Part shown: piece after piece, positions 1 through 64,000 of the stretch
Numbering within the stretch: position 1 is the first letter of the stretch
Layout: the number at the start of each line of letters is the position of its first letter
Source: Sphingomonas sp. PAMC26645
Lineage (GTDB): Bacteria > Pseudomonadota > Alphaproteobacteria > Sphingomonadales > Sphingomonadaceae
NCBI RefSeq assembly: GCF_004795835.1
Contig: NZ_CP039249.1
Span: 3,385,001-3,449,000 of the forward strand
Reading direction: 5' to 3'
Length of the DNA: 64,000 nucleotides
The notes under the pieces: model-generated
The model's input: only the letters and a program-made list of their open reading frames with translations
What the model was told of the DNA's origin: nothing
The model's database searches: none
Program-made: the position numbers and the translations under genes

Positions 1-1721
1 CGCGAGCCCGTCAGCGTGCCCAGCATATCGGCGATGACGCGCAGGCTTTGTCCAACGTCGATCACTTCCGGCTGGAGCGCCTGCCGCCGCGCGAAAGCGA
101 GCAATTGCCCCGTCAGTTTCGCGGCACGATCGGCGGTGTCGGAGATCGCGTCGATATAGCGTTCGCGCCGTTCCGCGCTGAGGTCCGGACGCTTCAGCAG
201 GTCGGTTGCCGAGCGTATGACGGTCAACAGGTTGTTGAAATCATGCGCGACGCCGCCGGTGAGCTGGCCGACCGCTTCCATTTTCTGCGACTGGCGCAGC
301 GCGTCCTCGGCATGCTGGAGCTCGCCGGTTCGCGCCGCAACCTGCTGTTCCAGCGACGCGGCCAGAGCTGCGAGCTCCTGTTCCGTGCGCCGCCGCTCGG
401 TCGCGATGCGGGTGCGCTCGGCGACCTCGCGAACGAACGCCACCTCGTCCGCGCGCCATTGCCTTGCACGGCCGCTGCCAAGATAGAGCATCGCGACCAG
501 CCGACCGTTTTCCATGATCGGCATGTTGACGATCGCGCGGACGGAAATCGCCTCTAGCGCGGCGACCGTCGACCGCGTCCGCGGATCGGTGTGCGCGTCT
601 TCGATACACACTTCGTCGCCATTTTTCAGATCGTCGATGTACGTTCCGAAGCTGCGTAGATCGAAGCTGCCGAAAAGGGGCGCGACGCGCGGTGCACTCC
701 AGTCGCGCATGATCGTGAGCGTGTCGGCGTCGATCTCGCCATAGCCCGCCCGATCCGCCCCAACCGTTTGGCCGATGATCCGCGCAGCCGCGAACGAGAT
801 ATCATCCGGTTCGTCCGTGTCACGAAACACGTCGCCCAGTTCGACGAGCGCCGCGCGCATGATCTCGCTGCGACGCTGGTCGGTAATATCGGTCGAGACG
901 CCGGCGATCCGCAAAGCCTCGCCCTCGGTGTTGAAGAAGGGCTGGCCGCGCGAGGCGAGCCAGCGCAGTTCTCCATCGCGGCGATAGATGCGGTAGACCA
1001 CGTCATAGTCGGTGCCCTCCGCGACGCAGCGACGGACTTCGGCAACGCTTTTCGCTCTATCCTCGGGATGGATCGCCTCGAGCCGGTCCTCGTAGGTGAA
1101 GGGCTCGTGGCTGGGGCGGCCGAATATTTCCTTGCACGTATCGGAGGCAGTCAGCTGCTTGCTGGCGATCTCCAGGCTCCAGGTTCCGAAGCGCGCAGCC
1201 TTCAGCGTGAAAGCCAGCTCGCGCTCCTGCTCCTGCTGCATCCGCAACCGGTCGGTTAGCTCGGCCAGAAGCGCGGCATTGCTCGATTCCAGGCCTTGCA
1301 GCCGTTCGCGCTCAAGCGTCACATCGACCTGGCTTGCGAAGAAATAGGCGAGCACGCCTTCGGTATCGTAGACGGGCGCGAGCAACAGGCGGTTCCAGAA
1401 CAGCTCGCCGTCCTTGCGGTGGTTCTGGATGTCGATCTCGATCGGCCGGACCTGCCGCACCGCCTCGCGAATCTTGACGACGGTCGCGGGATCGGTTTCC
1501 GGCCCCTGCAGGAACCGACAATTACGGCCGAGGATTTCCGCCCGGCTATACCCGCTCAACCGGCAAAACGCGTCGTTGGTAAACACGACGGGATTGTCGG
1601 GCAGCCGGGGATTGGTGATGATCATCGGCATCCGCGTGGCCCGCACGGCCGCGACGAACGGATCGGTGCCGACGTCCTGCGCGATCAGCTCGGCCGCGAT
1701 CCGCTCGGCATCCGCCGTCAT
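1..1721 (-). CDS. LOV-PAS-GAF sensor histidine kinase (C-terminal end outside window)
   Basis: This is a sensor kinase read on the minus strand and cut by the left edge. About 573 codons are visible. The N-terminal PAS domain carries the LOV signature GRNCRFLQG with the flavin-adduct cysteine at about residue 68, so blue-light sensing is predicted. A second PAS domain (IHPEDR..., [10 protein letters not shown]) and a GAF-like domain follow. Next comes a HisKA box [11 protein letters not shown] with the phospho-acceptor His at about residue 493. The ATPase domain, and any receiver domain, would lie beyond the edge. I chose ATG at 1721. An in-frame TTG at 1763 follows an in-frame stop and is the longest possible start. 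The domain order is read directly; the light response is inferred from the family. Confidence 0.9.
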
Positions 1722-1796
1722 TTTCGGGGCGCTTTCGACGGCGCTGTCGATGATATCAGTCAAAACAGTCTACTCGTCGATGATCACCAATCCCGG

Positions 1797-1825
1797 TATC
1801 TAGGGTAGCGACCAAATCATCGCAA
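1797..1825 (-). promoter_or_regulatory. Putative promoter of the LOV kinase gene
   Basis: Read on the minus strand, TTGCGA (1820-1825) is followed after 17 bp by TAGATA (1797-1802). This places transcription start near 1790, just upstream of the kinase start. The -10 region sits in a 12-mer TACCCTAGATAC that recurs exactly upstream of cysE at 25784-25795. Confidence 0.45.
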
Positions 1826-1953
1826 CGCCGACCATTAGATACTGAGCCAAATCAGCCGCATAGGTGGCAATCGAAATTCCGGTTTTACCTTTTCGACGGG
1901 GCTCGAAGCGAGGTTTGGCACGTTCGATCCGGTAGGGAATTCGAGAGGATGAC

Positions 1954-2358
1954 ATGCTTTTCAAATATTCGACCGCAATCCTGGCACTCTCGCTGGTTTC
2001 CGCGCCCGCCTCGGCACGGACCCCGCCGCCCGCCGGGATCTGGGCCAACCCGCACAACACCGTCCACGTGACATTCAAGCGCTGTCGCGATGCGATCTGC
2101 GGAACGGTCGTGTGGGCGAGCCGCACTGCGATGGAGGACGCGCAGCGCGGCGGCGTCGACCAGCTCGTCGGCGAGGAACTGTTCCGCGATTTCGTCGAGG
2201 ACGAGCCTGGGCGATGGAGCGGCGAGGTCTTCATTCCCGATGTCGGCCAGACCGTGTCCGGCACGATCACGCAGATCGATGCCCGCACCTTGGTCGGCGA
2301 AGGCTGCATGTTCGCGGGGTTCGGCTGCAAGACGCAGTCGTGGAAGCGAATCAAGTAG
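1954..2358 (+). CDS. DUF2147 secreted protein
   Basis: A 134-residue protein with an N-terminal signal peptide (LALSLVSAPASA, cleavage near residue 21). The compact domain that follows begins GIWANPHNTVHV and ends GCKTQSWKRIK, the pattern of DUF2147 proteins, which are small periplasmic beta-rich proteins of unknown function. Two cysteine pairs (CRDAIC and CMFAGFGC) may form disulfides. GAGAGGA lies just upstream of the ATG. The gene is divergent from the LOV kinase and shares a 230-bp intergenic region with it. The family call is good, but no function can be assigned. Confidence 0.82.
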   Translation: MLFKYSTAILALSLVSAPASARTPPPAGIWANPHNTVHVTFKRCRDAICGTVVWASRTAMEDAQRGGVDQLVGEELFRDFVEDEPGRWSGEVFIPDVGQTVSGTITQIDARTLVGEGCMFAGFGCKTQSWKRIK

Positions 2359-2406
2359 CGGATCGCCGTCGCTCGCGGCCGGTGCAAAAAATTTCGTTCG
2401 GCAATC

Positions 2407-2434
2407 TTGACGCGTTCGGACGCGAAATTATTTC
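2407..2434 (+). promoter_or_regulatory. Putative hsp20 promoter
   Basis: TTGACG at 2407-2412 is followed by an AT-rich -10-like TTATTT/TATTTC at 2428-2434. Transcription would start near 2440, exactly in front of the first leader hairpin. It could be a sigma-70 or heat-shock sigma promoter; the sequence does not decide between them. Confidence 0.4.
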
Positions 2435-2440
2435 CCCGGT

Positions 2441-2529
2441 CGCCGGACGCGTCGATCGGTCCGGCGACTGAGGGCACCGGCTTTACCGGTGCTCCTCGTG
2501 CTCAGATTGCTCATGAGGAGGATTTGGAT
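2441..2529 (+). promoter_or_regulatory. ROSE-like RNA thermometer in the hsp20 leader
   Basis: The leader folds into a perfect 8-bp hairpin (CGCCGGAC/GTCCGGCG, 2441-2466) and a 7-bp hairpin (GCACCGG/CCGGTGC, 2474-2492). A UUGCU element at 2507-2511 faces the Shine-Dalgarno AGGAGG at 2516-2521. UUGCU pairing with AGGA through a G-G mismatch is the hallmark of ROSE thermometers, which repress small heat-shock genes at low temperature in alphaproteobacteria. The hairpins and the motif are seen; thermosensing is inferred. Confidence 0.75.
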
Positions 2530-3015
2530 ATGAGGACGAACTTCGACTTCACGCCTTACCGTCGTTCCACGGTTGGTTTCGACCGGCTGTTCGACTTGCT
2601 GGAAGCGACCGCGCGGACCGAAACGGCCGATGGCTATCCGCCGTTCGATATCGAACGCGAGAGCGAGGACAGCTATCAGATCACGCTCGCCGTCGCCGGG
2701 TTTCGCCCCGACGACATCGAGATCGTCGCGCAGAACAACCAGTTGACGGTCAGCGGGCGCAAGCCCGACGAACGCGACGATGGCCGCTTCGTCCACCGCG
2801 GGATCGCCACCCGTGCGTTCGAGCGCCGCTTCCAGCTTGCCGACTTCGTGCAGGTCCAGAATGCGAGCTTCGACAACGGCCTGCTGCGCATCGCGCTGAA
2901 GCGCGAAATCCCCGAGGCGATGAAGCCGCGTCGGATCGAGATCAACGGCGCTGCTGCCAATGATCGCAGCGGCGATCGTCTCGAAGACAAGCAGGCGGAA
3001 CGCTCCGCCGCGTAA
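2530..3015 (+). CDS. Hsp20 / alpha-crystallin small heat-shock protein
   Basis: A 161-residue ATP-independent holdase chaperone of the IbpA type. It starts MRTNFDFTPYRR. The alpha-crystallin domain spans roughly residues 35-135 and contains YPPFDIERE, the AGFRPDDIEI strand, LTVSGRK, the FERRFQLAD segment and the late motif NGLLRIALKRE. ATG at 2530 was chosen because AGGAGG lies 8 bp upstream and because homology begins there, although the frame stays open further upstream. The ROSE-like leader predicts induction by heat at the translation level. A strong terminator follows the gene. Confidence 0.95.
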   Translation: MRTNFDFTPYRRSTVGFDRLFDLLEATARTETADGYPPFDIERESEDSYQITLAVAGFRPDDIEIVAQNNQLTVSGRKPDERDDGRFVHRGIATRAFERRFQLADFVQVQNASFDNGLLRIALKREIPEAMKPRRIEINGAAANDRSGDRLEDKQAERSAA

Positions 3016-3023
3016 CGGAAATG

Positions 3024-3053
3024 ACGACTGCCAGCCCTAATGCTGGCAGTCGT
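3024..3053 (+). terminator. Hairpin terminator after hsp20
   Basis: A perfect 12-bp stem ACGACTGCCAGC/GCTGGCAGTCGT with a 6-nt loop is followed by TTCTTGTATT, 9 bp past the hsp20 stop codon. It could also terminate the opposing small gene. Confidence 0.75.
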
Positions 3054-3089
3054 TCTTGTATTCGGGCGGTATTATTCGAAGTGCCCGAC

Positions 3090-3362
3090 TTAGCGCGGCG
3101 GCGGCATCTGGACGTGAATATCGGCCGCCGAGGGCACGACATGGTTCGGTCGAGCGGTCATCCGCAGCCATCCGCCGCGGACCATGACGAGTGCTACGCC
3201 CGCAGCGATCATCGCCAGCCCGAACTCAATCTTGCGGAGCGTATCGCGGTTGCGATCGTCGGTATTCCAGACCTTGTCCCAGTCGTCGTCAGATCGCTGC
3301 TCGCGGTGTCCCACGACGAGGTTGGAATCGTAATCGGTTTCGTAATCCGTATGATCCGTCAT
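3090..3362 (-). CDS. Small single-span membrane protein, function unknown
   Basis: A 90-residue protein with a very acidic, polar N-terminal half (MTDHTDYETDYDSN). One predicted membrane segment follows at about residues 47-63 (EFGLAMIAAGVALVMV), then a short proline-rich tail. The ATG at 3362 has a strong upstream GGAGAGGAG; a longer in-frame start at 3431 lacks this. I do not recognise the family. Its place between hsp20 and csbD suggests an envelope or stress role, which is inference only. Confidence 0.6.
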   Translation of the reverse strand: MTDHTDYETDYDSNLVVGHREQRSDDDWDKVWNTDDRNRDTLRKIEFGLAMIAAGVALVMVRGGWLRMTARPNHVVPSAADIHVQMPPPR

Positions 3363-3570
3363 GCGGGTCTCCTCTCCGAAGTCCGATCGACATAGGTCTT
3401 CGGCAGCGCGACCGTGGATCACGGTCCGCAATTGCAGCGCGTTGGTGTTGCGTAGTTCGCGATGAGGTCGTCGGATGTTCGATCGACCAGCCGCAGCTTT
3501 TTTTATCAGTAGCGCAACGAATGCGTGCGCTTGGTGTCGTACGTCTTCGGTAATTCAAACAGCGGTATAG

Positions 3571-3598
3571 CGGCGGGAGCGATCATGCGCCCCCGCCG
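3571..3598 (-). terminator. GC-rich hairpin downstream of csbD
   Basis: On the minus strand CGGCGGGGGCG pairs with CGCTCCCGCCG (one G-U) across a 6-nt loop, 15 bp after the csbD stop. There is no clear T-run, so termination is uncertain. Confidence 0.35.
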
Positions 3599-3612
3599 CG
3601 ACACGCCGAGGC

Positions 3613-3897
3613 TTACTTGCCGCGGAGCGTGTTGATCAGGGCGATACCCAGTACACCGGCAACTGCTGCGGCGGTGAACGGACGCTCCTTCGAGAACTGG
3701 CGGACATAGTCGACCAGCGGACGGATGTTCTCTTCGACGACGTCCTTGGCCTGGCCGACCGTCTTCTGGACGGTACCGGTCAGCCGATCCGCTGCGCCTT
3801 CGCTCTGCAGCGACTTGTCGCCGATCGCGCCGCCGAGGGTTTCCTTGACCTTGCCGCTGACGTCCGTTGCTGCGCCGCTGAGGGTGTCGGTGTTCAT
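3613..3897 (-). CDS. CsbD-like stress protein with C-terminal membrane anchor
   Basis: A 94-residue protein. The N-terminal 50 residues match the CsbD pattern: SGKVKETLGGAIGDKSLQSE, then GAADRLTGTVQKTVG. A hydrophobic segment follows (FTAAAVAGVLGIALI, about residues 74-88), so unlike soluble CsbD it is probably membrane attached. ATG 3897 has AAGGAGA at ideal spacing; a longer in-frame start at 3942 lacks homology. CsbD proteins are general-stress-response products of unknown mechanism. Confidence 0.88.
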   Translation of the reverse strand: MNTDTLSGAATDVSGKVKETLGGAIGDKSLQSEGAADRLTGTVQKTVGQAKDVVEENIRPLVDYVRQFSKERPFTAAAVAGVLGIALINTLRGK

Positions 3898-4147
3898 GAA
3901 TGATCTCCTTCGATACGTGGATGATGGGGCTTCAAACGACAAAGCCGGCGGGAATATCCCGCGCTGCTCCGCGCTGGTAAAAACGATAGGGTCGCACGGG
4001 CAAAGGAGTTCGCGCTCCGGCAGACCCGAAACTCATATTGCCCAGAGACATAACCCATCGGACCGCGGATGTTTCCGCAGTATTCCTGCACCCGAATCAG
4101 GTACTAAACTACTATCCTGGTGATCATGGCCGGGCGTTGAAGGCCAG

Positions 4148-5161
4148 TCAGGACGAAAGCCGATCCCGCCGCATCGTCAGCGTGATGATCACCCCGCCCG
4201 TCGACCATTCATAGGCGATCGAGCCCCCCAGCTGCCCGGCAACGGTACGGCGGACGAGCTTGCTGCCAAAGCCTTCCCCGGCATTCGGGCTTTCGACTTC
4301 CGGACCGCCGCGTTCGAGCCAGGTCAGGATCACTTCGTCGTCGGTCGCCGTGCTGGACAGGTCGAGCGTTCCGGTCGGTGCGGACAGCGCGCCGTATTTC
4401 ATCGAGTTGGTCGCGAGTTCGTGGATGATCAGCCCCAGCCCGGTCGCGGCATTCTCGCCGACGCCCATGCGCTCGACCGCGACGCGGATGCGGCCCTTGA
4501 AGGCGCCCATGTCGTCATAGGGTGCGAGCAAAACCGAGAGCAGGTCGCCAAGCAATGCCGCGTCGCCCTGCCCGCCCGGCAATGGTCGGACGAGATCGTG
4601 CGCCCGCCCCAGCGCACTCAAGCGCTCGGTCAGTTCGCGCGCCATGTCCTGCGTATTGGGTGCGGTCCGCGAGGTTATCGCGGTCAGGCCGCTCGCGATC
4701 GCCAGCAGGTTCTTGACGCGGTGGCTCATTTCGCCGGCGAGCAGTTCGTTGCCCTCCTCCGCCTGCTTGCGGCCGGTAACGTCCAGGAAGATGCCGAACA
4801 TCGTCCGTCCGACGATCCCGACATCCTCGCCCTGGCCGCGTGCGGAGATCCAGCGGACCTCCTCGCCGATCATGATCCGGAAGTCGGTCTCGTAGCTGCC
4901 GAGTACCGCGCGGGTGGCGGCGAAGGCGGAGTGGACGCGGTCGCGATCGGACGGATGAATATGCGCCGACAATTCCTCGAACGTGACTTCGGCGCGCCAC
5001 GGGAGGCCCCAAAGCTCGAAGCCGCGCTCATCCATCGTGAAGGCGTCGGTGTCGACGTTCCATGCCCACAGGGCGACACCCGCAGCGGTGACCGCAAGCC
5101 GCAGATGGTCGGGGTCCCACGCATGGGCCTTGGGTATTTCGGCAGTTCCGTCGGCAATCAC
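4148..5161 (-). CDS. PAS-domain HWE-family sensor histidine kinase
   Basis: A 337-residue soluble kinase without membrane segments. A PAS domain occupies residues 20-135 (WAWNVDTDAF, IHPSDRDRV, FGIFLDVTGRKQAE). The HWE dimerisation/acceptor box follows (EMSHRVKNLLAIASG), with the acceptor His at about residue 147. The ATPase half has the family motifs IIHELATNSMKYGALS and the W-x-E signature TWLERGGP. Kinases of this family often feed the alphaproteobacterial PhyR/EcfG general stress response, but no receiver gene lies nearby, so the partner is unknown. The start is a GTG at 5161 with GGGGGA upstream; no ATG precedes the PAS domain in frame. Confidence 0.92.
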   Translation of the reverse strand: MIADGTAEIPKAHAWDPDHLRLAVTAAGVALWAWNVDTDAFTMDERGFELWGLPWRAEVTFEELSAHIHPSDRDRVHSAFAATRAVLGSYETDFRIMIGEEVRWISARGQGEDVGIVGRTMFGIFLDVTGRKQAEEGNELLAGEMSHRVKNLLAIASGLTAITSRTAPNTQDMARELTERLSALGRAHDLVRPLPGGQGDAALLGDLLSVLLAPYDDMGAFKGRIRVAVERMGVGENAATGLGLIIHELATNSMKYGALSAPTGTLDLSSTATDDEVILTWLERGGPEVESPNAGEGFGSKLVRRTVAGQLGGSIAYEWSTGGVIITLTMRRDRLSS

Positions 5162-5375
5162 TTCGGCAATCCCCCGTCCGAGCGCAGAGCCCGGCCACGA
5201 TGCCTAATACACACCGCACGCGCTTTACGTTAACTTCGCGCAAGTGACGGTGTTCGCCGCATTCACGGGTCTGCGGCCGCAGTTGAGGTCATCCGACATG
5301 GCCCCTAGGAATGCGCACCACGAGGGCAGATCGGCGTGCTACTCGACCGGGCACCAGGTGAACGAGGGTAGCGAA

Positions 5376-6656
5376 ATGGACAGCATGACAGGCGATGCGC
5401 CGCGGGACACGCCGGTGTTCGCCGATGTCGTCATCGTCGGCGGCGGGCACGGCGGAGCGGCGTGTGCGATCGCGTTGCGCAAGACCGGCTTCGAGGGATC
5501 GATCCTGATCGTCGGCAAGGAGGCGGAGCTTCCCTATGAACGGCCGCCCTTGTCGAAAGAATATCTGTCGGGCGAGAAGGTCTTCGGCCGTATCCTGATC
5601 CGACAGGCGGCGTTCTGGACTGAACAGCGCATAGATCTGCGGCTGGGATCGCGCGTCGTATCGGTCGATCCGGTCGATCACAGCGCGACGACGGAGGACG
5701 GTACGACGATCGGCTATGGGCGGTTGGTCTGGGCGACGGGCGGGACGCCCAGACGACTGACCTGCGCTGGCCATCATCTCACCGGCGTCCACACCGTGCG
5801 CGACCGCGCCGACGCCGACCGGATGATCGCCGAACTGCCGGATGTCGGGACCGCGGTCGTGATCGGCGGCGGGTATATCGGGCTCGAAGCCGCCGCGGTG
5901 CTGCGCAAGTTCGGCAAGTCCGTCATCCTGCTCGAAGCCCTCAACCGAGTACTCGCGCGTGTCGCGGGCGAAGATTTGTCGCGCTTCTTCGAGGCGGAGC
6001 ACCGTGCGCACGGCGTCGACGTGCGGCTGAGGCAGTCGGTCGACTGCATTCTTGGCGATGACCGCGTCACCGGGGTCCGGCTGGCGGACGGCACCGTCAT
6101 CGCCGCCGACATGGTGATCGTCGGCATCGGCATCCTTCCCGAAGTCGCGCCCCTGATCGACGCTAGTGCGGCGGGTGGGAACGGCGTCGCCGTCGATGGC
6201 GCATGCCGGACGAGCGTGCCGGACGTGTATGCGATCGGCGACTGCGCGTTGCACGCCAACCGGTTTGCCGGCGGCGCGGCAGTGCGTGTCGAATCGGTGC
6301 AGAATGCGAACGACCAGGCGACCGTCGTGGCGAAGGACATCGTTGGCCAACCAGCGGTGTATGACGCGGTGCCGTGGTTCTGGTCGAACCAGTATGACCT
6401 AAAGCTGCAGACCGTCGGACTGTCGATCGGCTATGACGACACGGTCCTGCGCGGCGATTTGGCGACGCGCAAATTCTCGGTCGTGTACCTGCGCGACGGC
6501 CGTGTCATCGCGCTGGACTGCGTGGGAGCGGTCAAGGATTACGTTCAGGGTCGCAAGCTGGTGGAAGCCGGCGCGGTGATCGACCGGGCCATCCTCGCCG
6601 ACCCCGGCATCATGCTGAAGGACATGGTGCCGCTGGACCCGCCGACGCTTTCTTGA
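5376..6656 (+). CDS. FAD-dependent NAD(P)H:ferredoxin reductase-like oxidoreductase
   Basis: A 426-residue flavoprotein of the rhodocoxin/putidaredoxin reductase type. The N-terminal FAD Rossmann motif VIVGGGHGG lies at about residues 19-27 and is followed by the family signature [11 protein letters not shown]. The middle NAD-binding motif is [21 protein letters not shown] is the ATG motif, and the second FAD motif is [10 protein letters not shown]. The C-terminal reductase domain is complete. It should pass electrons from NADH to a small ferredoxin, but no ferredoxin or P450 gene is adjacent. ATG 5376 is preceded by GAGGGT; longer in-frame starts lack homology. Confidence 0.9.
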
Positions 6657-6734
6657 CTCCGGTTCGGCATCGGTCGCACCTTGCAGCCGAACAGCGCGGA
6701 TATCGGATCGCATGGCAATGATGAGTATCGGCGC

Positions 6735-7793
6735 ATGACTGCGCTGGCGGGCCTGCGGGTCGTCGAGTTCGCCAGCATCGGGCCGGGCCCGCATGCGGCG
6801 ATGCTGTTGTCGGATCTCGGTGCGGAGGTGCTGCGGATCGAGCGGGTCGGCGGCGGTTTTCGCAATCCCGTGCTGGACCGCGGTCGTGCGCGGCTTGCGC
6901 TCGACATCCGCACGCCGGAGGGTCGAGACCGGACGCTTGCGATCACGGACCGCGCCGACGTCGTGATCGAGGGGCTGCGACCGGGCGTAATGGAGCGGCT
7001 CGGCCTCGGCCCGGACGTGATGCTCAAGCGCAACCCGCGGCTTGTCTATGGGCGAATGACCGGGTGGGGACAGACCGGACCGCTCGCGCAGGTTGCGGGC
7101 CACGATCTCAATTACATCGCACTCAGCGGCGCACTCGCGGCGATCGGCGCGCCGGGAACGCCGCCGCCGCCGCCGCTCAACCTGATCGGCGATTTCGGCG
7201 GCGGGTCGCTGTATCTCGTTACCGGTATCCTCGCGGCGCTACTCGAACGCGCGCGATCAGGGCTTGGGCAAGTCGTCGATGCGGCGATCGTCGACGGGGT
7301 TTCGTCGATGATGGCGCTATTCGCGGGAATGGTCCCGGCCGGCGTCATGTCGATGGACCGCGACCGCAACCTGCTCGGTGGCGCGGCGCCGTGCTACCGG
7401 TGTTACACCTGCGCTGATGGGCGATACGTCTCGGTCGGCGCGATCGAGCCGAAATTCTATGCCGAGCTGCTCGATCGGCTGGGGCTCCCCGCCGATCTCG
7501 CGGCGGACCAGATGGTCGTCGAGCGCTGGCCCGAAACCGCGCGACGCTTCGCCGCAGTGTTCGTGACCCGGTCGAGGCACGACTGGTGCGATGCGCTGGA
7601 GGGCACCGACACCTGCTTTGCACCCGTGCTGGAACTCGACGAGGTGCCGACGCACCGTCACATGGCGGATCGCGGTGTCGTCGTCGACGGCATCTGGCAG
7701 GCGACCCCTGCCCCGCGCCTGTCTCGCACGCCGGGCCGGATCGCCCCCACGTCCGATGGCACGGCGCTGCTGACGGAATGGGGCGTCGGCTAG
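6735..7793 (+). CDS. CaiB/BaiF family (class III) CoA transferase, alpha-methylacyl-CoA racemase-like
   Basis: A 352-residue protein beginning MTALAGLRVVEFASIGPGPH, the usual opening of alpha-methylacyl-CoA racemases. AMLLSDLGAEVLRIER follows, and the segment GHDLNYIALSGAL carries the conserved catalytic Asp region. Length and motifs fit a racemase of 2-methyl-branched acyl-CoA better than a true transferase, but the family mixes both activities. It lies 78 bp after the reductase on the same strand and is convergent with a CitE-like lyase gene. The substrate cannot be told from sequence. Confidence 0.88.
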   Translation: MTALAGLRVVEFASIGPGPHAAMLLSDLGAEVLRIERVGGGFRNPVLDRGRARLALDIRTPEGRDRTLAITDRADVVIEGLRPGVMERLGLGPDVMLKRNPRLVYGRMTGWGQTGPLAQVAGHDLNYIALSGALAAIGAPGTPPPPPLNLIGDFGGGSLYLVTGILAALLERARSGLGQVVDAAIVDGVSSMMALFAGMVPAGVMSMDRDRNLLGGAAPCYRCYTCADGRYVSVGAIEPKFYAELLDRLGLPADLAADQMVVERWPETARRFAAVFVTRSRHDWCDALEGTDTCFAPVLELDEVPTHRHMADRGVVVDGIWQATPAPRLSRTPGRIAPTSDGTALLTEWGVG

Positions 7794-7803
7794 CACGCCC
7801 CGA

Positions 7804-8688
7804 TCACGCGCGCCCGACCTGCCGCAACAGATGCTCCGCGCGCGACAGATACGGTCGGTCGAGCATGCCACCCTTGTAGCCGATCGTGCCGACGCCGGGG
7901 TTCGCCGCGAACAGATCGACGATCGCCTGCGCCTCGGCGATCTCCGCCTCGGTCGGCGTGAAGGCGGCGTTGATCACGTCGACCTGCGCCGGGTGGATCG
8001 CAAGCATCCCGCGGTAACCGTCACGCCGGACCTGCTCGGCGCGCGTCTTCAGCGTGTCGAGATCGCGGAAGTCCCCCTGGATCGTCTCGATCGCGGTGAC
8101 CCCCGCCGCCGCAGCACCCAGCAGGCACATCGACCGCGCCAGTTCATAGGTGAAGCGGTAGCTGCCATCCGGATTGCAGTTCGCGCTCGCGCCGATCGAA
8201 TCCGCCAGATCCTCCGCGCCCCAGGTCAGCGCGACCACCCGAGGCGCGCCCTTATAGTCTCCCGTGTGGAACATCGCTTCCGCCGTCTCGGTGATCAGCA
8301 CGATCACCGGGGTCGACCCGATCGCGATGCCGTTCGCCGCCTCGAACGCCGACAGGTAATGATCGAGCCGCTCAACGTCCTGCCGCCCAGCCACCTTGGG
8401 CAGCATGATTCCGCCCGGACGCGCTGGCATGATCGCGGCGAGATCGGTCAGCGTATACGGTCCGTCGAGCGGATTGACCCGCACCCACATCCGCGCGCGG
8501 TGCGCGACATGCGCGGTCAGCACGTCGTGGACGGTCTGGCGCGCGAGCGGCTTGTTCTCGGTCGTCACCGCGTCTTCGAGATCGAACAGAACGATGTCGG
8601 CGCTGCCCTCGACCGCCTTGGTCATCTTGCGCTCGCTGTCGCCCGGCGCGAACAACCAGGAGCGCATTTTCAACGAAGCAACGGACAT
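7804..8688 (-). CDS. HpcH/HpaI aldolase / CitE-like CoA-ester lyase
   Basis: A 294-residue TIM-barrel lyase. Family landmarks are the start MRSWLFAPGDSERKM, the metal-site region VLFDLEDAV, RVNPLDGPYT, the strand GIMLPKVAGRQD and the motif LTWGAEDLADSIG. Members cleave citryl-, malyl- or beta-methylmalyl-CoA. As a stand-alone CitE without citrate lyase alpha/gamma subunits, a malyl-CoA or methylmalyl-CoA lyase/thioesterase role is likely (inference). ATG 8688 (MSVASLKMRSW) was taken; a second ATG lies 7 codons on. The gene ends 10 bp from the convergent CoA transferase. Confidence 0.88.
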   Translation of the reverse strand: MSVASLKMRSWLFAPGDSERKMTKAVEGSADIVLFDLEDAVTTENKPLARQTVHDVLTAHVAHRARMWVRVNPLDGPYTLTDLAAIMPARPGGIMLPKVAGRQDVERLDHYLSAFEAANGIAIGSTPVIVLITETAEAMFHTGDYKGAPRVVALTWGAEDLADSIGASANCNPDGSYRFTYELARSMCLLGAAAAGVTAIETIQGDFRDLDTLKTRAEQVRRDGYRGMLAIHPAQVDVINAAFTPTEAEIAEAQAIVDLFAANPGVGTIGYKGGMLDRPYLSRAEHLLRQVGRA

Positions 8689-8899
8689 GGCGGCATGGTC
8701 CCAGACGGATCGAAACAGGTGCGTTGCGTACGGCGTCGATCGCTGGCGGGCAACTGCGGCGCAGGGTTCGCCGCGAAATCGTGCATGGTGCGCAGTGCCG
8801 TCATTGGCGGCATGAGATAGCGAAGCGTTCCCCGACCGAAGAATGCATTGATTGCCGACACCGCCCTGCGCCGGGCAAACGGCGCCGCGGAGACACATC

Positions 8900-9805
8900 A
8901 TGGCGAAGACACTCACCCATCTGGAACGGCTCGAGGCGGAGGCGATCCACATCCTGCGCGAAGTCGTCGCCGAGGCCGACAAGCCGGTGATGCTGTATTC
9001 GGTCGGCAAGGATTCGGCAGTGATGCTGCACCTCGCGCGCAAGGCTTTTTACCCCTCGCCCCCGCCCTTCCCGCTGCTGCATGTCGATACGACCTGGAAA
9101 TTCCAGGAGATGTACAAGTTGCGCGACCGGATGGCGGCGGAAGGCGGCATGGAACTGCTCGTCTACCAGAACCCGGAAGCCGCCGGGCGCGGGATCAATC
9201 CGTTCGATCACGGTGCACTCCACACCGACATGTGGAAGACCGAGGGGCTGAAGCAGGCGCTCAACCTCCACGGGTTCGACGCGGCGTTCGGTGGCGCGCG
9301 GCGCGACGAGGAAAAATCGCGCGCGAAGGAACGCATCATCTCGTTCCGTACCGCAACGCATGGCTGGGATCCGAAGAACCAGCGCCCCGAATTGTGGAAC
9401 CTCTACAACGCCCGCAAATCGAAGGGCGAGAGCATCCGGGTGTTCCCGATCTCGAACTGGACCGAGCTCGACGTCTGGCAATATATCCAACTCAACGACG
9501 TGCCGATCGTGCCGCTCTATTACGCGGGCGTTCGCCCCACGGTCGAGCGCGACGGCATGCTCCTGATGGTCGACGACGACCGCTTCCGCCTCGAACCCGG
9601 TGAGGTGCCCGTCGATCGATCGATCCGTTTCCGTACGCTCGGCTGCTATCCGCTGACGGGTGCCGTCGAGAGTACGGCCTCGACGCTGTCCGAGATCATC
9701 CAGGAGACGCTGTTGACCACGACCAGCGAGCGCCAGGGCCGCGCGATCGACAAGGATTCCGGCGGCGCGGGCATGGAGAAGAAGAAGCAGGAGGGGTATT
9801 TCTGA
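8900..9805 (+). CDS. cysD: Sulfate adenylyltransferase subunit 2
   Basis: A 301-residue PP-loop ATP pyrophosphatase that makes APS from ATP and sulfate together with CysN. The PP-loop is [14 protein letters not shown]. Other conserved segments are [30 protein letters not shown] and [14 protein letters not shown], with the expected C-terminal tail ending [11 protein letters not shown] 8900 has GGAGA upstream. The stop overlaps the cysNC start by one base, so the two are translationally coupled. This is the first gene of the sulfate activation operon. Confidence 0.97.
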
Positions 9806-11742
9806 TGAGCGACATCGCAATCCAGGAATCGGCCTATCAGACCGAGGCGCTGATCGCCGAGGATATCGACGCGTATCTCGATCAGCATCGCAACAAGACG
9901 ATGCTGCGCTTCATCACCTGCGGTTCGGTCGATGACGGCAAGTCGACGCTGATCGGCCGGCTGCTCTATGATTCCAAGATGATCTTCGAGGATCAGCTTG
10001 CCGCCCTTGAGGCGGACAGCAAGCGGGTCGGCACGCAAGGTGGCGAAATCGACTTCGCGCTGCTCGTCGACGGGCTCGCCGCCGAGCGCGAACAGGGCAT
10101 CACGATCGACGTCGCCTATCGCTTTTTCTCGACCGAAAAGCGCAAGTTCATCGTCGCCGACACCCCCGGCCACGAGCAATATACCCGCAACATGGTGACC
10201 GGCGCCTCGACCGCCGACCTCGCCGTGATCCTGGTCGACGCGCGCAAGGGCGTGCTGACGCAGACCAAGCGCCACAGCTATCTGGCCCACCTGATCGGCA
10301 TCCGGAACCTCGTGCTCGCGGTCAACAAGATGGACCTGATCGGCTACGACCAGGCGCGCTACGACGAGATCGTCGCGGACTATGCGGCGTTCGCAAAGAG
10401 CATCGGCATTACCGCGTTCACGCCGATGCCGATCTCGGGCTTCAAGGGCGACAACATCTCCCTCAGGTCCGAAACCATGCCCTGGTATTCCGGTCCGACG
10501 TTGATGGAGCATCTCGAAGCCGTCGACGTCGATGTCGACGACGACCAGGCCAAGCCGTTCCGCATGAGCGTGCAGTGGGTCAACCGCCCCAACCTCGATT
10601 TCCGGGGTTTCTCGGGCCAGATCGCGGCCGGTACGGTCAAGCCGGGCGACGCGATCCGTGTGCTGCCCGGCGGCAAAACCTCGACGATCAGCCGGATCAC
10701 GACGCTCGACGGCGACCTCGACGAGGCGGTCGCGGGGCAGTCGGTCACGCTATCGTTCACCGACGAGATCGACTGCTCGCGCGGCAACGTCATCGCGGCG
10801 TCGGACGCGCCGCCCGAAACCGCCGACCAGTTCGAGACGACGATCGTCTGGATGGACGACGAACCGCTGATCGTCGGCCGCTCCTATTGGTTGAAACTCG
10901 GCACGCAGATGGTGTCGGCGACGGTGCGCGAGCCGAAATATCAGGTCAACGTCAACACGATGGAACGGCTTGCGACGAAGACGCTGGAGCTGAACGCGAT
11001 CGGCGTCGCGGAAATCACGACGGACCGCGCGATCGTGTTCGAGGCCTATGCGCAGGAGGGAGCGGCGCCGAACAAGGTGCTCGGCGGGTTCATCCTGATC
11101 GACAAGATCACCAATGCGACCGTCGCGGCGGGGATGGTCCATTTCAGCCTGCGTCGCTCGCAGAACGTCCATTGGCAGGCGACCGACATCGGCCGCGAGG
11201 CGCATGCCGGGCTGAAGAACCAGAAACAGGCGGTGCTGTGGTTCACCGGGTTGTCGGGTGCGGGCAAGTCGACGATCGCCAACGAGGTCGAGAAGCAACT
11301 CAACCTAATGAACCGGCACACCTTCCTGCTCGACGGCGACAACATCCGCCACGGGCTGAACAAGGATCTGGGCTTCACCGAGGCGGACCGGATCGAGAAT
11401 ATCCGGCGCGTCGGCGAGGTCGCCAAGCTGATGGCGGACGCCGGGCTGATCGTGCTCACCGCGTTCATCTCGCCGTTCCGTGCCGAGCGCGACATGGTGC
11501 GCGCGATGCTGCCGGCGGACGAGTTCATCGAGATCTTCGTCGACACGCCGCTCGATGTGGCGGAAGGTCGCGACGTGAAGGGTCTCTACAAGAAAGCACG
11601 GGCAGGCGATTTGAAGAACTTTACCGGGGTCGACAGCCCTTACGAGGCGCCGCTGAACGCGGAGATCCGAGTCAACACGGTCGAGATGACACCGGCCGAA
11701 GCCGCCGCGTTCATCGTCCGCCAGATCATGCCGCTCAAGTGA
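9805..11742 (+). CDS. cysNC: Bifunctional sulfate adenylyltransferase subunit 1 / adenylylsulfate kinase
   Basis: A 645-residue fusion. Residues 25-450 are the GTPase CysN, with P-loop [15 protein letters not shown], switch [11 protein letters not shown] and NKMD. From about residue 460 the CysC kinase follows, with Walker [34 protein letters not shown] and the PAPS-site segment. It drives APS synthesis with GTP and then phosphorylates APS to PAPS. The fusion is common in alphaproteobacteria. It is coupled to cysD upstream and followed after 5 bp by cysQ. Confidence 0.97.
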
Positions 11743-11747
11743 GCCCC

Positions 11748-12503
11748 ATGACCAACACCGTCATCGAAAGCGACGTCCGTCTCGCCGAACGCCTCGCCAC
11801 CGAGGCAGGCGAGATATTGCTCGCGTTGCAGAAAAGCAGCGGGCTGACGGGCAAGGACCTTGGCAAGGCGGGCGACGAGCAGGCCAATACCTTCCTCATG
11901 CGGATGCTGCGCACGGCGCGGCCCGACGACGCGATCCTGTCCGAGGAAGAGAAGGATACGGGCGATCGGTGTTCGGTGCGCCGCGCGTGGATCGTCGATC
12001 CGCTCGACGGCACGCGCGAATATGGCGAAGGGCGGACCGACTGGGCGGTGCACGTCGCGCTTGCAATCGAGGGTGTGGCCGTCGTGGGCGCTGTGGCGCT
12101 GCCCGGGCTCGGGATGACGCTTACCTCGGGTGCGCCGAAGCCGCTGGAACCCGCGGGCAACCCGCTTCGCATGCTGGTCAGCCGCAGCCGGCCTGCACGC
12201 GAAGCGATGGCGGTCGCCGAGACGTTGGGGGCGACGCTCGTGCCGATGGGCTCGGCAGGCGCGAAGGCAATGGCAGTGGTCCGCGGCCAGGCGGACATCT
12301 ATCTCCACACCGGCGGGCAATATGAGTGGGACAATTGCGCACCGATCGCGGTCGCACAGGCAGCCGGGCTGCATGTCAGCCGCGTCGATGGGTCACCGCT
12401 CGTCTATAATTGCGCCGATCCGTATCTGCCCGACCTGCTGATCTGTCGGATGGAGCTGGCGGGGCAAGTGCTCGACCTGGTGAAGGCGTTGCCGCCCGCC
12501 TGA
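11748..12503 (+). CDS. cysQ: 3'(2'),5'-bisphosphate nucleotidase
   Basis: A 251-residue inositol-monophosphatase-fold enzyme that hydrolyses PAP (3'-phosphoadenosine 5'-phosphate) and recycles the by-product of PAPS use. Metal-site motifs are visible: EEEKD, WIVDPLDGTREY (the DPxDGT box) and QYEWDNCAPIAVAQAAG near the C-terminus. It starts 5 bp after cysNC on the same strand and clearly belongs to the operon, which fits PAP removal. Confidence 0.94.
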   Translation: MTNTVIESDVRLAERLATEAGEILLALQKSSGLTGKDLGKAGDEQANTFLMRMLRTARPDDAILSEEEKDTGDRCSVRRAWIVDPLDGTREYGEGRTDWAVHVALAIEGVAVVGAVALPGLGMTLTSGAPKPLEPAGNPLRMLVSRSRPAREAMAVAETLGATLVPMGSAGAKAMAVVRGQADIYLHTGGQYEWDNCAPIAVAQAAGLHVSRVDGSPLVYNCADPYLPDLLICRMELAGQVLDLVKALPPA

Positions 12504-12516
12504 ACGGCGGACGATA

Positions 12517-12774
12517 TCAGCCGTCGCAGGCCACCAGCTCGACGAACTCGAAGTCATAGCGCTGCCACCCACGTTGCGCCGCGGCCTCGGCAAGTGCGTT
12601 GCGCTTCTTCTTCGCCTCGACGAGCAACTTGGTGTGGCCCCAGAAGATTTCGGTCTTGCCGTTGGCCAGCACCGCGACGATCCGCCAATAATGCGTGAAC
12701 GGCGTCGCGGTCGGGCCGATCGTCTTCACATACCCGTCGGGCAGCGTCGCGGTGAGGTAGCGTTTCTTGGCCAT
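12517..12774 (-). CDS. Conserved small protein, function unknown
   Basis: An 85-residue basic protein (MAKKRYLTATLPDGYVK...). The central segment reads FTHYWRIVAVLANGKTEIFWGHT and is followed by a lysine-rich helix and a short acidic end. It has no signal peptide or membrane span. The balanced composition suggests a genuine coding frame. I do not recognise a named family. It is convergent with cysQ (13 bp apart) and lies downstream of the aldo/keto reductase on the same strand. Confidence 0.65.
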   Translation of the reverse strand: MAKKRYLTATLPDGYVKTIGPTATPFTHYWRIVAVLANGKTEIFWGHTKLLVEAKKKRNALAEAAAQRGWQRYDFEFVELVACDG

Positions 12775-12813
12775 GACGCTGCGTTAGCCGTCCGCGCGAT
12801 CGGACGGAAATGC

Positions 12814-13695
12814 TTAGTCGAGTGCAGCGTCCATGCCGATCCGGTCGAGCGTGGCGATCGCGTCGGCAGGCAACACGATGTCCCCCGCCGCCAAATTCTC
12901 GTGCAGATGACCGACCGACGACGTGCCGGGGATCAGCAGGATGTTCGGCGAACGCTGCAACAGCCACGCGAGCGCGACCTGCATCGGCGTCGCGTCCAGG
13001 TCCCGCGCGACGTCCGACAGCGCGGTCGACTGCAACGGCGAGAACCCACCGAGCGGGAAGAACGGGACATACGCGATCCCCGCCTCCGCCAGATCGTCGA
13101 TCAGCGCGTCGTCGTCACGGTGCGCGAGATTATACTGGTTCTGCACGCAGGCGATCGTCGCCATCGCGCGCCCTTCCGCGACCTGCGTCGGCGTGACGTT
13201 GCTGAGCCCGATATGACGGACCAACCCCTGCCGCTGGAGATCGACGAGCGTCGCGAGCGGCTCGGCGATCGAGCCCTCGGCGGGTCCATGCGCATCGAAC
13301 ATCGCGCGCAGATTGACGATATCGAGCGTCTCCAACCCCAGGTTGCGGAGATTATCGTGCACCGCGCTGGTCAGGTCCGCCGCCGAGAAAGCAGGATCCC
13401 ATGAGCCTTCAGGTCCCCGCCGCGCACCGATCTTCGTGACGATCATGAGGTCGTCTGGATATGGGTGCAGTGCCTCGCGGATCAGGCGATTGGTGACGTG
13501 GGGGCCGTAGAAGTCGCTCGTGTCGATATGGTCCACGCCGGCCGCGACCGCCGCACGCAAGACCGCAATCGCCGCGTCGTGATCCTTGGGCGGCCCGAAC
13601 ACGCCGGGGCCGGCGAGCTGCATGGCACCGTAGCCGAGACGGTTGACGGTGCGGCCTGCGAGCGGGGCGGTAATGGTAATGTCGTGCGTGGTCAT
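12814..13695 (-). CDS. YdbC-like aldo/keto reductase
   Basis: A 293-residue NADPH-dependent TIM-barrel reductase. It closely follows E. coli YdbC as I recall it: VNRLGYGAMQLAGPGVFGPP, HIDTSDFYGPHVTNRLIREAL, VTKIGARRG, GLSNVTPTQVAEGR, YVPFFPLGGF and LLQRSPNILLIPGTSSV. The Asp, Tyr and Lys of the catalytic tetrad are present. At the usual His position (LHR... in other AKRs) the sequence reads IVNLRAMF, as in YdbC. YdbC relatives reduce pyridoxal. ATG 13695 was chosen from homology; a longer frame to 13791 would run to the LysR start. It is divergent from a LysR gene, probably its regulator. Confidence 0.92.
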   Translation of the reverse strand: MTTHDITITAPLAGRTVNRLGYGAMQLAGPGVFGPPKDHDAAIAVLRAAVAAGVDHIDTSDFYGPHVTNRLIREALHPYPDDLMIVTKIGARRGPEGSWDPAFSAADLTSAVHDNLRNLGLETLDIVNLRAMFDAHGPAEGSIAEPLATLVDLQRQGLVRHIGLSNVTPTQVAEGRAMATIACVQNQYNLAHRDDDALIDDLAEAGIAYVPFFPLGGFSPLQSTALSDVARDLDATPMQVALAWLLQRSPNILLIPGTSSVGHLHENLAAGDIVLPADAIATLDRIGMDAALD

Positions 13696-13790
13696 GATCC
13701 GGTCCTTTCGAAGTGTGACCTTCATATGGACCGCGTTGGCTGTTACGATAACGCGGCAGTATCGGCACGGGCTGTACGGGAGCACGCACA
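13696..13790. promoter_or_regulatory. Divergent control region between aldo/keto reductase and LysR genes
   Basis: This 95-bp intergenic region must hold both promoters and the LysR site. It contains CGTTGGCTGTTACGATAACG, with GTTACGATAAC a near-palindrome (CGTTA-CGA-TAACG at 13741-13753), a plausible LysR half-site arrangement. Confidence 0.4.
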
Positions 13791-14699
13791 ATGGCAGTGG
13801 ATGCAGGCGATCTCTCCGCGTTCGTGACCGTCGCGCGGGCGGGCGGCTTTAGGGATGGCGCACGGATCAGCGGCGGCAGTGCGTCGGGGCTGAGCGAAGC
13901 GGTTCGCCGACTGGAGGCGCGGCTCGGCGTACGGTTGCTCAACCGGACGACGCGGAGCGTGGCGCCGACCGAGGCCGGTGCGCGCCTGCTCGACCGGCTC
14001 GGGCCTGCGCTTGCCGAAGTCGAGGCGGCGCTGGATGTCGTCAACGGCTATCGCGATTTGCCCGCGGGACCGTTGCGGCTGAACGTGCCGGTCAGCGCCG
14101 CGCGGCTGGTCCTGCCCGCGATCGTACCGGCGTTCCTCGCCGCCTACCCCGATATCCGGTTGGAGGTGATCGCCGAGGACAGCTTCGTCGACATGCTCGC
14201 GGCGGGGTGCGATGCCGGCATCCGCTACGACGAACGGCTCGAACTGGACATGATCGCGGTGCCGATCGGCCCGCGCGAGCAACGCTTTGCGACGGCGGCG
14301 TCCCCCGACTATCTCGCGCGTCGCGGCACGCCAGTGCATCCCCGCGACCTGCTCGACCACGCGTGTATCCGCGGCCAGTTCTCAAGCGGCTCGATGATGC
14401 CCTGGGAGTTCGAGCGCGACGGCGAGATCGTCAAGGTCGAGCCCGGCGGACCGCTGATCGTCCGCGTCGGCGCGGCCACCGATCTCGCAGTCGATGCAGC
14501 GCTGGCGGGAACCGGCATCATCCATTTGTTCGAGGATTGGCTGAAGCCGCATCTCGACAGCGGTGCGCTAGTGCCGGCGCTGGAACCGTGGTGGCAGCGC
14601 TTCTCGGGTCCGTTCCTCTATTATTCGGGACGGCGCTATCTGCCGGCGCCACTGCGCGCGTTCATCGATTTCGTTGCAGCCAGGCGCTCCGAGAAATGA
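13791..14699 (+). CDS. LysR-family transcriptional regulator
   Basis: A 302-residue protein. The N-terminal winged helix spans residues 5-65 (DLSAFVTVARAGGF, GLSEAVRRLEARLGVRLLNRTTRSVAPTEAG). A substrate-binding domain of the PBP2_CrgA type follows, with LPAGPLRLNVPVSAARLVLPA, DAGIRYDERLELDMIAVPIG and a typical C-terminus ending in PAPLRAFIDF. Such regulators usually control the divergent gene, here the YdbC-like reductase, in response to an unknown small molecule. Confidence 0.93.
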   Translation: MAVDAGDLSAFVTVARAGGFRDGARISGGSASGLSEAVRRLEARLGVRLLNRTTRSVAPTEAGARLLDRLGPALAEVEAALDVVNGYRDLPAGPLRLNVPVSAARLVLPAIVPAFLAAYPDIRLEVIAEDSFVDMLAAGCDAGIRYDERLELDMIAVPIGPREQRFATAASPDYLARRGTPVHPRDLLDHACIRGQFSSGSMMPWEFERDGEIVKVEPGGPLIVRVGAATDLAVDAALAGTGIIHLFEDWLKPHLDSGALVPALEPWWQRFSGPFLYYSGRRYLPAPLRAFIDFVAARRSEK

Positions 14700-14757
14700 C
14701 TCACGTCGGACCGTCCGCGGAAATATCTCGAACACACTTACGCGGCAGGACCGGCGG

Positions 14758-15480
14758 ATGATCCCACGTCCCGTGCCCGACCTTGCGAAACCCGTGCTGC
14801 TGGTGGTCGATGACGACCACATGATCCGCACGCTGCTGGCGGAGAGTCTCGGCATGCATGGCTATCAGATCGAGACCGCGACGAATGCGCAGGAGATGGA
14901 CGGTGTGCTGGCACGGTGTGCGGTGTCGCTGATCCTGCTCGACGTGATGATGCCCGGTGAGGACGGCCTGTCGGTGTGCCGTCGGCTGGCGCGGACGGGT
15001 GCGCCGCCGGTGGTGATGCTGAGCGCGCTGGGCGATGAGCCCGACCGGATCCTGGGGCTGGAGATCGGTGCGAGCCATTATCTGTCCAAACCGTGCAGCC
15101 CGCGCGAGATTTTGGCGACGGTGCGCGCCGCTTTGCGGGCACGCGAGATGCACGATGCAGGCGACAGCCGGGCGTTCGGGTTCCTCGGCTGGCGCGTCGA
15201 TTTCGCGGCGCACGAGCTGTTCGATCCCGACGGCACGCTGATCGACCTGACCGACGGCGAGTTCGCAGTGTTGCGCGCGTTCGTCGAGCGACCACGGCGG
15301 GTGCTGGCGCGCGATGCGTTGCTGGAGGCGGCGCGAGGGCCGGACACCGACGCGTTCGATCGCGCGATCGACGTGCAGGTCAGCCGCTTGCGCCGCAAGC
15401 TGCGCTCGCACGACGACGAGATCATCCGGACGATCCGCAACGAGGGCTATTTCTTCGTTCCCCGCGTGGTGCGCCTGTGA
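14758..15480 (+). CDS. OmpR/PhoB-family response regulator
   Basis: A 240-residue regulator. The receiver domain has the acidic pocket VVDDDH, phospho-acceptor Asp62 in LILLDVMMPGEDG and the conserved Lys111 in YLSKPCSP. A C-terminal winged helix (DLTDGEFAVLRAFVERPRRVL, VQVSRLRRKL, IRTIRNEGYFF) binds DNA. The start ATG 14758 fits the usual length. The stop codon overlaps the start of the histidine kinase (TGATG), so the pair is translationally coupled. Confidence 0.94.
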   Translation: MIPRPVPDLAKPVLLVVDDDHMIRTLLAESLGMHGYQIETATNAQEMDGVLARCAVSLILLDVMMPGEDGLSVCRRLARTGAPPVVMLSALGDEPDRILGLEIGASHYLSKPCSPREILATVRAALRAREMHDAGDSRAFGFLGWRVDFAAHELFDPDGTLIDLTDGEFAVLRAFVERPRRVLARDALLEAARGPDTDAFDRAIDVQVSRLRRKLRSHDDEIIRTIRNEGYFFVPRVVRL

Positions 15481-16859
15481 TGCTCGACCCAACGGCCAGA
15501 GTCGCCAGGATCGACCAGCCGATCCGGCGCACCCCTCAGCGGTCATGGCCGATGTTCCTGCGCATCTTCGTGCTGGGGCTGACGACCGTGCTGCTGGTCC
15601 AAATCCTGAACTTCGCGATCGTGTTGCTGATGCCGCCACCGCGGCCGCAGATCTTCACGGCCAACCGCGTCGCTGCGGTCGCGCGGACAGGGCGCGATCC
15701 GACCGGGCAGCTCAAGGTCGAGATTGCCACCGGCCCACCCCACCTGACCGACAATCCGCGCGACGCTAGGCTCGCCGAATCGATCGCCGCCGATCTGGGA
15801 CTGGCGCGAACCAAGGTGACCGTCGAGACCGAGCGGTCGGCGATGCCGCTGTTCGCGGGCGCACTCCGGCCGCCGCTGCCGCTCGGCATGGGCCGTTCGG
15901 GGCATCTGCCGCAATCGTTCGACAATGCGCTGTTCGGCCCGTTCGTCGTGTCGATCGAAACGCCGAACGGGCGTTGGCGCGTGATCCGGCCGACGCACAC
16001 CACGATCGGCCCCTGGCGGATGCGGATCGTGCTGTGGTTCCTGGTTGCGATGGTGGTCGCCGCGGCGGTGGCGTGGGTGATGGCACGGCGTGTGGTAAAG
16101 CCGATCGCGCTGTTCGCCGCCGCCGCCGAGCGTCTCGGACGGGATCCGCGCGCCGAACCGCTGCCGATCGTCGGCCCTCCCGAGATCGCTGAGGCGGCGA
16201 CCGCGTTCAACCTGATGCAGGAGCGGTTGAACCGCTATGTCGAGGATCGGACGACCCTAATCGCCGCGGTTGCGCATGATCTGCGGACGCCGTTGATGCG
16301 GTTGTCGCTGCGGCTGGAAAAGGCGCCTGAGGATATCCGTGCGGCAAGCGAGGGCGACATCCAGGAGATGAGCGAGCGGATCGGTTCGGCGATGGCATTC
16401 GTCCGCGACATGACCCGGCACGTCCGCCGCCAGCGGCTCGATCTCCGGTCGCTGGCCGAAAGCGTCGCGGATGACTTTGCCGATCGCGGCGATGCGGTGG
16501 CGTTGCATCCGGGCGACCCGCTCGCGCTGGAGGGCGATGCGCCGTCGTTGAAGGCGCTGATCGCGAACCTGGTCGGCAACGCGGTCAAATATGCCGGCCA
16601 TGCCGAAGTGGAGGTGCGCCGCGAAGGTGGCGTGGCGATCGTCGAGGTGTGCGACTCTGGACCGGGCATGGCGCCAGCGGATCTTGCCCGCGCGTTCGAG
16701 CCGTTCTTCCGTGCCGAGCAATCGCGCAACCGCGATACCGGCGGCAGCGGGCTTGGTCTGGCCAGCGTCCGCGCGGTGGCGCGCGCGCACGGCGGCGATG
16801 CGACGATCGAGAACCGCCCCGGCGTCGGGTTGCTCGCGCGGGTGACGTTGCCGATCTGA
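15480..16859 (+). CDS. EnvZ-type membrane sensor histidine kinase
   Basis: A 459-residue kinase with a first membrane segment at about residues 25-48. A periplasmic domain of about 130 residues, rich in Arg and Pro, follows, then a second membrane segment (VLWFLVAMVVAAAVAWVMA). A HAMP linker leads into the acceptor box AAVAHDLRTPLMRLSLRLE and the ATPase boxes LVGNAVKYA, CDSGPGMAP and GGSGLGLASVRAVARAHGG. It is partner to the overlapping response regulator. An EF-hand lipoprotein gene follows 77 bp downstream and may be regulated by, or sensed with, this pair (inference). Confidence 0.93.
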   Translation: MLDPTARVARIDQPIRRTPQRSWPMFLRIFVLGLTTVLLVQILNFAIVLLMPPPRPQIFTANRVAAVARTGRDPTGQLKVEIATGPPHLTDNPRDARLAESIAADLGLARTKVTVETERSAMPLFAGALRPPLPLGMGRSGHLPQSFDNALFGPFVVSIETPNGRWRVIRPTHTTIGPWRMRIVLWFLVAMVVAAAVAWVMARRVVKPIALFAAAAERLGRDPRAEPLPIVGPPEIAEAATAFNLMQERLNRYVEDRTTLIAAVAHDLRTPLMRLSLRLEKAPEDIRAASEGDIQEMSERIGSAMAFVRDMTRHVRRQRLDLRSLAESVADDFADRGDAVALHPGDPLALEGDAPSLKALIANLVGNAVKYAGHAEVEVRREGGVAIVEVCDSGPGMAPADLARAFEPFFRAEQSRNRDTGGSGLGLASVRAVARAHGGDATIENRPGVGLLARVTLPI

Positions 16860-16936
16860 ACTGGGCCACGGTCAGCCGAAACATCGCGGCAACGATCGCC
16901 GTGTCAGACGAATATCACGGCATCTCGGGAGATTGC

Positions 16937-17671
16937 ATGCGTATCCTTTACTTCGGCCTCGTCGCCGCACTGGCCGGATGTGCCACGCAGACCCCGCGAC
17001 CGCATGGCGGACATGGTCCGGCGCATGGCCGCGGCCAGTTGTTCATCAGCCCGATGGGCGAACCCTTTCGCGCGTCGCTGAAGCCGGGCGCGGCGCAGGA
17101 TCTGTGGTTCGCGGGCGCAGATACCGATGGCGACGGGCGGATCACGCGGGCCGAATTCCAGCATGATGCCGCGCGTTTCTTCGCCGTGCTCGATCGCGGC
17201 AAGGACGGCGAGATCGATCCCGATGACATCGCTTACTACGAAAACGTCCTGGTCCCCGAGATCCGCGTGGCGTCTGGCGGACGTGGGCCAAGGTCCGAGG
17301 GTGGCGAGCGAGGCCGTGGCGGACGCGGACGCGGCGGTGGCGGTCGAGGCAGTGGCGGGTCCGGTGGCCAGGGCATGCAGTTCGGCAATGGCGACAGCAA
17401 GAAGAGCACCGCCACCGCCCATGAACGCATCGGCGCCGCGCGCTACGGCTTCTTCGACTTGCCGGAGCCGGTGATCGCCGCCGATGCGAACCTCAACCGC
17501 GGTATCGACGCGAGCGAGTTTGCCAAGGCTGCGGCAACGCGATTCGCCGCGCTCGACCGTAACCATGACGGCGCGCTGACCCACGGCGAACTCCCACGCG
17601 CGGGCGGCGAGACGTGGCGGAACGGCTCGGACGAACCGACCGCCCCGCCCCCGGAACGTCGCGACCCCTGA
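16937..17671 (+). CDS. EF-hand calcium-binding lipoprotein
   Basis: A 244-residue exported protein with a lipobox LAGC (Cys at about residue 14). Four EF-hand loops are visible in two pairs: DTDGDGRITRAEF with DRGKDGEIDPDDI, and DANLNRGIDASEF with DRNHDGALTHGEL. The pairs are joined by a low-complexity Gly/Arg linker (RGRGGRGRGGGGRGSGGSGG). The third loop is degenerate (DANLNRGID). It probably sits in the envelope and binds Ca2+. It lies directly downstream of a two-component system on the same strand. The EF-hands are certain; the role is unknown. Confidence 0.87.
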   Translation: MRILYFGLVAALAGCATQTPRPHGGHGPAHGRGQLFISPMGEPFRASLKPGAAQDLWFAGADTDGDGRITRAEFQHDAARFFAVLDRGKDGEIDPDDIAYYENVLVPEIRVASGGRGPRSEGGERGRGGRGRGGGGRGSGGSGGQGMQFGNGDSKKSTATAHERIGAARYGFFDLPEPVIAADANLNRGIDASEFAKAAATRFAALDRNHDGALTHGELPRAGGETWRNGSDEPTAPPPERRDP

Positions 17672-17691
17672 CGCTAAGGGCGGCGGTCGAA

Positions 17692-17868
17692 TCAGCCGAG
17701 CATGCCCGACACAATCCAGCGACGACTGACCGCGGACTTGACGATCGCCGCACCGCAACACCGGCAGGCGGAGCGCTGGATCGGCTCGCCCTTTACGTCG
17801 CGGTGCCGGGATCGCGGCATGTGGCGGCCGATCGCACAATTGCCGGGTCGTGATGGTTGAGCCTGCAT
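17692..17868 (-). CDS. Small cysteine/histidine-containing protein, possible zinc ribbon
   Basis: A 58-residue basic protein. A cysteine and histidine come early (NCAIGRHMPRSRH), and CRCCG follows later at about residues 36-40. That layout could bind one zinc ion. AAGGA lies 7 bp before ATG 17868. Similar short Cys-rich proteins are frequent in sphingomonads as I recall them, but no function is known. It is convergent with the EF-hand lipoprotein gene (20 bp apart). Confidence 0.6.
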   Translation of the reverse strand: MQAQPSRPGNCAIGRHMPRSRHRDVKGEPIQRSACRCCGAAIVKSAVSRRWIVSGMLG

Positions 17869-18068
17869 ACCGCGTCCTTCGTGCACCGGTCGTCGAATGA
17901 TCGAGCCGGCGGTGTGACAGGCGAAGTTTTCCGCGGTGTTTCGGCAGCCGCGCGTGACGGGGAATTCATGTAGCCAAGGCGGTGGTTTCGGCGTTCAGTG
18001 CGAAGTACCCCCCGCGGTGTCCTGGCGTCCGTTCCGGCGCGACGGCGGCGCGTCACTTGGAGCCGACC

Positions 18069-19364
18069 ATGGCCGATGCCGAACTCGTCGCCTTTTCCAA
18101 TATCCAGTTGCGACCCGACCCTTCGCGGACCGTCATCCGGCCGTTCAACATCGAATATCCCGGCGCGTTCAAGGTCGATGGCCACCCCCGCGCAGCCCGC
18201 GTGATCGGTCGCGTGCTGTCGCTTTCGCCAGACGAACTTCGCGCCGAGCGTCGCCGCGTCATGGAGTCGCTCGACGAGCGCCACCGCGATGTCGACGAGC
18301 TTCTCCTGCACCGGTTCGGCGAGATCATGGCGGTGCTGAAGGACCCGCGCGAAATCGACACCGACCAGAAACTGCTGATTGGCGCGTATCTCAGCGGCGA
18401 ATATTCGTTCGAGGCGGCGGCGCTGTTCAACCCGAGCATGGTGCTCGATCCCGACCAAGCCAACGCCCCCGAAGGCGGCCTGCGCTTCATCTTGTCGCTA
18501 CGCGGGATCGGCGAAGGCCATGTCTCGTCGGTCACGTTCCGCACCGGGAGCTGGTCGCCCGACGACGGTTTCTCGGTCGATCCCGCGAGCCAGACCGCAG
18601 TGCCACCGCGGGTCACACCGACCGATCAGGGCGCAACCGATGGCGGTCCCACCCGACTGGAATGCGGTGGCAGTCGCGAATTGTCGGAGACAGTGATCTT
18701 TCCGATCCTGCCGAGCCAGCATCAGGGGATCGAGGACCTTCGCCTCGTCCGGTTCGAGGACGCCGGCAAGGTGCAGTATCTTGGCACCTATACCGCGTTC
18801 AGCGGCTCTGCAGCGCGCTGCGAACTGCTGCGCGGTGAGGATTTCAAGACGTTCGAGATGCAACCGATGCGCGGCGCCGTATCGGCGACCAAAGGCATGG
18901 CGTTGTTCCCGCGCAAGATCGACGGCCAATATGCGATGCTCGGACGGCAGGATAACGAGAACATCTGGTACCTGACGTCGGACGACCTGCTGACCTGGGA
19001 CGGCGGCACGAAAATCGTCGAGCCGAAATGGCCGTGGGAGTTCATCCAGATGGGCAATTGCGGATCGCCGATCGAGATCGACGAAGGCTGGCTGGTGCTG
19101 ACCTACGGCGTGGGGAGCGTGCGCAATTACTGTATCGGTGCGTGCCTGCTCGACAAGGCCGACCCGACCAAATTGCTCGCGAGGATGACCGATCCGCTGA
19201 TCGTGCCGAGCCCGGCCGAACGCGACGGTTATGTGCCGAACGTCGTGTATAGCTGCGGCGGAATTGTCCACGATCGCACGCTGTTGCTGCCGTTCGGGGT
19301 GGCAGACAACTTCGCCTCGTTCGCGACGGTGGATGTCGGGCGGCTACTTGCGGCGATGGCGTGA
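18069..19364 (+). CDS. GH130-family glycoside phosphorylase/hydrolase
   Basis: A 431-residue five-bladed beta-propeller protein of family GH130 (beta-1,4- or beta-1,2-mannoside phosphorylases and related mannosidases). Supporting segments are the N-terminal RDPSRTVIRPFNI-like region, GIEDLRLVRF, YLGTYTAFSG, KGMALFPRKIDGQYAMLGRQDNE (read in two parts), GNCGSPIEIDEGWLVLTYGVG and DGYVPNVVYSCGG. An N-terminal helical extension of about 80 residues precedes the propeller. ATG 18069 was chosen from homology. No sugar transporter or other glycosidase is adjacent, so the mannoside substrate and its source are unknown. Confidence 0.85.
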   Translation: MADAELVAFSNIQLRPDPSRTVIRPFNIEYPGAFKVDGHPRAARVIGRVLSLSPDELRAERRRVMESLDERHRDVDELLLHRFGEIMAVLKDPREIDTDQKLLIGAYLSGEYSFEAAALFNPSMVLDPDQANAPEGGLRFILSLRGIGEGHVSSVTFRTGSWSPDDGFSVDPASQTAVPPRVTPTDQGATDGGPTRLECGGSRELSETVIFPILPSQHQGIEDLRLVRFEDAGKVQYLGTYTAFSGSAARCELLRGEDFKTFEMQPMRGAVSATKGMALFPRKIDGQYAMLGRQDNENIWYLTSDDLLTWDGGTKIVEPKWPWEFIQMGNCGSPIEIDEGWLVLTYGVGSVRNYCIGACLLDKADPTKLLARMTDPLIVPSPAERDGYVPNVVYSCGGIVHDRTLLLPFGVADNFASFATVDVGRLLAAMA

Positions 19365-19393
19365 CGCGTGCCGATCGGCAGTCGGCACTAGCA

Positions 19394-19449
19394 TGTTTCC
19401 CCGCGAAGGCGGGGATCCAGCCTGGGCTCCCGCCTTCGCGGGAGAACAA
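19394..19449 (+). repeat. Palindromic intergenic repeat, family A copy 1
   Basis: A double-hairpin element: CCCCGCGAAGGCGGGG, a short CCAG-CTGG centre, then CTCCCGCCTTCGCGGGAG, ending GAACAA. Other copies lie at 30784-30839, 49819-49874 and (inverted) 63660-63716. It lies between GH130 and pncA. Confidence 0.85.
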
Positions 19450-19451
19450 TC

Positions 19452-20066
19452 TTACGTTGCGTTCGGCGTACTGGCCCGTTCGACGATCAGCCCCGCCCCC
19501 GCAAAATCTTCCGCCGCAACCGCATCGATCTGCCGCTCGATACCGCGCGTGAGCCCCGCCGGCACAGTCACCGCGAAGCCGTGTGCGATGAGTCCATCGA
19601 CGGCCCAACGGACGCAGTAGTCCGCGGCGACGCCGATCACCGCGACATCGGTGACGCCCCTCGCCGCCAAGTCCGCGAAAAACGCCCCGCGCTCTATAGT
19701 CGGCCGCTCGGCATCCCGCGCATCCTCGATTGCAAGCCCTGGCTCGGCCCACATGTCGAACACGCCCTTCTCGATCCGCCACGCTGGGATCGCCGGGTCG
19801 ACCAGCGCGACGTCGAGCATGTTGCCCCACCCTCGCGTCCCTCGCACGCAGTGGATTGGAAACATCTGCGCCTCGGGCGACGCGGCGTAGGTCTCGACGA
19901 AATGCGTGTCGAACGTGAACAGGACGCCGGCAACCTCGTCAGACGTGAGAGCCGACAGCCACGCCTGCATCGGCGCGACCAGTGCGTCGGCCCCCACCAC
20001 GCTCAGCGCGCCCTCGCCCGCCATGAAATCCCACTGCGTATCCACCACGACCACGAACCGCGCCAT
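19452..20066 (-). CDS. pncA: Nicotinamidase (isochorismatase family)
   Basis: A 204-residue cysteine amidohydrolase converting nicotinamide to nicotinate. The catalytic Asp lies in [10 protein letters not shown], the Lys in [11 protein letters not shown] and the nucleophilic Cys in [15 protein letters not shown]. Metal ligands are likely in FTFDTHF and the region before it. AAGGAGA lies upstream of ATG 20066. The gene is divergent from pncB, the next enzyme in NAD salvage, which supports the assignment over other isochorismatase-fold amidases. Confidence 0.9.
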
Positions 20067-20148
20067 CGCCTGTCTCCTTTGCCCGCTGCTTGACACAAAC
20101 GCGTCTTCTCGGACACCCGGCCCCTACGCAACGCAGGAGCCCACGCGC
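20067..20148. promoter_or_regulatory. Shared pncA/pncB control region
   Basis: An 82-bp divergent region with a plus-strand TTGACA (20091-20096) that could be the -35 of pncB. No clear dyad or riboswitch fold was recognised. Confidence 0.35.
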
Positions 20149-21453
20149 ATGGCCGTGACCGATATCGCCACCCGGACGTACAATCACAATTTCCGGCTCG
20201 ATCCGATCGTCCGCAGCCTGCTCGATACCGATTTCTACAAGCTGCTGATGTTGCAGATGATTCGGCAGGCCTATCCCGACGTCAACGCCACCTTCGCGCT
20301 CATCAACCGGACCAAGACCGTGCGGCTCGCCGAGATCGTCGACGAGGACGAGTTGCGCGCGCAACTGGATCATGCGCGGACGCTGCGGTTCGCGAAAAAG
20401 GAGCTGATCTGGCTCGCGGGCAACAGCTTCTACGGCAAGCAGAAGATGTTCGGGCCCGAGTTCCTCGCGTGGCTCGCCGAGTTTCAATTGCCCGCCTACG
20501 ATCTGCGCAAGGTCGACGGGCAGTATGAACTGCATTTCGAAGGGCCCTGGAGCCACACGACGATGTGGGAAATTCCCGCACTGACGATCATCAACGAACT
20601 GAAGTCGCGCGCGGCCCTGCGTGATCGCGGCCGGTTCGCGCTCGACATCGTCTACGCGCGCGCCAAGGCCAAATTGTGGGAGAAGGTTGAGCGGTTGCGC
20701 GAACTGCCCGACCTCGTGCTGTCGGACTTCGGCACGCGGCGGCGGCACGGGTTCCTGTGGCAGCGCTGGTGCGTCGAGGCGCTGAAGGAGGGGCTCGGCG
20801 ATCGATTCATCGGTACGTCGAACGTGCTGCTGGCGATGGACGCCGACCTGGAGGCGATCGGCACGAACGCGCACGAACTGCCGATGGTGACCGCCGCGCT
20901 GGCGAACAGTGACGCCGACCTCGCCGAAGCGCCATACCGCGTGCTCGAGCATTGGCGGCAACATTATAACGGCAATCTGCTGATCGCCCTCCCCGACGCG
21001 TTCGGGACGACCGCGTTCCTGCGCAACGCGCCGCACTGGCTGGCGGAATGGACCGGCTTCCGTCCCGACAGCGCGCCGCCGATCGCGGGCGGCGAGCAGA
21101 TCATCCGCTGGTGGGAGGAGCAGGGCGTCGATCCGAAGACCAAGCTGCTGATCTTCTCCGACGGGATGGACATCGACACGATCGAGCAGACGTATCGCCA
21201 TTTTCACGGCCGCGTACGGATGAGCTTTGGCTGGGGGACCAACCTGACCAACGACTTCCGCGGTTGCGATCCCGACGGCGCGGCCGCGCTCGAGCCGATC
21301 TCGCTGGTCTGCAAGGTGATTGCCGCAAATGGCCGCCCGGCGGTAAAACTGTCCGACAATCCGGCGAAGGCTACCGGCGAACCCACGGAGATCGCACGGT
21401 ATCTGCGCGTATTCGGTGAAGCGGATCGTGCCGCGGCGCCCGTCCTGGTCTGA
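20149..21453 (+). CDS. pncB: Nicotinate phosphoribosyltransferase
   Basis: A 434-residue enzyme that makes nicotinate mononucleotide from nicotinate and PRPP (ATP-stimulated). Family segments are [43 protein letters not shown] with the autophosphorylated His region, [19 protein letters not shown] and [13 protein letters not shown] 20149 gives the normal length. Together with pncA it forms a compact NAD-recycling unit, and it ends in a strong terminator. Confidence 0.95.
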
Positions 21454-21461
21454 TCACAGGC

Positions 21462-21492
21462 GTGTCCTGCGCGCAACACGCAGGACACTTTT
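21462..21492 (+). terminator. Intrinsic terminator of pncB
   Basis: A perfect 10-bp stem GTGTCCTGCG/CGCAGGACAC with a 7-nt loop, followed by TTTT, starts 8 bp after the stop codon. Confidence 0.85.
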
Positions 21493-21608
21493 AGCAACAA
21501 AGTTGTCGCATTTCGCAATCTTCCCTTGCTTCGTTACGCCCCTGAGCCATCATTCGCATACATAAGATAAGAGAGCGGATGTTTGCTGGGGTGCGGACAA
21601 GGGGAAAA

Positions 21609-24536
21609 ATGTTGAAGCGTGGGTTCAAGACGTTCACGGGCGCGAGCAAATATGCCGGCGCCAGCGGGTTGGCATTGGTGGCGATGCTCGCAGCGATGCC
21701 GGCCTTCGCACAAGCGGTGACGACACCGGCCGCAGAGGGCGTGCAGGCCGCCGATCCATCCGTAGACCAGGCTGGCGGAGATGAGATCGTCGTGACCGGA
21801 TCGCGCATCCGCCGCAGTCCGCTCGACCAGCCCTCGCCCGTCGTCACGGTCGATGCACAGTCGATCCAGCGCACCGGGCTTTCGTCGGTCGCCGACGTTC
21901 TCCAGCGGCTGCCAAGCGCGGCCGGCGGGCTCAATTCGAAGGTCAACAATTCGGGTAACATCGGCAATCCGCCCGACGGTGGCGGCGTTGGCGCAGGGTC
22001 GGCCGAGATCGACCTGCGTTATCTGACGGCCAAGCGGACGCTTGTGCTGGTCGACGGGCTTCGCTTCGTCAACGGCGCATCGGCGAGCGGCATTCCCTCG
22101 ACGGTCGATCTCAACACGATCCAGGTCGGCTCGATCGAGCGGATCGAAATCCTCCAGTCGGGCCAGTCGCCGCTCTACGGATCGGACGCGCTGGCCGGCG
22201 TCGTCAACGTCATCACCAAATTGAAGCAGAAGGGCCTCAAGGCGTCCGCGCAGTTCGGCACGTTCCGCCAGGGCGACGGCCATACGCAGGACTATAACGT
22301 CAGCTACGGCATCCAGGCGCCGCGGACGAGCGTGGTGTTCGGCGGCAGCTACGTGAAGCAGGAGGCGGTCAGCACGCGCGATCGAAAGATTTCGCAGTTC
22401 CCCAATCCCGGCCAGCGCGCCTGCGAGGAGCCGATCGGTGGCTGTTCGGGCGCTACCCCCAACGGATTCTTCCAGGTCGGTGGCCGGAACCTGACGTTGA
22501 AGTCGGCGCCAATTCTCGGGCGGCCACGCTACGACGCCGCCAATCCGACCGGCCCGAACAGCGATTTCAAGGAGTTCACGCCCGCGGATCGTTTCAACTT
22601 CTCGCCGTTCAACTATTTCCTGACCCCGTCCGAGCGCTACGGCTTCTTCGTCAGCGCCAAGCAGGAACTCACCGACAACGTGAACCTGCGCGTGAAGATG
22701 AACTATACGCGGCGCAATTCGCAAAACCAGGCGGCGTTCCTGCCGCTCGTGATCGGGCCGGACGCTGGCAATGGCAATCTGCTCGACACGATCTCGGTCG
22801 ATGCGACCAACCCCTTTAATCCGTTCGGCTACACGCTGTCGGCGGGCGGCGCAGGCAATGGTCCGGCGAACTACTCGACGGTACGTCGTCGCCTCGTCGA
22901 GGCTGGACAGCGCACCTATTCGCAGACCGTCGACACGATGTCGGCGACTGCGACGCTCGACGGTTCGTTCAACGTCGGCAGCCATAAGTTCTACTGGGAC
23001 GTCAACGCGGTCCTCGGCTTCAACGATGCCAAGCAGCTGTTCACGGGCAACATCAACGCGGCCAATCTCGCCCAGGCACTTGGGCCGGTCGCGAACTGCA
23101 CCGGGGCATGCGTGCCGTTCAACATCTTCGGCGGTGCAGGCTCGGTCACGCCGGCGATGCTCGGTTACATCGCGTTCGACGAGCGTGCGCGCAGTTCGCA
23201 GAGCCTGGAGGACTATACCGCCAATATCTCGGGCGACCTGTTCGACCTTCCCGCCGGCGCCGTTGGTCTCGCCGCGGGCTATGAGCACCGCGTCCAATAT
23301 GGCAGCTTCACGCCAGATCCGCTGATCACCGCAGGGCTCGGCGCGGACATCCCGGCGCAACCGGCACGTGGACACTTTAACTCGGACGAAGTCTATGCCG
23401 AGTTGCGCGTACCGCTGATCCACAACACGCCGCTCATCCAGTCGCTCGAGATTGGCGGCGCAGTGCGGCATTCGAACTATTCGATCAGCGGCAGCAACAC
23501 GACCTATACCGGCAGTGGCCTGTGGAAGCCGTTCAGCGACCTGCTGTTGCGAGCGTCCTATGCACAGGGCTTCCGCGCACCGAGCATCGGCGAACTGTTC
23601 GGCGCGGCATCGCGGTCCGACGCCGCGATCGACGATCCCTGCACCAACGTCGCCGGATCGCCGTTCCAGTCGTCCGCGACCGTGCGCGCCAATTGCATCG
23701 CCAACGGCGTGCCCGCGAACGGCAGCTATCAGGAGCCGAATGGCGGACAGCTGAGCGTACTGACCGGCGGCAATGAAGCGTTGAAGCCCGAGACGTCGCG
23801 AACATGGCTGTTCGGCGCGGTGTATGCGCCAAGCTGGGCACGGACTAGCGGGATCGCCAGCCAGCTGAGCATCGAAGGCAACTACTACGATATCAAGGTC
23901 GACGACGCGATCGCGGCGACCGACGCGACGCTGACGCTCAGCCGCTGTTCGCAGGCGGCGGACGCCCTCAGCTGCGCGGCGATCTCCCGCACGCCCAACG
24001 GGATCATCTCGCGGATCAACGCGCAGTTGCAGAACATCGGCGGCATCCGCACCCGCGGCGTCGACGTGACCGCGGTCTATCGCTCGCCGCAGACCTCGGC
24101 CGGGACGTTCGGGCTATCGCTCAACGGCAACATCCTGCTGAAATACGCGGAGAGCTTCCCGGCGACGGTCGGCTTCACCACCACCAACTACCAGGGTACG
24201 ACGCGTGGGTCGCCCGAGCAGTCCTATCCGAAGTTCAAGGGCAATGCGGTCGTCGATTGGGACATCGGCATGGTCCGCGCCTCGTTCACCGGCCGCTACA
24301 TCAAGAGCGTGAAGGAAGCGGACGGCAAGATACTCGACAATACCTTCTACGGCGACGTGCAGGTTACGCTGTCGCCGGGTTGGCTGGAGAACCGGCTGGG
24401 GCTGACGATCGGCGTGAACAACGTGTTCAACCAGGACCCGCCGGCCTGCTACAGCTGCACCGGACCGAACTACGACCCGAGCACCTATGACGTGCCAGGG
24501 CAGTTCGGGTATATCCGACTGTCGTGGGGGCTCTGA
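21609..24536 (+). CDS. TonB-dependent outer membrane receptor
   Basis: A 975-residue receptor. The signal peptide ends near PAFAQA. A TonB-box-like and plug region follows ([52 protein letters not shown]). A 22-strand barrel with the receptor repeats ([30 protein letters not shown]) extends to the C-terminal strand [10 protein letters not shown]. The ligand is unknown and there are no neighbouring transport or degradation genes. ATG 21609 has AAGGGGA upstream; an in-frame ATG at 21579 is also possible and would add ten residues. Confidence 0.93.
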
Positions 24537-24584
24537 TCTGAGCGGAGACCGGTCCGGTAATTGTGAGTGGAGAGGCTAATCGAT

Positions 24585-24703
24585 CCTCCCCCGCCAGGGG
24601 GAGGTGGCACGGAGCGACGGAGGGGGAGGATACGGAACAGCGGTTTCCCTTTCCTCCCCCTCCGTCTGGCAAGAGCCAGCCACCTCCCCCTGGCGGGAGA
24701 GGA
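24585..24703. repeat. Paired palindromic repeat, family C copy 1
   Basis: Two facing arms, CCTCCCCCGCCAGGGGGAGG and its reverse complement CCTCCCCCTGGCGGGAGAGG, enclose GACGGAGGGGGAGGA and TCCTCCCCCTCCGTC. The whole can fold into one long hairpin. A second copy lies at 61042-61162 and a short half unit at 33549-33572. Confidence 0.85.
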
Positions 24704-24715
24704 TTAGGACTTCGC

Positions 24716-25054
24716 TTAGTCCTCGACGAGCTTCATGAAACGGCGCTCTACCGGGGCCAGCACTGGCCCTAGCTCATGCCCGCGTTTCACCACCGCGCCG
24801 CCCTCGCCAATCAGCGCCCACATCCCCTGCTTGTTACGCAGCGACGGGCGTTTCTCGATCCTGAACTCCGGCCGTTCGGCAGCACGGCGGAAGGCCGCGA
24901 ATACCGCGGCGTCCTTGCCAAGATCGATCGCATAGTCACGCCAGTGTCCGGCAGCGACCATCCGGCCGTAAAGGTCCAGGATCCGGTTCAGTTCGAGGCG
25001 TTCGAAGCCGACCTGCGTCGCCTTGGACGGTGTGGGGAAAGGTACGACGCCCAT
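24716..25054 (-). CDS. DUF2794 domain protein
   Basis: A 112-residue protein matching DUF2794, a family found almost only in alphaproteobacteria. Landmarks are ERLELNRILDLYGRMVAAG, HWRDYAIDLGKDAAVFAAFR, EFRIEKRPSL and VVKRGHELGPVLAPV. Function unknown. It starts 13 bp after the cysE stop on the same strand, so the two are probably cotranscribed. Confidence 0.9.
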   Translation of the reverse strand: MGVVPFPTPSKATQVGFERLELNRILDLYGRMVAAGHWRDYAIDLGKDAAVFAAFRRAAERPEFRIEKRPSLRNKQGMWALIGEGGAVVKRGHELGPVLAPVERRFMKLVED

Positions 25055-25067
25055 CAGTTACTCACCA

Positions 25068-25760
25068 TCATGCGCGGTCGCGGCGGTCCTCTGGATGCTC
25101 GTCGGCGAGCAGCGCGTCGAGCCGCTTGCGCATCGTCTCCAGCTCGCAGCGCATGATCTCCATCTTCTGCGTGGCGGGATCGAACATCTCGCTGCACGGC
25201 GTACCATAGGGCACGAAGCGCGGCACTTCGGGTGCGTTGCCGCCCTCGATCGTCGTCGCGCGGGCGGGAATGCCGACCACCGTCGTTCCCGCCGGGACGT
25301 CACGCGTCACCACCGCGTTGGCGCCGACGCGCGAGCGCTTGCCGAGCGTGATCGGGCCGAGCACCTGCGCGCCCGAGCCGATGATCGCGCCGTCGGAGAT
25401 GGTCGGATGGCGCTTGCCCTGCACGCCGTTGTCAGGGCTGGTGCCGCCGAGCGTGACGCACTGGTAGATCGTCACGTCATCGCCGATCTCCGCGGTCTCG
25501 CCGATCACGACGAAACCGTGGTCGATGAAGAAGTTGCGGCCGATCGTCGCACCCGGATGGATGTCGATCGCCGTCGTGAAGCGCGACCAGTGGTTGACGC
25601 AGCGCGCGAGGAAATAGAGCTTCGCCTTGTACAGGCGGTGCGCGATGCGGTGATAGCCGAGCGCCCAGACGCCGGGATACAGCATGATTTCGGCGCGCGA
25701 ATGCGGGGCGGGATCGCGGGCGCGGATCGAATCCAGATAGGCCAGTAATCCGCTCGACAT
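25068..25760 (-). CDS. cysE: Serine O-acetyltransferase
   Basis: A 230-residue left-handed beta-helix acetyltransferase that makes O-acetylserine for cysteine synthesis. Hexapeptide repeats run through [60 protein letters not shown] and [12 protein letters not shown]. The active-site His lies in DHGFVVIGE. The N-terminal helical part is short, as in the EpsC-type enzymes. A C-terminal coiled segment ([19 protein letters not shown]) is an addition. It lies upstream of DUF2794 and divergent from a TSUP exporter. Confidence 0.94.
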
Positions 25761-25783
25761 CCGCAGTCCCCTTCGCGATTTCC

Positions 25784-25795
25784 GTATCTAGGGTA
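25784..25795 (-). promoter_or_regulatory. Promoter-like 12-mer upstream of cysE
   Basis: On the minus strand this reads TACCCTAGATAC, identical to the -10 region proposed for the LOV kinase at 1796-1807. It lies 24 bp upstream of the cysE ATG and probably includes a TAGATA -10 box. Confidence 0.4.
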
Positions 25796-25922
25796 TCGAA
25801 CGCCCGATTTCCAGAACCGCACGCATGGGCCGCCTCACCCGGTCAGGATCGGGGTAAAGCCTATCTTTGTTGTGGGATAAGCCCGCGCGTTGCACTCTGC
25901 GCGCGATATTGAGGGGATGCCG

Positions 25923-26690
25923 ATGTTCGACCTGACGACCGTGAGCTCCGAGACGCTGTTGCTGTTCATCCTGGTAGGGTTCGCCGCGCAGATCGTCGAT
26001 GGCGCGCTGGGGATGGCGTTCGGGGTAATTTCGAACACGCTGCTGCTGTGGGTCGGCGTGCCGCCGGCCGCGGCGTCGGCGGGCGTGCATACCGTCGAGA
26101 CCTTCACCACCGCGGTGTCGGGGATCAGCCATGTGCTGCACAAGAACGTCAACTGGACGCTGTTCCTGCGGCTGATGATCCCGGGCGTCATCGGCGGCGT
26201 GCTGGGCGCGTACGTGCTGTCGAACATCGATGCGAGCACGGCGAAACCGTTCATCCTCGCGTATCTGACGTCGATCGGCGTGTATCTGCTGTACCGCGGG
26301 CTTCGCTATCCGCCGAAGCAGAAGGAGCCGAAGATCGTCGAGCCGCTCGGACTGGTCGGCGGTTTCCTCGACGCGGCGGGCGGTGGCGGCTGGGGGCCGG
26401 TGGTGACGTCGAACCTGCTGGTCCAGGGCGCATCCCCGCGGACCACGATCGGCACGGTGAATACCGCCGAGTTCTTCCTGACCGCGACGATCTCGGCGAC
26501 GTTCATCACCCAGCTCGGCTGGGCGGCGTTCACGCAGGCCACCGTGGGATTGCTGATCGGCGGGGTGCTGGCGGCCCCGTTCGGGGCGATGCTGGCGAAG
26601 CGCGTGCCGGCGAAGACGCTGATGGTGCTGGTTGGCGTGATCCTGACGATCACGAGTTTGTTCGGACTATACCGCGCTATCTGGCACTGA
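25923..26690 (+). CDS. TSUP / TauE-SafE family membrane exporter
   Basis: A 255-residue protein with about eight membrane spans and the TSUP repeats: GFAAQIVDGALGMAFGVISN in the first half and GLVGGFLDAAGGGGWGPVVTSN in the second. The family exports sulfite, sulfoacetate or similar organosulfur anions. ATG 25923 is preceded by GAGGGG at 8 bp; ATG 25917 would be too close to that site. It is divergent from cysE, which hints at sulfur metabolism, but the substrate is not shown. Confidence 0.9.
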   Translation: MFDLTTVSSETLLLFILVGFAAQIVDGALGMAFGVISNTLLLWVGVPPAAASAGVHTVETFTTAVSGISHVLHKNVNWTLFLRLMIPGVIGGVLGAYVLSNIDASTAKPFILAYLTSIGVYLLYRGLRYPPKQKEPKIVEPLGLVGGFLDAAGGGGWGPVVTSNLLVQGASPRTTIGTVNTAEFFLTATISATFITQLGWAAFTQATVGLLIGGVLAAPFGAMLAKRVPAKTLMVLVGVILTITSLFGLYRAIWH

Positions 26691-26693
26691 CGG

Positions 26694-26797
26694 CTCCCCT
26701 CCCGCTTGCGGGAGGGGTCGGGCGAGGGGCGTGCCAAATACGACTTTGTGCTTGAGGCCAGCCCCTCCCCTAGCCCCTACCGCAAGCGGGAGGGGGA
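26694..26797. repeat. Paired palindromic repeat, family E copy 1
   Basis: CTCCCCTCCCGCTTGCGGGAGGGG and the facing arm CCGCAAGCGGGAGGGG bracket a GC-rich centre between the TSUP and ahpD genes. A related copy is at 27338-27445. Confidence 0.8.
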
Positions 26798-26804
26798 CAG
26801 AGGG

Positions 26805-27323
26805 TCACAGCGTCGCGTGGACCGTCGCAACCGCGGCCATAACCGCGCCGATCCGCACCGACGTCTGGATCGCCTCGGCCGTAACGCCGGCCTTCTTCAA
26901 AATCTGCTCGTGGCTGTCGATGCACATGCCGCAGCCGTTCATCGCCGACACGGCCAAGCTGAACAGCTCGAAATCGACCTTGTCGATGCCGGGCTGGCCG
27001 ATCACGTTCATGCGCAACTTGGCGGGCATGTTGCGGTATTCCTGGTTCCCGGCGAGGTGCGTGAACCGGTAATAGACGTTGTTCATCGCCATCACCGCAG
27101 CGGCTGCACGCGCTGCGTTCGCGGCCTCGGGCGAGAGCTTCGGCGCGCATTCGGCCTCGGCGGCTTCGACCAGCGGCTTGTAGCCCGAGCCGTGTGCGCA
27201 GGTCAGCAGCAGGCCGTATTTGCGCTGGTCGGTGAGATGCGTCTCGTTCAGCAGCGAGCCGACGTTGAGGCGGATATCCTTGGCGTAGTCGGGCAGTTGC
27301 CCTGCGAATTCCTTGAGCGACAT
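26805..27323 (-). CDS. ahpD: Alkyl hydroperoxide reductase AhpD-type carboxymuconolactone decarboxylase family protein
   Basis: A 172-residue alpha-helical peroxidase partner. The catalytic CxxC is in SAMNGCGMCIDSHEQ, with the relay His in SHE. MSLKEFAGQLPDYAKDIRLN is the characteristic AhpD N-terminus. ATG 27323 has AGAAGGA upstream. AhpD recycles oxidised AhpC, usually with lipoamide as electron source. It follows ahpC on the minus strand but is separated by a palindromic repeat. Confidence 0.94.
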   Translation of the reverse strand: MSLKEFAGQLPDYAKDIRLNVGSLLNETHLTDQRKYGLLLTCAHGSGYKPLVEAAEAECAPKLSPEAANAARAAAAVMAMNNVYYRFTHLAGNQEYRNMPAKLRMNVIGQPGIDKVDFELFSLAVSAMNGCGMCIDSHEQILKKAGVTAEAIQTSVRIGAVMAAVATVHATL

Positions 27324-27337
27324 GATAATTCCTTCTG

Positions 27338-27445
27338 CTCCCCTTCCGCCTGCGGGAGGGGTCGGGGGAGGGACTAGAGACAAAAAGAGAGGGCGGTCCG
27401 TATGGACACGCCCTCCCCCAACCCCTCCCGTGAACGGGAGGGGAG
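27338..27445. repeat. Paired palindromic repeat inside the ahpC-ahpD operon, family E copy 2
   Basis: CTCCCCTTCCGCCTGCGGGAGGGG faces CCCCTCCCGTGAACGGGAGGGG about 60 bp on. It fills the gap between ahpC and ahpD, and only 14 bp separate it from the ahpD start codon. Confidence 0.8.
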
Positions 27446-27451
27446 TTTCAG

Positions 27452-27997
27452 TTACGCAGCGAGCTGGAGGACGTCGTCGCCCTTGTTCCAGTTGCACGGG
27501 CAGAGCTCGTCGGTCTGCAGCGCGTCGAGCACGCGGAGCGTCTCGGCGGGGTTGCGGCCGACGTTCAGGCCGTTGACCTGGACCGCCTGGATAACGTTGT
27601 CCGGATCGATGATGAAGGTCGCACGGAACGCGACATGCTCGTTCTTGTCGACGATGCCGAGTGCGTCGGCGAGCTTCGCGCCGTTATCCGCGAGCCACGG
27701 GAAGTCCGCGGCGGCAAGGTCCGCGTCCGACTTGCGCCAGGCAAGGTGGACATGTGCGGTGTCGGTCGATGCGCCGATCAGGACGGCGTCGCGATCCTCG
27801 AAATCGCCGCGGATGTCGCTGTAGCCGACGATCTCGGTCGGGCACACGAACGTGAAGTCCTTCGGCCAGTAGAACAGCACCTTCCACTTGCCGGGATAGG
27901 CCGTCGTCAGGTCGAGCGTCTCGCCGGCGGGCAGCGCTGCGGTGCCCTGCTGGACGGGAATGGTCATCGATGGGAACTGGTCGCCGATGGTCAACAT
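27452..27997 (-). CDS. ahpC: Alkyl hydroperoxide reductase peroxiredoxin subunit
   Basis: A 181-residue peroxiredoxin that reduces H2O2 and organic peroxides. The peroxidatic Cys is in FYWPKDFTFVCPTEIVGYSD, the active-site Arg in HVAFRATFIIDPDN and the resolving Cys near the C-terminus in DELCPCNW. The CPC arrangement there is typical of AhpC enzymes paired with AhpD. It is divergent from oxyR, with the OxyR-like dyad between them. Confidence 0.96.
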   Translation of the reverse strand: MLTIGDQFPSMTIPVQQGTAALPAGETLDLTTAYPGKWKVLFYWPKDFTFVCPTEIVGYSDIRGDFEDRDAVLIGASTDTAHVHLAWRKSDADLAAADFPWLADNGAKLADALGIVDKNEHVAFRATFIIDPDNVIQAVQVNGLNVGRNPAETLRVLDALQTDELCPCNWNKGDDVLQLAA

Positions 27998-28109
27998 GAT
28001 GGAAGCCTCCTGGAAATAAACTTGGCTCCAGGCATCCTCAAGCGCGGCGGTTGTCCCGCTCGGTCGTTGTGCAATGCGGTATATGGGGGCTGGTGTAATC
28101 GATCCAACG

Positions 28110-28138
28110 CTCTATTTATCATCTGATGATCGATAGAG
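28110..28138. promoter_or_regulatory. 29-bp dyad, likely OxyR operator
   Basis: CTCTAT-tt-ATCAT-ctg-ATGAT-cg-ATAGAG is a near-perfect palindrome centred at 28124. It ends 7 bp before the oxyR ATG and lies about 113 bp from the ahpC start. The symmetry and spacing fit an OxyR/LysR tetramer site controlling both genes. Confidence 0.7.
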
Positions 28139-28145
28139 GCGATTA

Positions 28146-29048
28146 ATGGCTGCGACCTACCTACCCACGTTGAAACAGTTGCAATATCTGGTTGCGCTGA
28201 AGGATCACGGCCATTTCGGACGCGCGGCGGAGGCGTGTTTCGTGACGCAATCGACGCTGTCGGCGGGCCTTCGCGAGCTCGAAACGCTGATCGGCGTGGT
28301 GCTCGTGGAGCGGACCCGACGAGTCGTGCGGTTCACGCCGTTGGGCGACGGAATCGCCGACAAAGCGCGGCGCGTGCTGCGCGAGGCGGAGGAACTGGGC
28401 GACATGGCGCGCGCCGCCGGCCAGCCGCTGTCGGGCGACATGCGGATGAGCGTCATCCCGACGATCGCGCCGTTCATGCTCCCGAGGATCCTGCCGCGGT
28501 TGCGGAAGGACTATCCGGATTTAAAGCTGTTCCTGCGCGAAGAGCCCAGCGGTCCGGCATGTGAGGGCCTGCACAACGGTCGCACCGATTGCGTACTGCT
28601 GGCCCTGCCCTATGCGTGCGGCGAGGTGACGTCGGAGACGCTGTTCGAGGATCGGCTGTTCGTGGCGTACCCCTCGGGCGAAGAGCCGACCGCGCTGCCC
28701 GCAATCCCCGCGTCGGCGATCGATGAGACGCGGTTGTTGTTGCTCGAGGACGGGCATTGCCTGAAGGATCACGCGCTGGGTGCGTGCAACCGGCCGGAGT
28801 TGCGTGCGGAGGCGACGATGCTGGGTACGTCGCTGCACACGATCGTGCAGATGGTCGACAACGGGCTCGGCATCACGATGCTGCCGGAAATGGCGTTGAA
28901 GGCGGGAATCCTCGACAACACTAACATCACCGCGAGGCCGCTCGACGAGAAGAATGCCGTACGAAAGATTGCCTTGGTGTGGCGGAGGGCCAGCCCGCGG
29001 GAGAAGGACTTCCGATTGATGGCGAAGGCGCTGGCCGACGTTCAGTAG
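28146..29048 (+). CDS. oxyR: Hydrogen peroxide-sensing LysR regulator OxyR
   Basis: A 300-residue regulator. Its winged helix (TLKQLQYLVALKDHGHFGRAA, SAGLRELETLIGVVLVERT) precedes a sensor domain with both redox cysteines in the segment GHCLKDHALGAC, the exact OxyR pattern. LGTSLHTIVQMVDNGLGITMLP is also characteristic. It is divergent from ahpC/ahpD. The dyad just before its start suggests autoregulation together with peroxide activation of ahpC. Confidence 0.95.
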   Translation: MAATYLPTLKQLQYLVALKDHGHFGRAAEACFVTQSTLSAGLRELETLIGVVLVERTRRVVRFTPLGDGIADKARRVLREAEELGDMARAAGQPLSGDMRMSVIPTIAPFMLPRILPRLRKDYPDLKLFLREEPSGPACEGLHNGRTDCVLLALPYACGEVTSETLFEDRLFVAYPSGEEPTALPAIPASAIDETRLLLLEDGHCLKDHALGACNRPELRAEATMLGTSLHTIVQMVDNGLGITMLPEMALKAGILDNTNITARPLDEKNAVRKIALVWRRASPREKDFRLMAKALADVQ

Positions 29049-29077
29049 GACGCACTTACTCTCATCGCTCACTTCTA

Positions 29078-29187
29078 CCCCCATCCCTGAAAGGGAGGGG
29101 TTGGGGGTGGGTCGCCAGCTTGTGTTGCTGACGGTCCAAGATGCGGAAGCCGACCCACCCCCTGCCCCGCCCTTTCAGGGATGGGAG
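29078..29187. repeat. Paired palindromic repeat, family D copy 1
   Basis: CCATCCCTGAAAGGGAGGGG plus GGGTGGGTCG faces CGACCCACCCCCTG plus CCCTTTCAGGGATGGGAG about 50 bp away. It lies between oxyR and the first fasciclin gene. Copy 2 is at 35083-35187. Confidence 0.82.
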
Positions 29188-29299
29188 ACCGTTGCGAACT
29201 GGGCGCGCTCAGTCTTCACCCCATCCCGAGATCGACACGCTTGCGCAACCAACTCGGCCTTCGATCGTATGTTTCCCAGTTCCCGCTGGAGATCGAACC

Positions 29300-29932
29300 A
29301 TGTCGAAGACGCTTCCACTGCTGCTGATGACCAGCGCGCTGGCACTCGCCGCGTGCAGCGGCAAATCCAAGGACGACGTGGCCAGCGCCTCGACGACGCC
29401 CGCCAATCCCGCACTGGCGGTACCGAACGGGCCGCCCGCAGTCGCCAATCCGACCGTCGGCGGCGTGCCGATGATGGCGACGCGGACGATAGTCGATAAC
29501 GCGTCCGCCGCGCCGAACCTATCGACCCTGGTTGCCGCTGTGAAGGCCGCAGACCTGGTCGGCACGCTGTCCGGCCCCGGCCCCTTCACCGTATTCGCGC
29601 CGACCAACGATGCCTTCGGAAGGCTCGCGCCCGGCATGGTCGACACCTTGCTGAAGCCCGAGAACAAGGCCTCGCTGACCAAAGTGCTGACGTATCACGT
29701 CGTGCCGGGCGTCATCACTGCCGACGATCTTCGCCAGCGGATTGCTGCAGGCGGCGGCACCGCGACGCTGACCACGGTCGAGGGTGACCCGATCACTGCG
29801 ACAATGGTAGGCGCCGTCATCGCGCTAACCGACGTCAACGGTAACAAGAGTTATGTCGAGACGGCAGATGTCCGCCAGTCGAACGGCGTCGTCCATGTCG
29901 TAAACGGCGTAATCGTCCCTAAACTGAGCTAA
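29300..29932 (+). CDS. Fasciclin-domain lipoprotein
   Basis: A 210-residue lipoprotein with lipobox LAAC (Cys at about residue 19). A disordered Ala/Pro linker follows. One FAS1 domain spans residues 75-208 (LSTLVAAVKAADLVGTLSGP, FTVFAPTNDAFGRL, LLKPENKASLTKVLTYHVVPG, NGVVHVVNGVIVPK). FAS1 proteins mediate adhesion in the envelope or matrix. The neighbour 134 bp downstream is a paralogue, so the two probably arose by tandem duplication. ATG 29300 directly precedes the signal peptide. Confidence 0.92.
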   Translation: MSKTLPLLLMTSALALAACSGKSKDDVASASTTPANPALAVPNGPPAVANPTVGGVPMMATRTIVDNASAAPNLSTLVAAVKAADLVGTLSGPGPFTVFAPTNDAFGRLAPGMVDTLLKPENKASLTKVLTYHVVPGVITADDLRQRIAAGGGTATLTTVEGDPITATMVGAVIALTDVNGNKSYVETADVRQSNGVVHVVNGVIVPKLS

Positions 29933-29942
29933 ATATGAGTTA

Positions 29943-29979
29943 GACAGGCTCGGTTCATCGTACCGATGCTACGGCCTGT
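29943..29979 (+). terminator. Imperfect hairpin between the fasciclin genes
   Basis: GACAGGC and GCCTGTC close a stem with internal pairing across about 22 nt, 10 bp after the first fasciclin stop. No T-run is present, so it may be a terminator or only an mRNA 3' structure. Confidence 0.35.
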
Positions 29980-30066
29980 CGGTGAAATAGTTGAGATCGC
30001 CGCCTCTATCCCCAAATTCCATCGTTCGAGTTTCATTCGTCCCAATCACAATCTCTGGAGTTGCAG

Positions 30067-30738
30067 ATGACTGTTAAGACCAACCTTATGATTGCTGCGG
30101 CAACGAGCCTGTTTATTGCCACGGGTGCGACTGCCCAGACGGCAGCGCCAACCGCGCCGCGGACTGCGGCACCGGCCGCACCGCAGACGGCGATGCCAGC
30201 GACGCCATCCACTCCGGCGGCACCTGGCACGGCGGTTGCTCCGCAACAGCCCGGCGCGCCCGTCGCCCCGACTGCGGCCGCAACCACGACCATCGCAGCG
30301 GCACTGCCGACGCTGCCGAACCGCGCGACGCTGACCAAGCTGGTGACCGCCGCAAAGTTGCAGGCGACGCTCGCAGGTCCTGGCCCGTACACGCTGTTCG
30401 CACCGAGCGACGAAGCCTTCACGCGCCTGCCCGCCGGCGCGCTCGACACGCTGTTGAAGCCTGAGTCGGCACCGACGCTTGCGACGATCATCAAGTATCA
30501 CGTCGTCGCCGGTGCGCTGACCGCGGATCAGTTGAAGGCGCAGATCACTGCGGGCGGCGGCAAGGCCACGTTGACGACGCTGGCAGGCCAGCCGTTGATC
30601 GCAGGACTCGGGCCGAACGGCAACATCGAGTTGACCGACACGGCTGGTATCAAGTCGTACGTCGATACGGCGGACATCAAGGAGACGAACGGCGTCGTTC
30701 ATCTCACCAACGGCATGAGTGTTCCGAAGCTGGGCTAA
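30067..30738 (+). CDS. Secreted fasciclin-domain protein
   Basis: A 223-residue protein with a cleavable signal peptide (LFIATGATAQ, no lipobox). An Ala/Pro/Thr-rich linker of about 60 residues follows. One FAS1 domain is present (LTKLVTAAKLQATLAGPG, YTLFAPSDEAFTRLP, LLKPESAPTLATIIKYHVV, TNGVVHLTNGMSVPK). Unlike its upstream paralogue it should be released into the periplasm or outside. ATG 30067 is preceded by GGAG; a TTG at 30061 is an alternative. A terminator follows. Confidence 0.92.
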   Translation: MTVKTNLMIAAATSLFIATGATAQTAAPTAPRTAAPAAPQTAMPATPSTPAAPGTAVAPQQPGAPVAPTAAATTTIAAALPTLPNRATLTKLVTAAKLQATLAGPGPYTLFAPSDEAFTRLPAGALDTLLKPESAPTLATIIKYHVVAGALTADQLKAQITAGGGKATLTTLAGQPLIAGLGPNGNIELTDTAGIKSYVDTADIKETNGVVHLTNGMSVPKLG

Positions 30739-30746
30739 TGCGACTG

Positions 30747-30790
30747 CGGGCCGCGATCTCGAATGGGTTTGCGGCCCGTTTCTTGTTTCC
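30747..30790 (+). terminator. Intrinsic terminator after the second fasciclin gene
   Basis: An 8-bp stem CGGGCCGC/GCGGCCCG with a 16-nt loop (30747-30778) is followed by TTTCTTGTTT. Confidence 0.6.
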
Positions 30791-30839
30791 CCTCGAAGGC
30801 GGCGACCCAGTCTGGGCTCCCGCCCTCGCGGGAGAACAA
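30784..30839 (+). repeat. Palindromic intergenic repeat, family A copy 2
   Basis: The same layout as copy 1, with a few substitutions (CCCCTCGAAGGCGGCG, then CTCCCGCCCTCGCGGGAG). It overlaps the terminator T-run and ends 9 bp before the moaE stop codon. Confidence 0.8.
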
Positions 30840-30847
30840 GCTCTGGT

Positions 30848-31297
30848 TTAACCCTTCGATTTATCCCAACGTGCCGCGGCGGCGTGGTCGACATCACGCG
30901 CTTCGACCCAGCTAGCTTCGACTCCGCGCGTCTCTCGCTTCCAGAACGGCGCGTCAGTTTTCAACCGATCGATCAGATACGCGCAGGCCTCCAGCGCGGC
31001 GCCGCGATGCGCCGCCGTTGCCGCGACGAACACGATCCGCTCCCCCGGATGCATCGGCCCGACGCGGTGCACGATAATCGCCGCACTCAGCGACCAACGC
31101 TCGATCGCACCCTCCGCAACCTTGAGCAACGCCGCCTCGGTCGCGCCGGGATAATGTTCGAGTTCGAGCGTCCCCACCCCGTCGTCAGCACGCACCAGCC
31201 CGGTGAACGTCGCCACCGCGCCCGCCCCTGCCGCTTCCGCGCGTGTCATCTCAGCGGCGATATCGATCGGCGACTGCTGGACCGAGATATGGATCAT
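30848..31297 (-). CDS. moaE: Molybdopterin synthase catalytic subunit
   Basis: A 149-residue protein that adds two dithiolene sulfurs to precursor Z together with MoaD. Conserved segments are GAVATFTGLVRAD, LELEHYPGATEAAL, IVHRVGPMHPGERIVFVA and the active-site Lys region LIDRLKTDAPFWKRET. Its start overlaps the moaD stop (ATGA), so synthesis of the two subunits is coupled. Confidence 0.95.
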   Translation of the reverse strand: MIHISVQQSPIDIAAEMTRAEAAGAGAVATFTGLVRADDGVGTLELEHYPGATEAALLKVAEGAIERWSLSAAIIVHRVGPMHPGERIVFVAATAAHRGAALEACAYLIDRLKTDAPFWKRETRGVEASWVEARDVDHAAAARWDKSKG

Positions 31298-31551
31298 CCG
31301 CCCGTCACCGGTGGGAAGATCGCGATCTCTTGCGCGCGGCCGATCGGCGTATCGAGCGGCACGAAGTCCTGATCGATCGCCGCGCGCAACCGCGATCGGT
31401 TCTCGAAAGCCCCCGCATGCGCCGGGCTCGTCTCGGCCAGCCAGTCCACCAGATCCGCCACCGTCACGACGCTTGCCGGCGGTTCGACCGACTCTTCGCC
31501 CGTGCCGATACGCTCGCGCACCCAGGCGAAATAGACCATCCGTATCGTCAT
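31294..31551 (-). CDS. moaD: Molybdopterin synthase sulfur carrier subunit
   Basis: An 85-residue ubiquitin-fold carrier ending in the required Gly-Gly (FPPVTGG), which is thiocarboxylated and donates sulfur to MoaE. ATG 31551 (MTIRMVYFAWVRERIG) fits the family; a longer in-frame start at 31725 would run inside pgsA. It lies 2 bp after the pgsA stop and overlaps moaE by 4 bp. Confidence 0.94.
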   Translation of the reverse strand: MTIRMVYFAWVRERIGTGEESVEPPASVVTVADLVDWLAETSPAHAGAFENRSRLRAAIDQDFVPLDTPIGRAQEIAIFPPVTGG

Positions 31552-31553
31552 TT

Positions 31554-32105
31554 TCAGTCCATGTGCTTGAGGCCGACGCGGAGATAATCCCAACCGGTCA
31601 GCAACGTAAGGACGGCCGCGCCCCACAGCGCGACGATGCCGACGGTATGCACCCAGACCATCTCGGGTACCGAACCGCCAAGGATGATCCCGCCGAGCGA
31701 CACGAGCTGCAGCGTAGTCTTCCACTTCGCCAGTTGCGACACGGGCACGGAGACCTGCACCTGCGCCAGGAACTCGCGCAGCCCCGACACCGCGATCTCA
31801 CGTAACAGGATCACCAGCGCGGCGATTACATGGATGCCGGCGATATCGCGCGTGCCGACCAGGATCAGGATCACCGCGGCGACCATGATCTTGTCCGCGA
31901 TCGGATCGAGGAAGATCCCCAACCGCGACACCGCGCCGCTCGACCGCGCGAGGTATCCGTCGAAATAATCGGTGATGCCCATCAGGCAGTACAGCACGAA
32001 GGCGATGCCGTACCCTGCCTCCCAGTCGGGCCACCACAGGAACCAGACCAGCAGGGGCACCGCGACGATCCGCGACAATGTCAGGAGGTTAGGCAAGCTC
32101 AGCAC
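31554..32105 (-). CDS. pgsA: CDP-diacylglycerol-glycerol-3-phosphate 3-phosphatidyltransferase
   Basis: A 183-residue inner membrane enzyme that makes phosphatidylglycerophosphate. It has the CDP-alcohol phosphotransferase motif D-G-x2-A-R-x8-G-x3-D-x3-D in FDGYLARSSG followed by GIFLDPIADK, plus four to six membrane spans. NLLTLSRIVAVPLLVW is the usual N-terminus. It heads the pgsA-moaD-moaE operon, a gene order seen in related alphaproteobacteria. Confidence 0.95.
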   Translation of the reverse strand: MLSLPNLLTLSRIVAVPLLVWFLWWPDWEAGYGIAFVLYCLMGITDYFDGYLARSSGAVSRLGIFLDPIADKIMVAAVILILVGTRDIAGIHVIAALVILLREIAVSGLREFLAQVQVSVPVSQLAKWKTTLQLVSLGGIILGGSVPEMVWVHTVGIVALWGAAVLTLLTGWDYLRVGLKHMD

Positions 32106-32219
32106 CCGCCACCCCTATACCGGTCGGTCGCGGGGCGAAACCGGTTTAACGTTGGCGTGCGGATGACGCTCGGCTAAGGGTTCGACACATTACCGCAACG
32201 ATCAGGGCTATTTCCCGTC

Positions 32220-33545
32220 ATGCTCAATGCCCTCGGGTTGCTGAAGCAACGTCGCTTCCTGCCCCTGTTCACCACGCAGTTTCTCGGCGCGTTCAACGAT
32301 AATCTGTTCAAGACCTCGATGGTCCTGTTCGCGACCTATGCCGTCTTCAACGATCCGAAGATGGAGGCGAACTTCAACGCGCTAGCGACGGGACTCGGCA
32401 TCCTGCCGTTCTTCCTGCTGTCCGCGCTCGCCGGGCAGTTGGCGGACAGCGAAGACAAGGCGCGGATCATCCGGATCGTGAAGACGGTCGAGATCGGCAT
32501 CATGCTGCTCGGCGCGACCGGGCTGATGGTCGCACGCGCAGGACATCCGTCGCTGGGGATCGGGCTGATGCTCGGCGCGGTGCTGTGCCTCGGCGTGCAC
32601 TCGACGTTCTTCGGGCCGATCAAATACGCGATCCTGCCGCAGCATCTGAAACCCTGCGACGTGCTCGGCGGCACCGGTCTCGTCGAGGCCGGAACGTATC
32701 TAGCGATCCTGCTGGGCACGGTGACGGCAGGCTGGATTCCGATTGAGGGCGCAGCTGCCAGCGTCTTGATCGTTGCCGTGATCGGCTGGTTCTCCGGCCG
32801 CCAGGTGCCGCCGGCACCGCGCGAAGGCCCGCCGCTCAAGCTCGACTACAACCCGTTTACCGCCTCGTGGCGACTGATCAGCGCGACGCTGCACATCCCG
32901 CGACTGTTTCTCGCGATCGTCGCGATCAGTTTCTTCTGGACGATCGGCGCGGTGCTGATCATCGTCTTCCCGCCACTGGTGAAGAACGTGCTGACCGCCG
33001 ACGAGCGAGTCGCGAGCTTCGTGATCGCGGTGTTCTCGGTCGGGGTCGCGATCGGCTCGGTCGTGATCAACTCGATGCTGCGCGGGCGGATTTCCGCGAA
33101 GTTTTCGCCCGCATCGGTGATCGCGATGGGCGGCTTCGTCGTGCTGTTCTCGATCCTGGCGCGCAACTGGACGCCGGCGGCTCCGGGACATTATTACGAC
33201 TGGGCGGGGTTCATCCATCAGCCGGGTGCGATCCCCGTGCTGGCAACGCTGCTGGCGATCGCAATCACCGGCGGAATGTTCGTCGTGCCGCTCTATGCGT
33301 TCCTGACCACGACCGTCGAGAAGGACCAGACGGCGCGCACCGTGGCGGCGAACAACGTCGTCAATTCGGGCGCGATGACGATCGGCTCGATCCTCGTCAT
33401 CGGCATCACCGCGATGGGCGTGACGCCCGAGGACATGCTGTTCCTCGTCGCGGCGATGTGCCTCGTCTCGGCATGGCTCGCGCAGAAGCTGCACCGGGCC
33501 TGCGACGACGACGCAATCGGGTGTTTGCCGACGCTTCGAGGTTGA
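32220..33545 (+). CDS. MFS transporter, LplT-like
   Basis: A 441-residue protein with about 12 membrane spans. The opening RRFLPLFTTQFLGAFNDNL and the segment FFGPIKYAILPQHL match lysophospholipid transporters (LplT and the N-terminal part of acyltransferase fusions). No acyltransferase domain is attached and none is adjacent. It is divergent from pgsA, a phospholipid gene, which agrees with a lipid-recycling role (inference). ATG 32220 begins the conserved region directly. Confidence 0.88.
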   Translation: MLNALGLLKQRRFLPLFTTQFLGAFNDNLFKTSMVLFATYAVFNDPKMEANFNALATGLGILPFFLLSALAGQLADSEDKARIIRIVKTVEIGIMLLGATGLMVARAGHPSLGIGLMLGAVLCLGVHSTFFGPIKYAILPQHLKPCDVLGGTGLVEAGTYLAILLGTVTAGWIPIEGAAASVLIVAVIGWFSGRQVPPAPREGPPLKLDYNPFTASWRLISATLHIPRLFLAIVAISFFWTIGAVLIIVFPPLVKNVLTADERVASFVIAVFSVGVAIGSVVINSMLRGRISAKFSPASVIAMGGFVVLFSILARNWTPAAPGHYYDWAGFIHQPGAIPVLATLLAIAITGGMFVVPLYAFLTTTVEKDQTARTVAANNVVNSGAMTIGSILVIGITAMGVTPEDMLFLVAAMCLVSAWLAQKLHRACDDDAIGCLPTLRG

Positions 33546-33548
33546 GTA

Positions 33549-33572
33549 TCCTTCCCCGCCAAGGGGAGGATT
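33549..33572. repeat. Half unit of family C repeat
   Basis: TCCTTCCCCGCCAAGGGGAGGA is one arm only of the family C element, just after the MFS stop codon. It may act as a simple transcriptional end hairpin. Confidence 0.55.
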
Positions 33573-33585
33573 ACGCCCGGCTCTC

Positions 33586-33750
33586 TCAGAAAATGAAGCT
33601 GTAGAAGCACGTGAAGAACGCGGCGAAGCTCAACAGGAACAGCTTCACGTCCTGATCGTCGTTCTTGGCGCTCGCGGTGACAGGCGGCGGCAGCGAACGG
33701 CGCAGCGGATGGCGGGCGGCTTCGTTGGTGAGGACTAGGCGTCTGGTCAT
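33586..33750 (-). CDS. Short membrane protein, function unknown
   Basis: A 54-residue protein. The basic N-terminus (MTRRLVLTNEAARHPLRRSL) is followed by one hydrophobic C-terminal span (LFLLSFAAFFTCFYSFIF) reaching the last residue. The layout suggests a tail-anchored inner membrane peptide. ATG 33750 lacks a strong ribosome site, and the frame is open to 33822. I recall similar short proteins in sphingomonads but know no function. Confidence 0.5.
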   Translation of the reverse strand: MTRRLVLTNEAARHPLRRSLPPPVTASAKNDDQDVKLFLLSFAAFFTCFYSFIF

Positions 33751-33972
33751 GATGCAAACGTTAACGTCGCGTTTACCAATTCGACCAGTGACAAAGGTGG
33801 TTAAGGTAGCGGCGTCCGGCAATGGGACAGAAATGGACCCGCGGTGGCGGTCCGAAAACTCTCCGCTGCGCCGCTATCCTTGCGTAAAAACCGGGTATAA
33901 GCTTCGGGCTTTCCCCGCGATTCTGCGGGTGCGAGGACCCGAACCATCGAGCAGATCGGCGCACTTCCCTAT

Positions 33973-35064
33973 GTGATCGACGAAGCCGGCCACGCCCGCG
34001 TGATGCTGATCACCTCGCGTGACACCGGGCGCTGGGTAATCCCCAAGGGCAACCCCATCACAGGTCTCGCCAGCCACGAAGCCGCCGCGCAGGAGGCGTA
34101 TGAGGAAGCCGGCATCCGCGGCATCCCCTGCCCCTCGCCCGTGGGACAATTCGCCTATCGCAAACGCCGCCGCACCGGCCGCTACCGCGACATGATCGTC
34201 ACCGTGTTTCCACTCGCCTTCGTCGAGCAGGTCGAGGACTGGCCCGAGCGTCATCAGCGCGACACACGCTGGTTTACGCTTGATCGCGCGGCGGAGGCTG
34301 TCAATGAGCCCGGCCTGAAGGCGCTGATCGCTGCCTTCCGTGAGCCGCCGATCCCGGCGTCGCTCGCGCAACGTATCTTACCCGTCGTGCGCACGAGTGC
34401 GAAAAGGAGAATTCCGATGCTGGGCTGGTTCCAGTCGCTGATGCCGAAGCAGGGACGGTTCTTCGAACTGTTCGACGCGCATGCCGCGACCCTGGTCGCC
34501 GGCGCCGATGCGCTCGCACGGCTGCTCCACGGCGAAGGCTCGATCGACGGTCAGATCGCCGAGATCGTCAAGCGCGAGCACGAGGCCGACGATATCACGC
34601 GCGAGGTTCTCCAGGACGTCCGCCGCGTGTTCGTGACCCCGTTCGACCGCAGCGCGATCACCGACCTGATCGGCGTGATGGACGACGCGATCGACCAGAT
34701 GAACGGCACCGCCAACGCGATCGCGCTGTACGAGGTCACCGAATTCTCGCCGCAGATGCGCGACATGGCCGGCATCATCGTCGAGGCCGCACGGATTACC
34801 GCGGAAGCGATCCCGCTGCTCCGCTCGCTCGGCACCAATGCGGGGCGGCTGCACGATCTGACCGCACGGCTGATCCAGATCGAGGGTCATGCCGACGACA
34901 TCCACGACACGGGCCTGCGCGCGCTGTTCCAGGCCTCGAAGATCAGTGCGGACCCGATGACCTTCATCATCAACCGCGAGATCTACAGCAGCCTGGAAAA
35001 GATCGTCGACCGCTTCGAGGACGTCGCGAACGAGATCCAGGGGCTGGTCATCGACCATGCTTGA
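33973..35064 (+). CDS. NUDIX hydrolase fused in frame to DUF47/PhoU-like protein
   Basis: One 363-codon frame. Residues 1-135 are a NUDIX domain (MLITSRDTGRWVIPKGNPI, HEAAAQEAYEEAG with Gln in place of the usual Arg). Residues 149-363 are a complete DUF47 protein (MLGWFQSLMPKQGRFFELFD, VKREHEADDITREVL, INREIYSSLEKIVDRFEDVA), the partner of PiT phosphate transporters. There is no stop between them. However, AAGGAGA lies 6 bp before an internal ATG at 34417, so a separate DUF47 protein is probably also made. The GTG start at 33973 is uncertain: NUDIX-like sequence (IEQIGALPY) continues upstream without a standard start codon. A PiT gene follows. A phosphate or nucleotide link is inferred. Confidence 0.8.
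   Translation: MIDEAGHARVMLITSRDTGRWVIPKGNPITGLASHEAAAQEAYEEAGIRGIPCPSPVGQFAYRKRRRTGRYRDMIVTVFPLAFVEQVEDWPERHQRDTRWFTLDRAAEAVNEPGLKALIAAFREPPIPASLAQRILPVVRTSAKRRIPMLGWFQSLMPKQGRFFELFDAHAATLVAGADALARLLHGEGSIDGQIAEIVKREHEADDITREVLQDVRRVFVTPFDRSAITDLIGVMDDAIDQMNGTANAIALYEVTEFSPQMRDMAGIIVEAARITAEAIPLLRSLGTNAGRLHDLTARLIQIEGHADDIHDTGLRALFQASKISADPMTFIINREIYSSLEKIVDRFEDVANEIQGLVIDHA
34404..34419 (+). promoter_or_regulatory. Internal ribosome binding site and start for DUF47
   Basis: AAGGAGA (34404-34410) and ATG (34417-34419) sit inside the NUDIX-DUF47 frame, at the exact point where stand-alone DUF47 proteins begin. They would give a 215-residue product ending at 35064. Confidence 0.75.
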
Positions 35065-35082
35065 TGTGACGACATTGTCCTC

Positions 35083-35187
35083 TCCCCTCCCTGAAAGGGA
35101 GGGGTTGGGGGTGGGTCGGCCCGAGACGGATCGTGACACCCGCCCCATACCGACCCACCCCCTGCCCCTCCCTTCTAGGGAGGGGAG
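35083..35187. repeat. Paired palindromic repeat between DUF47 and pit, family D copy 2
   Basis: TCCCCTCCCTGAAAGGGAGGGG plus GGGTGGGTCGG faces CCGACCCACCCCCTG plus CCCTTCTAGGGAGGGG. It occupies nearly all of the gap between the two cotranscribed genes. Confidence 0.82.
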
Positions 35188-35211
35188 CCCGACGGCGTCC
35201 GGAGCGGCGGC

Positions 35212-36210
35212 ATGATCCTCTCCCTCCCGCTCCTTATCGGCCTCATCGGCATCGCGCTGCTGTTCGACTTCCTGAACGGCCTGCACGACGCGGCGAACTC
35301 GATCGCCACCGTCGTCTCCACGCGCGTGCTGAAGCCGCAATACGCAGTCCTCTGGGCGGCGTTCTTCAACTTCATCGCGTTCGCGGTCTTCGGGCTCCAC
35401 GTCGCGCAGACCGTCGGCACCGGGATCATCCAAGCCAACGTCATCGATGCGCAGGTGATCTTCGCCGCGCTGATGGGTGCGATTGCGTGGAACGTTATCA
35501 CCTGGGTGCTCGGCATCCCGTCGAGCAGCAGCCACGCGCTGATCGGCGGGCTCCTCGGCGCCGGCATCGCCAAGATCGGCTTCGGCGCGATCGTCTGGAG
35601 CGGCGTGATCAAGACCGTCCTCGCGATCTTCGCCTCGCCCGCGATCGGCTTGATGCTGGCGCTCGTGCTTGTCCTGATCGTCGCCTGGACCAGCCTCAAG
35701 CTCACCCCGCTCGGCGTCGACAAGCGTTTCCGCAAGCTCCAGCTGATCTCCGCCGCGCTCTATTCGCTCGGCCACGGCGGCAACGACGCGCAGAAGACGA
35801 TGGGAATCATCGCCGTGCTGCTTTATTCGCAAGGGTTGATCGGCGGCGAATTCCACGTGCCGCTCTGGGTCGTGCTGTCCTGCCAGGCGGCGATGGCGCT
35901 CGGCACGCTGTCGGGCGGCTGGCGGATCGTCCACACGATGGGCTCGAAGATTACCCGCCTCACCCCCGCACAAGGCTTCTGCGCAGAGACCGGCGGCGCA
36001 ATCACGCTGTTCGCGGCGACGTTCTGGGGCATTCCCGTATCGTCGACGCACACGATCACCGGCTCGATCGTCGGAGTCGGCGCCGCGCGGCGCCTGTCCG
36101 CCGTCCGCTGGAATGTCGCGAGCAACATCGTCGTGGCCTGGACACTGACGCTGCCCGCCGCAGGGCTGATCGGCGCCGGCACGTACTGGCTCGTCGGACT
36201 GTTCGTGTAA
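35212..36210 (+). CDS. pit: PiT-family inorganic phosphate transporter
   Basis: A 332-residue transporter with about ten membrane spans and the two PiT signature repeats: FDFLNGLHDAANSIATVVST near the N-terminus and LYSLGHGGNDAQKTMGIIA in the second half. GIPVSSTHTITGSIVGVG is also conserved. It imports metal-phosphate with protons at low affinity. It follows the DUF47 coding region, a standard pairing in which DUF47 modulates the transporter. A strong terminator follows. Confidence 0.95.
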   Translation: MILSLPLLIGLIGIALLFDFLNGLHDAANSIATVVSTRVLKPQYAVLWAAFFNFIAFAVFGLHVAQTVGTGIIQANVIDAQVIFAALMGAIAWNVITWVLGIPSSSSHALIGGLLGAGIAKIGFGAIVWSGVIKTVLAIFASPAIGLMLALVLVLIVAWTSLKLTPLGVDKRFRKLQLISAALYSLGHGGNDAQKTMGIIAVLLYSQGLIGGEFHVPLWVVLSCQAAMALGTLSGGWRIVHTMGSKITRLTPAQGFCAETGGAITLFAATFWGIPVSSTHTITGSIVGVGAARRLSAVRWNVASNIVVAWTLTLPAAGLIGAGTYWLVGLFV

Positions 36211-36233
36211 GCCAGAAATAATTGAGGCTGGTC

Positions 36234-36274
36234 CGCCGCCGCTCCGTCATAGTGTCGGAGCGGCGGCGTTCTTG
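36234..36274 (+). terminator. Terminator after pit
   Basis: A perfect 13-bp stem CGCCGCCGCTCCG/CGGAGCGGCGGCG with a 9-nt loop (36234-36268), then TTCTTG, 24 bp past the stop codon. Confidence 0.7.
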
Positions 36275-36328
36275 CTCGTCCGTACGCCGCTCCACCCGAA
36301 ACGGAGAGCGACGTATCGGCCGGATGGC

Positions 36329-36775
36329 TTACTTGATGCCGCCGCCCTGCAACGGGGCAACCGCATCCTTCCCGAACTTCATGATCAGCTCGCCGATCTC
36401 GCGTGCCTGGCTCATGCTCCGCTGGCTCTGCTCGCGCAGATAATCGCCCTGGATCTTCATCACTTGGGTCAGGTCGCTGGCGCTCGCCGCCTCGCGCATC
36501 GCCGCGAAGGCCTCGCGCGCGTTCTGCTCGGCTTGGTCGATCATCGCCTTGCCGATCGTCGCGCCGCCCTCGGCAATCTTGCCGCCCGACTCCTTCATCG
36601 CCTCGCCTGCGCGCCGCGCCGGATCGACGACCTTCTCCGAGAACGCATCGCGCGCCTTCCCGGCATTCTCGCGCATCGCGTCCGCCGCGCCCTTGGCCGC
36701 ATCCGCCGCGCGGTCGGTTGCCGCCTTGCTTGCGTTCGCACCGTCATCGACTGCCTGCTTGGAGTCGTCAGCCAT
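36329..36775 (-). CDS. Phasin family protein
   Basis: A 148-residue alpha-helical, Ala/Lys-rich protein. The N-terminal half is a disordered repeat of ADAAKGAADAMRENAGKARD type. The phasin core follows (FAAMREAASASDLTQVMKIQ, GDYLREQSQRSMSQAREIG, MKFGKDAVAPLQ). Phasins coat polyhydroxyalkanoate granules or act as stress chaperones. No PHA synthase is nearby. AGGAGAG precedes ATG 36775. Confidence 0.85.
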   Translation of the reverse strand: MADDSKQAVDDGANASKAATDRAADAAKGAADAMRENAGKARDAFSEKVVDPARRAGEAMKESGGKIAEGGATIGKAMIDQAEQNAREAFAAMREAASASDLTQVMKIQGDYLREQSQRSMSQAREIGELIMKFGKDAVAPLQGGGIK

Positions 36776-36906
36776 CGTCTCTCTCCTGTTTTGCGATGCC
36801 ATTTGGTCGAAGTTTCAACCGGTATGCTCCGCTTTGGTTGCGCCCGCCAGCTTGCACCCGCGCGCATTAGTCTCGATAGGTCGCGCGGCTTTTACGGGGA
36901 ACGTCC

Positions 36907-38208
36907 ATGCGCATCACGATGATCGGTTCTGGCTATGTCGGCCTGGTGTCCGGCGCCTGCTTTTCGGATTTCGGGCATGACGTGATCTGCGTCGACAAGG
37001 ACCAGTCGAAGATCGATGCGCTGCATGCCGGCCGCATGCCGATCTTCGAGCCCGGCCTCGACCAGCTCGTCGCGTCCAATGTCGCCGCGGGGCGGCTGAC
37101 CTTCACCACCGATCTCGCCAGCGCGGTCGCGGACGCCGACGCGATCTTCATCGCGGTCGGTACGCCGTCGCGCCGCGGGGATGGCCATGCCGATCTCAGC
37201 TATGTGTTTGCCGCAACCGAGGAAATCGCCGCCGCCGTCACCGGCCCGACCGTGGTCGTGACCAAGTCGACCGTCCCGGTCGGCACCGGCGACCGAGTCG
37301 AGGCGATCCTCCGCGAGAAACGTCCCGACATCGACGTCGCGGTCGTCTCCAATCCCGAATTCCTGCGCGAAGGTGCCGCGATCGGCGACTTCAAGCGCCC
37401 CGACCGCATCGTCATCGGCACCGAGGACGAGCGCGGCAAGCAGGTCATGCGCGACGTCTATCGTCCGCTGTACCTCAACGAATCGCCGATCCTGTTCGTC
37501 GGCCGCCGCACGTCGGAGCTGATCAAATACGCGGCCAACGCGTTCCTCGCGACCAAGATCACCTTCATCAACGAGATTGCGGACCTGTGCGAGGCGGTCG
37601 GTGCGGACGTACAGGACGTGTCGCGCGGGATCGGGCTCGACAACCGGATCGGCAAGAAATTCCTCCACGCCGGACCCGGCTATGGCGGCTCGTGCTTCCC
37701 CAAGGACACGCTGGCGCTGCTCAAGACCGCCGAGGATTACGACACCCCGGTCCACATCGTCGAAGCCGTCGTGAAGGTGAACGACAGCCGCAAGCGCGCG
37801 ATGGGGCGGAAAGTCCTCCACGCGCTCGGCGACAATCCCCGCGGCAAGACGGTCGCGCTGCTCGGCCTCACGTTCAAGCCCAACACCGACGACATGCGCG
37901 ACGCCCCGAGTCTCGCGATCGCGACCGCGCTCGCCGACGCCGGCGTGACGGTCCGTACGCACGATCCCGAAGGCATGGCGCCCGCCAAGGCGATGATGCC
38001 CGACCTCGTCTATTGCGCGGACGCCTACGGCGCGGCCGAAGGTGCCGACGCAGTCGTGATCGTGACCGAATGGGACGCCTATCGCGCGCTCGACCTGGCG
38101 AGGTTGAAGCGCGTGATGGCCGGACCGGTGATGGTCGATCTTCGCAACGTCTATCAGCGCGCCGACGTCGAGCAGGCCGGGTTCGCCTACACCGCCGTCG
38201 GTCGGTGA
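36907..38208 (+). CDS. ugd: UDP-glucose 6-dehydrogenase
   Basis: A 433-residue NAD-dependent four-electron dehydrogenase that makes UDP-glucuronate for exopolysaccharide or LPS. The NAD motif is MIGSGYVGLVSGACF. Other landmarks are VTKSTVPVGTGDRV, SNPEFLREGAAI, the catalytic Cys in GPGYGGSCFPKDT and LGLTFKPNTDDMRDAPS. The gene stands alone, without glycosyltransferases. Confidence 0.96.
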   Translation: MRITMIGSGYVGLVSGACFSDFGHDVICVDKDQSKIDALHAGRMPIFEPGLDQLVASNVAAGRLTFTTDLASAVADADAIFIAVGTPSRRGDGHADLSYVFAATEEIAAAVTGPTVVVTKSTVPVGTGDRVEAILREKRPDIDVAVVSNPEFLREGAAIGDFKRPDRIVIGTEDERGKQVMRDVYRPLYLNESPILFVGRRTSELIKYAANAFLATKITFINEIADLCEAVGADVQDVSRGIGLDNRIGKKFLHAGPGYGGSCFPKDTLALLKTAEDYDTPVHIVEAVVKVNDSRKRAMGRKVLHALGDNPRGKTVALLGLTFKPNTDDMRDAPSLAIATALADAGVTVRTHDPEGMAPAKAMMPDLVYCADAYGAAEGADAVVIVTEWDAYRALDLARLKRVMAGPVMVDLRNVYQRADVEQAGFAYTAVGR

Positions 38209-38260
38209 GCGTCCCCGGCAACATATTCCAGTCACTGGACCTTTTGCGCGCTCTCACTAT

Positions 38261-38274
38261 ATACCGAACGGTAT
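38261..38274. promoter_or_regulatory. TetR operator copy 1 (overlaps tetR start)
   Basis: ATACCGAACGGTAT, a perfect 6+6 dyad with a 2-bp centre. It overlaps the tetR ATG at 38273 and shares its arms with two copies downstream of the gene, which implies autoregulation. Confidence 0.75.
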
Positions 38275-38887
38275 GAATAGGCTTTGCACGCTCACCGCCC
38301 CCAAGGGCCGCCCCCGCGAGTTCGATCTCGACGAAGCGCTGGCGGGTGCGTTGCGCGTGTTCTGGCGCAACGGGTACGAGGGCGCATCGATGGCGGAACT
38401 GACCGCCGAGATGAAGATCACCAAGCCCAGCCTGTACGCCGCGTTTGGCAACAAGGAGGCGCTGTTCCACAAGGCGCTCGACCTCTACGAGCGTGAGAAG
38501 CTCGCCTATATGACGTCCGCGCTCGACGCGCCGACCGCGCGTGCCGTAGCGGAAAACCTGCTCCGCGGTGCGTTGCAGATGCAGATGAGCACCTGCGATC
38601 CCAAGGGGTGCCTGAGCGTCATAAGCAGCGTTGCGTGCAGCGCGGAAGCCGAGCCGATCAAGGCAGAAGTCGCCAAGCGTCGAGCGTCGTCCGAAGCCGC
38701 GCTGATGAAGCGGTTCGACGAAGCCAAGGCCGCGGGCGAGTTCCCCGATGGCCTCGAGTCGCACGCGCTGATGCGCTACCTCTTCGCGATCATGCAGGGG
38801 CTGTCGATCCAGGCCGGCTCGGGCGCTAGCTGCACCGAACTTCAGCAGCTCGTCGAGACGAGCATGCTCATGTGGCCAACCAAATAG
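38273..38887 (+). CDS. TetR-family repressor of the adjacent RND efflux operon
   Basis: A 204-residue regulator. The DNA-binding helix-turn-helix lies at residues 20-65 (ALRVFWRNGYEGASMAELTAEM, ITKPSLYAAFGNKEALFHKAL). The ligand-binding C-terminal domain contains the CDPKGCLSV segment common in this subgroup, with several cysteines. ATACCG-type dyads overlap its start and the promoter of the efflux operon downstream, so it should repress both (inference from operator placement). Confidence 0.92.
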   Translation: MNRLCTLTAPKGRPREFDLDEALAGALRVFWRNGYEGASMAELTAEMKITKPSLYAAFGNKEALFHKALDLYEREKLAYMTSALDAPTARAVAENLLRGALQMQMSTCDPKGCLSVISSVACSAEAEPIKAEVAKRRASSEAALMKRFDEAKAAGEFPDGLESHALMRYLFAIMQGLSIQAGSGASCTELQQLVETSMLMWPTK

Positions 38888-38916
38888 ACACGCTTTCTAC
38901 CGCGCCGCAGAAAAAA

Positions 38917-38930
38917 ATACCGGCCGGTAC
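38917..38930. promoter_or_regulatory. TetR operator copy 2
   Basis: ATACCGGCCGGTAC, with one mismatch in the outer arm. It lies 10 bp upstream of the -35 box of the RND operon. Confidence 0.65.
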
Positions 38931-38940
38931 AAAAGTCTTG

Positions 38941-38979
38941 TTGACTAGATGAACGCCAGGTTTATATACCGACTGGTAT
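38941..38979 (+). promoter_or_regulatory. RND operon promoter with TetR operator copy 3
   Basis: TTGACT (38941-38946) and a TATATA/ATATAC -10 (38963-38969) at 16-17 bp spacing. The operator ATACCGACTGGTAT (38966-38979) overlaps the -10, so repressor binding would block polymerase. Confidence 0.75.
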
Positions 38980-39202
38980 CGAAGCTCTCTCCTACTTCGG
39001 AGGGGGCAGCCGGGGACACCAACCCATGACCACGGTTCAAACCTAAGACGGCTTCGGCCTGATTTCCGAAAATTCCAAGCGGGCAAGCGCGGCACGGTGA
39101 TGTGCCGGCAACGACCGCGCACGCCTCGCGACCAGCTGACGTCGGTGGACCGTCCACCGACGAAGGCCAGCGCTTGCCCAAGATCAAAAGGGGGACAATC
39201 CC
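38980..39202 (+). promoter_or_regulatory. Long leader of the RND operon with a strong hairpin
   Basis: About 220 bp separate the promoter from the first gene, with no credible coding frame except a six-codon ATG-to-stop at 39027. A perfect 10-bp hairpin CGTCGGTGGA/TCCACCGACG with a 3-nt loop lies at 39140-39162. It could be an attenuator or an mRNA-stabilising structure. Confidence 0.45.
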
Positions 39203-39601
39203 ATGGCTTATCTCGACCTCGACAACATGTTCGCTTCGCCCGTCACCAGCCGCACGCAGACGGTCGCCGCCCCTGCCCCGACCGGCTTCTCGGCATTGGA
39301 ATGGAGCGTCATCGCGCTCGCCAAGCGCGACACGTTGCGCAGCCTGTCCGGCCCGAGCCGCATATCGCGGGCGATGGGCAGCCTGTTCGGCCTCAGCACC
39401 GCGTCGCGGCTCGCCGACCCCCGGCTCGAAGCGTTGCGGCGGATGGCGGTGTACGCCTGGCGCCGTGGCTTCGCGCTGCCGATGGCCGAGATCCAGGGCT
39501 TCCTCGCCGCCGGCTTTGCCGAGGCACAGATCGAAACGCTCGTCGAGAGCGTGACCGGCATGCGCGTCGGCATCCAGCAGAAGCGGAGCATCGCAGCGTG
39601 A
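39203..39601 (+). CDS. Unknown first gene of the RND operon
   Basis: A 132-residue soluble protein without signal peptide or membrane span. It reads MAYLDLDNMFASPV, a low-complexity linker, then a conserved-looking helical core (FSALEWSVIALAKRDTLRSL, RRMAVYAWRRGFALPMAEI, FLAAGFAEAQIETLVESVTG). I do not recognise a family. It is the first gene behind the TetR-controlled promoter. Its stop overlaps the GTG start of the adaptor gene (GTGA), so it is translationally coupled to the efflux pump. Confidence 0.75.
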   Translation: MAYLDLDNMFASPVTSRTQTVAAPAPTGFSALEWSVIALAKRDTLRSLSGPSRISRAMGSLFGLSTASRLADPRLEALRRMAVYAWRRGFALPMAEIQGFLAAGFAEAQIETLVESVTGMRVGIQQKRSIAA

Positions 39602-40875
39602 ACCAACTTACCACGATCACGGCCGCGAACGACGCCGACGTCGTCGCGTCGCCGCCCGCGGACCGTCACCGACGGCCGGCATGGCAGCGCGGCGCGATGG
39701 TGCTCGTACCGATCGCGCTGCTCGGTGCGGTCGGCGTGAAGCTATTCGATCATCCCGACGCGGCGATGGCGGCACCCCCGCCCGCCTCCGTTACGGTTGC
39801 GTCGCCGCTGGTGCGACAGGTCAGCGAATGGGACGATTATGTCGGCCGCTTCGCACCTAGCCGGACCGTCGAGATCCGTCCGCGCGTTGCCGGCGAAGTT
39901 ACCGGAATCCATTTCCGCGACGGCGAGATCGTCAGCAAGGGGCAGCTGCTCTTCACGATCGACTCCCGCCCGTTCGCGGCGGCCTTGGCTGAGGCACACG
40001 CCAACGTTGCCAGTGCCAAGAGCGCTCTATCGCTGGCCCGCACCGATCTTGGTCGCGCACAACGTTTGGTCGCCGATGAGGCAGTCTCCGCTGGCGAGGT
40101 CGATGCCCTTCGCGGCAAGCTTGAAGCGGCGCAGGCCGCGCTCGCCGCGGCGCAGGCTCGCGAACGTGCCCGTGCGCTCGACGTCGGTTTCACGCAGGTT
40201 CGCGCCCCGATCGGCGGTCGCATTTCCGATCGCCGCGTCGATGCGGGCAACCAGGTCGCGGGCGGCGAAGGCACCGGCGGCACGGTGCTGACGACGATCA
40301 ACGCGCTCGACCCGATCTACTTCACCTTTGATGGCTCCGAGGCGCTGTACCTCAAGACGCAGCGCGCACGGCAGCCCGGCGCGACGCCGGCGGCGGTCGA
40401 GATCCAGTTGCAGGACGAGACCGAGCATCGCTGGAAAGGCAAGCTCGACTTCACCGACAACGGCCTCGACCAGCGATCGGGCACGATCCGCGGCCGCGCG
40501 GTGCTCGCCAACCCCGGGTATTTCCTGACGCCGGGGATGTTCGGCAACATGCGCCTAGCGAGCGCGGGAACACGGCAGGCTCTACTGGTACCCGACGACG
40601 CTGTGCAGACCGATCAGGCGCGGAAGGTTCTGCTGACGATCGATGCGAAGAACGTCGTGAGCCAGAAGCCGGTCGAACTCGGCCCGGTGGTCGATGGGCT
40701 CCGCATCGTGCGCTCGGGGATCGGGCCGAACGACCGGATCATTATCCAGGGTACGCAGATGGCGATGCCGGGTGCGACCGTCGCGCCGAAGGTCGGCCGG
40801 ATCGTGGTCGCCTCGGGTACGACGGCGCCAGCTTCGGTCCAGCCTATCTCGGGCGAGGCTACACTCGCCAAGTAA
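39598..40875 (+). CDS. RND efflux periplasmic adaptor (membrane fusion protein)
   Basis: A 425-residue AcrA/MexA-type adaptor. An N-terminal membrane anchor lies at about residues 32-50. The lipoyl/barrel halves (YVGRFAPSRTVEIRPRVAGEV, LFTIDSRPFAAALAEA) surround a helical hairpin (ALSLARTDLGRAQRLVADEAV), followed by VRAPIGGRISDRRVDAGNQV. The GTG start at 39598 overlaps the previous stop. It would link the permease at 41047 to the outer membrane channel at 44249. Confidence 0.94.
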   Translation: MNQLTTITAANDADVVASPPADRHRRPAWQRGAMVLVPIALLGAVGVKLFDHPDAAMAAPPPASVTVASPLVRQVSEWDDYVGRFAPSRTVEIRPRVAGEVTGIHFRDGEIVSKGQLLFTIDSRPFAAALAEAHANVASAKSALSLARTDLGRAQRLVADEAVSAGEVDALRGKLEAAQAALAAAQARERARALDVGFTQVRAPIGGRISDRRVDAGNQVAGGEGTGGTVLTTINALDPIYFTFDGSEALYLKTQRARQPGATPAAVEIQLQDETEHRWKGKLDFTDNGLDQRSGTIRGRAVLANPGYFLTPGMFGNMRLASAGTRQALLVPDDAVQTDQARKVLLTIDAKNVVSQKPVELGPVVDGLRIVRSGIGPNDRIIIQGTQMAMPGATVAPKVGRIVVASGTTAPASVQPISGEATLAK

Positions 40876-41008
40876 CCACCACCCCGGCGAAGGCCGGGGC
40901 CCAGGTGGGATAGCGTTTCGATGTAATCACTGCGGTTCGCCCAACTGGGCCCCGGCCTGGGTTCCCATCGAAGTAATACTTCGATGGGGCCCTGTCGCCG
41001 GGGTGGTG
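40876..41008. repeat. Paired palindromic repeat inside the RND operon, family B copy 1
   Basis: CCACCACCCCGGCGAAGGCC begins directly after the adaptor stop codon and is matched by a facing GTCGCCGGGGTGGTG about 115 bp later. Internal arms are GGGCCCAGGTGGG and CCCAACTGGGCCC, and ATCGAAGTAATACTTCGAT is an extra small hairpin. Copies 2 and 3 are at 49682 and 63516. Confidence 0.82.
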
Positions 41009-41046
41009 TTGGCGCGTGTCCGCCTCCCTCTACCGAGGAAATTCCC

Positions 41047-44000
41047 ATGCGCTTCTCGCGCTTCTTCATCACCCGGCCGATCTTCGCGGGCGTGATCGCG
41101 GTGATCATCACGATCGTCGGTGCGATCGCCTACATGACACTGCCGGTGTCGCAATATCCCGACATCGTCCCCCCCACCGTCACGGTCAGCGCGACCTATC
41201 CCGGCGCCTCCGCCGAGACGGTCGCCGAGACCGTCGCCGCGCCGATCGAACAAGAGATCAACGGCGTCGACAACATGCTGTACCAGTCGTCGCAATCGAC
41301 CGGCGACGGCAAGGTCACGATCACCGTCACCTTCAAGATCGGCACCAACCTCGACGCCGCGCAGGTGCTCGTCCAGAACCGCGTCGCGGTCGCCGTCCCG
41401 CGCCTGCCCGAAGACGTCCAGCGTCTCGGCGTGGTGACGCGCAAGACGTCGCCCGACTTCCTGATGGTCGTGAACCTCGTCTCGCCCGACAACTCGCTCG
41501 ATCGCGGCTACATCTCCAACTACGCGCTGACGCAGGTCCGCGATCGCCTCAGCCGCATCGACGGCGTCGGCGACGTGCAGCTGTTCGGTGCGCGCGATTA
41601 TTCGATGCGCGTCTGGATCGACCCAGGCCGCGCCGCCGCGCTCGACCTCACCGCCGGCGAGATCGTCGCGGCGTTGCGCGCGCAGAACGTCCAGGTCGCC
41701 GCGGGCACGCTCGGCCAGCCACCCTACGACAAGGGCAACAGCGCGTTCCAGCTCAACGTCGAGACGCAGGGCCGCCTGACCGATCCCAAGCAGTTCGCCG
41801 ACGTCGTCATCCGCACCGATGCGCAAGGCCGCCAGGTCCGCGTCTCCGACGTCGCGCGCGTCGAGCTCGGCGCGCAGGATTACGGCGCCAACACCTATCT
41901 CAGCGGCAAGCCCACGGTCATCGCCGCGGTCTTCCAGCGTCCCGGCTCGAACGCGCTCGGCGCGGCGCAGGCCGTCACCGCCGAGATGGAGAGCATGTCC
42001 AAGCGCTTCCCCAAGGGCCTCGAATACAAGGTCATCTACAACCCGACCGAGTTCATCGCGCAGTCGATCGACGCGGTGAAGCACACGCTCTTCGAGGCGA
42101 TGGTCCTCGTCGTGCTCGTCATCCTCGTCTTCCTGCAGAAGTGGCGCGCGGCGATCATCCCGATCGTGGCGATCCCGGTCTCGCTGATCGGCACCTTCGC
42201 GGTGCTCGCCGCCGCCGGGTACAGCCTCAACAATTTGTCGCTGTTCGGCCTCGTCCTCGCGATCGGCATCGTCGTCGATGACGCCATCGTCGTGGTCGAG
42301 AATGTCGAGCGCAACCTCGAACACGGGCTCTCCCCGCTCGAAGCGGCGCGTACGTCGATGGACGAAGTCTCGGGCGCGCTGGTCGCGATCGTGCTCGTGC
42401 TGTGCGCGGTGTTCATCCCGACCGTGTTCCTCACCGGTCTCTCAGGAGCGTTCTACCGCCAGTTCGCGGTGACGATCTCGACCGCGACGATCATCTCGCT
42501 GCTGATCTCGCTGACACTGTCGCCGGCACTCGCCGCGATGCTGCTCAAGCCGACCGCACCCGCCGACTCCGGCAACCGCCTGACCCGTACGGTCCGCCGC
42601 GCCGGCGATGCCTTCAACCGCGGCTTCGAGCGGATGAGCGACAGCTATGCCCGCCTCACCGCGCGCTTGGTCACCGCGCCGCGCCGGATGATGATCGCCT
42701 ATGCCGCGCTGATCGCGGTCACGGTCGGGGTGTTCACGATTACCCCTTCCGGCTTCGTTCCCGCACAGGACCAGGGCTACTTCCTGACCGTCATCCAGCT
42801 TCCGCCCGGCTCGTCGGTCGAGCGCACCGACGCGGTCATGCAGAAGGTAGCCAAGCGCATCCTGCCGCTCGCCGGCGTCAAGGGCGCGGTCATGCTTGCC
42901 GGTTTCGATGGCCCCTCGCAGACGCTCGCCCCCAACTCGGCCGCCGCCTACATCCCGCTGAAGAGCTTCGAGGAGCGCAAGAAGCTCGGCGTCACGCTCG
43001 CCAGCATCATGGCGGAGTCGCAGAAGGCGACCGGCGACATCACCGAAGCGCGCCTGCTGATCGTCCCGCCACCACTGATCCAGGGCATCGGCTCGGCGGG
43101 CGGTTATCGCCTGATGGTGCAGGACCAGGGCGGCCACGGTTACGCCGACCTCGGCAAGACGAGTTATGCGCTGATCGGCCAGGCGAACCAGACCAAGGGT
43201 CTCGCCCAAATCTACACGTTCTTCGACACCGCCACCCCGCGCATCTTCGCGGACGTCGACCGCGCCAAGGCCAATCTCTTGGGCGTCCCCCCCGAGCGCG
43301 TGTTCGAGGCGTTGCAGGTCTATCTCGGCTCGGCGTTCGTCAACGACTTCAACCTGCTGGGCCGCACCTACCGCGTCACCGCGCAGGCCGACGCGCCGTT
43401 CCGCAACACCACCGCGGACATCGCCAACCTCAAGACGCGCTCCAACTCGGGCCAGATGGTCCCGGTCGGCTCGGTCTCGACGTTCAAGGACAAGACCGGC
43501 CCGTACCGCGTGGTCCGCTACAACCTGTTCCCCGCAGTCGAGGTCGATGGCGACACCGCCAAGGGCTATTCGTCGGGCCAGTCGCTGGTCGCGATGGAGA
43601 AGCTCGCCGATGCGTCGCTCCCGGCAGGCTACGCGCATGAATGGACCGGCATCGCCTACCAGCAAAAGGCCGCCGGCAGCACCGCCGCGCTCGTCTTCGG
43701 CATGGCGGTGGTGTTCGTCTTCCTCGTGCTCGCGGCGCAATATGAGAGCCTGACGTTGCCGCTCGCGATCATCCTGATCGTGCCGATGTGTCTGCTCGCC
43801 GCGATGACCGGCGTGAACCTGCGGGGGATGGACAACAACGTCCTGACGCAGATCGGCCTGGTCGTGCTGATTGCGCTCGCCGCGAAGAACGCGATCCTCG
43901 TGGTCGAGTTCGCCAAGCAGGCCGAGGAACAGGACGGCCTCACCCCGGTCGAGGCGGCGGTACGCGCGGCGAAGGACCGGTTGCGGCCGATCCTGATGAC

Positions 44001-44238
44001 GAGCTTCGCGTTTATCCTCGGCGCTGTGCCGCTGGTGATCGCGACCGGTGCCGGTGCGGAACTCCGCCAGGCGCTCGGGACCGCGGTGTTCTTCGGAATG
44101 ATCGGCGTGACCGGGTTCGGCCTGCTCTTCACGCCCACCTTCTATGTCGTCGCACGGGCGCTGGCGCTGCGGTTCGAACGCCGCAAGCCAGCCCCGGAGA
44201 CCAACGGTCCCGCCGCGACCCTTCAGCCAGCCGAATAG
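41047..44238 (+). CDS. RND multidrug efflux permease, HAE1 family
   Basis: A 1063-residue proton-driven inner membrane pump with 12 spans and two large periplasmic loops. It starts MRFSRFFITRPIFAGVIAVI. Landmarks are LPVSQYPDIVPPTVTVSATY, the transmembrane LAIGIVVDDAIVVVENVERN with the proton-relay Asp pair, GFVPAQDQGYFLTVIQLPPG and LAAKNAILVVEFAKQ. Typical AcrB/MexB length. It follows the adaptor after a repeat and precedes the outer membrane channel by 10 bp. Confidence 0.96.
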   Translation: MRFSRFFITRPIFAGVIAVIITIVGAIAYMTLPVSQYPDIVPPTVTVSATYPGASAETVAETVAAPIEQEINGVDNMLYQSSQSTGDGKVTITVTFKIGTNLDAAQVLVQNRVAVAVPRLPEDVQRLGVVTRKTSPDFLMVVNLVSPDNSLDRGYISNYALTQVRDRLSRIDGVGDVQLFGARDYSMRVWIDPGRAAALDLTAGEIVAALRAQNVQVAAGTLGQPPYDKGNSAFQLNVETQGRLTDPKQFADVVIRTDAQGRQVRVSDVARVELGAQDYGANTYLSGKPTVIAAVFQRPGSNALGAAQAVTAEMESMSKRFPKGLEYKVIYNPTEFIAQSIDAVKHTLFEAMVLVVLVILVFLQKWRAAIIPIVAIPVSLIGTFAVLAAAGYSLNNLSLFGLVLAIGIVVDDAIVVVENVERNLEHGLSPLEAARTSMDEVSGALVAIVLVLCAVFIPTVFLTGLSGAFYRQFAVTISTATIISLLISLTLSPALAAMLLKPTAPADSGNRLTRTVRRAGDAFNRGFERMSDSYARLTARLVTAPRRMMIAYAALIAVTVGVFTITPSGFVPAQDQGYFLTVIQLPPGSSVERTDAVMQKVAKRILPLAGVKGAVMLAGFDGPSQTLAPNSAAAYIPLKSFEERKKLGVTLASIMAESQKATGDITEARLLIVPPPLIQGIGSAGGYRLMVQDQGGHGYADLGKTSYALIGQANQTKGLAQIYTFFDTATPRIFADVDRAKANLLGVPPERVFEALQVYLGSAFVNDFNLLGRTYRVTAQADAPFRNTTADIANLKTRSNSGQMVPVGSVSTFKDKTGPYRVVRYNLFPAVEVDGDTAKGYSSGQSLVAMEKLADASLPAGYAHEWTGIAYQQKAAGSTAALVFGMAVVFVFLVLAAQYESLTLPLAIILIVPMCLLAAMTGVNLRGMDNNVLTQIGLVVLIALAAKNAILVVEFAKQAEEQDGLTPVEAAVRAAKDRLRPILMTSFAFILGAVPLVIATGAGAELRQALGTAVFFGMIGVTGFGLLFTPTFYVVARALALRFERRKPAPETNGPAATLQPAE

Positions 44239-44248
44239 GACCAGCATC

Positions 44249-45661
44249 ATGAAGTCCGCCCTCCTCGCGAGCCTCTCGGCGCTGACGCTCGCCGCGTGTG
44301 CCGCCGGCCCCGACTATGTCGCGCCGATCACCCCACCCAAGGCGGCGGCGTCGTTCGTCACCGCGAACGCTGCCACCGTAACCACGGCGCCCGACAACGA
44401 CTGGTGGCGGATGTACCGCGACCCGGTCCTCGACGGCCTTGTCGCGGACGCGCTCGCGGCCAACACCGACCTGCGCGTGGCCGTCGCCCGGCTAGATAGC
44501 GCCCGCGCCTCCCTGCGCGGCGCGAAGACCGACCGCGAGCCACAGGTGAACGCGGGCGCGAGCGGCAATTACGCGCGCACCTCGCAACTCCAGAACCTGC
44601 CCGGCCTCGACCGCGAGCGTGCCACCTACGATGTCGGACTCGACGTCAGCTACGAGGTCGATCTCGCCGGCCGGGTCCGCCGCAACGTCGAAGCCGCCCG
44701 CGGTGACGTCGGCGCGGCGCAGGCGGATGCGGACGCCGTCCGCGTCTCGATCGTCGCGGCAACAACCCGCGCCTATGTCGACGCAGCCTCGTCCGCCGAA
44801 CGTCTCGTAGTCGCCCGGCGGATCGTCGACCTGCTCGACAAGTCGAACACGCTGACCGGCAAGCGCGTCGACGCGGGTCGCGCAGCCCGCCTCGACCAGG
44901 TCCGGATCGCAGCCCTGCGCGACCAGCGCGCCGCCAACATTCCGCAGATCGAGGCCGAGCGCCAAGCCGCGCTCTTCCGCCTCGCCACGCTCACCGGCCG
45001 CACCCCGCAGGATTTGCCCGCAACCGCCGGCGCGCGCACCACCACGCCCCGCCTCGACCAGCCGATCCCGATCGGTGACGGCGCGACGCTGCTCGCCCGC
45101 CGCCCCGACGTCCACGCCGCCGAACGTCGCCTCGCAGCCGCGACCGCACGGATCGGCGTCCAGACCTCGCAACTCTATCCGCAAATCTCGCTCGGCGGGT
45201 CGATCGGCTCGACCGCGCTCAGCGTCGGCGACATCTTTACCGGCGGCCCAATCCGCTGGCTGCTCGGCCCGCTGCTGAACTGGTCGCTCAACCAGTCCGC
45301 CGCGCGCGCGCGCATCGCCGGCGCCGAAGCGGACTCGCGCGGCGCACTCGCCAATTTCGACGGCAGCGTCCTCACCGCACTCGAGGAAACCGAGACCGCG
45401 CTGTCGAACTACGCCCGCGAACTCGACCGCCGCACGCAGTTGCAATCCGCGCACGACAATGCCGCCACCGCCGCGCGTATCACCCGTGCCCGTCAACGCG
45501 AAGGCCAGATCGACTTCCTCGACGTCCTCGACGCGGAGCGTACGTTGGCGGACACGGACACGGACCTCGCCGCCGCCGACTCGCGGATCGCAGGGGCGCA
45601 AGTCGACTTGTTCCGTGCGCTAGGTGGTGGCTGGCAGGCGCCGAGCCGCCCCGCCGCATGA
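44249..45661 (+). CDS. Outer membrane efflux lipoprotein (NodT/OprM family)
   Basis: A 470-residue TolC-like channel with lipobox LAAC (Cys at about residue 17). The two OEP repeats are visible: WWRMYRDPVLDGLVADALAA and, in the second half, LLARRPDVHAAERRLAAATA followed by LYPQISLGGSIG and TALEETETALSNYA. It completes the tripartite RND pump. The gene starts 10 bp after the permease. Confidence 0.94.
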   Translation: MKSALLASLSALTLAACAAGPDYVAPITPPKAAASFVTANAATVTTAPDNDWWRMYRDPVLDGLVADALAANTDLRVAVARLDSARASLRGAKTDREPQVNAGASGNYARTSQLQNLPGLDRERATYDVGLDVSYEVDLAGRVRRNVEAARGDVGAAQADADAVRVSIVAATTRAYVDAASSAERLVVARRIVDLLDKSNTLTGKRVDAGRAARLDQVRIAALRDQRAANIPQIEAERQAALFRLATLTGRTPQDLPATAGARTTTPRLDQPIPIGDGATLLARRPDVHAAERRLAAATARIGVQTSQLYPQISLGGSIGSTALSVGDIFTGGPIRWLLGPLLNWSLNQSAARARIAGAEADSRGALANFDGSVLTALEETETALSNYARELDRRTQLQSAHDNAATAARITRARQREGQIDFLDVLDAERTLADTDTDLAAADSRIAGAQVDLFRALGGGWQAPSRPAA

Positions 45662-45752
45662 GGTAGATGCAGCCAGAAACGATACGTTAACAAACATAAT
45701 GGTGTAAGGAGCGACTAAGATAGATCAAGTTTGACATCCGGCGGAATGCAGT

Positions 45753-46028
45753 ATGACCGACGACATCGCACAGACGGATACGAACGCCGCAGCGTGGCGT
45801 GATCGGGCCACGTATCATGAAGACCGGGCTGCGCAGGAACGGGTACTTGCCGTTTCCGCGCGCTCGGACGCGGCCTATACCGCGCATCGGGTACTCAGCG
45901 AGCGACATCTTCAACTCGCGGCGACCGCCGAACTGGTCGCCGATATGCCGGATGCCGAACCACCGCAAAGCTCGTCGCTGGAGCAGACCGGCGACCTGAT
46001 CCGCCGGAGTTACGGTGATGCCGGATAG
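45753..46028 (+). CDS. Small hypothetical protein
   Basis: A 91-residue, Ala/Glu/Arg-rich, probably helical protein (AAWRDRATYHEDRAAQERVLA, AHRVLSERHLQLAATAELVA) with an acidic tail. It has no signal peptide or membrane span. A GGCGGA lies upstream of ATG 45753. The opposite strand is also open over much of this region, but its composition is less protein-like. Not recognised. Confidence 0.5.
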   Translation: MTDDIAQTDTNAAAWRDRATYHEDRAAQERVLAVSARSDAAYTAHRVLSERHLQLAATAELVADMPDAEPPQSSSLEQTGDLIRRSYGDAG

Positions 46029-46049
46029 CAGCCTATCCGACCGGGAATG

Positions 46050-46307
46050 TCAGGCGATGTCGGCCTTGCCTAGGTTGATCTTGTCGTAGAGCGCGAGCAA
46101 GGCGGTCACTTCTTCGACCACGGTCTCCTGCTCCGCCCGCCAGCGCGCGGTGGCGTCGTGCGACGGGATGCCATCCTGCCCGTCATGCAGCGTAAACCCC
46201 TGGTCGATCAGCCAGATCGCGTCGCTCGCCCGCGAACGCTGTCGTCGCAGGTGATAGACCCATTGCTCGATTATCCCCGAAGGTACCAGTCTATCCAGAT
46301 CGCCCAT
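46050..46307 (-). CDS. Small hypothetical protein
   Basis: An 85-residue protein (MGDLDRLVPSGIIEQWVYHL...LTALLALYDKINLGKADIA-type ending) with mixed helical composition and no membrane span. The balanced amino-acid use argues for real coding. The start is uncertain: the frame is open to 46517, and ATG 46307 has no clear ribosome site. Not recognised. Confidence 0.45.
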   Translation of the reverse strand: MGDLDRLVPSGIIEQWVYHLRRQRSRASDAIWLIDQGFTLHDGQDGIPSHDATARWRAEQETVVEEVTALLALYDKINLGKADIA

Positions 46308-46444
46308 GACGCCGCGGTAGGGCAACGCCGACGCCAATACCAGCCTTCGGAAATTTTGCCGCAACACACTCCTTCCGGGGAGGATTTCGAGATTAACCGT
46401 GTTGCGAAATCCGGCCGCAATATCGTGCGGCCAAAAGCATGGTA

Positions 46445-46597
46445 ATGGATTTTCTCCCACACCCTTCCGTGATCGAACGCCGGATGGACGACCAGTCCGT
46501 GCTCGCGATTCAGGCACCGAACGCGATCATCGCGCGGATGCACGAAGAACTGGCGTTGCTGTACCGCGAGCAATTGGTCGCGCTGATCGAGCGCTGA
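46445..46597 (+). CDS. Very small helical protein (50 residues)
   Basis: This frame encodes MDFLPHPSVIERRMDDQSVL, then a segment ending HEELALLYREQLVALIER. It is strongly amphipathic, with good composition, and ends 48 bp before the lactonase start. No strong ribosome site is seen. It is probably a real small gene, but this rests only on composition. Confidence 0.42.
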   Translation: MDFLPHPSVIERRMDDQSVLAIQAPNAIIARMHEELALLYREQLVALIER

Positions 46598-46645
46598 TCT
46601 GAATTGGGATGCGATGCAGCACCGACCGCGGTTAGAAGCCGACGG

Positions 46646-47692
46646 ATGACCCGTCCCGACCCCCACCCCGACACCGCAAAATTCCTCTGGATCGGCACCT
46701 ATGCCGGCGGAGGCGGTATGGGCATCTATCCGCTTGATCAAATTGGCACGCTTGCCGCGCCCTACGCGGACACACGCAACGCATCGTTCGGCACATACTC
46801 ATCGCGATTCGATCTCCATTATCTATTGGACGAGCAGGACGACGGCGCGCTCGGCGTCCACCGTCGCACCGCCTCGGACTGGGTCCGGCTAGCGCATGTC
46901 CCGGTCGGTGGCGCAGCACCGTGTCACGTCGCGCTGGATCGCACGCAATCCTGCGTCGCGGTCGCGAACTACGCGAGCGGGAGCGTCTCGCTGTTTCGGC
47001 TGGATCCACGGAGCGGCCTGCCGATCGGCCAGCCGGTGGTGCACACCAATAGCGGCAGCGGCCCCGATTCCGAACGCCAGCAATCGCCACACGCGCACTG
47101 GGTCGGCTTCGGCCTCGACAACCGGTTCCTGTATGTCGCGGATCTCGGCACCGACGAAGTGCTCGCCTTCTCGTTCGACGCGGAACGGGCAACACTTGGA
47201 GAGCCGTACACTGCGCTCAAGGCAGTGCCTGGATCAGGGCCCCGACACCTGCTGTTCAATGAGCAGCACACGCAATCGGCGTATTTAGCCTGTGAACTCG
47301 ATAGCACGCTCATCGCGCTGACCGTCGAGGGCCGCGATCTGAAGCCCCGCGCGTCACTATCCACCCTCCCCGCAGGCTGGCACGGCGCGAATATCGTCGC
47401 GCACATCGGTGCCAACGCCGCGGGCGACCGGCTGTACGTCTCCAACCGCGGCCATGACAGCATCGCGGTCTTCGCGATGAACGAAGGCGGCGATCCCACA
47501 CTCCTCCAGCATATCGCCAGCGGAGGCGCATCGCCGCGCTTCTTTATTGTCTTGCAAGAGGAAAACCGAATGATCGTCGTCCACGAACGCGATCAGCGCG
47601 TGACGATGCTCGATATTCTGCCGGACGGGACGCTCGCCCCGACCGACTTCGCGGTGCACGTTCCCGGCGCCGCGTTCGCCTTCATCGCTTAG
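46646..47692 (+). CDS. Lactonase family seven-bladed propeller (6-phosphogluconolactonase-like)
   Basis: A 348-residue beta-propeller of the YbhE/Lactonase_7 family. Repeats are visible as FLWIGTYAGGGGMGIYPLD, PCHVALDRTQSCVAVANYAS, SPHAHWVGFGLDNRFLYVAD with the conserved His and Asp, GSGPRHLLF and RLYVSNRGHDSIAVF. A lactonase acting on 6-phosphogluconolactone is one possibility, but other lactones are equally likely for this family. ATG 46646 was chosen by homology. It overlaps the convergent secreted protein by 4 bp. Confidence 0.87.
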   Translation: MTRPDPHPDTAKFLWIGTYAGGGGMGIYPLDQIGTLAAPYADTRNASFGTYSSRFDLHYLLDEQDDGALGVHRRTASDWVRLAHVPVGGAAPCHVALDRTQSCVAVANYASGSVSLFRLDPRSGLPIGQPVVHTNSGSGPDSERQQSPHAHWVGFGLDNRFLYVADLGTDEVLAFSFDAERATLGEPYTALKAVPGSGPRHLLFNEQHTQSAYLACELDSTLIALTVEGRDLKPRASLSTLPAGWHGANIVAHIGANAAGDRLYVSNRGHDSIAVFAMNEGGDPTLLQHIASGGASPRFFIVLQEENRMIVVHERDQRVTMLDILPDGTLAPTDFAVHVPGAAFAFIA

Positions 47693-47964
47693 CTGACGCT
47701 CGCGATCAGCAGCGTCAGTTCGGTACGGACCGGGTTATCGTCGATGCGGATGGGCTTCACCGCACGGCGCTTGACGGGATAGGACGCGCGCACCGCGTCG
47801 CACAGATCCTTGACCGAGACGCGCACGCACGCCCCTTCGTCGCAGACCAGGCGCGGTGTGCTGATCGATTGGATGCAGGTCGTCGGCGTACCGGCCCAGA
47901 CTGGTGCTGCGCTCGACAAAAGACATGCGGCTGCGATCCGCAAAACGGTGTTCTTGGTCATCAT
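47689..47964 (-). CDS. Small secreted protein, function unknown
   Basis: A 91-residue protein with a clear signal peptide (LRIAAACLLSSAAPVWAG, cleavage near residue 25). The mature part is short and has four cysteines (TTCIQS, LVCDEGACVRV, KDLCDAV), probably two disulfides. It starts MMTK; the second ATG at 47961 is equally possible. It is convergent with the lactonase gene. Not recognised. Confidence 0.6.
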   Translation of the reverse strand: MMTKNTVLRIAAACLLSSAAPVWAGTPTTCIQSISTPRLVCDEGACVRVSVKDLCDAVRASYPVKRRAVKPIRIDDNPVRTELTLLIASVS

Positions 47965-48042
47965 GGTAGCTGGCCCCCCACAGGCAGTTCGTATCTGGTA
48001 AAGCGACCGTTAGGGGCCAAGTGGTTGCGATAACGTTTCAAT

Positions 48043-48070
48043 CGGCGGGCAATCGTACGACGGCCCGCCG
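48043..48070 (-). terminator. Hairpin downstream of emrB
   Basis: CGGCGGGC/GCCCGCCG, a perfect 8-bp stem with a 12-nt loop, 28 bp past the emrB stop on the minus strand. No long T-run. Confidence 0.45.
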
Positions 48071-48097
48071 GTGGTAAGAAAACGACAACCGGAGCGA

Positions 48098-49642
48098 TCA
48101 ATCCGCGGCGATCGGTCCTTGCGGGGGGCTGGCACGGCGCGTGAACCAGACGATGATCACCATCGCGAGGCACAGCCAGGCCGAGATACGGAACAGGTCG
48201 GTCGACGCGAGCAGATACGCCTGCGCCACCATCTGCCGCGTGATCGCGCCTGCCGCCTGCACGTCGGTCAGCCCCATCCGCGTCAGCGCGCCCTGCGCCA
48301 TCTGGTAGGGCGAACCGGTCCCGATCGCTTCCGACAACCGGCTCTGGTGGAGCGTCTCGCGGCGATCCCAGGCGGTCGTGATGATCGACGCGGCAAAGCT
48401 GCCCGAGGTGATCCGCGCAAAATTCGAGATGCCCGTCGCCGACGGCAGCCGCTCCGCCGGAATACGGTCGAGCGAGATCGTCAGCATCGCGAGGAAGAAC
48501 GTACTCATCGCGATCCCCTGCACCATCAGCGGCAGCATCAGGTCGTAGAAGCTCGCGCCCGTCGTGTAACCCGAACGGAGATAATAGGAGTAGCCGAACG
48601 ACGCGAACGCCACCGTGGCGAGGATGCGCGCGTCGATCTTGCCGCTCAGCCGCGCGACGAACGGCGTTAGGATCACCGCCACCGCGCCCGAGGGTGCGGC
48701 GACCAGCCCCGCCCAAGTCGCGGTGTAGCCGAGCTGCGTCTGCAACCACAGCGGCAGCAGCAGCGTGTTGGCGAAGAACACCGCATAACCGAGGCAGAAG
48801 GCAATCGTGCCGATCGTGAAGTTGCGGCTCTTGAACAGCGACAGGTTCACCGCCGGGTTGGCGTCGGTCAGCTCCCAAATGATCCAGCCGACAAAGCCGA
48901 TCGCGGCGACGACCGCGGCGATGACGATGCGGTCGGCGGCGAACCAGTCGTCGTTCTTGCCGAGATCGAGCACGATCTGCAGCGCGCCGACCCAGATCAC
49001 CAGCAGGATCAGCCCGACCTGGTCGATCGGCAGCTTCCGCGTCGGCGTGTCGCGCTTGCCGAGCTTGTTCCAGCACACGAAGGCGCAGAACATCCCGAAC
49101 GGCACGTTGATCAGGAAAATCCAGCTCCAATGGTAATTGTCGGAGATGTAGCCGCCGAGGATCGGCCCCATGATCGGCGCGACCAAAGTCGTCATCGACC
49201 AGATGCCGAGCGCGGTGGAGCGCTTGTGGACGGGGAAGATCGCGATCAGCAGCGCCTGGCTGCCCGGAATCATCGGTCCGGATACCGCGCCCTGGAGGAT
49301 GCGGAAGCCGATCAGCGACGGCAGGTCCCATGCGATCCCGCACAGGAACGACGCGATCGTGAACAGGAAGACCGAGACGCAGAACGTCCGCACCACGCCG
49401 AACCGGCCCATCAGCCAGCCGGTCAGCGGCACCGCGACTCCGTTGGCGACGGCGAACGCTGTGACGATCCAGGTGGAGTTATCGCTGGAAACGCCGAGAT
49501 TGCCGGCGATGGTGGGCAGCGAGACGTTGGCGATCGTCGTGTCGAGCACCTGCATGAAGGTGCCGAGCGCGAGCGCGAATGCGGTGAGCGCGAGCGAGCC
49601 GCCGACGAGAGGGGCGGGACCGGGACCGGAGGGGGCTGCCAT
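48098..49642 (-). CDS. emrB: DHA2-family MFS multidrug transporter, EmrB type
   Basis: A 514-residue drug/proton antiporter with 14 membrane spans. DHA2 motifs are FMQVLDTTIANVSLPTIAGN (span 1), WIVTAFAVANGVAVPLTGWL, RILQGAVSGPMIPGSQALL and the antiporter motif region GPILGGYISDNYHWSWIFLI. It works with the EmrA-type adaptor and NodT-type channel encoded upstream on the same strand, but a 274-bp gap with two palindromic repeats separates it from emrA. Confidence 0.95.
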   Translation of the reverse strand: MAAPSGPGPAPLVGGSLALTAFALALGTFMQVLDTTIANVSLPTIAGNLGVSSDNSTWIVTAFAVANGVAVPLTGWLMGRFGVVRTFCVSVFLFTIASFLCGIAWDLPSLIGFRILQGAVSGPMIPGSQALLIAIFPVHKRSTALGIWSMTTLVAPIMGPILGGYISDNYHWSWIFLINVPFGMFCAFVCWNKLGKRDTPTRKLPIDQVGLILLVIWVGALQIVLDLGKNDDWFAADRIVIAAVVAAIGFVGWIIWELTDANPAVNLSLFKSRNFTIGTIAFCLGYAVFFANTLLLPLWLQTQLGYTATWAGLVAAPSGAVAVILTPFVARLSGKIDARILATVAFASFGYSYYLRSGYTTGASFYDLMLPLMVQGIAMSTFFLAMLTISLDRIPAERLPSATGISNFARITSGSFAASIITTAWDRRETLHQSRLSEAIGTGSPYQMAQGALTRMGLTDVQAAGAITRQMVAQAYLLASTDLFRISAWLCLAMVIIVWFTRRASPPQGPIAAD

Positions 49643-49681
49643 CAGGTAGCACTCCGTTCAGGGAGCCAAATCCCAACCAAT

Positions 49682-49790
49682 CCACCACCCCGGCGGAGGC
49701 CGGAGCCCAGTTGGGAAACGAGGCTAACGGAAGGCAGCGCGCCGTTGCGACCACCTCTCCAACTGGGCCCCGGCCTCCGCCGGGGTGGTG
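49682..49790. repeat. Paired palindromic repeat, family B copy 2
   Basis: CCACCACCCCGGCGGAGGCC with GCCCAGTTGGGA faces TCCAACTGGGCCC with GGCCTCCGCCGGGGTGGTGG. The copy sits in the emrA-emrB gap. Confidence 0.85.
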
Positions 49791-49818
49791 GCCCTGACAA
49801 AGCGGACGGCCCGTTCCC

Positions 49819-49874
49819 TGTTTCCCCGCGAAGGCGGGGACCCAGACTGGGCTCCCGCCTTCGCGGGAGAACAA
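49819..49874 (+). repeat. Palindromic intergenic repeat, family A copy 3
   Basis: CCCCGCGAAGGCGGGG, CCCAGACTGGG, CTCCCGCCTTCGCGGGAG and GAACAA, almost identical to copy 1. It lies immediately next to the family B copy inside the emrA-emrB gap. Confidence 0.85.
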
Positions 49875-49916
49875 GGAGGGCAGGACCGCACCGGAGTAAT
49901 GGCCACCGCAAAATCA

Positions 49917-51080
49917 TCACCGGTTAGCCGCAATGATCTGGCGGATCTTCGCATCGACCGCGGCATCCCCCTGCCCGGTCGCGAGCCCCTTGTACGCCGC
50001 CACCGCAGGTCGCCCGACCATCGTCCCCGACTTGTCCGCCGTATCGACGATCGCGTTCACCGACAGCCCAACCCGCAACGGATTGCGCCGCAGCTCGCCC
50101 TTGTCGAGCGCGATGCGCACCGGCACGCGCTGGGTAATCTTGATCCAGTTCCCGCTCGCGTTCTGCGGCGGCAACAGAGCGAACGCATTACCGCTACCCG
50201 CACCGAGCCCGACGACATGGCCGTGATACACTAGGTCGTCCCCGTACATATCCGCTGTCACCGTCGCCGCCTGCCCGATCCGCAGATCGCGCAACTGAGT
50301 CTCCCGGAAGTTCGCGTCGACCCAGACCCGGTCGAGCGGCACCACCGCCATCAGCGGCATCCCCGCCGAAACCTGCTGCCCAAGCTGCACCGTGCGTTGC
50401 GCGACGACGCCGTCGATCGGCGCCACCACGTGCATGTGACTCCGCGTGATCGCCGCGTGACGATAGGCCGCGATCGCCGCCAGCACCGCCGGATTGTTCG
50501 ACACCGTAGTGCCAACCACGCCGTTCTTCGACTGAGCCTGCTGGCTGCGCGCGAGTTGCAGCGTCGCGCTCGCGACCTTCACCTGATCCGCCGCGTGGCT
50601 CAGTTCCTCGCCCGAGATCGCGCCTTCTGCGGCCGCACCACGACGACGCGCAAGATCGTTCCGCGCGCGCGCCAGTTCGGCCTCCGCCTGCACGACCGCA
50701 GCCCCGGTCTCGTTCACCTTCGAGAAGTCCGACCGCGTCGCGCGCACAGCCCGTGCAAGTTCCGCCTCCGCCGACGCAACACCGACATCCGCGGTCGCGG
50801 CGTCGAGGTCGATCAGCGGCTGGCCCGCCTTCACGACCTGCGTGTTGTCGGCGTGGATCGCGGTCACCTGACCCGGGTCGCGCGCGGTGATCGACACCAC
50901 GTCGCCCGCGACATAGGCATCGTCGGTCTCCTGCTCGGGCGCCGCGAGCAGGAAGTGGAACACCGCCCACACGATCGCGCCGATCACGACGACCACGCCG
51001 AGGATCGTCAGCGCACGCTTCCGTGCGTGCGGATTGCCGGTCGGAGCCGCGGCGGGCGCCGGCGTTTGCGTATCGGTCAT
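49917..51080 (-). CDS. emrA: EmrA/HlyD-family efflux adaptor
   Basis: A 387-residue membrane fusion protein with one N-terminal span (LTILGVVVVIGAIVWAVFHF). Biotinyl-lipoyl halves (YVAGDVVSITARDPGQVTAI, VVAPIDGVVAQRTVQLGQQV) and a long coiled hairpin follow. SAGMPLMAVVPLDRVWVDANF (two parts) matches EmrA. Its start overlaps the NodT gene stop by 4 bp, so they are coupled. Confidence 0.94.
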   Translation of the reverse strand: MTDTQTPAPAAAPTGNPHARKRALTILGVVVVIGAIVWAVFHFLLAAPEQETDDAYVAGDVVSITARDPGQVTAIHADNTQVVKAGQPLIDLDAATADVGVASAEAELARAVRATRSDFSKVNETGAAVVQAEAELARARNDLARRRGAAAEGAISGEELSHAADQVKVASATLQLARSQQAQSKNGVVGTTVSNNPAVLAAIAAYRHAAITRSHMHVVAPIDGVVAQRTVQLGQQVSAGMPLMAVVPLDRVWVDANFRETQLRDLRIGQAATVTADMYGDDLVYHGHVVGLGAGSGNAFALLPPQNASGNWIKITQRVPVRIALDKGELRRNPLRVGLSVNAIVDTADKSGTMVGRPAVAAYKGLATGQGDAAVDAKIRQIIAANR

Positions 51081-52486
51081 CGCGTCATCCCCTGAAAATC
51101 ATAACCACCACCCAGCGCCAGCACGAGCTGCACGCGCTGTTGCGCGGCATCGGCGGCGAGGTCGGCATCGGCCTGTTCGGCGGCCAGCGTACGGACGTCG
51201 TTGTCGACGAGATCGAGCCGGCTATCGAGGCCGCTCGACACGCGGATCGCGTTCAGCCGCCCGGTCTCGGCATAGCCGCGCACCACCTCGCGCTGTCGCT
51301 GCCGGTCCGCATCGAGCGCCCCGATCCGCGCCACCGCGTCCCCCGCCTCGCGCACCGCACCGATCACCCGGTCGTTATAATCCGCGGTCGCCAGATCGAG
51401 CGCCGCGGTCGCGCCAGCGAGGTCCGCCTTCAACCGGCCATTGTCGAAGATCGGCAGATGGATCGCCGGCCCGACGCCGACCGTGCCCGCATCGAGCGAG
51501 AACAGATTGCCGAGCCCGACCGCCTGGAACCCAGCGAGCGCCGCCAGATTGACGTTCGGATAGAACGCCTTCCGTGCGACCTGACGCCCGGCGGCCGCAG
51601 CCTCGATCCGCGCCTGCGCCGCCGCGATATCGGCACGTCGCGCGAGCAGGTCGGCGGGTACGGTCTTCGGCAACGGCAACGCCGCGTCGAGCCGCAACGC
51701 GGTCAGTCCGATCGTCGCGGGATAATCCGCACCACGCCCGGCCAGCGCCGCCAGCGCATTCTTCGCGAGCACCTGCGCCGCCTGCGCGCGCAGCAACGCC
51801 TGCCGCGCCTGCGCCAGCAGCGTCGTCGCGGCCTGCGCGTCGAGCTTGCTCGCCAGATTGTTGCGGATCCGCACGTTCACCAGCTTCAGCGAATTCTGGC
51901 GCGTCGCGATCGTCCGCTGCGCGATGCCAGCCTGCGCCTCGGCACGTTCGAGATCGATATAGGTCTGCACCACCGCCCCCGACAGCGCCATCCGCGCCGC
52001 CGCGACGTCGAGCGAAGCCGCGCGCACCGACGCCCGCGCGCCCTCGATCGCAGCCTTTTGCCGCCCGAACAGATCGAGGTTCCAACTGAGGTTCGCCGCG
52101 GTCGACCCGACAAACCGCGTCGACCCGGCATAGGGCGGCGGGATCGTGTAGCGACCGCTCAACCGCGCCAATTGCTCCTGCGCATCGAGCGTCACGTCGG
52201 GACCATTGTCGGCACGCCGCGTCGACAGCACCGCCTGCGCCTGCGCGACCCGTGCCAGCGCCGCATCGAGCGACGGGCTGCCCGCGACCGAATCGCGCAC
52301 CAGCCGATCGAGCTGAGGATCGCCGAACGACCGCCACCAGTCCGCCGCGATCACCGGCGCGGCGTCCGGAGCCAGCCCCAGCGCGGTGGCCGATACCGGC
52401 TCCACGACAGTCTTCGACGCCGGGATCGCGCATCCCGCGAGCAGCCCCGCCACCGTGATCGGGGCTAGGGCAGTGCCAATCTTCAT
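51077..52486 (-). CDS. NodT-family outer membrane efflux lipoprotein
   Basis: A 469-residue TolC-like channel with lipobox LAGC (Cys at about residue 19). OEP repeats are DWWRSFGDPQLDRLVRDSVA and PADLLARRADIAAAQARIEA, followed by FYPNVNLAALAGFQAVG. It serves the EmrAB pump. The start ATG overlaps the marR stop by 4 bp and the stop overlaps the emrA start by 4 bp, a fully coupled operon. Confidence 0.94.
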   Translation of the reverse strand: MKIGTALAPITVAGLLAGCAIPASKTVVEPVSATALGLAPDAAPVIAADWWRSFGDPQLDRLVRDSVAGSPSLDAALARVAQAQAVLSTRRADNGPDVTLDAQEQLARLSGRYTIPPPYAGSTRFVGSTAANLSWNLDLFGRQKAAIEGARASVRAASLDVAAARMALSGAVVQTYIDLERAEAQAGIAQRTIATRQNSLKLVNVRIRNNLASKLDAQAATTLLAQARQALLRAQAAQVLAKNALAALAGRGADYPATIGLTALRLDAALPLPKTVPADLLARRADIAAAQARIEAAAAGRQVARKAFYPNVNLAALAGFQAVGLGNLFSLDAGTVGVGPAIHLPIFDNGRLKADLAGATAALDLATADYNDRVIGAVREAGDAVARIGALDADRQRQREVVRGYAETGRLNAIRVSSGLDSRLDLVDNDVRTLAAEQADADLAADAAQQRVQLVLALGGGYDFQGMTR

Positions 52487-52953
52487 GCGCGGCGTCCTTC
52501 GGTCAGAGCGTCGTCCAGCGTCGTGCGGAGTTTCTGCATCAGTTCGATCAACTTCTCGATTTCGGCCCGGTCCCAGCCCGTCAGCAGACTATTCCAGTAT
52601 TCGATGATCTTATCGCGACACCGGATCGCAACAGCCTCGCCGTCGGCCGTCAGCTCGAGATTGAGCACTCGCCGGTCGTCGCTCGCGCGCGACCGCGTGA
52701 CCCAGCCGTTCTGCTCCATCGCGTCAACCAGCCGCGTCGTCGCGCCCTTGTCGTGCGAAAGATCCCGCGCGAGGTCTGCACACGTCGCCGCCCGGCCTGC
52801 CAAAATGGACATGAGCGCTGACCATTGCGTGCCCGACAGACCCTCCGCGGCAAACACCGGCTCGATCAGGCTCTGCCCGATCTGATGGATCCGCCGCGCG
52901 AGGTAACCGAGCGAGCAATCCGGCCCGAATTCCGATTTGGTGTAGAACGCCAT
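52483..52953 (-). CDS. MarR-family repressor
   Basis: A 156-residue winged-helix dimer. Core motifs are SLGYLARRIHQIGQSLIEPV, GLSGTQWSALMSIL, DLARDLSHDKGATTRLVDAM (recognition helix) and the wing RSRASDDRRVLNLELTADG. It heads the emr operon. A perfect palindrome GTTGCCATGGCAAC lies 3 bp upstream of its ATG, so autorepression of the whole operon is likely. ATG 52953 was chosen; a longer frame to 53088 has no homology. Confidence 0.93.
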   Translation of the reverse strand: MAFYTKSEFGPDCSLGYLARRIHQIGQSLIEPVFAAEGLSGTQWSALMSILAGRAATCADLARDLSHDKGATTRLVDAMEQNGWVTRSRASDDRRVLNLELTADGEAVAIRCRDKIIEYWNSLLTGWDRAEIEKLIELMQKLRTTLDDALTEGRRA

Positions 52954-53082
52954 GTTGTTGCCATGGCAACCATTGCCCAGGCAGTCAATTGCACGTTTTG
53001 CATGTGGAGACGAGGACGGCGGACGTTCGTGGTGTGGCGGCCCGAGGTACGACAAGTCGTCCAAGCGCGGCCTCCCACCCTC
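52954..53082 (-). promoter_or_regulatory. marR-emr operon control region
   Basis: It contains the 14-bp perfect palindrome GTTGCCATGGCAAC (52957-52970), immediately upstream of the marR ATG. On the minus strand a TTGACT further upstream (about 52981-52986) is a possible -35. Nothing else was recognised up to the repeat at 53083. Confidence 0.65.
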
Positions 53083-53164
53083 CGTCATCCTGACGAAAGC
53101 CAGGATCCAGGGTACCGAGGATCGTCCGTCATGGCTCTGGGTCCTGACTTTCGTCAGGATGACG
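53083..53164. repeat. Paired palindromic repeat, family G
   Basis: CGTCATCCTGACGAAAGCCAGGATCC faces GGTCCTGACTTTCGTCAGGATGACG at 55-80 bp. The whole can form one long stem. Only one copy is seen in this window. Confidence 0.75.
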
Positions 53165-53208
53165 GCGCGGCGAACCGCAAATTCACGCAGGCTCGACCGC
53201 GAATACGA

Positions 53209-53240
53209 AAAGGGCCACCCGCATGAGCGGATGACCCTTT
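53209..53240 (-). terminator. Intrinsic terminator of the autotransporter gene
   Basis: On the minus strand AAAGGGTCATCCGC pairs with GCGGGTGGCCCTTT (14 bp, two G-U) around a 4-nt loop and is followed by TTCG. It starts 30 bp past the stop codon. Confidence 0.75.
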
Positions 53241-53270
53241 CGTCGATCCAACGATCTGGAACCGCCCCGA

Positions 53271-56200
53271 TCAGAAGCGGATCTTGATCGAACCCTTGTA
53301 CGACTGGTTCGAAACGTCCTTGCGCTCGACGGTGGTGTCGGCGCCGACCGAGATGTCGACGCTGTCACCGACCAGCGTCAGCCCGGCGCTGATCTCGCCC
53401 CAGTTCTTGTCCTGCCCGGCCAGCGCGAACAGTGCGTTCGGACCGATCCCGCCGACGAAGTTCGCACCGAACACGCCCGGCGTCGACTGGAAGTCATGGA
53501 CGTAGTTCGCGGCGGCATAAGGCCGGAACGAACCACTGCCGCTGAGCACCAGCCCGGCACGACCCTGCAGGCTGTCGAAGCTGTCGCGATCGACGAACAG
53601 AGCGGGTCCGCCGCCATTCTCGATCGACTTGCCGAAGCCGATATGGCTCGCGCGCATCGACACCCGCGGTCCGACCTTGAGCATCGACAGGTCGAACGCC
53701 TTGCCGAGCCCGACCTCGCTGACGACGGTCAACGCGTTGTCGGTGCCGCGCAGACGATAGCTGGTGCCGACGAAGCCGACATTGCGATCGGTCTTGGCGA
53801 CGAACGCGCCTGCGCTGAACTGCGTATCGAGGACGATCCCCGATGCGGTCTCCAGCTTGCCGTACAGCGTGCCCTGGAACAGTTCGCCCTTCGCGCGCTG
53901 CGCAATCCCGCCGGTGGTGCCGTCGGTGTTGGTGTACGAGAACGAGAAGCCGATCACGCCGCCCTCGCCCGCCTGCTTTTCAAGACCGACAGCCGCGAAA
54001 TAGCCGTCGAACTTGTCATGCCCACCGAACGGATTGGTCCCCGGCATCGACCGGCTCTTGCCGTCGATATAGCCGCCCGCGATGAAGCCGCTCATGTCGT
54101 CGGGCAGACGACCCTGCTGCAACACGGTGCCGCTCGAATCGCTCATCGTGTCCTGCCCGCCGGGCATGTCGCTCGTCATCAGCGAGGCGACCTGGACCGG
54201 CTTGCCGATCAGCGCGAGCGTACCGCCGAGCCCGCCACGCGTATCGATCTGCGCGATGTGATCACGGTAGAAGCGCGACATCGTGTCGATCGACGCGACG
54301 CCGAGGCTCGACTTGAGCGTCTCGGCCCGCGGCGCAAGGCCCTCGAGCGTCGAGCGGATCGTCGCCGCGTTCTGCAGGTCGAGCGAGCCATATACCCCAC
54401 TCAGCGCCGCATAGTTGGAGCGGTTCTGGTCGAGCAGTCCGGCATAGGCCGACTGGACCGGCGTCGCATCGACGACGTTGCGATACTGACCCGCGAGTAT
54501 CCGCACCTGCACCGCGTTGGCGCTGTAGACATAGCTCGGCGTCAGGATCGCGCTGAGCGGGGTCGCCGCACCGAACGCGCCGGTGATGCCGCCCTGTGCG
54601 GTCAGGATCGTGTAGAGGTCGTTATACCGCACGGTATAGCCGGCGACCGGCGCGAACCCGACGCGACCGCTGAGGCTGACGATGCCGTTGGTCGCGGCCC
54701 CTGCGGCATTGAACGTCGTCGCCGCGAAGGCGAGCTTGTCCGACGTGCCGTTCGGGCCGAGATCGACCAGCAGGTTGGTGCTTGAGGCGAGCACGCCGTT
54801 GCCGCCGATCGTCAGCGTGCCGATCGTCCCCGTCGTGCCGGGTGCGATCATCCCGGCGACGCTGGTGAAGAACGGCGTGTTGATCCGCCCCGAACCGGTG
54901 AGCATGCCAGACAGCATGAAGTAATCGCCGGGGGTCGAGATCACGCCGTCGTTCTGGACGACGCCGGTCACCTGGTTGATCGCCATCAGGCTGGTGAGCG
55001 ACCCGGCCGACGTTACCGCCAGCTTTGCCGTGCTGCCCGCAACGGTGAACTTGTCGACCGTCACCGCGGAGTTCAGCGTGGTCGTGCCCGCCGCCGACAG
55101 CGTGACGTCATAATAGCGTGCGCTGCGCTGCGTCGTGCGATCGGGGTCGATGTTGTTGGGCACGAAATTGCTCGCGCCCGGCAGGCCGTTGGCGAGCGTC
55201 GGCGACAGGACCGCCAGCGCTACTGCATCGCCGCCAGCGCCGATGCTGCCCGCCTGCGCGATGCTCTCGGCGCTACCGCCAAGCGTCGCGATATCGACGC
55301 TGGTCTTCTGCGCGATCGCCTCGACGATCTTGCCTTCGCCGACCGAACCCGGTGCGCTCTTGGTCGCAACCGCGCCGCCCGCCGTCGCTGCCGTCGTCGT
55401 GGTCGCGGCGTTGGTCGGAACCGGCTTGCCGTCGACATAGGTGACGTTGGTCTTGATATCGAAGCAGACGTCGATGCCTTCGCCTGGCTCCTGGTCGCAA
55501 ACCTGACCGAACTTGTTCGCGTCGCCCGCGATTCCCGCACCGGTGGTGGTCGGCATGCCGTTGACCAGCTTGCCGTCGACGATGATCTGGTAGTTCGGAT
55601 CGAGCGCGGTCACCCAGTGCGACGCGTCGGTCCACAGGCCGTCGCCCGTCTTGGTCTGCGCATAACGATACGGGTTGTTCGCGGCGATATAGTCCGAGAA
55701 CAGATAGAGCGGCTGATAGAAGCTGGTCGTGCCATAGGCGCCGAACGGCTGCGCGTTGAAGAAGCGGTTGCCGCCCGACAGCACGCCGATGACCACCTGC
55801 TTGGCGAAGGTGCGATCGAGGATCAGCGGCCCGCCCGAATCGCCGCCGGCCGTCGTGCCTTCGTTCGGAAGCGGGGCATCCTTGAAGATGTTGAAGTCGT
55901 AGGGGCTGGCCGCCGCGGTGCCACGACGGGGATCGTCGAAGTCGAGCTGGTACAGATTCTGTGGGCGGCCGCTGGTCGAGCCGAACAGGAATGCATCGCG
56001 GTCATCGAACGAGCCCAGGATGCCGATCGTGTTCTCGGCGATGCGACGGCGGTAGTCGATGCCGTTGGTGTCGCCGACGAGCGTGCCGCCCTGACCGCTC
56101 CGACCATAGCCGGTGATCGTGACGTGATAGCCAGTTCCGGTGGTGTCGCCGATCGACGCAGGCGCAGGCAGTGCCGACAGCAGCAGCGCCCAGGTCGGCA

Positions 56201-56867
56201 CGTTGGCCGCCGGCGTATCCAGCGTCGCGATCGCGACGTCGCCCTGCAGGAAGTTCTGCGAGAGCCCGAGATTCAGCGAGTCGGCGTTATAGACGACCTG
56301 GTTGACGTTATAGAGGAAGTTGGCGGTGTTGGTCTTGTACTGCTGCGTGTTGACCGCGCCGGTCGCGGTGGTCGGCAGGAACCAGTCGAGCAGGGCCGGA
56401 CGGTTGTTCTGCTGGAAACCGAACGCGATCGGGATGCCACCGCCCTGCGCACCATAGCCCCAGGGGTTCTGCGCGCCGGTGCCGGCGGCGTTCTCGTTCA
56501 CGCAGTGCGCGGCGAAGATCACGGTGCGCGGATTGATCAGCGTCCCCGTGCACAGGCCGACGCCGCCGCCGCCCGTCGAGATCGTCATCTGGCCTACGCC
56601 GTTAACGCCGTTGCCGGGATCCTGCGCGGTCGTCGGCGTGCCCGGCGCCGAGATCACGATGTTCGGTTCGGAGACGAGGTCGGCGGGGTTCAGCGCGCTT
56701 GAATAGGCGATCGATTCGGGCCGCGGCAGGCGATCCTGCGCGGCCGCGATCGACGGCAGCGCCGCCGCGGCGAGCAACGCCGTCGAGGTCAGCAAAGCCG
56801 CGCGTGCATGGCGCGATCCGGTGCGTGCGCCGCGCGCGCGCGAGGTAGCGATAGTCGTCACATTCAT
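53271..56867 (-). CDS. Autotransporter with trypsin-like serine protease domain
   Basis: A 1198-residue type V secreted protein with a signal peptide (LLTSTALLAAAALPSIAAAQ). The protease has the full triad: His in VIFAAHCVNE, Asp in GDVAIATLD and Ser in TTAGGDSGGPLILD. A beta-helical passenger stem with repeats (GGNGVLASSTNLLVDLG, VVQNDGVISTPGDYFMLSG) covers residues 500-880. A C-terminal 12-strand barrel of about 270 residues ends in IKIRF. ATG 56867 has AAGGGG upstream. It probably cleaves an external or self substrate, which is unknown. Confidence 0.92.
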   Translation of the reverse strand: MNVTTIATSRARGARTGSRHARAALLTSTALLAAAALPSIAAAQDRLPRPESIAYSSALNPADLVSEPNIVISAPGTPTTAQDPGNGVNGVGQMTISTGGGGVGLCTGTLINPRTVIFAAHCVNENAAGTGAQNPWGYGAQGGGIPIAFGFQQNNRPALLDWFLPTTATGAVNTQQYKTNTANFLYNVNQVVYNADSLNLGLSQNFLQGDVAIATLDTPAANVPTWALLLSALPAPASIGDTTGTGYHVTITGYGRSGQGGTLVGDTNGIDYRRRIAENTIGILGSFDDRDAFLFGSTSGRPQNLYQLDFDDPRRGTAAASPYDFNIFKDAPLPNEGTTAGGDSGGPLILDRTFAKQVVIGVLSGGNRFFNAQPFGAYGTTSFYQPLYLFSDYIAANNPYRYAQTKTGDGLWTDASHWVTALDPNYQIIVDGKLVNGMPTTTGAGIAGDANKFGQVCDQEPGEGIDVCFDIKTNVTYVDGKPVPTNAATTTTAATAGGAVATKSAPGSVGEGKIVEAIAQKTSVDIATLGGSAESIAQAGSIGAGGDAVALAVLSPTLANGLPGASNFVPNNIDPDRTTQRSARYYDVTLSAAGTTTLNSAVTVDKFTVAGSTAKLAVTSAGSLTSLMAINQVTGVVQNDGVISTPGDYFMLSGMLTGSGRINTPFFTSVAGMIAPGTTGTIGTLTIGGNGVLASSTNLLVDLGPNGTSDKLAFAATTFNAAGAATNGIVSLSGRVGFAPVAGYTVRYNDLYTILTAQGGITGAFGAATPLSAILTPSYVYSANAVQVRILAGQYRNVVDATPVQSAYAGLLDQNRSNYAALSGVYGSLDLQNAATIRSTLEGLAPRAETLKSSLGVASIDTMSRFYRDHIAQIDTRGGLGGTLALIGKPVQVASLMTSDMPGGQDTMSDSSGTVLQQGRLPDDMSGFIAGGYIDGKSRSMPGTNPFGGHDKFDGYFAAVGLEKQAGEGGVIGFSFSYTNTDGTTGGIAQRAKGELFQGTLYGKLETASGIVLDTQFSAGAFVAKTDRNVGFVGTSYRLRGTDNALTVVSEVGLGKAFDLSMLKVGPRVSMRASHIGFGKSIENGGGPALFVDRDSFDSLQGRAGLVLSGSGSFRPYAAANYVHDFQSTPGVFGANFVGGIGPNALFALAGQDKNWGEISAGLTLVGDSVDISVGADTTVERKDVSNQSYKGSIKIRF

Positions 56868-56956
56868 CCCCTTGTCCGCGCCGCCCGCTGTGGGACGTAC
56901 GCCAATGTGACGAGGGTATGCAGACCATTTTGGGAACGCAATCAATGACTACGCTT

Positions 56957-56989
56957 CGTTCACGCTATTGTAATATTCCGTCGTGAACG
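56957..56989. promoter_or_regulatory. Inverted repeat upstream of the autotransporter gene
   Basis: CGTTCACG and CGTGAACG (8-bp arms) flank a 17-bp AT-rich spacer, 90 bp upstream of the start codon. It looks like an operator or a dimer site; the regulator is unknown. Confidence 0.5.
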
Positions 56990-57086
56990 TTGTAAAATTG
57001 TCACCGCGAGGCCGTTGTGGGCCATTCGATGTTTCACTGCGTCGCGAGCGTTACTGCTCGCTCGTTTGGCTCAGAACCGGGTATTG

Positions 57087-57236
57087 TCAGGCGCTCGCTG
57101 GAGGAGTGTCCGCCAGTTCGTCGAGACAATGCGCCAGCAACGCTGCCATCAGGTATCGCTGCTGACCGTCGGCGATCGCCAACGCGTTTTCGATTGCGTG
57201 ACGGAGAACCCGGGTGTCGTCGGTATTGTCGCCCAT
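57087..57236 (-). CDS. Very small acidic protein (49 residues)
   Basis: The frame reads MGDNTDDTRVLRHAIENALA, then DGQQRYLMAALLAHCLDELA and a short tail. The composition is clearly protein-like and helical. No strong ribosome site is seen upstream of ATG 57236. Not recognised. It lies in the 500-bp region between the autotransporter and the winged-helix gene. Confidence 0.5.
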   Translation of the reverse strand: MGDNTDDTRVLRHAIENALAIADGQQRYLMAALLAHCLDELADTPPASA

Positions 57237-57367
57237 GCCCTGTGTTCGGGTATGATGCGACGCCGCGCAATGTGAGAGGTTATCCTCGCCGTTACCAACC
57301 TGAGTTAATCTCTAGAATGACATGATTTTTGCTAGCGCGTCGCAACCGCGATCTGTCATGTTAGCGT

Positions 57368-57718
57368 ATGGCAATCGACACCGACTCGGCCCGCACTGCG
57401 GAAAACCTCCTCACGGTACGCGACATGCGCGGGGACATATTTCCCAGCGAGATCTTCGACGAACACGCGTGGAACATGCTGTTGCGGCTGTTCGTCGCGG
57501 AAGCCAGCGATGAGGTCATTACCGCACCCGACCTGATGGAGCTCACGAAGACGCCGCCGGCGGTGGGCCAGCGCTGGCTCGCACATCTCGTCGCGGATGC
57601 GCAGATCGAGCCCTATTCGGACGGCGGTACGATAACGCTTACCCGTTCCGCGGTCGATCGCATGAACATGTTCCTGCGACGCGCGGCCGGCGTCCACGAA
57701 AGCGATGGTCCCGCCTGA
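57368..57718 (+). CDS. Small winged-helix DNA-binding protein
   Basis: A 116-residue protein. The central segment reads like a MarR-type winged helix (EHAWNMLLRLFVAEASDEV, ITAPDLMELTKTPPAVGQRW, LAHLVADAQIEPYSDGGTIT, LTRSAVDRMNMFLRRAAG). Such stand-alone proteins are common in sphingomonads and their targets are unknown. The reverse strand is open here too but is less protein-like. It precedes aconitase, with a 204-bp gap. Confidence 0.7.
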   Translation: MAIDTDSARTAENLLTVRDMRGDIFPSEIFDEHAWNMLLRLFVAEASDEVITAPDLMELTKTPPAVGQRWLAHLVADAQIEPYSDGGTITLTRSAVDRMNMFLRRAAGVHESDGPA

Positions 57719-57922
57719 CGCGCCAGCGCATTCGTCCACTCGGCGACGCGAAGGCGGAATAACCGGCCCACGGCACTCCCGTGCCCTTCCCCGATGCGCT
57801 CCCCCTTGCTAAGGCCCCTCCGGTAACAGCATTTTTCGCTCGGTCCCCGACGCGCCCGCGTGGCCTATACGGCTGCTTTCCCCTCGGCGCCCGGCGGCCC
57901 GACGCCCACGGGAAGGACCCCT

Positions 57923-60607
<2,685 letters not shown>

Positions 60608-60618
60608 GGTTGTTGCGT

Positions 60619-60640
60619 CGTCCCGGAGCGATCCGGGACG
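60619..60640 (+). terminator. Hairpin after acnA
   Basis: CGTCCCGG/CCGGGACG, 8 bp with a 6-nt loop, 11 bp past the stop codon. No T-run follows, so termination is only possible. Confidence 0.45.
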
Positions 60641-60695
60641 GCGCCCTACATTGATGCCGGCGCCTGCGCCCAAGCCTTCAGCTACCCACAACTAC

Positions 60696-60778
60696 CGTCA
60701 TCCCAGCGAAAGCTGGGATATTCCCGTGAGGCCCACGTCGCCCACCACGAGGATATCCCAGCGTTCGCTGGGATGACG
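60696..60778. repeat. Paired palindromic repeat, family F
   Basis: CGTCATCCCAGCGAAAGCTGGGATA faces ATATCCCAGCGTTCGCTGGGATGACG across about 30 bp. Each arm is itself a hairpin. Only one copy is seen in this window. Confidence 0.82.
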
Positions 60779-60847
60779 TGTGTTGGCGGATGGTGAAGGA
60801 CGATCTGCGCGAGCCGACGAAGGCCAAGCGCACCCGCTCCCAGAACG

Positions 60848-60990
60848 AAAAAAGGCGGGGCGATCGCAAGGATCGCCCCGTAGTTCAGGGAGAAGACCGG
60901 GACAGGGGAGACCCGGTCAAATCGCCGTCCACAGGGGGAGAGGGAGCGGCGACGCATCCCCCTTCGCCCCGATATGTTGCAGGGATATGT
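60848..60990 (-). ncRNA. Candidate small RNA with C-rich loops and intrinsic terminator
   Basis: On the minus strand three hairpins follow one another. The first is TCGCCG/CGGCGA, with loop CTCCCTCTCCCCCTGTGGA. The second is a perfect 7-bp stem GACCGGG/CCCGGTC, with loop TCTCCCCTGT. The third is a perfect 9-bp terminator stem GGGGCGATC/GATCGCCCC (60857-60879) followed by GCCTTTTTT. CTCCCT also lies single-stranded before the terminator. C-rich loops facing ribosome binding sites recall alphaproteobacterial sRNAs of the suhB/mmgR and alpha-r14 type, but no family is claimed. The 5' end is a guess. It may instead be the 3' end of the permease-mtnP mRNA. Confidence 0.5.
60857..60879 (-). terminator. 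Strong intrinsic terminator (minus strand)
   Basis: A perfect 9-bp GC-rich stem with a 5-nt loop, followed on the minus strand by GCC and six T residues at 60848-60853. Confidence 0.85.
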
Positions 60991-61041
60991 CGAACACGGC
61001 GAATGACGAACTTTTCACCTGACGAAGGCAGAGATCCGAAT

Positions 61042-61162
61042 CCTCCCCCGCCAGGGGGAGGTGGCAGGCGCCAGCCTGACGGAGGGGGAGGATAGGGCAA
61101 ACCGCTGTTGCGTATCCTCCCCCTCCGTCACCTTCGGCGACACCTCCCCCTAGCGGGGGAGG
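61042..61162. repeat. Paired palindromic repeat, family C copy 2
   Basis: CCTCCCCCGCCAGGGGGAGG plus GACGGAGGGGGAGGAT faces ATCCTCCCCCTCCGTC plus CCTCCCCCTAGCGGGGGAGG. It ends 9 bp before the mtnP stop codon. Confidence 0.85.
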
Positions 61163-61170
61163 ACTGCAGT

Positions 61171-62040
61171 TCAGACTGAAAGCGCCCGCCCCGCCACGGC
61201 ATCCAGCTTCGCCACCAGCACCGGATCGCGAGCCTCCCGCGCCGTAATGATCGCGCTATCCAGGCACGTATCGATCGGCGAAGCCTCCCGCTCCACCGAC
61301 AACGCGCGCAGCAACGCCATCACCATCGCCCGAGCCTTCGCCGCATTCGCACCAAGCTGCGCCACGACCTGCGCGACATCGACGCCCACCTCGTCCTCCC
61401 GCCAGCAATCGTAATCGGTCACCATGCCGACCAGCGCGTACGGAAGCTCCGCCTCCCGCGCGAGCTTCGCCTCGGGCATCGCGGTCATGCCGATCACGTC
61501 GCAACCCCATTGACGGTACAGCCGGCTTTCCGCGCGCGTCGAAAATTGCGGGCCTTCCATCGCGAGATAGATGCCGCGGTCGTCGACCTGCGCGCCCGCC
61601 TCCCGCGCGGCGTTGGCGGCATAGCGCGATAGGCGCGGGCAGACCGGGTCCGCCATCGAGACGTGCGCGACAAGGCCGGTGCCGAAGAAGCTCGACGGCC
61701 GTCCCTTGGTACGATCGATGAACTGGTCGACCACGGTGAAACTCCCCGGCGGCCGCTGTTCGACCAGCGACCCGACCGACGACACCGCCAACACGTCCGT
61801 TACGCCCAGCCGCTTCAACGCATCGATATTCGCCCGCGCGTTCAGCTCCGACGGCGAGATCCGATGCCCCCGCCCATGCCGCGGAAGGAACGCCACCCCG
61901 ACATGCCCGACTCGCCCGGTATAGATCGCATCGGACGGCTCGCCCCAAGGCGTCTCCACCGTCTGCCAGCGCCCGTCCTCAATTCCGTCGACCGCGTACA
62001 ACCCCGAGCCGCCGATGATTCCGATCGTCCAGCCGCTCAT
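61171..62040 (-). CDS. mtnP: S-methyl-5'-thioadenosine phosphorylase
   Basis: A 289-residue purine phosphorylase releasing adenine and methylthioribose-1-phosphate from MTA. The phosphate-binding motif is IGIIGGSGLY. PRHGRGHRISPSELN, YLAMEGPQFSTRAESRLYRQ, GMTAMPEAKLAREAELPYAL and the substrate segment VTDYDCWRED also match. MTI phosphorylase is the alternative. The start ATG overlaps the permease stop (ATGA), so the two are translationally coupled. Confidence 0.92.
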   Translation of the reverse strand: MSGWTIGIIGGSGLYAVDGIEDGRWQTVETPWGEPSDAIYTGRVGHVGVAFLPRHGRGHRISPSELNARANIDALKRLGVTDVLAVSSVGSLVEQRPPGSFTVVDQFIDRTKGRPSSFFGTGLVAHVSMADPVCPRLSRYAANAAREAGAQVDDRGIYLAMEGPQFSTRAESRLYRQWGCDVIGMTAMPEAKLAREAELPYALVGMVTDYDCWREDEVGVDVAQVVAQLGANAAKARAMVMALLRALSVEREASPIDTCLDSAIITAREARDPVLVAKLDAVAGRALSV

Positions 62041-63428
62041 TCGGCGAGCGCTCTCGGCCGCGCGTAAACGAAGTAGATCACCAGTCCGAACAGGTTCCAC
62101 AGCCCAAAATACAGCTGCGTCTTCGAAGGCAGGCTGAAGAACAGATACAGGCACCCGAGGATACCGATCGTCCCGACCACCGTCGCAGCCGGTGCCCGGA
62201 ACGTCCGCAAGGCGTCAGGCGCACGGCGGCGCATCACCAGCATGCACGCACAGACCGCGACGAATGCGGCGAGCGTGCCCGCGTTGGCGAGCGCCGCGAT
62301 CTCGGCCAGCGGTAACAACCCCGCGATGACCGCAACGATCGCCGCGGTGATCCAGGTGATGCGGACGGGGGCACCTCGCTTCGAGACCTTGGCGAGGCTC
62401 AACGGCAGCAACCCGTCACGCGCCATCGTGAAGAAGATCCGGCTCTGGCCGAACAAGAACGCGAGCAGCACCGTCGGCAAGGCGATCACCGCGGAGGCGC
62501 CGAGGAAGGTCGCGAACCCGGGTCGGCCAATCTCGCGCAGGATCAGCGCGAGCGGCTCAGCGCTGCCAGCGAACCGCGTGTAGGACAGCGCACCGACGGC
62601 CGCGACTGCGACGAGGATGTAGATCGCAATGCAAACGACCATCGACCCGACGATCCCGATTGCAAGGTCGCGGCCGGGGTTCTTCGTCTCCTCCGCCGCG
62701 GTCGAGATTGCGTCGAAGCCGTAGAACGCAAAGAAGATGATCGCCGCCGCCGCCATGACTCCGCGCTCGGCCCCGTCGGGCTGCACCGCCTTGGGAAAGC
62801 CGTAGGGCATGAAAGGGTGCAGGTTGGCACTGTTGAAATAATGCAGCGTGATGAACACGAAAACGGCGAGCGCGATCATCTTCACGCCGACCAGCACCGC
62901 GTTCAGCGTCGCACTCTCGCGCGTGCCGAACGACAACACGCCAGCGACGACCGCGATGATGAAGATGGCGGGGACGTTGAGAATACCGCGGAGTTCCGGG
63001 CTAAGCGTCAGCGCCTCCGGAAACCCGAACGCTCCGCGCAGCAACGGTGCGGCATAGCCCGACCAGCCGACCGCGACAGTCGACACGACGAGGGAGTATT
63101 CGAGGATCAGCGACCAGCCGATCACCCATGCGATCAGCTCACCGAGCACGACATAGCTGTAGGTATACGCGCTGCCCGACGCCGGGATCATCGTCGCCAT
63201 CTCGGCATAGGCGAGCGCCGCGCAGGCACAAATCCCGCCGGCTATGATGAACGACAGGATCACCGCAGGCCCGGCGAGCCCTGCCCCCACGCCGATCAGC
63301 GTCAGGATGCCGGTACCGACGATTCCACCGACACCCATCGCCACCAGATGCGGCCACGACAGCGTCCGCGCGAGCTGATGCTCGGGCGGCTGCGCGGTGA
63401 CGATTTTTCGGCGAAACAGACTTGCCAC
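62037..63428 (-). CDS. APC-family amino acid permease
   Basis: A 463-residue permease with 12 membrane spans. The substrate motif in span 1 is GVGGIVGTGILTLIGVGAG, and YAEMATMIPASGSAYTYSYV and FFAFYGFDAISTAAEETKNP are APC signatures. It resembles cationic amino acid transporters of the YfnA type. GTG at 63428 has GAGGGG upstream and gives the normal N-terminus (MASLFRRKIV); a longer frame to 63494 is unlikely. It is coupled to mtnP downstream, so a methionine- or purine-related substrate is possible (inference). Confidence 0.9.
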   Translation of the reverse strand: MASLFRRKIVTAQPPEHQLARTLSWPHLVAMGVGGIVGTGILTLIGVGAGLAGPAVILSFIIAGGICACAALAYAEMATMIPASGSAYTYSYVVLGELIAWVIGWSLILEYSLVVSTVAVGWSGYAAPLLRGAFGFPEALTLSPELRGILNVPAIFIIAVVAGVLSFGTRESATLNAVLVGVKMIALAVFVFITLHYFNSANLHPFMPYGFPKAVQPDGAERGVMAAAAIIFFAFYGFDAISTAAEETKNPGRDLAIGIVGSMVVCIAIYILVAVAAVGALSYTRFAGSAEPLALILREIGRPGFATFLGASAVIALPTVLLAFLFGQSRIFFTMARDGLLPLSLAKVSKRGAPVRITWITAAIVAVIAGLLPLAEIAALANAGTLAAFVAVCACMLVMRRRAPDALRTFRAPAATVVGTIGILGCLYLFFSLPSKTQLYFGLWNLFGLVIYFVYARPRALAE

Positions 63429-63515
63429 GGATATCCCCTCTTCTTGCGCGGGGAGTGGCACAGGTCGTGACCGGGGGGCAAGGCCAGCAGCCAACCGCTA
63501 CCCGAGCGACAATAT

Positions 63516-63620
63516 CCTCCCCGGCGGAGGCCGGGGTCCAGTCGGCAAGGTCATCGTGACGATGCGCAACACTATGTCAGCAGCCTCTCCCAACTGGGCC
63601 CCGGCCTTCGCCGGGGTGGT
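63516..63620. repeat. Paired palindromic repeat, family B copy 3
   Basis: CCTCCCCGGCGGAGGCCGGGG with GTCCAGTCGG faces CCCAACTGGGCCC with GGCCTTCGCCGGGGTGGT. It lies upstream of the permease gene. Confidence 0.8.
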
Positions 63621-63659
63621 AGAAGGGCTCGCGGCAATAGAACGGCGGTCCGCTCCTCC

Positions 63660-63716
63660 TTGTTCTCCCGCGAAGGCGGGAGCCCAGTCTGGGTCCCCGC
63701 CTTCGCGGGGACACAA
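63660..63716 (-). repeat. Palindromic intergenic repeat, family A copy 4 (inverted)
   Basis: TTGTTCTCCCGCGAAGGCGG, then CCCAGTCTGGG and CCCCGCCTTCGCGGGG, the family A element in opposite orientation. As in the emrA-emrB gap it lies close to a family B copy. Confidence 0.85.
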
Positions 63717-63734
63717 GCTAGCTAACGCTGGAAT

Positions 63735-64000
63735 TCAAACGGTGAAGCTTTCCCCGCACCCGCACGCGCCCTTGGCATTCGGGTTCTGGAACACGAAGCC
63801 GGCGGTGAAATCATCCTCGACCCAGTCCATCGTCGAGCCGATCAGATACAAAATCGACCCGCCATCAACGAACAAAGTCCCGCCCGGCGTATCGATCCGC
63901 TCGTCGAAAGGCTTGGCCTCGGTGACGTAGTCCACCGAATAGGCCAGCCCCGAACACCCGCGCTTGGGCGTCGACAGCTTCACCCCGATCGCATCCTCCG
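63735..64000 (-). CDS. IscA/ErpA-type iron-sulfur assembly protein (N-terminus outside window)
   Basis: The last 88 or so residues of an A-type Fe-S carrier, cut by the right edge. The family cysteines are visible: Cys in TPKRGCSGLAYSV and the C-terminal pair in KGACGCGESF. FVDGGSILYLIGSTMDWVED and FVFQNPNAKG also match. It delivers Fe-S clusters to apo-proteins. The frame is open to the last base, so the start lies outside. Confidence 0.92.
   Translation of the reverse strand, partial: EDAIGVKLSTPKRGCSGLAYSVDYVTEAKPFDERIDTPGGTLFVDGGSILYLIGSTMDWVEDDFTAGFVFQNPNAKGACGCGESFTV

Follow-up and report, generated by a model that had tools for sequence, protein, structure and literature searches.

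A minus-strand RNA of about 108 nt, predicted at positions 60955-60848 of a 64,000-nt stretch of DNA from Sphingomonas sp. PAMC26645 (RefSeq assembly GCF_004795835.1, contig NZ_CP039249.1, positions 3,385,001 to 3,449,000; hereafter the window), is very probably a real and so far unlisted Sphingomonas small RNA (sRNA). The reading that we favour, as likely although well short of certain, is that of a trans-acting sRNA with its own promoter, a Sphingomonas paralogue of the alpha-r8 (suhB/MmgR/Sis) RNAs whose C-rich sites would repress several mRNAs at their ribosome binding sites. In the open-access literature searched we found no description of this RNA, and little on sphingomonad sRNAs beyond SuhB of Sphingopyxis.

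A predicted compact RNA with two C-rich hairpins and a terminator

A preliminary description of this locus had proposed, from the sequence alone, two hairpins with C-rich loops, an exposed stretch and an intrinsic terminator on the minus strand; reading of the sequence together with folding calculations confirmed this arrangement. In hairpin 1 (60921..60953), GUCGCCG (60953-60947) pairs with CGGCGAU (60927-60921), with CUCCCUCUCCCCCUGU inside. In hairpin 2 (60895..60918), which is also seen in the alignment of homologs, GACCGGG (60918-60912) pairs with CCCGGUC (60901-60895) around the loop UCUCCCCUGU. An exposed linker, UUCUCCCUGAACUA (60881..60894), which aligns with the alpha-r8 core in the suhB alignment, leads into the terminator (60848..60880), a 10-bp stem with a CUUGC loop (CGGGGCGAUC-CUUGC-GAUCGCCCCG) followed by CC and six U. 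Our covariance model R1 matches the unit, whose 5′ end is a predicted one, at 60849-60955 with 122.3 bits, a score to be read with the window sequence itself being one of the six that built the model.

The 60955-60848 RNA has a minimum free energy of -50.6 kcal/mol, compared with -30.9 ± 2.9 kcal/mol for shuffled sequences (z = -6.7), and none of 200 shuffles folded as well. A larger piece (60840-61000) folds into a different minimum with a long-range stem (z = -3.6); this alternative was set aside because the shorter unit has the stronger z score and covaries. A terminator scan recovered the terminator, but in the surrounding 2-kb region such sites are also to be expected by chance (two found, 1.2 expected).

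Pairing is conserved across Sphingomonas

A BLAST search of 61 genomes, that of the window included, returned three close copies (92-94%) together with several more distant ones; 60 of the 61 gave some match at E <= 10, a tally that includes short chance matches, and the best rows alone were used. The sequence TCCCTGAACTACGGGGC is common to twelve loci whose hairpin stems differ from one another. On a sequence-only MAFFT alignment of six homologs (A3), which was not fitted to any model and from which R1 was built, RNAalifold predicted 28 pairs, nine of them compensated. At E <= 0.01, R1 matches 106 of 201 sampled genus genomes (99 of the 180 of good quality), with one match each in 98 of the 106, and finds nothing in the other 95; at E <= 1e-6, a hand count from the table gives 76 of 201. 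Four loci, L100, L102, L103 and L131 (genomes G156, G191, G114 and G064), each carry two sRNA copies on the same strand, separated by about 0.1 to 2.2 kb.

The better-scoring R1 matches and the BLAST loci were brought together in a larger alignment (A4; 78 copies from 74 loci, 74 of them distinct), from which L069 and L081, in other genomes, and the weaker R1 matches were left out. Among the 74 distinct copies of A4, which unlike A3 was fitted to the model so that its pair counts lean towards structure, 97.6% of pair cells are paired, and both partners change in 20 of the 26 pairs; covariation is 0.604, as against 0.183 ± 0.009 after shuffling and at most 0.117 for slid partners. Both-side changes affect six of the seven pairs of the hairpin 1 outer helix (96.3% of cells paired), all seven of hairpin 2 (98.4%) and five of the ten in the terminator stem (99.1%), whose outer pairs are nearly invariant within the genus and so say little there. 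All 26 pairs have both-side changes in a wider set of 24 copies (A5), which includes at least three rows (L147, L148 and L154) resembling chance matches.

The fraction of copies bearing the commonest letter is 0.96 in the linker (mean of 11 columns), 0.85 and 0.75 in the loops of hairpins 1 and 2, and 0.73 and 0.56 in their stems. CCC is present inside hairpin 1 in 75 of 78 copies (missing in three) and inside hairpin 2 in 76 (missing in two). Variable stems combined with a near-constant linker and conserved pairing are characteristic of a structured RNA that exposes its functional sites. Taken together, the compensated pairs, the genus-wide model matches and the A4 covariation support the sRNA identity that had been proposed for the locus, and the A4 pairing excludes the lack of conserved pairing in relatives that had been named as evidence against it.

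An exact 20-base pattern spanning linker and terminator, which misses copies differing within it, matched 75 stretches in a search of one genome from each of 84,980 species. By hand count, Sphingomonas appears in 70 of the 75 titles, with species such as S. melonis, S. faeni, S. aerolata, S. phyllosphaerae, S. sanguinis, S. pruni and S. paucimobilis. R2, a covariance model made from Sphingomonas copies only, confirmed 74 of the 75, the missed record being titled Diapherotrites. One record titled Arthrobacter sp. TPD3018 (L280) carries the RNA at 78.9 bits, and is perhaps a mislabelled assembly.

Probable kinship with alpha-r8

An Rfam covariance search reached no gathering cut-off on this RNA, and none of 20 member loci reaches any Rfam cut-off. 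The nearest family is suhB/mmgR (RF00519, alpha-r8), whose full model gives this RNA 30.0 bits, short of the cut-off of 41 (E = 6.5e-5 over 123 bases and 5.3e-4 over the genome); orthologs in G018, G024 and G034 score 28.7, 28.7 and 32.2 bits. The suhB model also gives matches at E <= 2 in 14 of 14 control genomes, over the cut-off in one, so that a weak suhB match by itself means little. For alpha-r14 (RF02344) the score is 18.4 bits against a cut-off of 58.8, and the CCUCCUCCC loops of that family are absent from all three hairpins, which carry CUCCCUCUCCCCCUGU, UCUCCCCUGU and CUUGC instead. The two families to which the preliminary description had likened the RNA were thus apt leads, suhB/mmgR being the nearest of all, but formal membership holds for neither; since both cut-offs are missed, we rejected an outright filing under either name.

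R2 was in turn searched against wider samples. In a class-level sample, it matched 14 of 289 genomes, that of the window included; six of the 11 non-own loci fetched, drawn from four families, are suhB over the cut-off at the same place, and all six have an FGase gene within the 3-kb locus (identified by Pfam for L149 and L157). FGase is the neighbour described for alpha-r8 in most species, with one copy at that site and extra copies elsewhere, according to the part of the source drawn on here (PMC12559287). In a family-level sample, 25 of 298 genomes matched, two of them Sphingomonas; three of ten loci from other genera (L140, L145 and L146) share the three-hairpin shape and have an FGase-like ORF nearby (33-36% identity), and two (L147 and L148) look unrelated. 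A phylum-level sample gave five matches in 299 genomes, one of them outside the class at 34.4 bits, which indicates that scores near 34 can be chance.

The same source describes alpha-r8 with a weak hairpin upstream of the core and a single-stranded 10-mer, UUUCCUCCCU (PMC12559287). The corresponding UCUUCUCCCU of the window RNA is identical at eight of ten positions (by hand), with the core CUCCCU kept, and a rho-independent terminator, another alpha-r8 feature, lies downstream of the core; a hairpin also precedes the core here, but it is strong and covarying. No FGase gene lies beside the window copy, whose neighbours are acnA and mtnP.

The genome of the window further holds two short suhB copies that exceed the Rfam cut-off (49.9 and 44.2 bits), L160 and L161 (G000:C1:451677-451755 and 1428979-1429052, minus), with the common core UCAGGCAUCCUCUCCUAAAAACUUUCA; one lies near a LysR-type ORF and the other near an ORF with NusG domains. 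R2 scores one of them at 14.8 bits and returns no match for the other. The genome also has another RNA of three hairpins that resembles alpha-r8 (L163, G000:C1:1409783-1409864, plus strand); it carries GUCCCCCCC in hairpin 1 and the linker UCCUCCCUGAACCU, adjoins a Na+/H+ exchanger gene, and reaches 27.1 bits with the suhB model and 30.8 with R2.

As far as sequence comparison reaches, the window RNA is probably a three-hairpin relative of alpha-r8, a paralogue without formal membership. It is unlikely, although deserving of consideration, that a real sRNA of separate descent acquired its CUCCCU and terminator by convergence. Such an origin would fit the sub-threshold suhB score, the differing neighbours, the two strong hairpins in place of the weak one described for alpha-r8 (PMC12559287, in the part cited), and the near failure of R2 to see the short suhB copies of the window's own genome. 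It fits poorly, however, with the ability of the suhB and R2 models each to find the other group's members across families, with a stretch around CUCCCUgaACU that both groups carry at the same position, flanked by hairpin and terminator, and with the three loci from other genera in which the three-hairpin shape and an FGase-like ORF occur together.

Genomic context and a candidate promoter

The nearest gene on the strand of the RNA is mtnP, which ends at 61171, leaving 181 bases to 60990 and 216 to the probable 5′ end at about 60955; inverted repeats at 61041-61163 lie between, much as the preliminary description had stated in placing this gene some 180 bp upstream behind a repeat. On the opposite strand, acnA ends at 60607. 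At 44 of the 74 loci the RNA and an MFS gene are divergent, about 78-396 bp apart by tblastn alignment ends, and at 18 (the window's group) the RNA lies tail-to-tail with acnA, nine of these with mtnP upstream; in the flanks fetched for the other 12, neither MFS gene nor acnA was found. For the MFS gene of L104, the nearest NCBIfam model is that of metabolite/H+ symporters (TIGR00883; 391.6 bits, below the cut-off of 443.45), followed by shikimate, ProP and tricarballylate transporters. Beyond the MFS gene, many loci have what appear to be rsmD- and uvrD-like genes.

The genome of the window keeps a symporter relative (62% identical) beside an rsmD-like gene, with no RNA there, and no leftover sRNA copy was detected beside the symporter in this genome or five relatives (L179-L184; best score 11.0 bits). 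From the separation of RNA and symporter in the window's lineage we infer a move, as judged by gene neighbourhoods.

Two inverted-repeat elements, at 61041-61163 (123 bases) and 60696-60778, flank the sRNA. The core of the former, CCTCCCCC/GGGGGAGG, is matched 15 times across 464 kb of this genome, similar repeats precede the symporter both here and in relatives of the window's genome, and the G-rich arms of the element are complementary to the sRNA loops. Far from the locus, positions 2443-2536 (plus strand) match the ROSE RNA thermometer (RF00435, 58.9 bits), at an ORF that resembles a small heat-shock protein gene.

Comparison of upstream regions revealed a conserved block, CGACATATCCCTGCAACAT (60974..60992, minus), which is a promoter or operator candidate. 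Of 76 distinct upstreams, 61 contain GCRACA (mean 3.5 and maximum 10 after shuffling); 62 have GCRAYA, and in 49 of these its last occurrence begins 25-26 nt ahead of the model start. The whole block, GACAYA..GCAAY, is present in 41 of 76 distinct upstreams, against a shuffled mean of 0.0; counted by copy, it accompanies 18 of 18 acnA-linked, 25 of 48 symporter-linked and none of 12 other copies. Its retention in two contexts argues for an RNA-specific promoter; a promoter scan of the region between mtnP and the RNA found no sigma-70 consensus. Conservation suggests that the RNA starts near 60955-60960 and that 60974-60992 is an upstream signal, not part of the transcript. The separate 5′ end envisaged by the preliminary description is favoured by the conserved block, while its position would shift out of 60974-60992. 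In the 4.28-Mb genome, CGACATATCCCTGCAACAT has a single exact match; with two mismatches it finds three further places, no more than a reversed control (three), and was rejected as a regulon marker.

These data bear on whether the structure is simply the 3′ end of the mtnP mRNA, with no separate RNA, which we regard as very improbable. Although mtnP lies upstream on the same strand in nine of 74 loci, the window included, and the missing sigma-70 consensus would agree with read-through, mtnP is absent from the fetched flanks of 65 loci and the upstream gene is divergent in 44; the upstream block, moreover, is found in both contexts, and the 123-base element separates mtnP from the RNA. As between an independent sRNA and read-through from mtnP, a choice raised in the preliminary description, the two-context block and the 65 flanks lacking the gene make read-through unlikely. 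A cis-acting acnA element (3′ UTR, antisense terminator or attenuator) would suit the 18 tail-to-tail loci, but is more doubtful still, as the flanks fetched for the remaining 56 showed no acnA and the U-tract lies on the strand opposite acnA.

A 91-codon ORF (60957-60682, minus, ATG at 60957) overlaps the RNA. Among the 18 acnA-linked copies, which are 106, 107 or 108 nt long, its frame is open in 11 and interrupted by a stop in seven, and the start position holds ATG in one, GTG in 12 and neither in five. That this ORF encodes a small protein is scarcely credible, for the open frames and the possible GTG starts are outweighed by the interrupted frames, the rarity of ATG, the length variation and, in A4, substitutions that follow base pairing; coding at the locus is very unlikely on these sequence grounds, and the earlier judgement that it holds no credible protein is borne out.

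A model for action in trans and its candidate targets

In the model that we favour, a promoter just upstream of 60955 would drive minus-strand transcription of the ~108-nt RNA, which its own terminator would end. The transcript, a putative Sphingomonas paralogue of alpha-r8, would keep the exposed CUCCCU core before the terminator and add to it the strong hairpin 2 and the upstream hairpin 1, each with a C-rich loop. Unpaired C-rich sites would pair in trans with G-rich ribosome binding sites, most likely as in alpha-r8 relatives, probably with the help of Hfq bound to the U-tail (the six-U tail is the one possible Hfq feature seen), and lower the translation of several mRNAs, plausibly those of uptake and catabolic genes. 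Transcription, alpha-r8 descent, Hfq binding, the targets and the direction of regulation are all features that we infer. Binding to G-rich ribosome binding sites is to be expected by analogy with alpha-r8 and alpha-r14 RNAs; SuhB of Sphingopyxis is described as binding the thnR 5′ UTR in an Hfq-dependent manner and as following growth rate, in the part of the report cited (PMC6563040).

We searched for complementary sites in windows before the start codons of 235 genes, called by our own script from 464 kb of this genome. Complementary 6-mers were found in 20 windows for loop 1 (controls 4 and 5), 14 for loop 2 (4 and 4) and 10 for the linker (4-5), and 7-mers in six, four and one, respectively (controls 0-2; for the linker, 2 and 2). 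Shuffled versions did as well: 6-mer means were 20.8, 10.6 and 8.4 for loop 1, loop 2 and linker, and 175, 71 and 103 of 300 shuffles were as good or better. The complementarity of the loops to ribosome binding sites thus appears to be a matter of composition only, and a specific anti-Shine-Dalgarno code was rejected.

The pattern ACAGGGGR-N4-12-ATG occurs 21 times in this genome (once when reversed), 17 times in G158 (2) and 16 in G034 (3), but the reversed pattern is a weak control because purine-rich words before ATG should exceed it anyway. Of the 33 matches in G158 and G034, 30 became loci, and in a comparison by printed motifs alone three motifs are identical across the three genomes; one of them opens a 17-codon ORF (L189, G000) and is probably no gene start. 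The candidate target ORFs appear to resemble a TonB-type receptor, a glycosidase, a P450 and MreC, and we treat them as leads only. The divergent symporter was discarded as a direct target, no G-rich site being evident by eye before its start.

We also put forward, as a tentative extension, a multivalent and Sphingomonas-specific sRNA in which two further C-rich loops, aimed at ribosome binding sites in the manner of alpha-r14, join the alpha-r8 core within an uptake module that includes the divergent symporter. In its commonest context such an RNA might, possibly, share a regulatory region with an MHS-type metabolite symporter, the window's lineage having it beside acnA instead. Were the three sites to act at once, the RNA could serve as a broad brake on catabolic mRNAs, not as a repressor of one target. 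Its presence in about half of the sampled genus genomes, its stable shape and its two-context upstream block make it a clean test object. Alpha-r8 relatives of Caulobacter, Sinorhizobium and Sphingopyxis are described as having a role in carbon metabolism, in the parts of the two reports cited (PMC12559287, PMC6563040), and the RNA could show whether that role extends to Sphingomonas. It could likewise show how alpha-r8, known for one exposed seed, comes to resemble the several-loop layout of alpha-r14.

Comparison with known sRNA systems

With the alpha-r8 RNAs (RF00519 suhB/MmgR; SisA-D of Caulobacter; SuhB of Sphingopyxis granuli TFA, described as 61 nt, PMC6563040), the window RNA shares an exposed CUCCCU core, a hairpin upstream of it, a strong terminator and the occurrence of several related RNAs per genome, and R2, built from Sphingomonas copies, picks up canonical FGase-linked relatives. 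It differs in having UCUUCUCCCU in place of UUUCCUCCCU, a strong hairpin 2, C-rich loops and no FGase neighbour. Among other Rfam families, SorY and SorX match weakly over the 3′ part (18.8 and 14.6 bits against cut-offs of 111 and 46.6), and ar7 weakly over the whole RNA (19.8 against 60).

The overall architecture also recalls alpha-r14. Multi-hairpin RNAs with CCUCCUCCC-type loops have been described (PMC3927594, in the part cited), and the alpha-r14 member NfeR1 of Sinorhizobium meliloti is reported, in the part of the source drawn on here, to silence ntrBC through CCUCCUCCC sites and to be Hfq-independent (PMC10746234). NfeR1 and the window RNA are similar in length (123 and ~108 nt) and both combine three hairpins, variable stems and conserved C-rich loops; in the window RNA, however, the loops are not CCUCCUCCC, and the third hairpin is the terminator, with its CUUGC loop.
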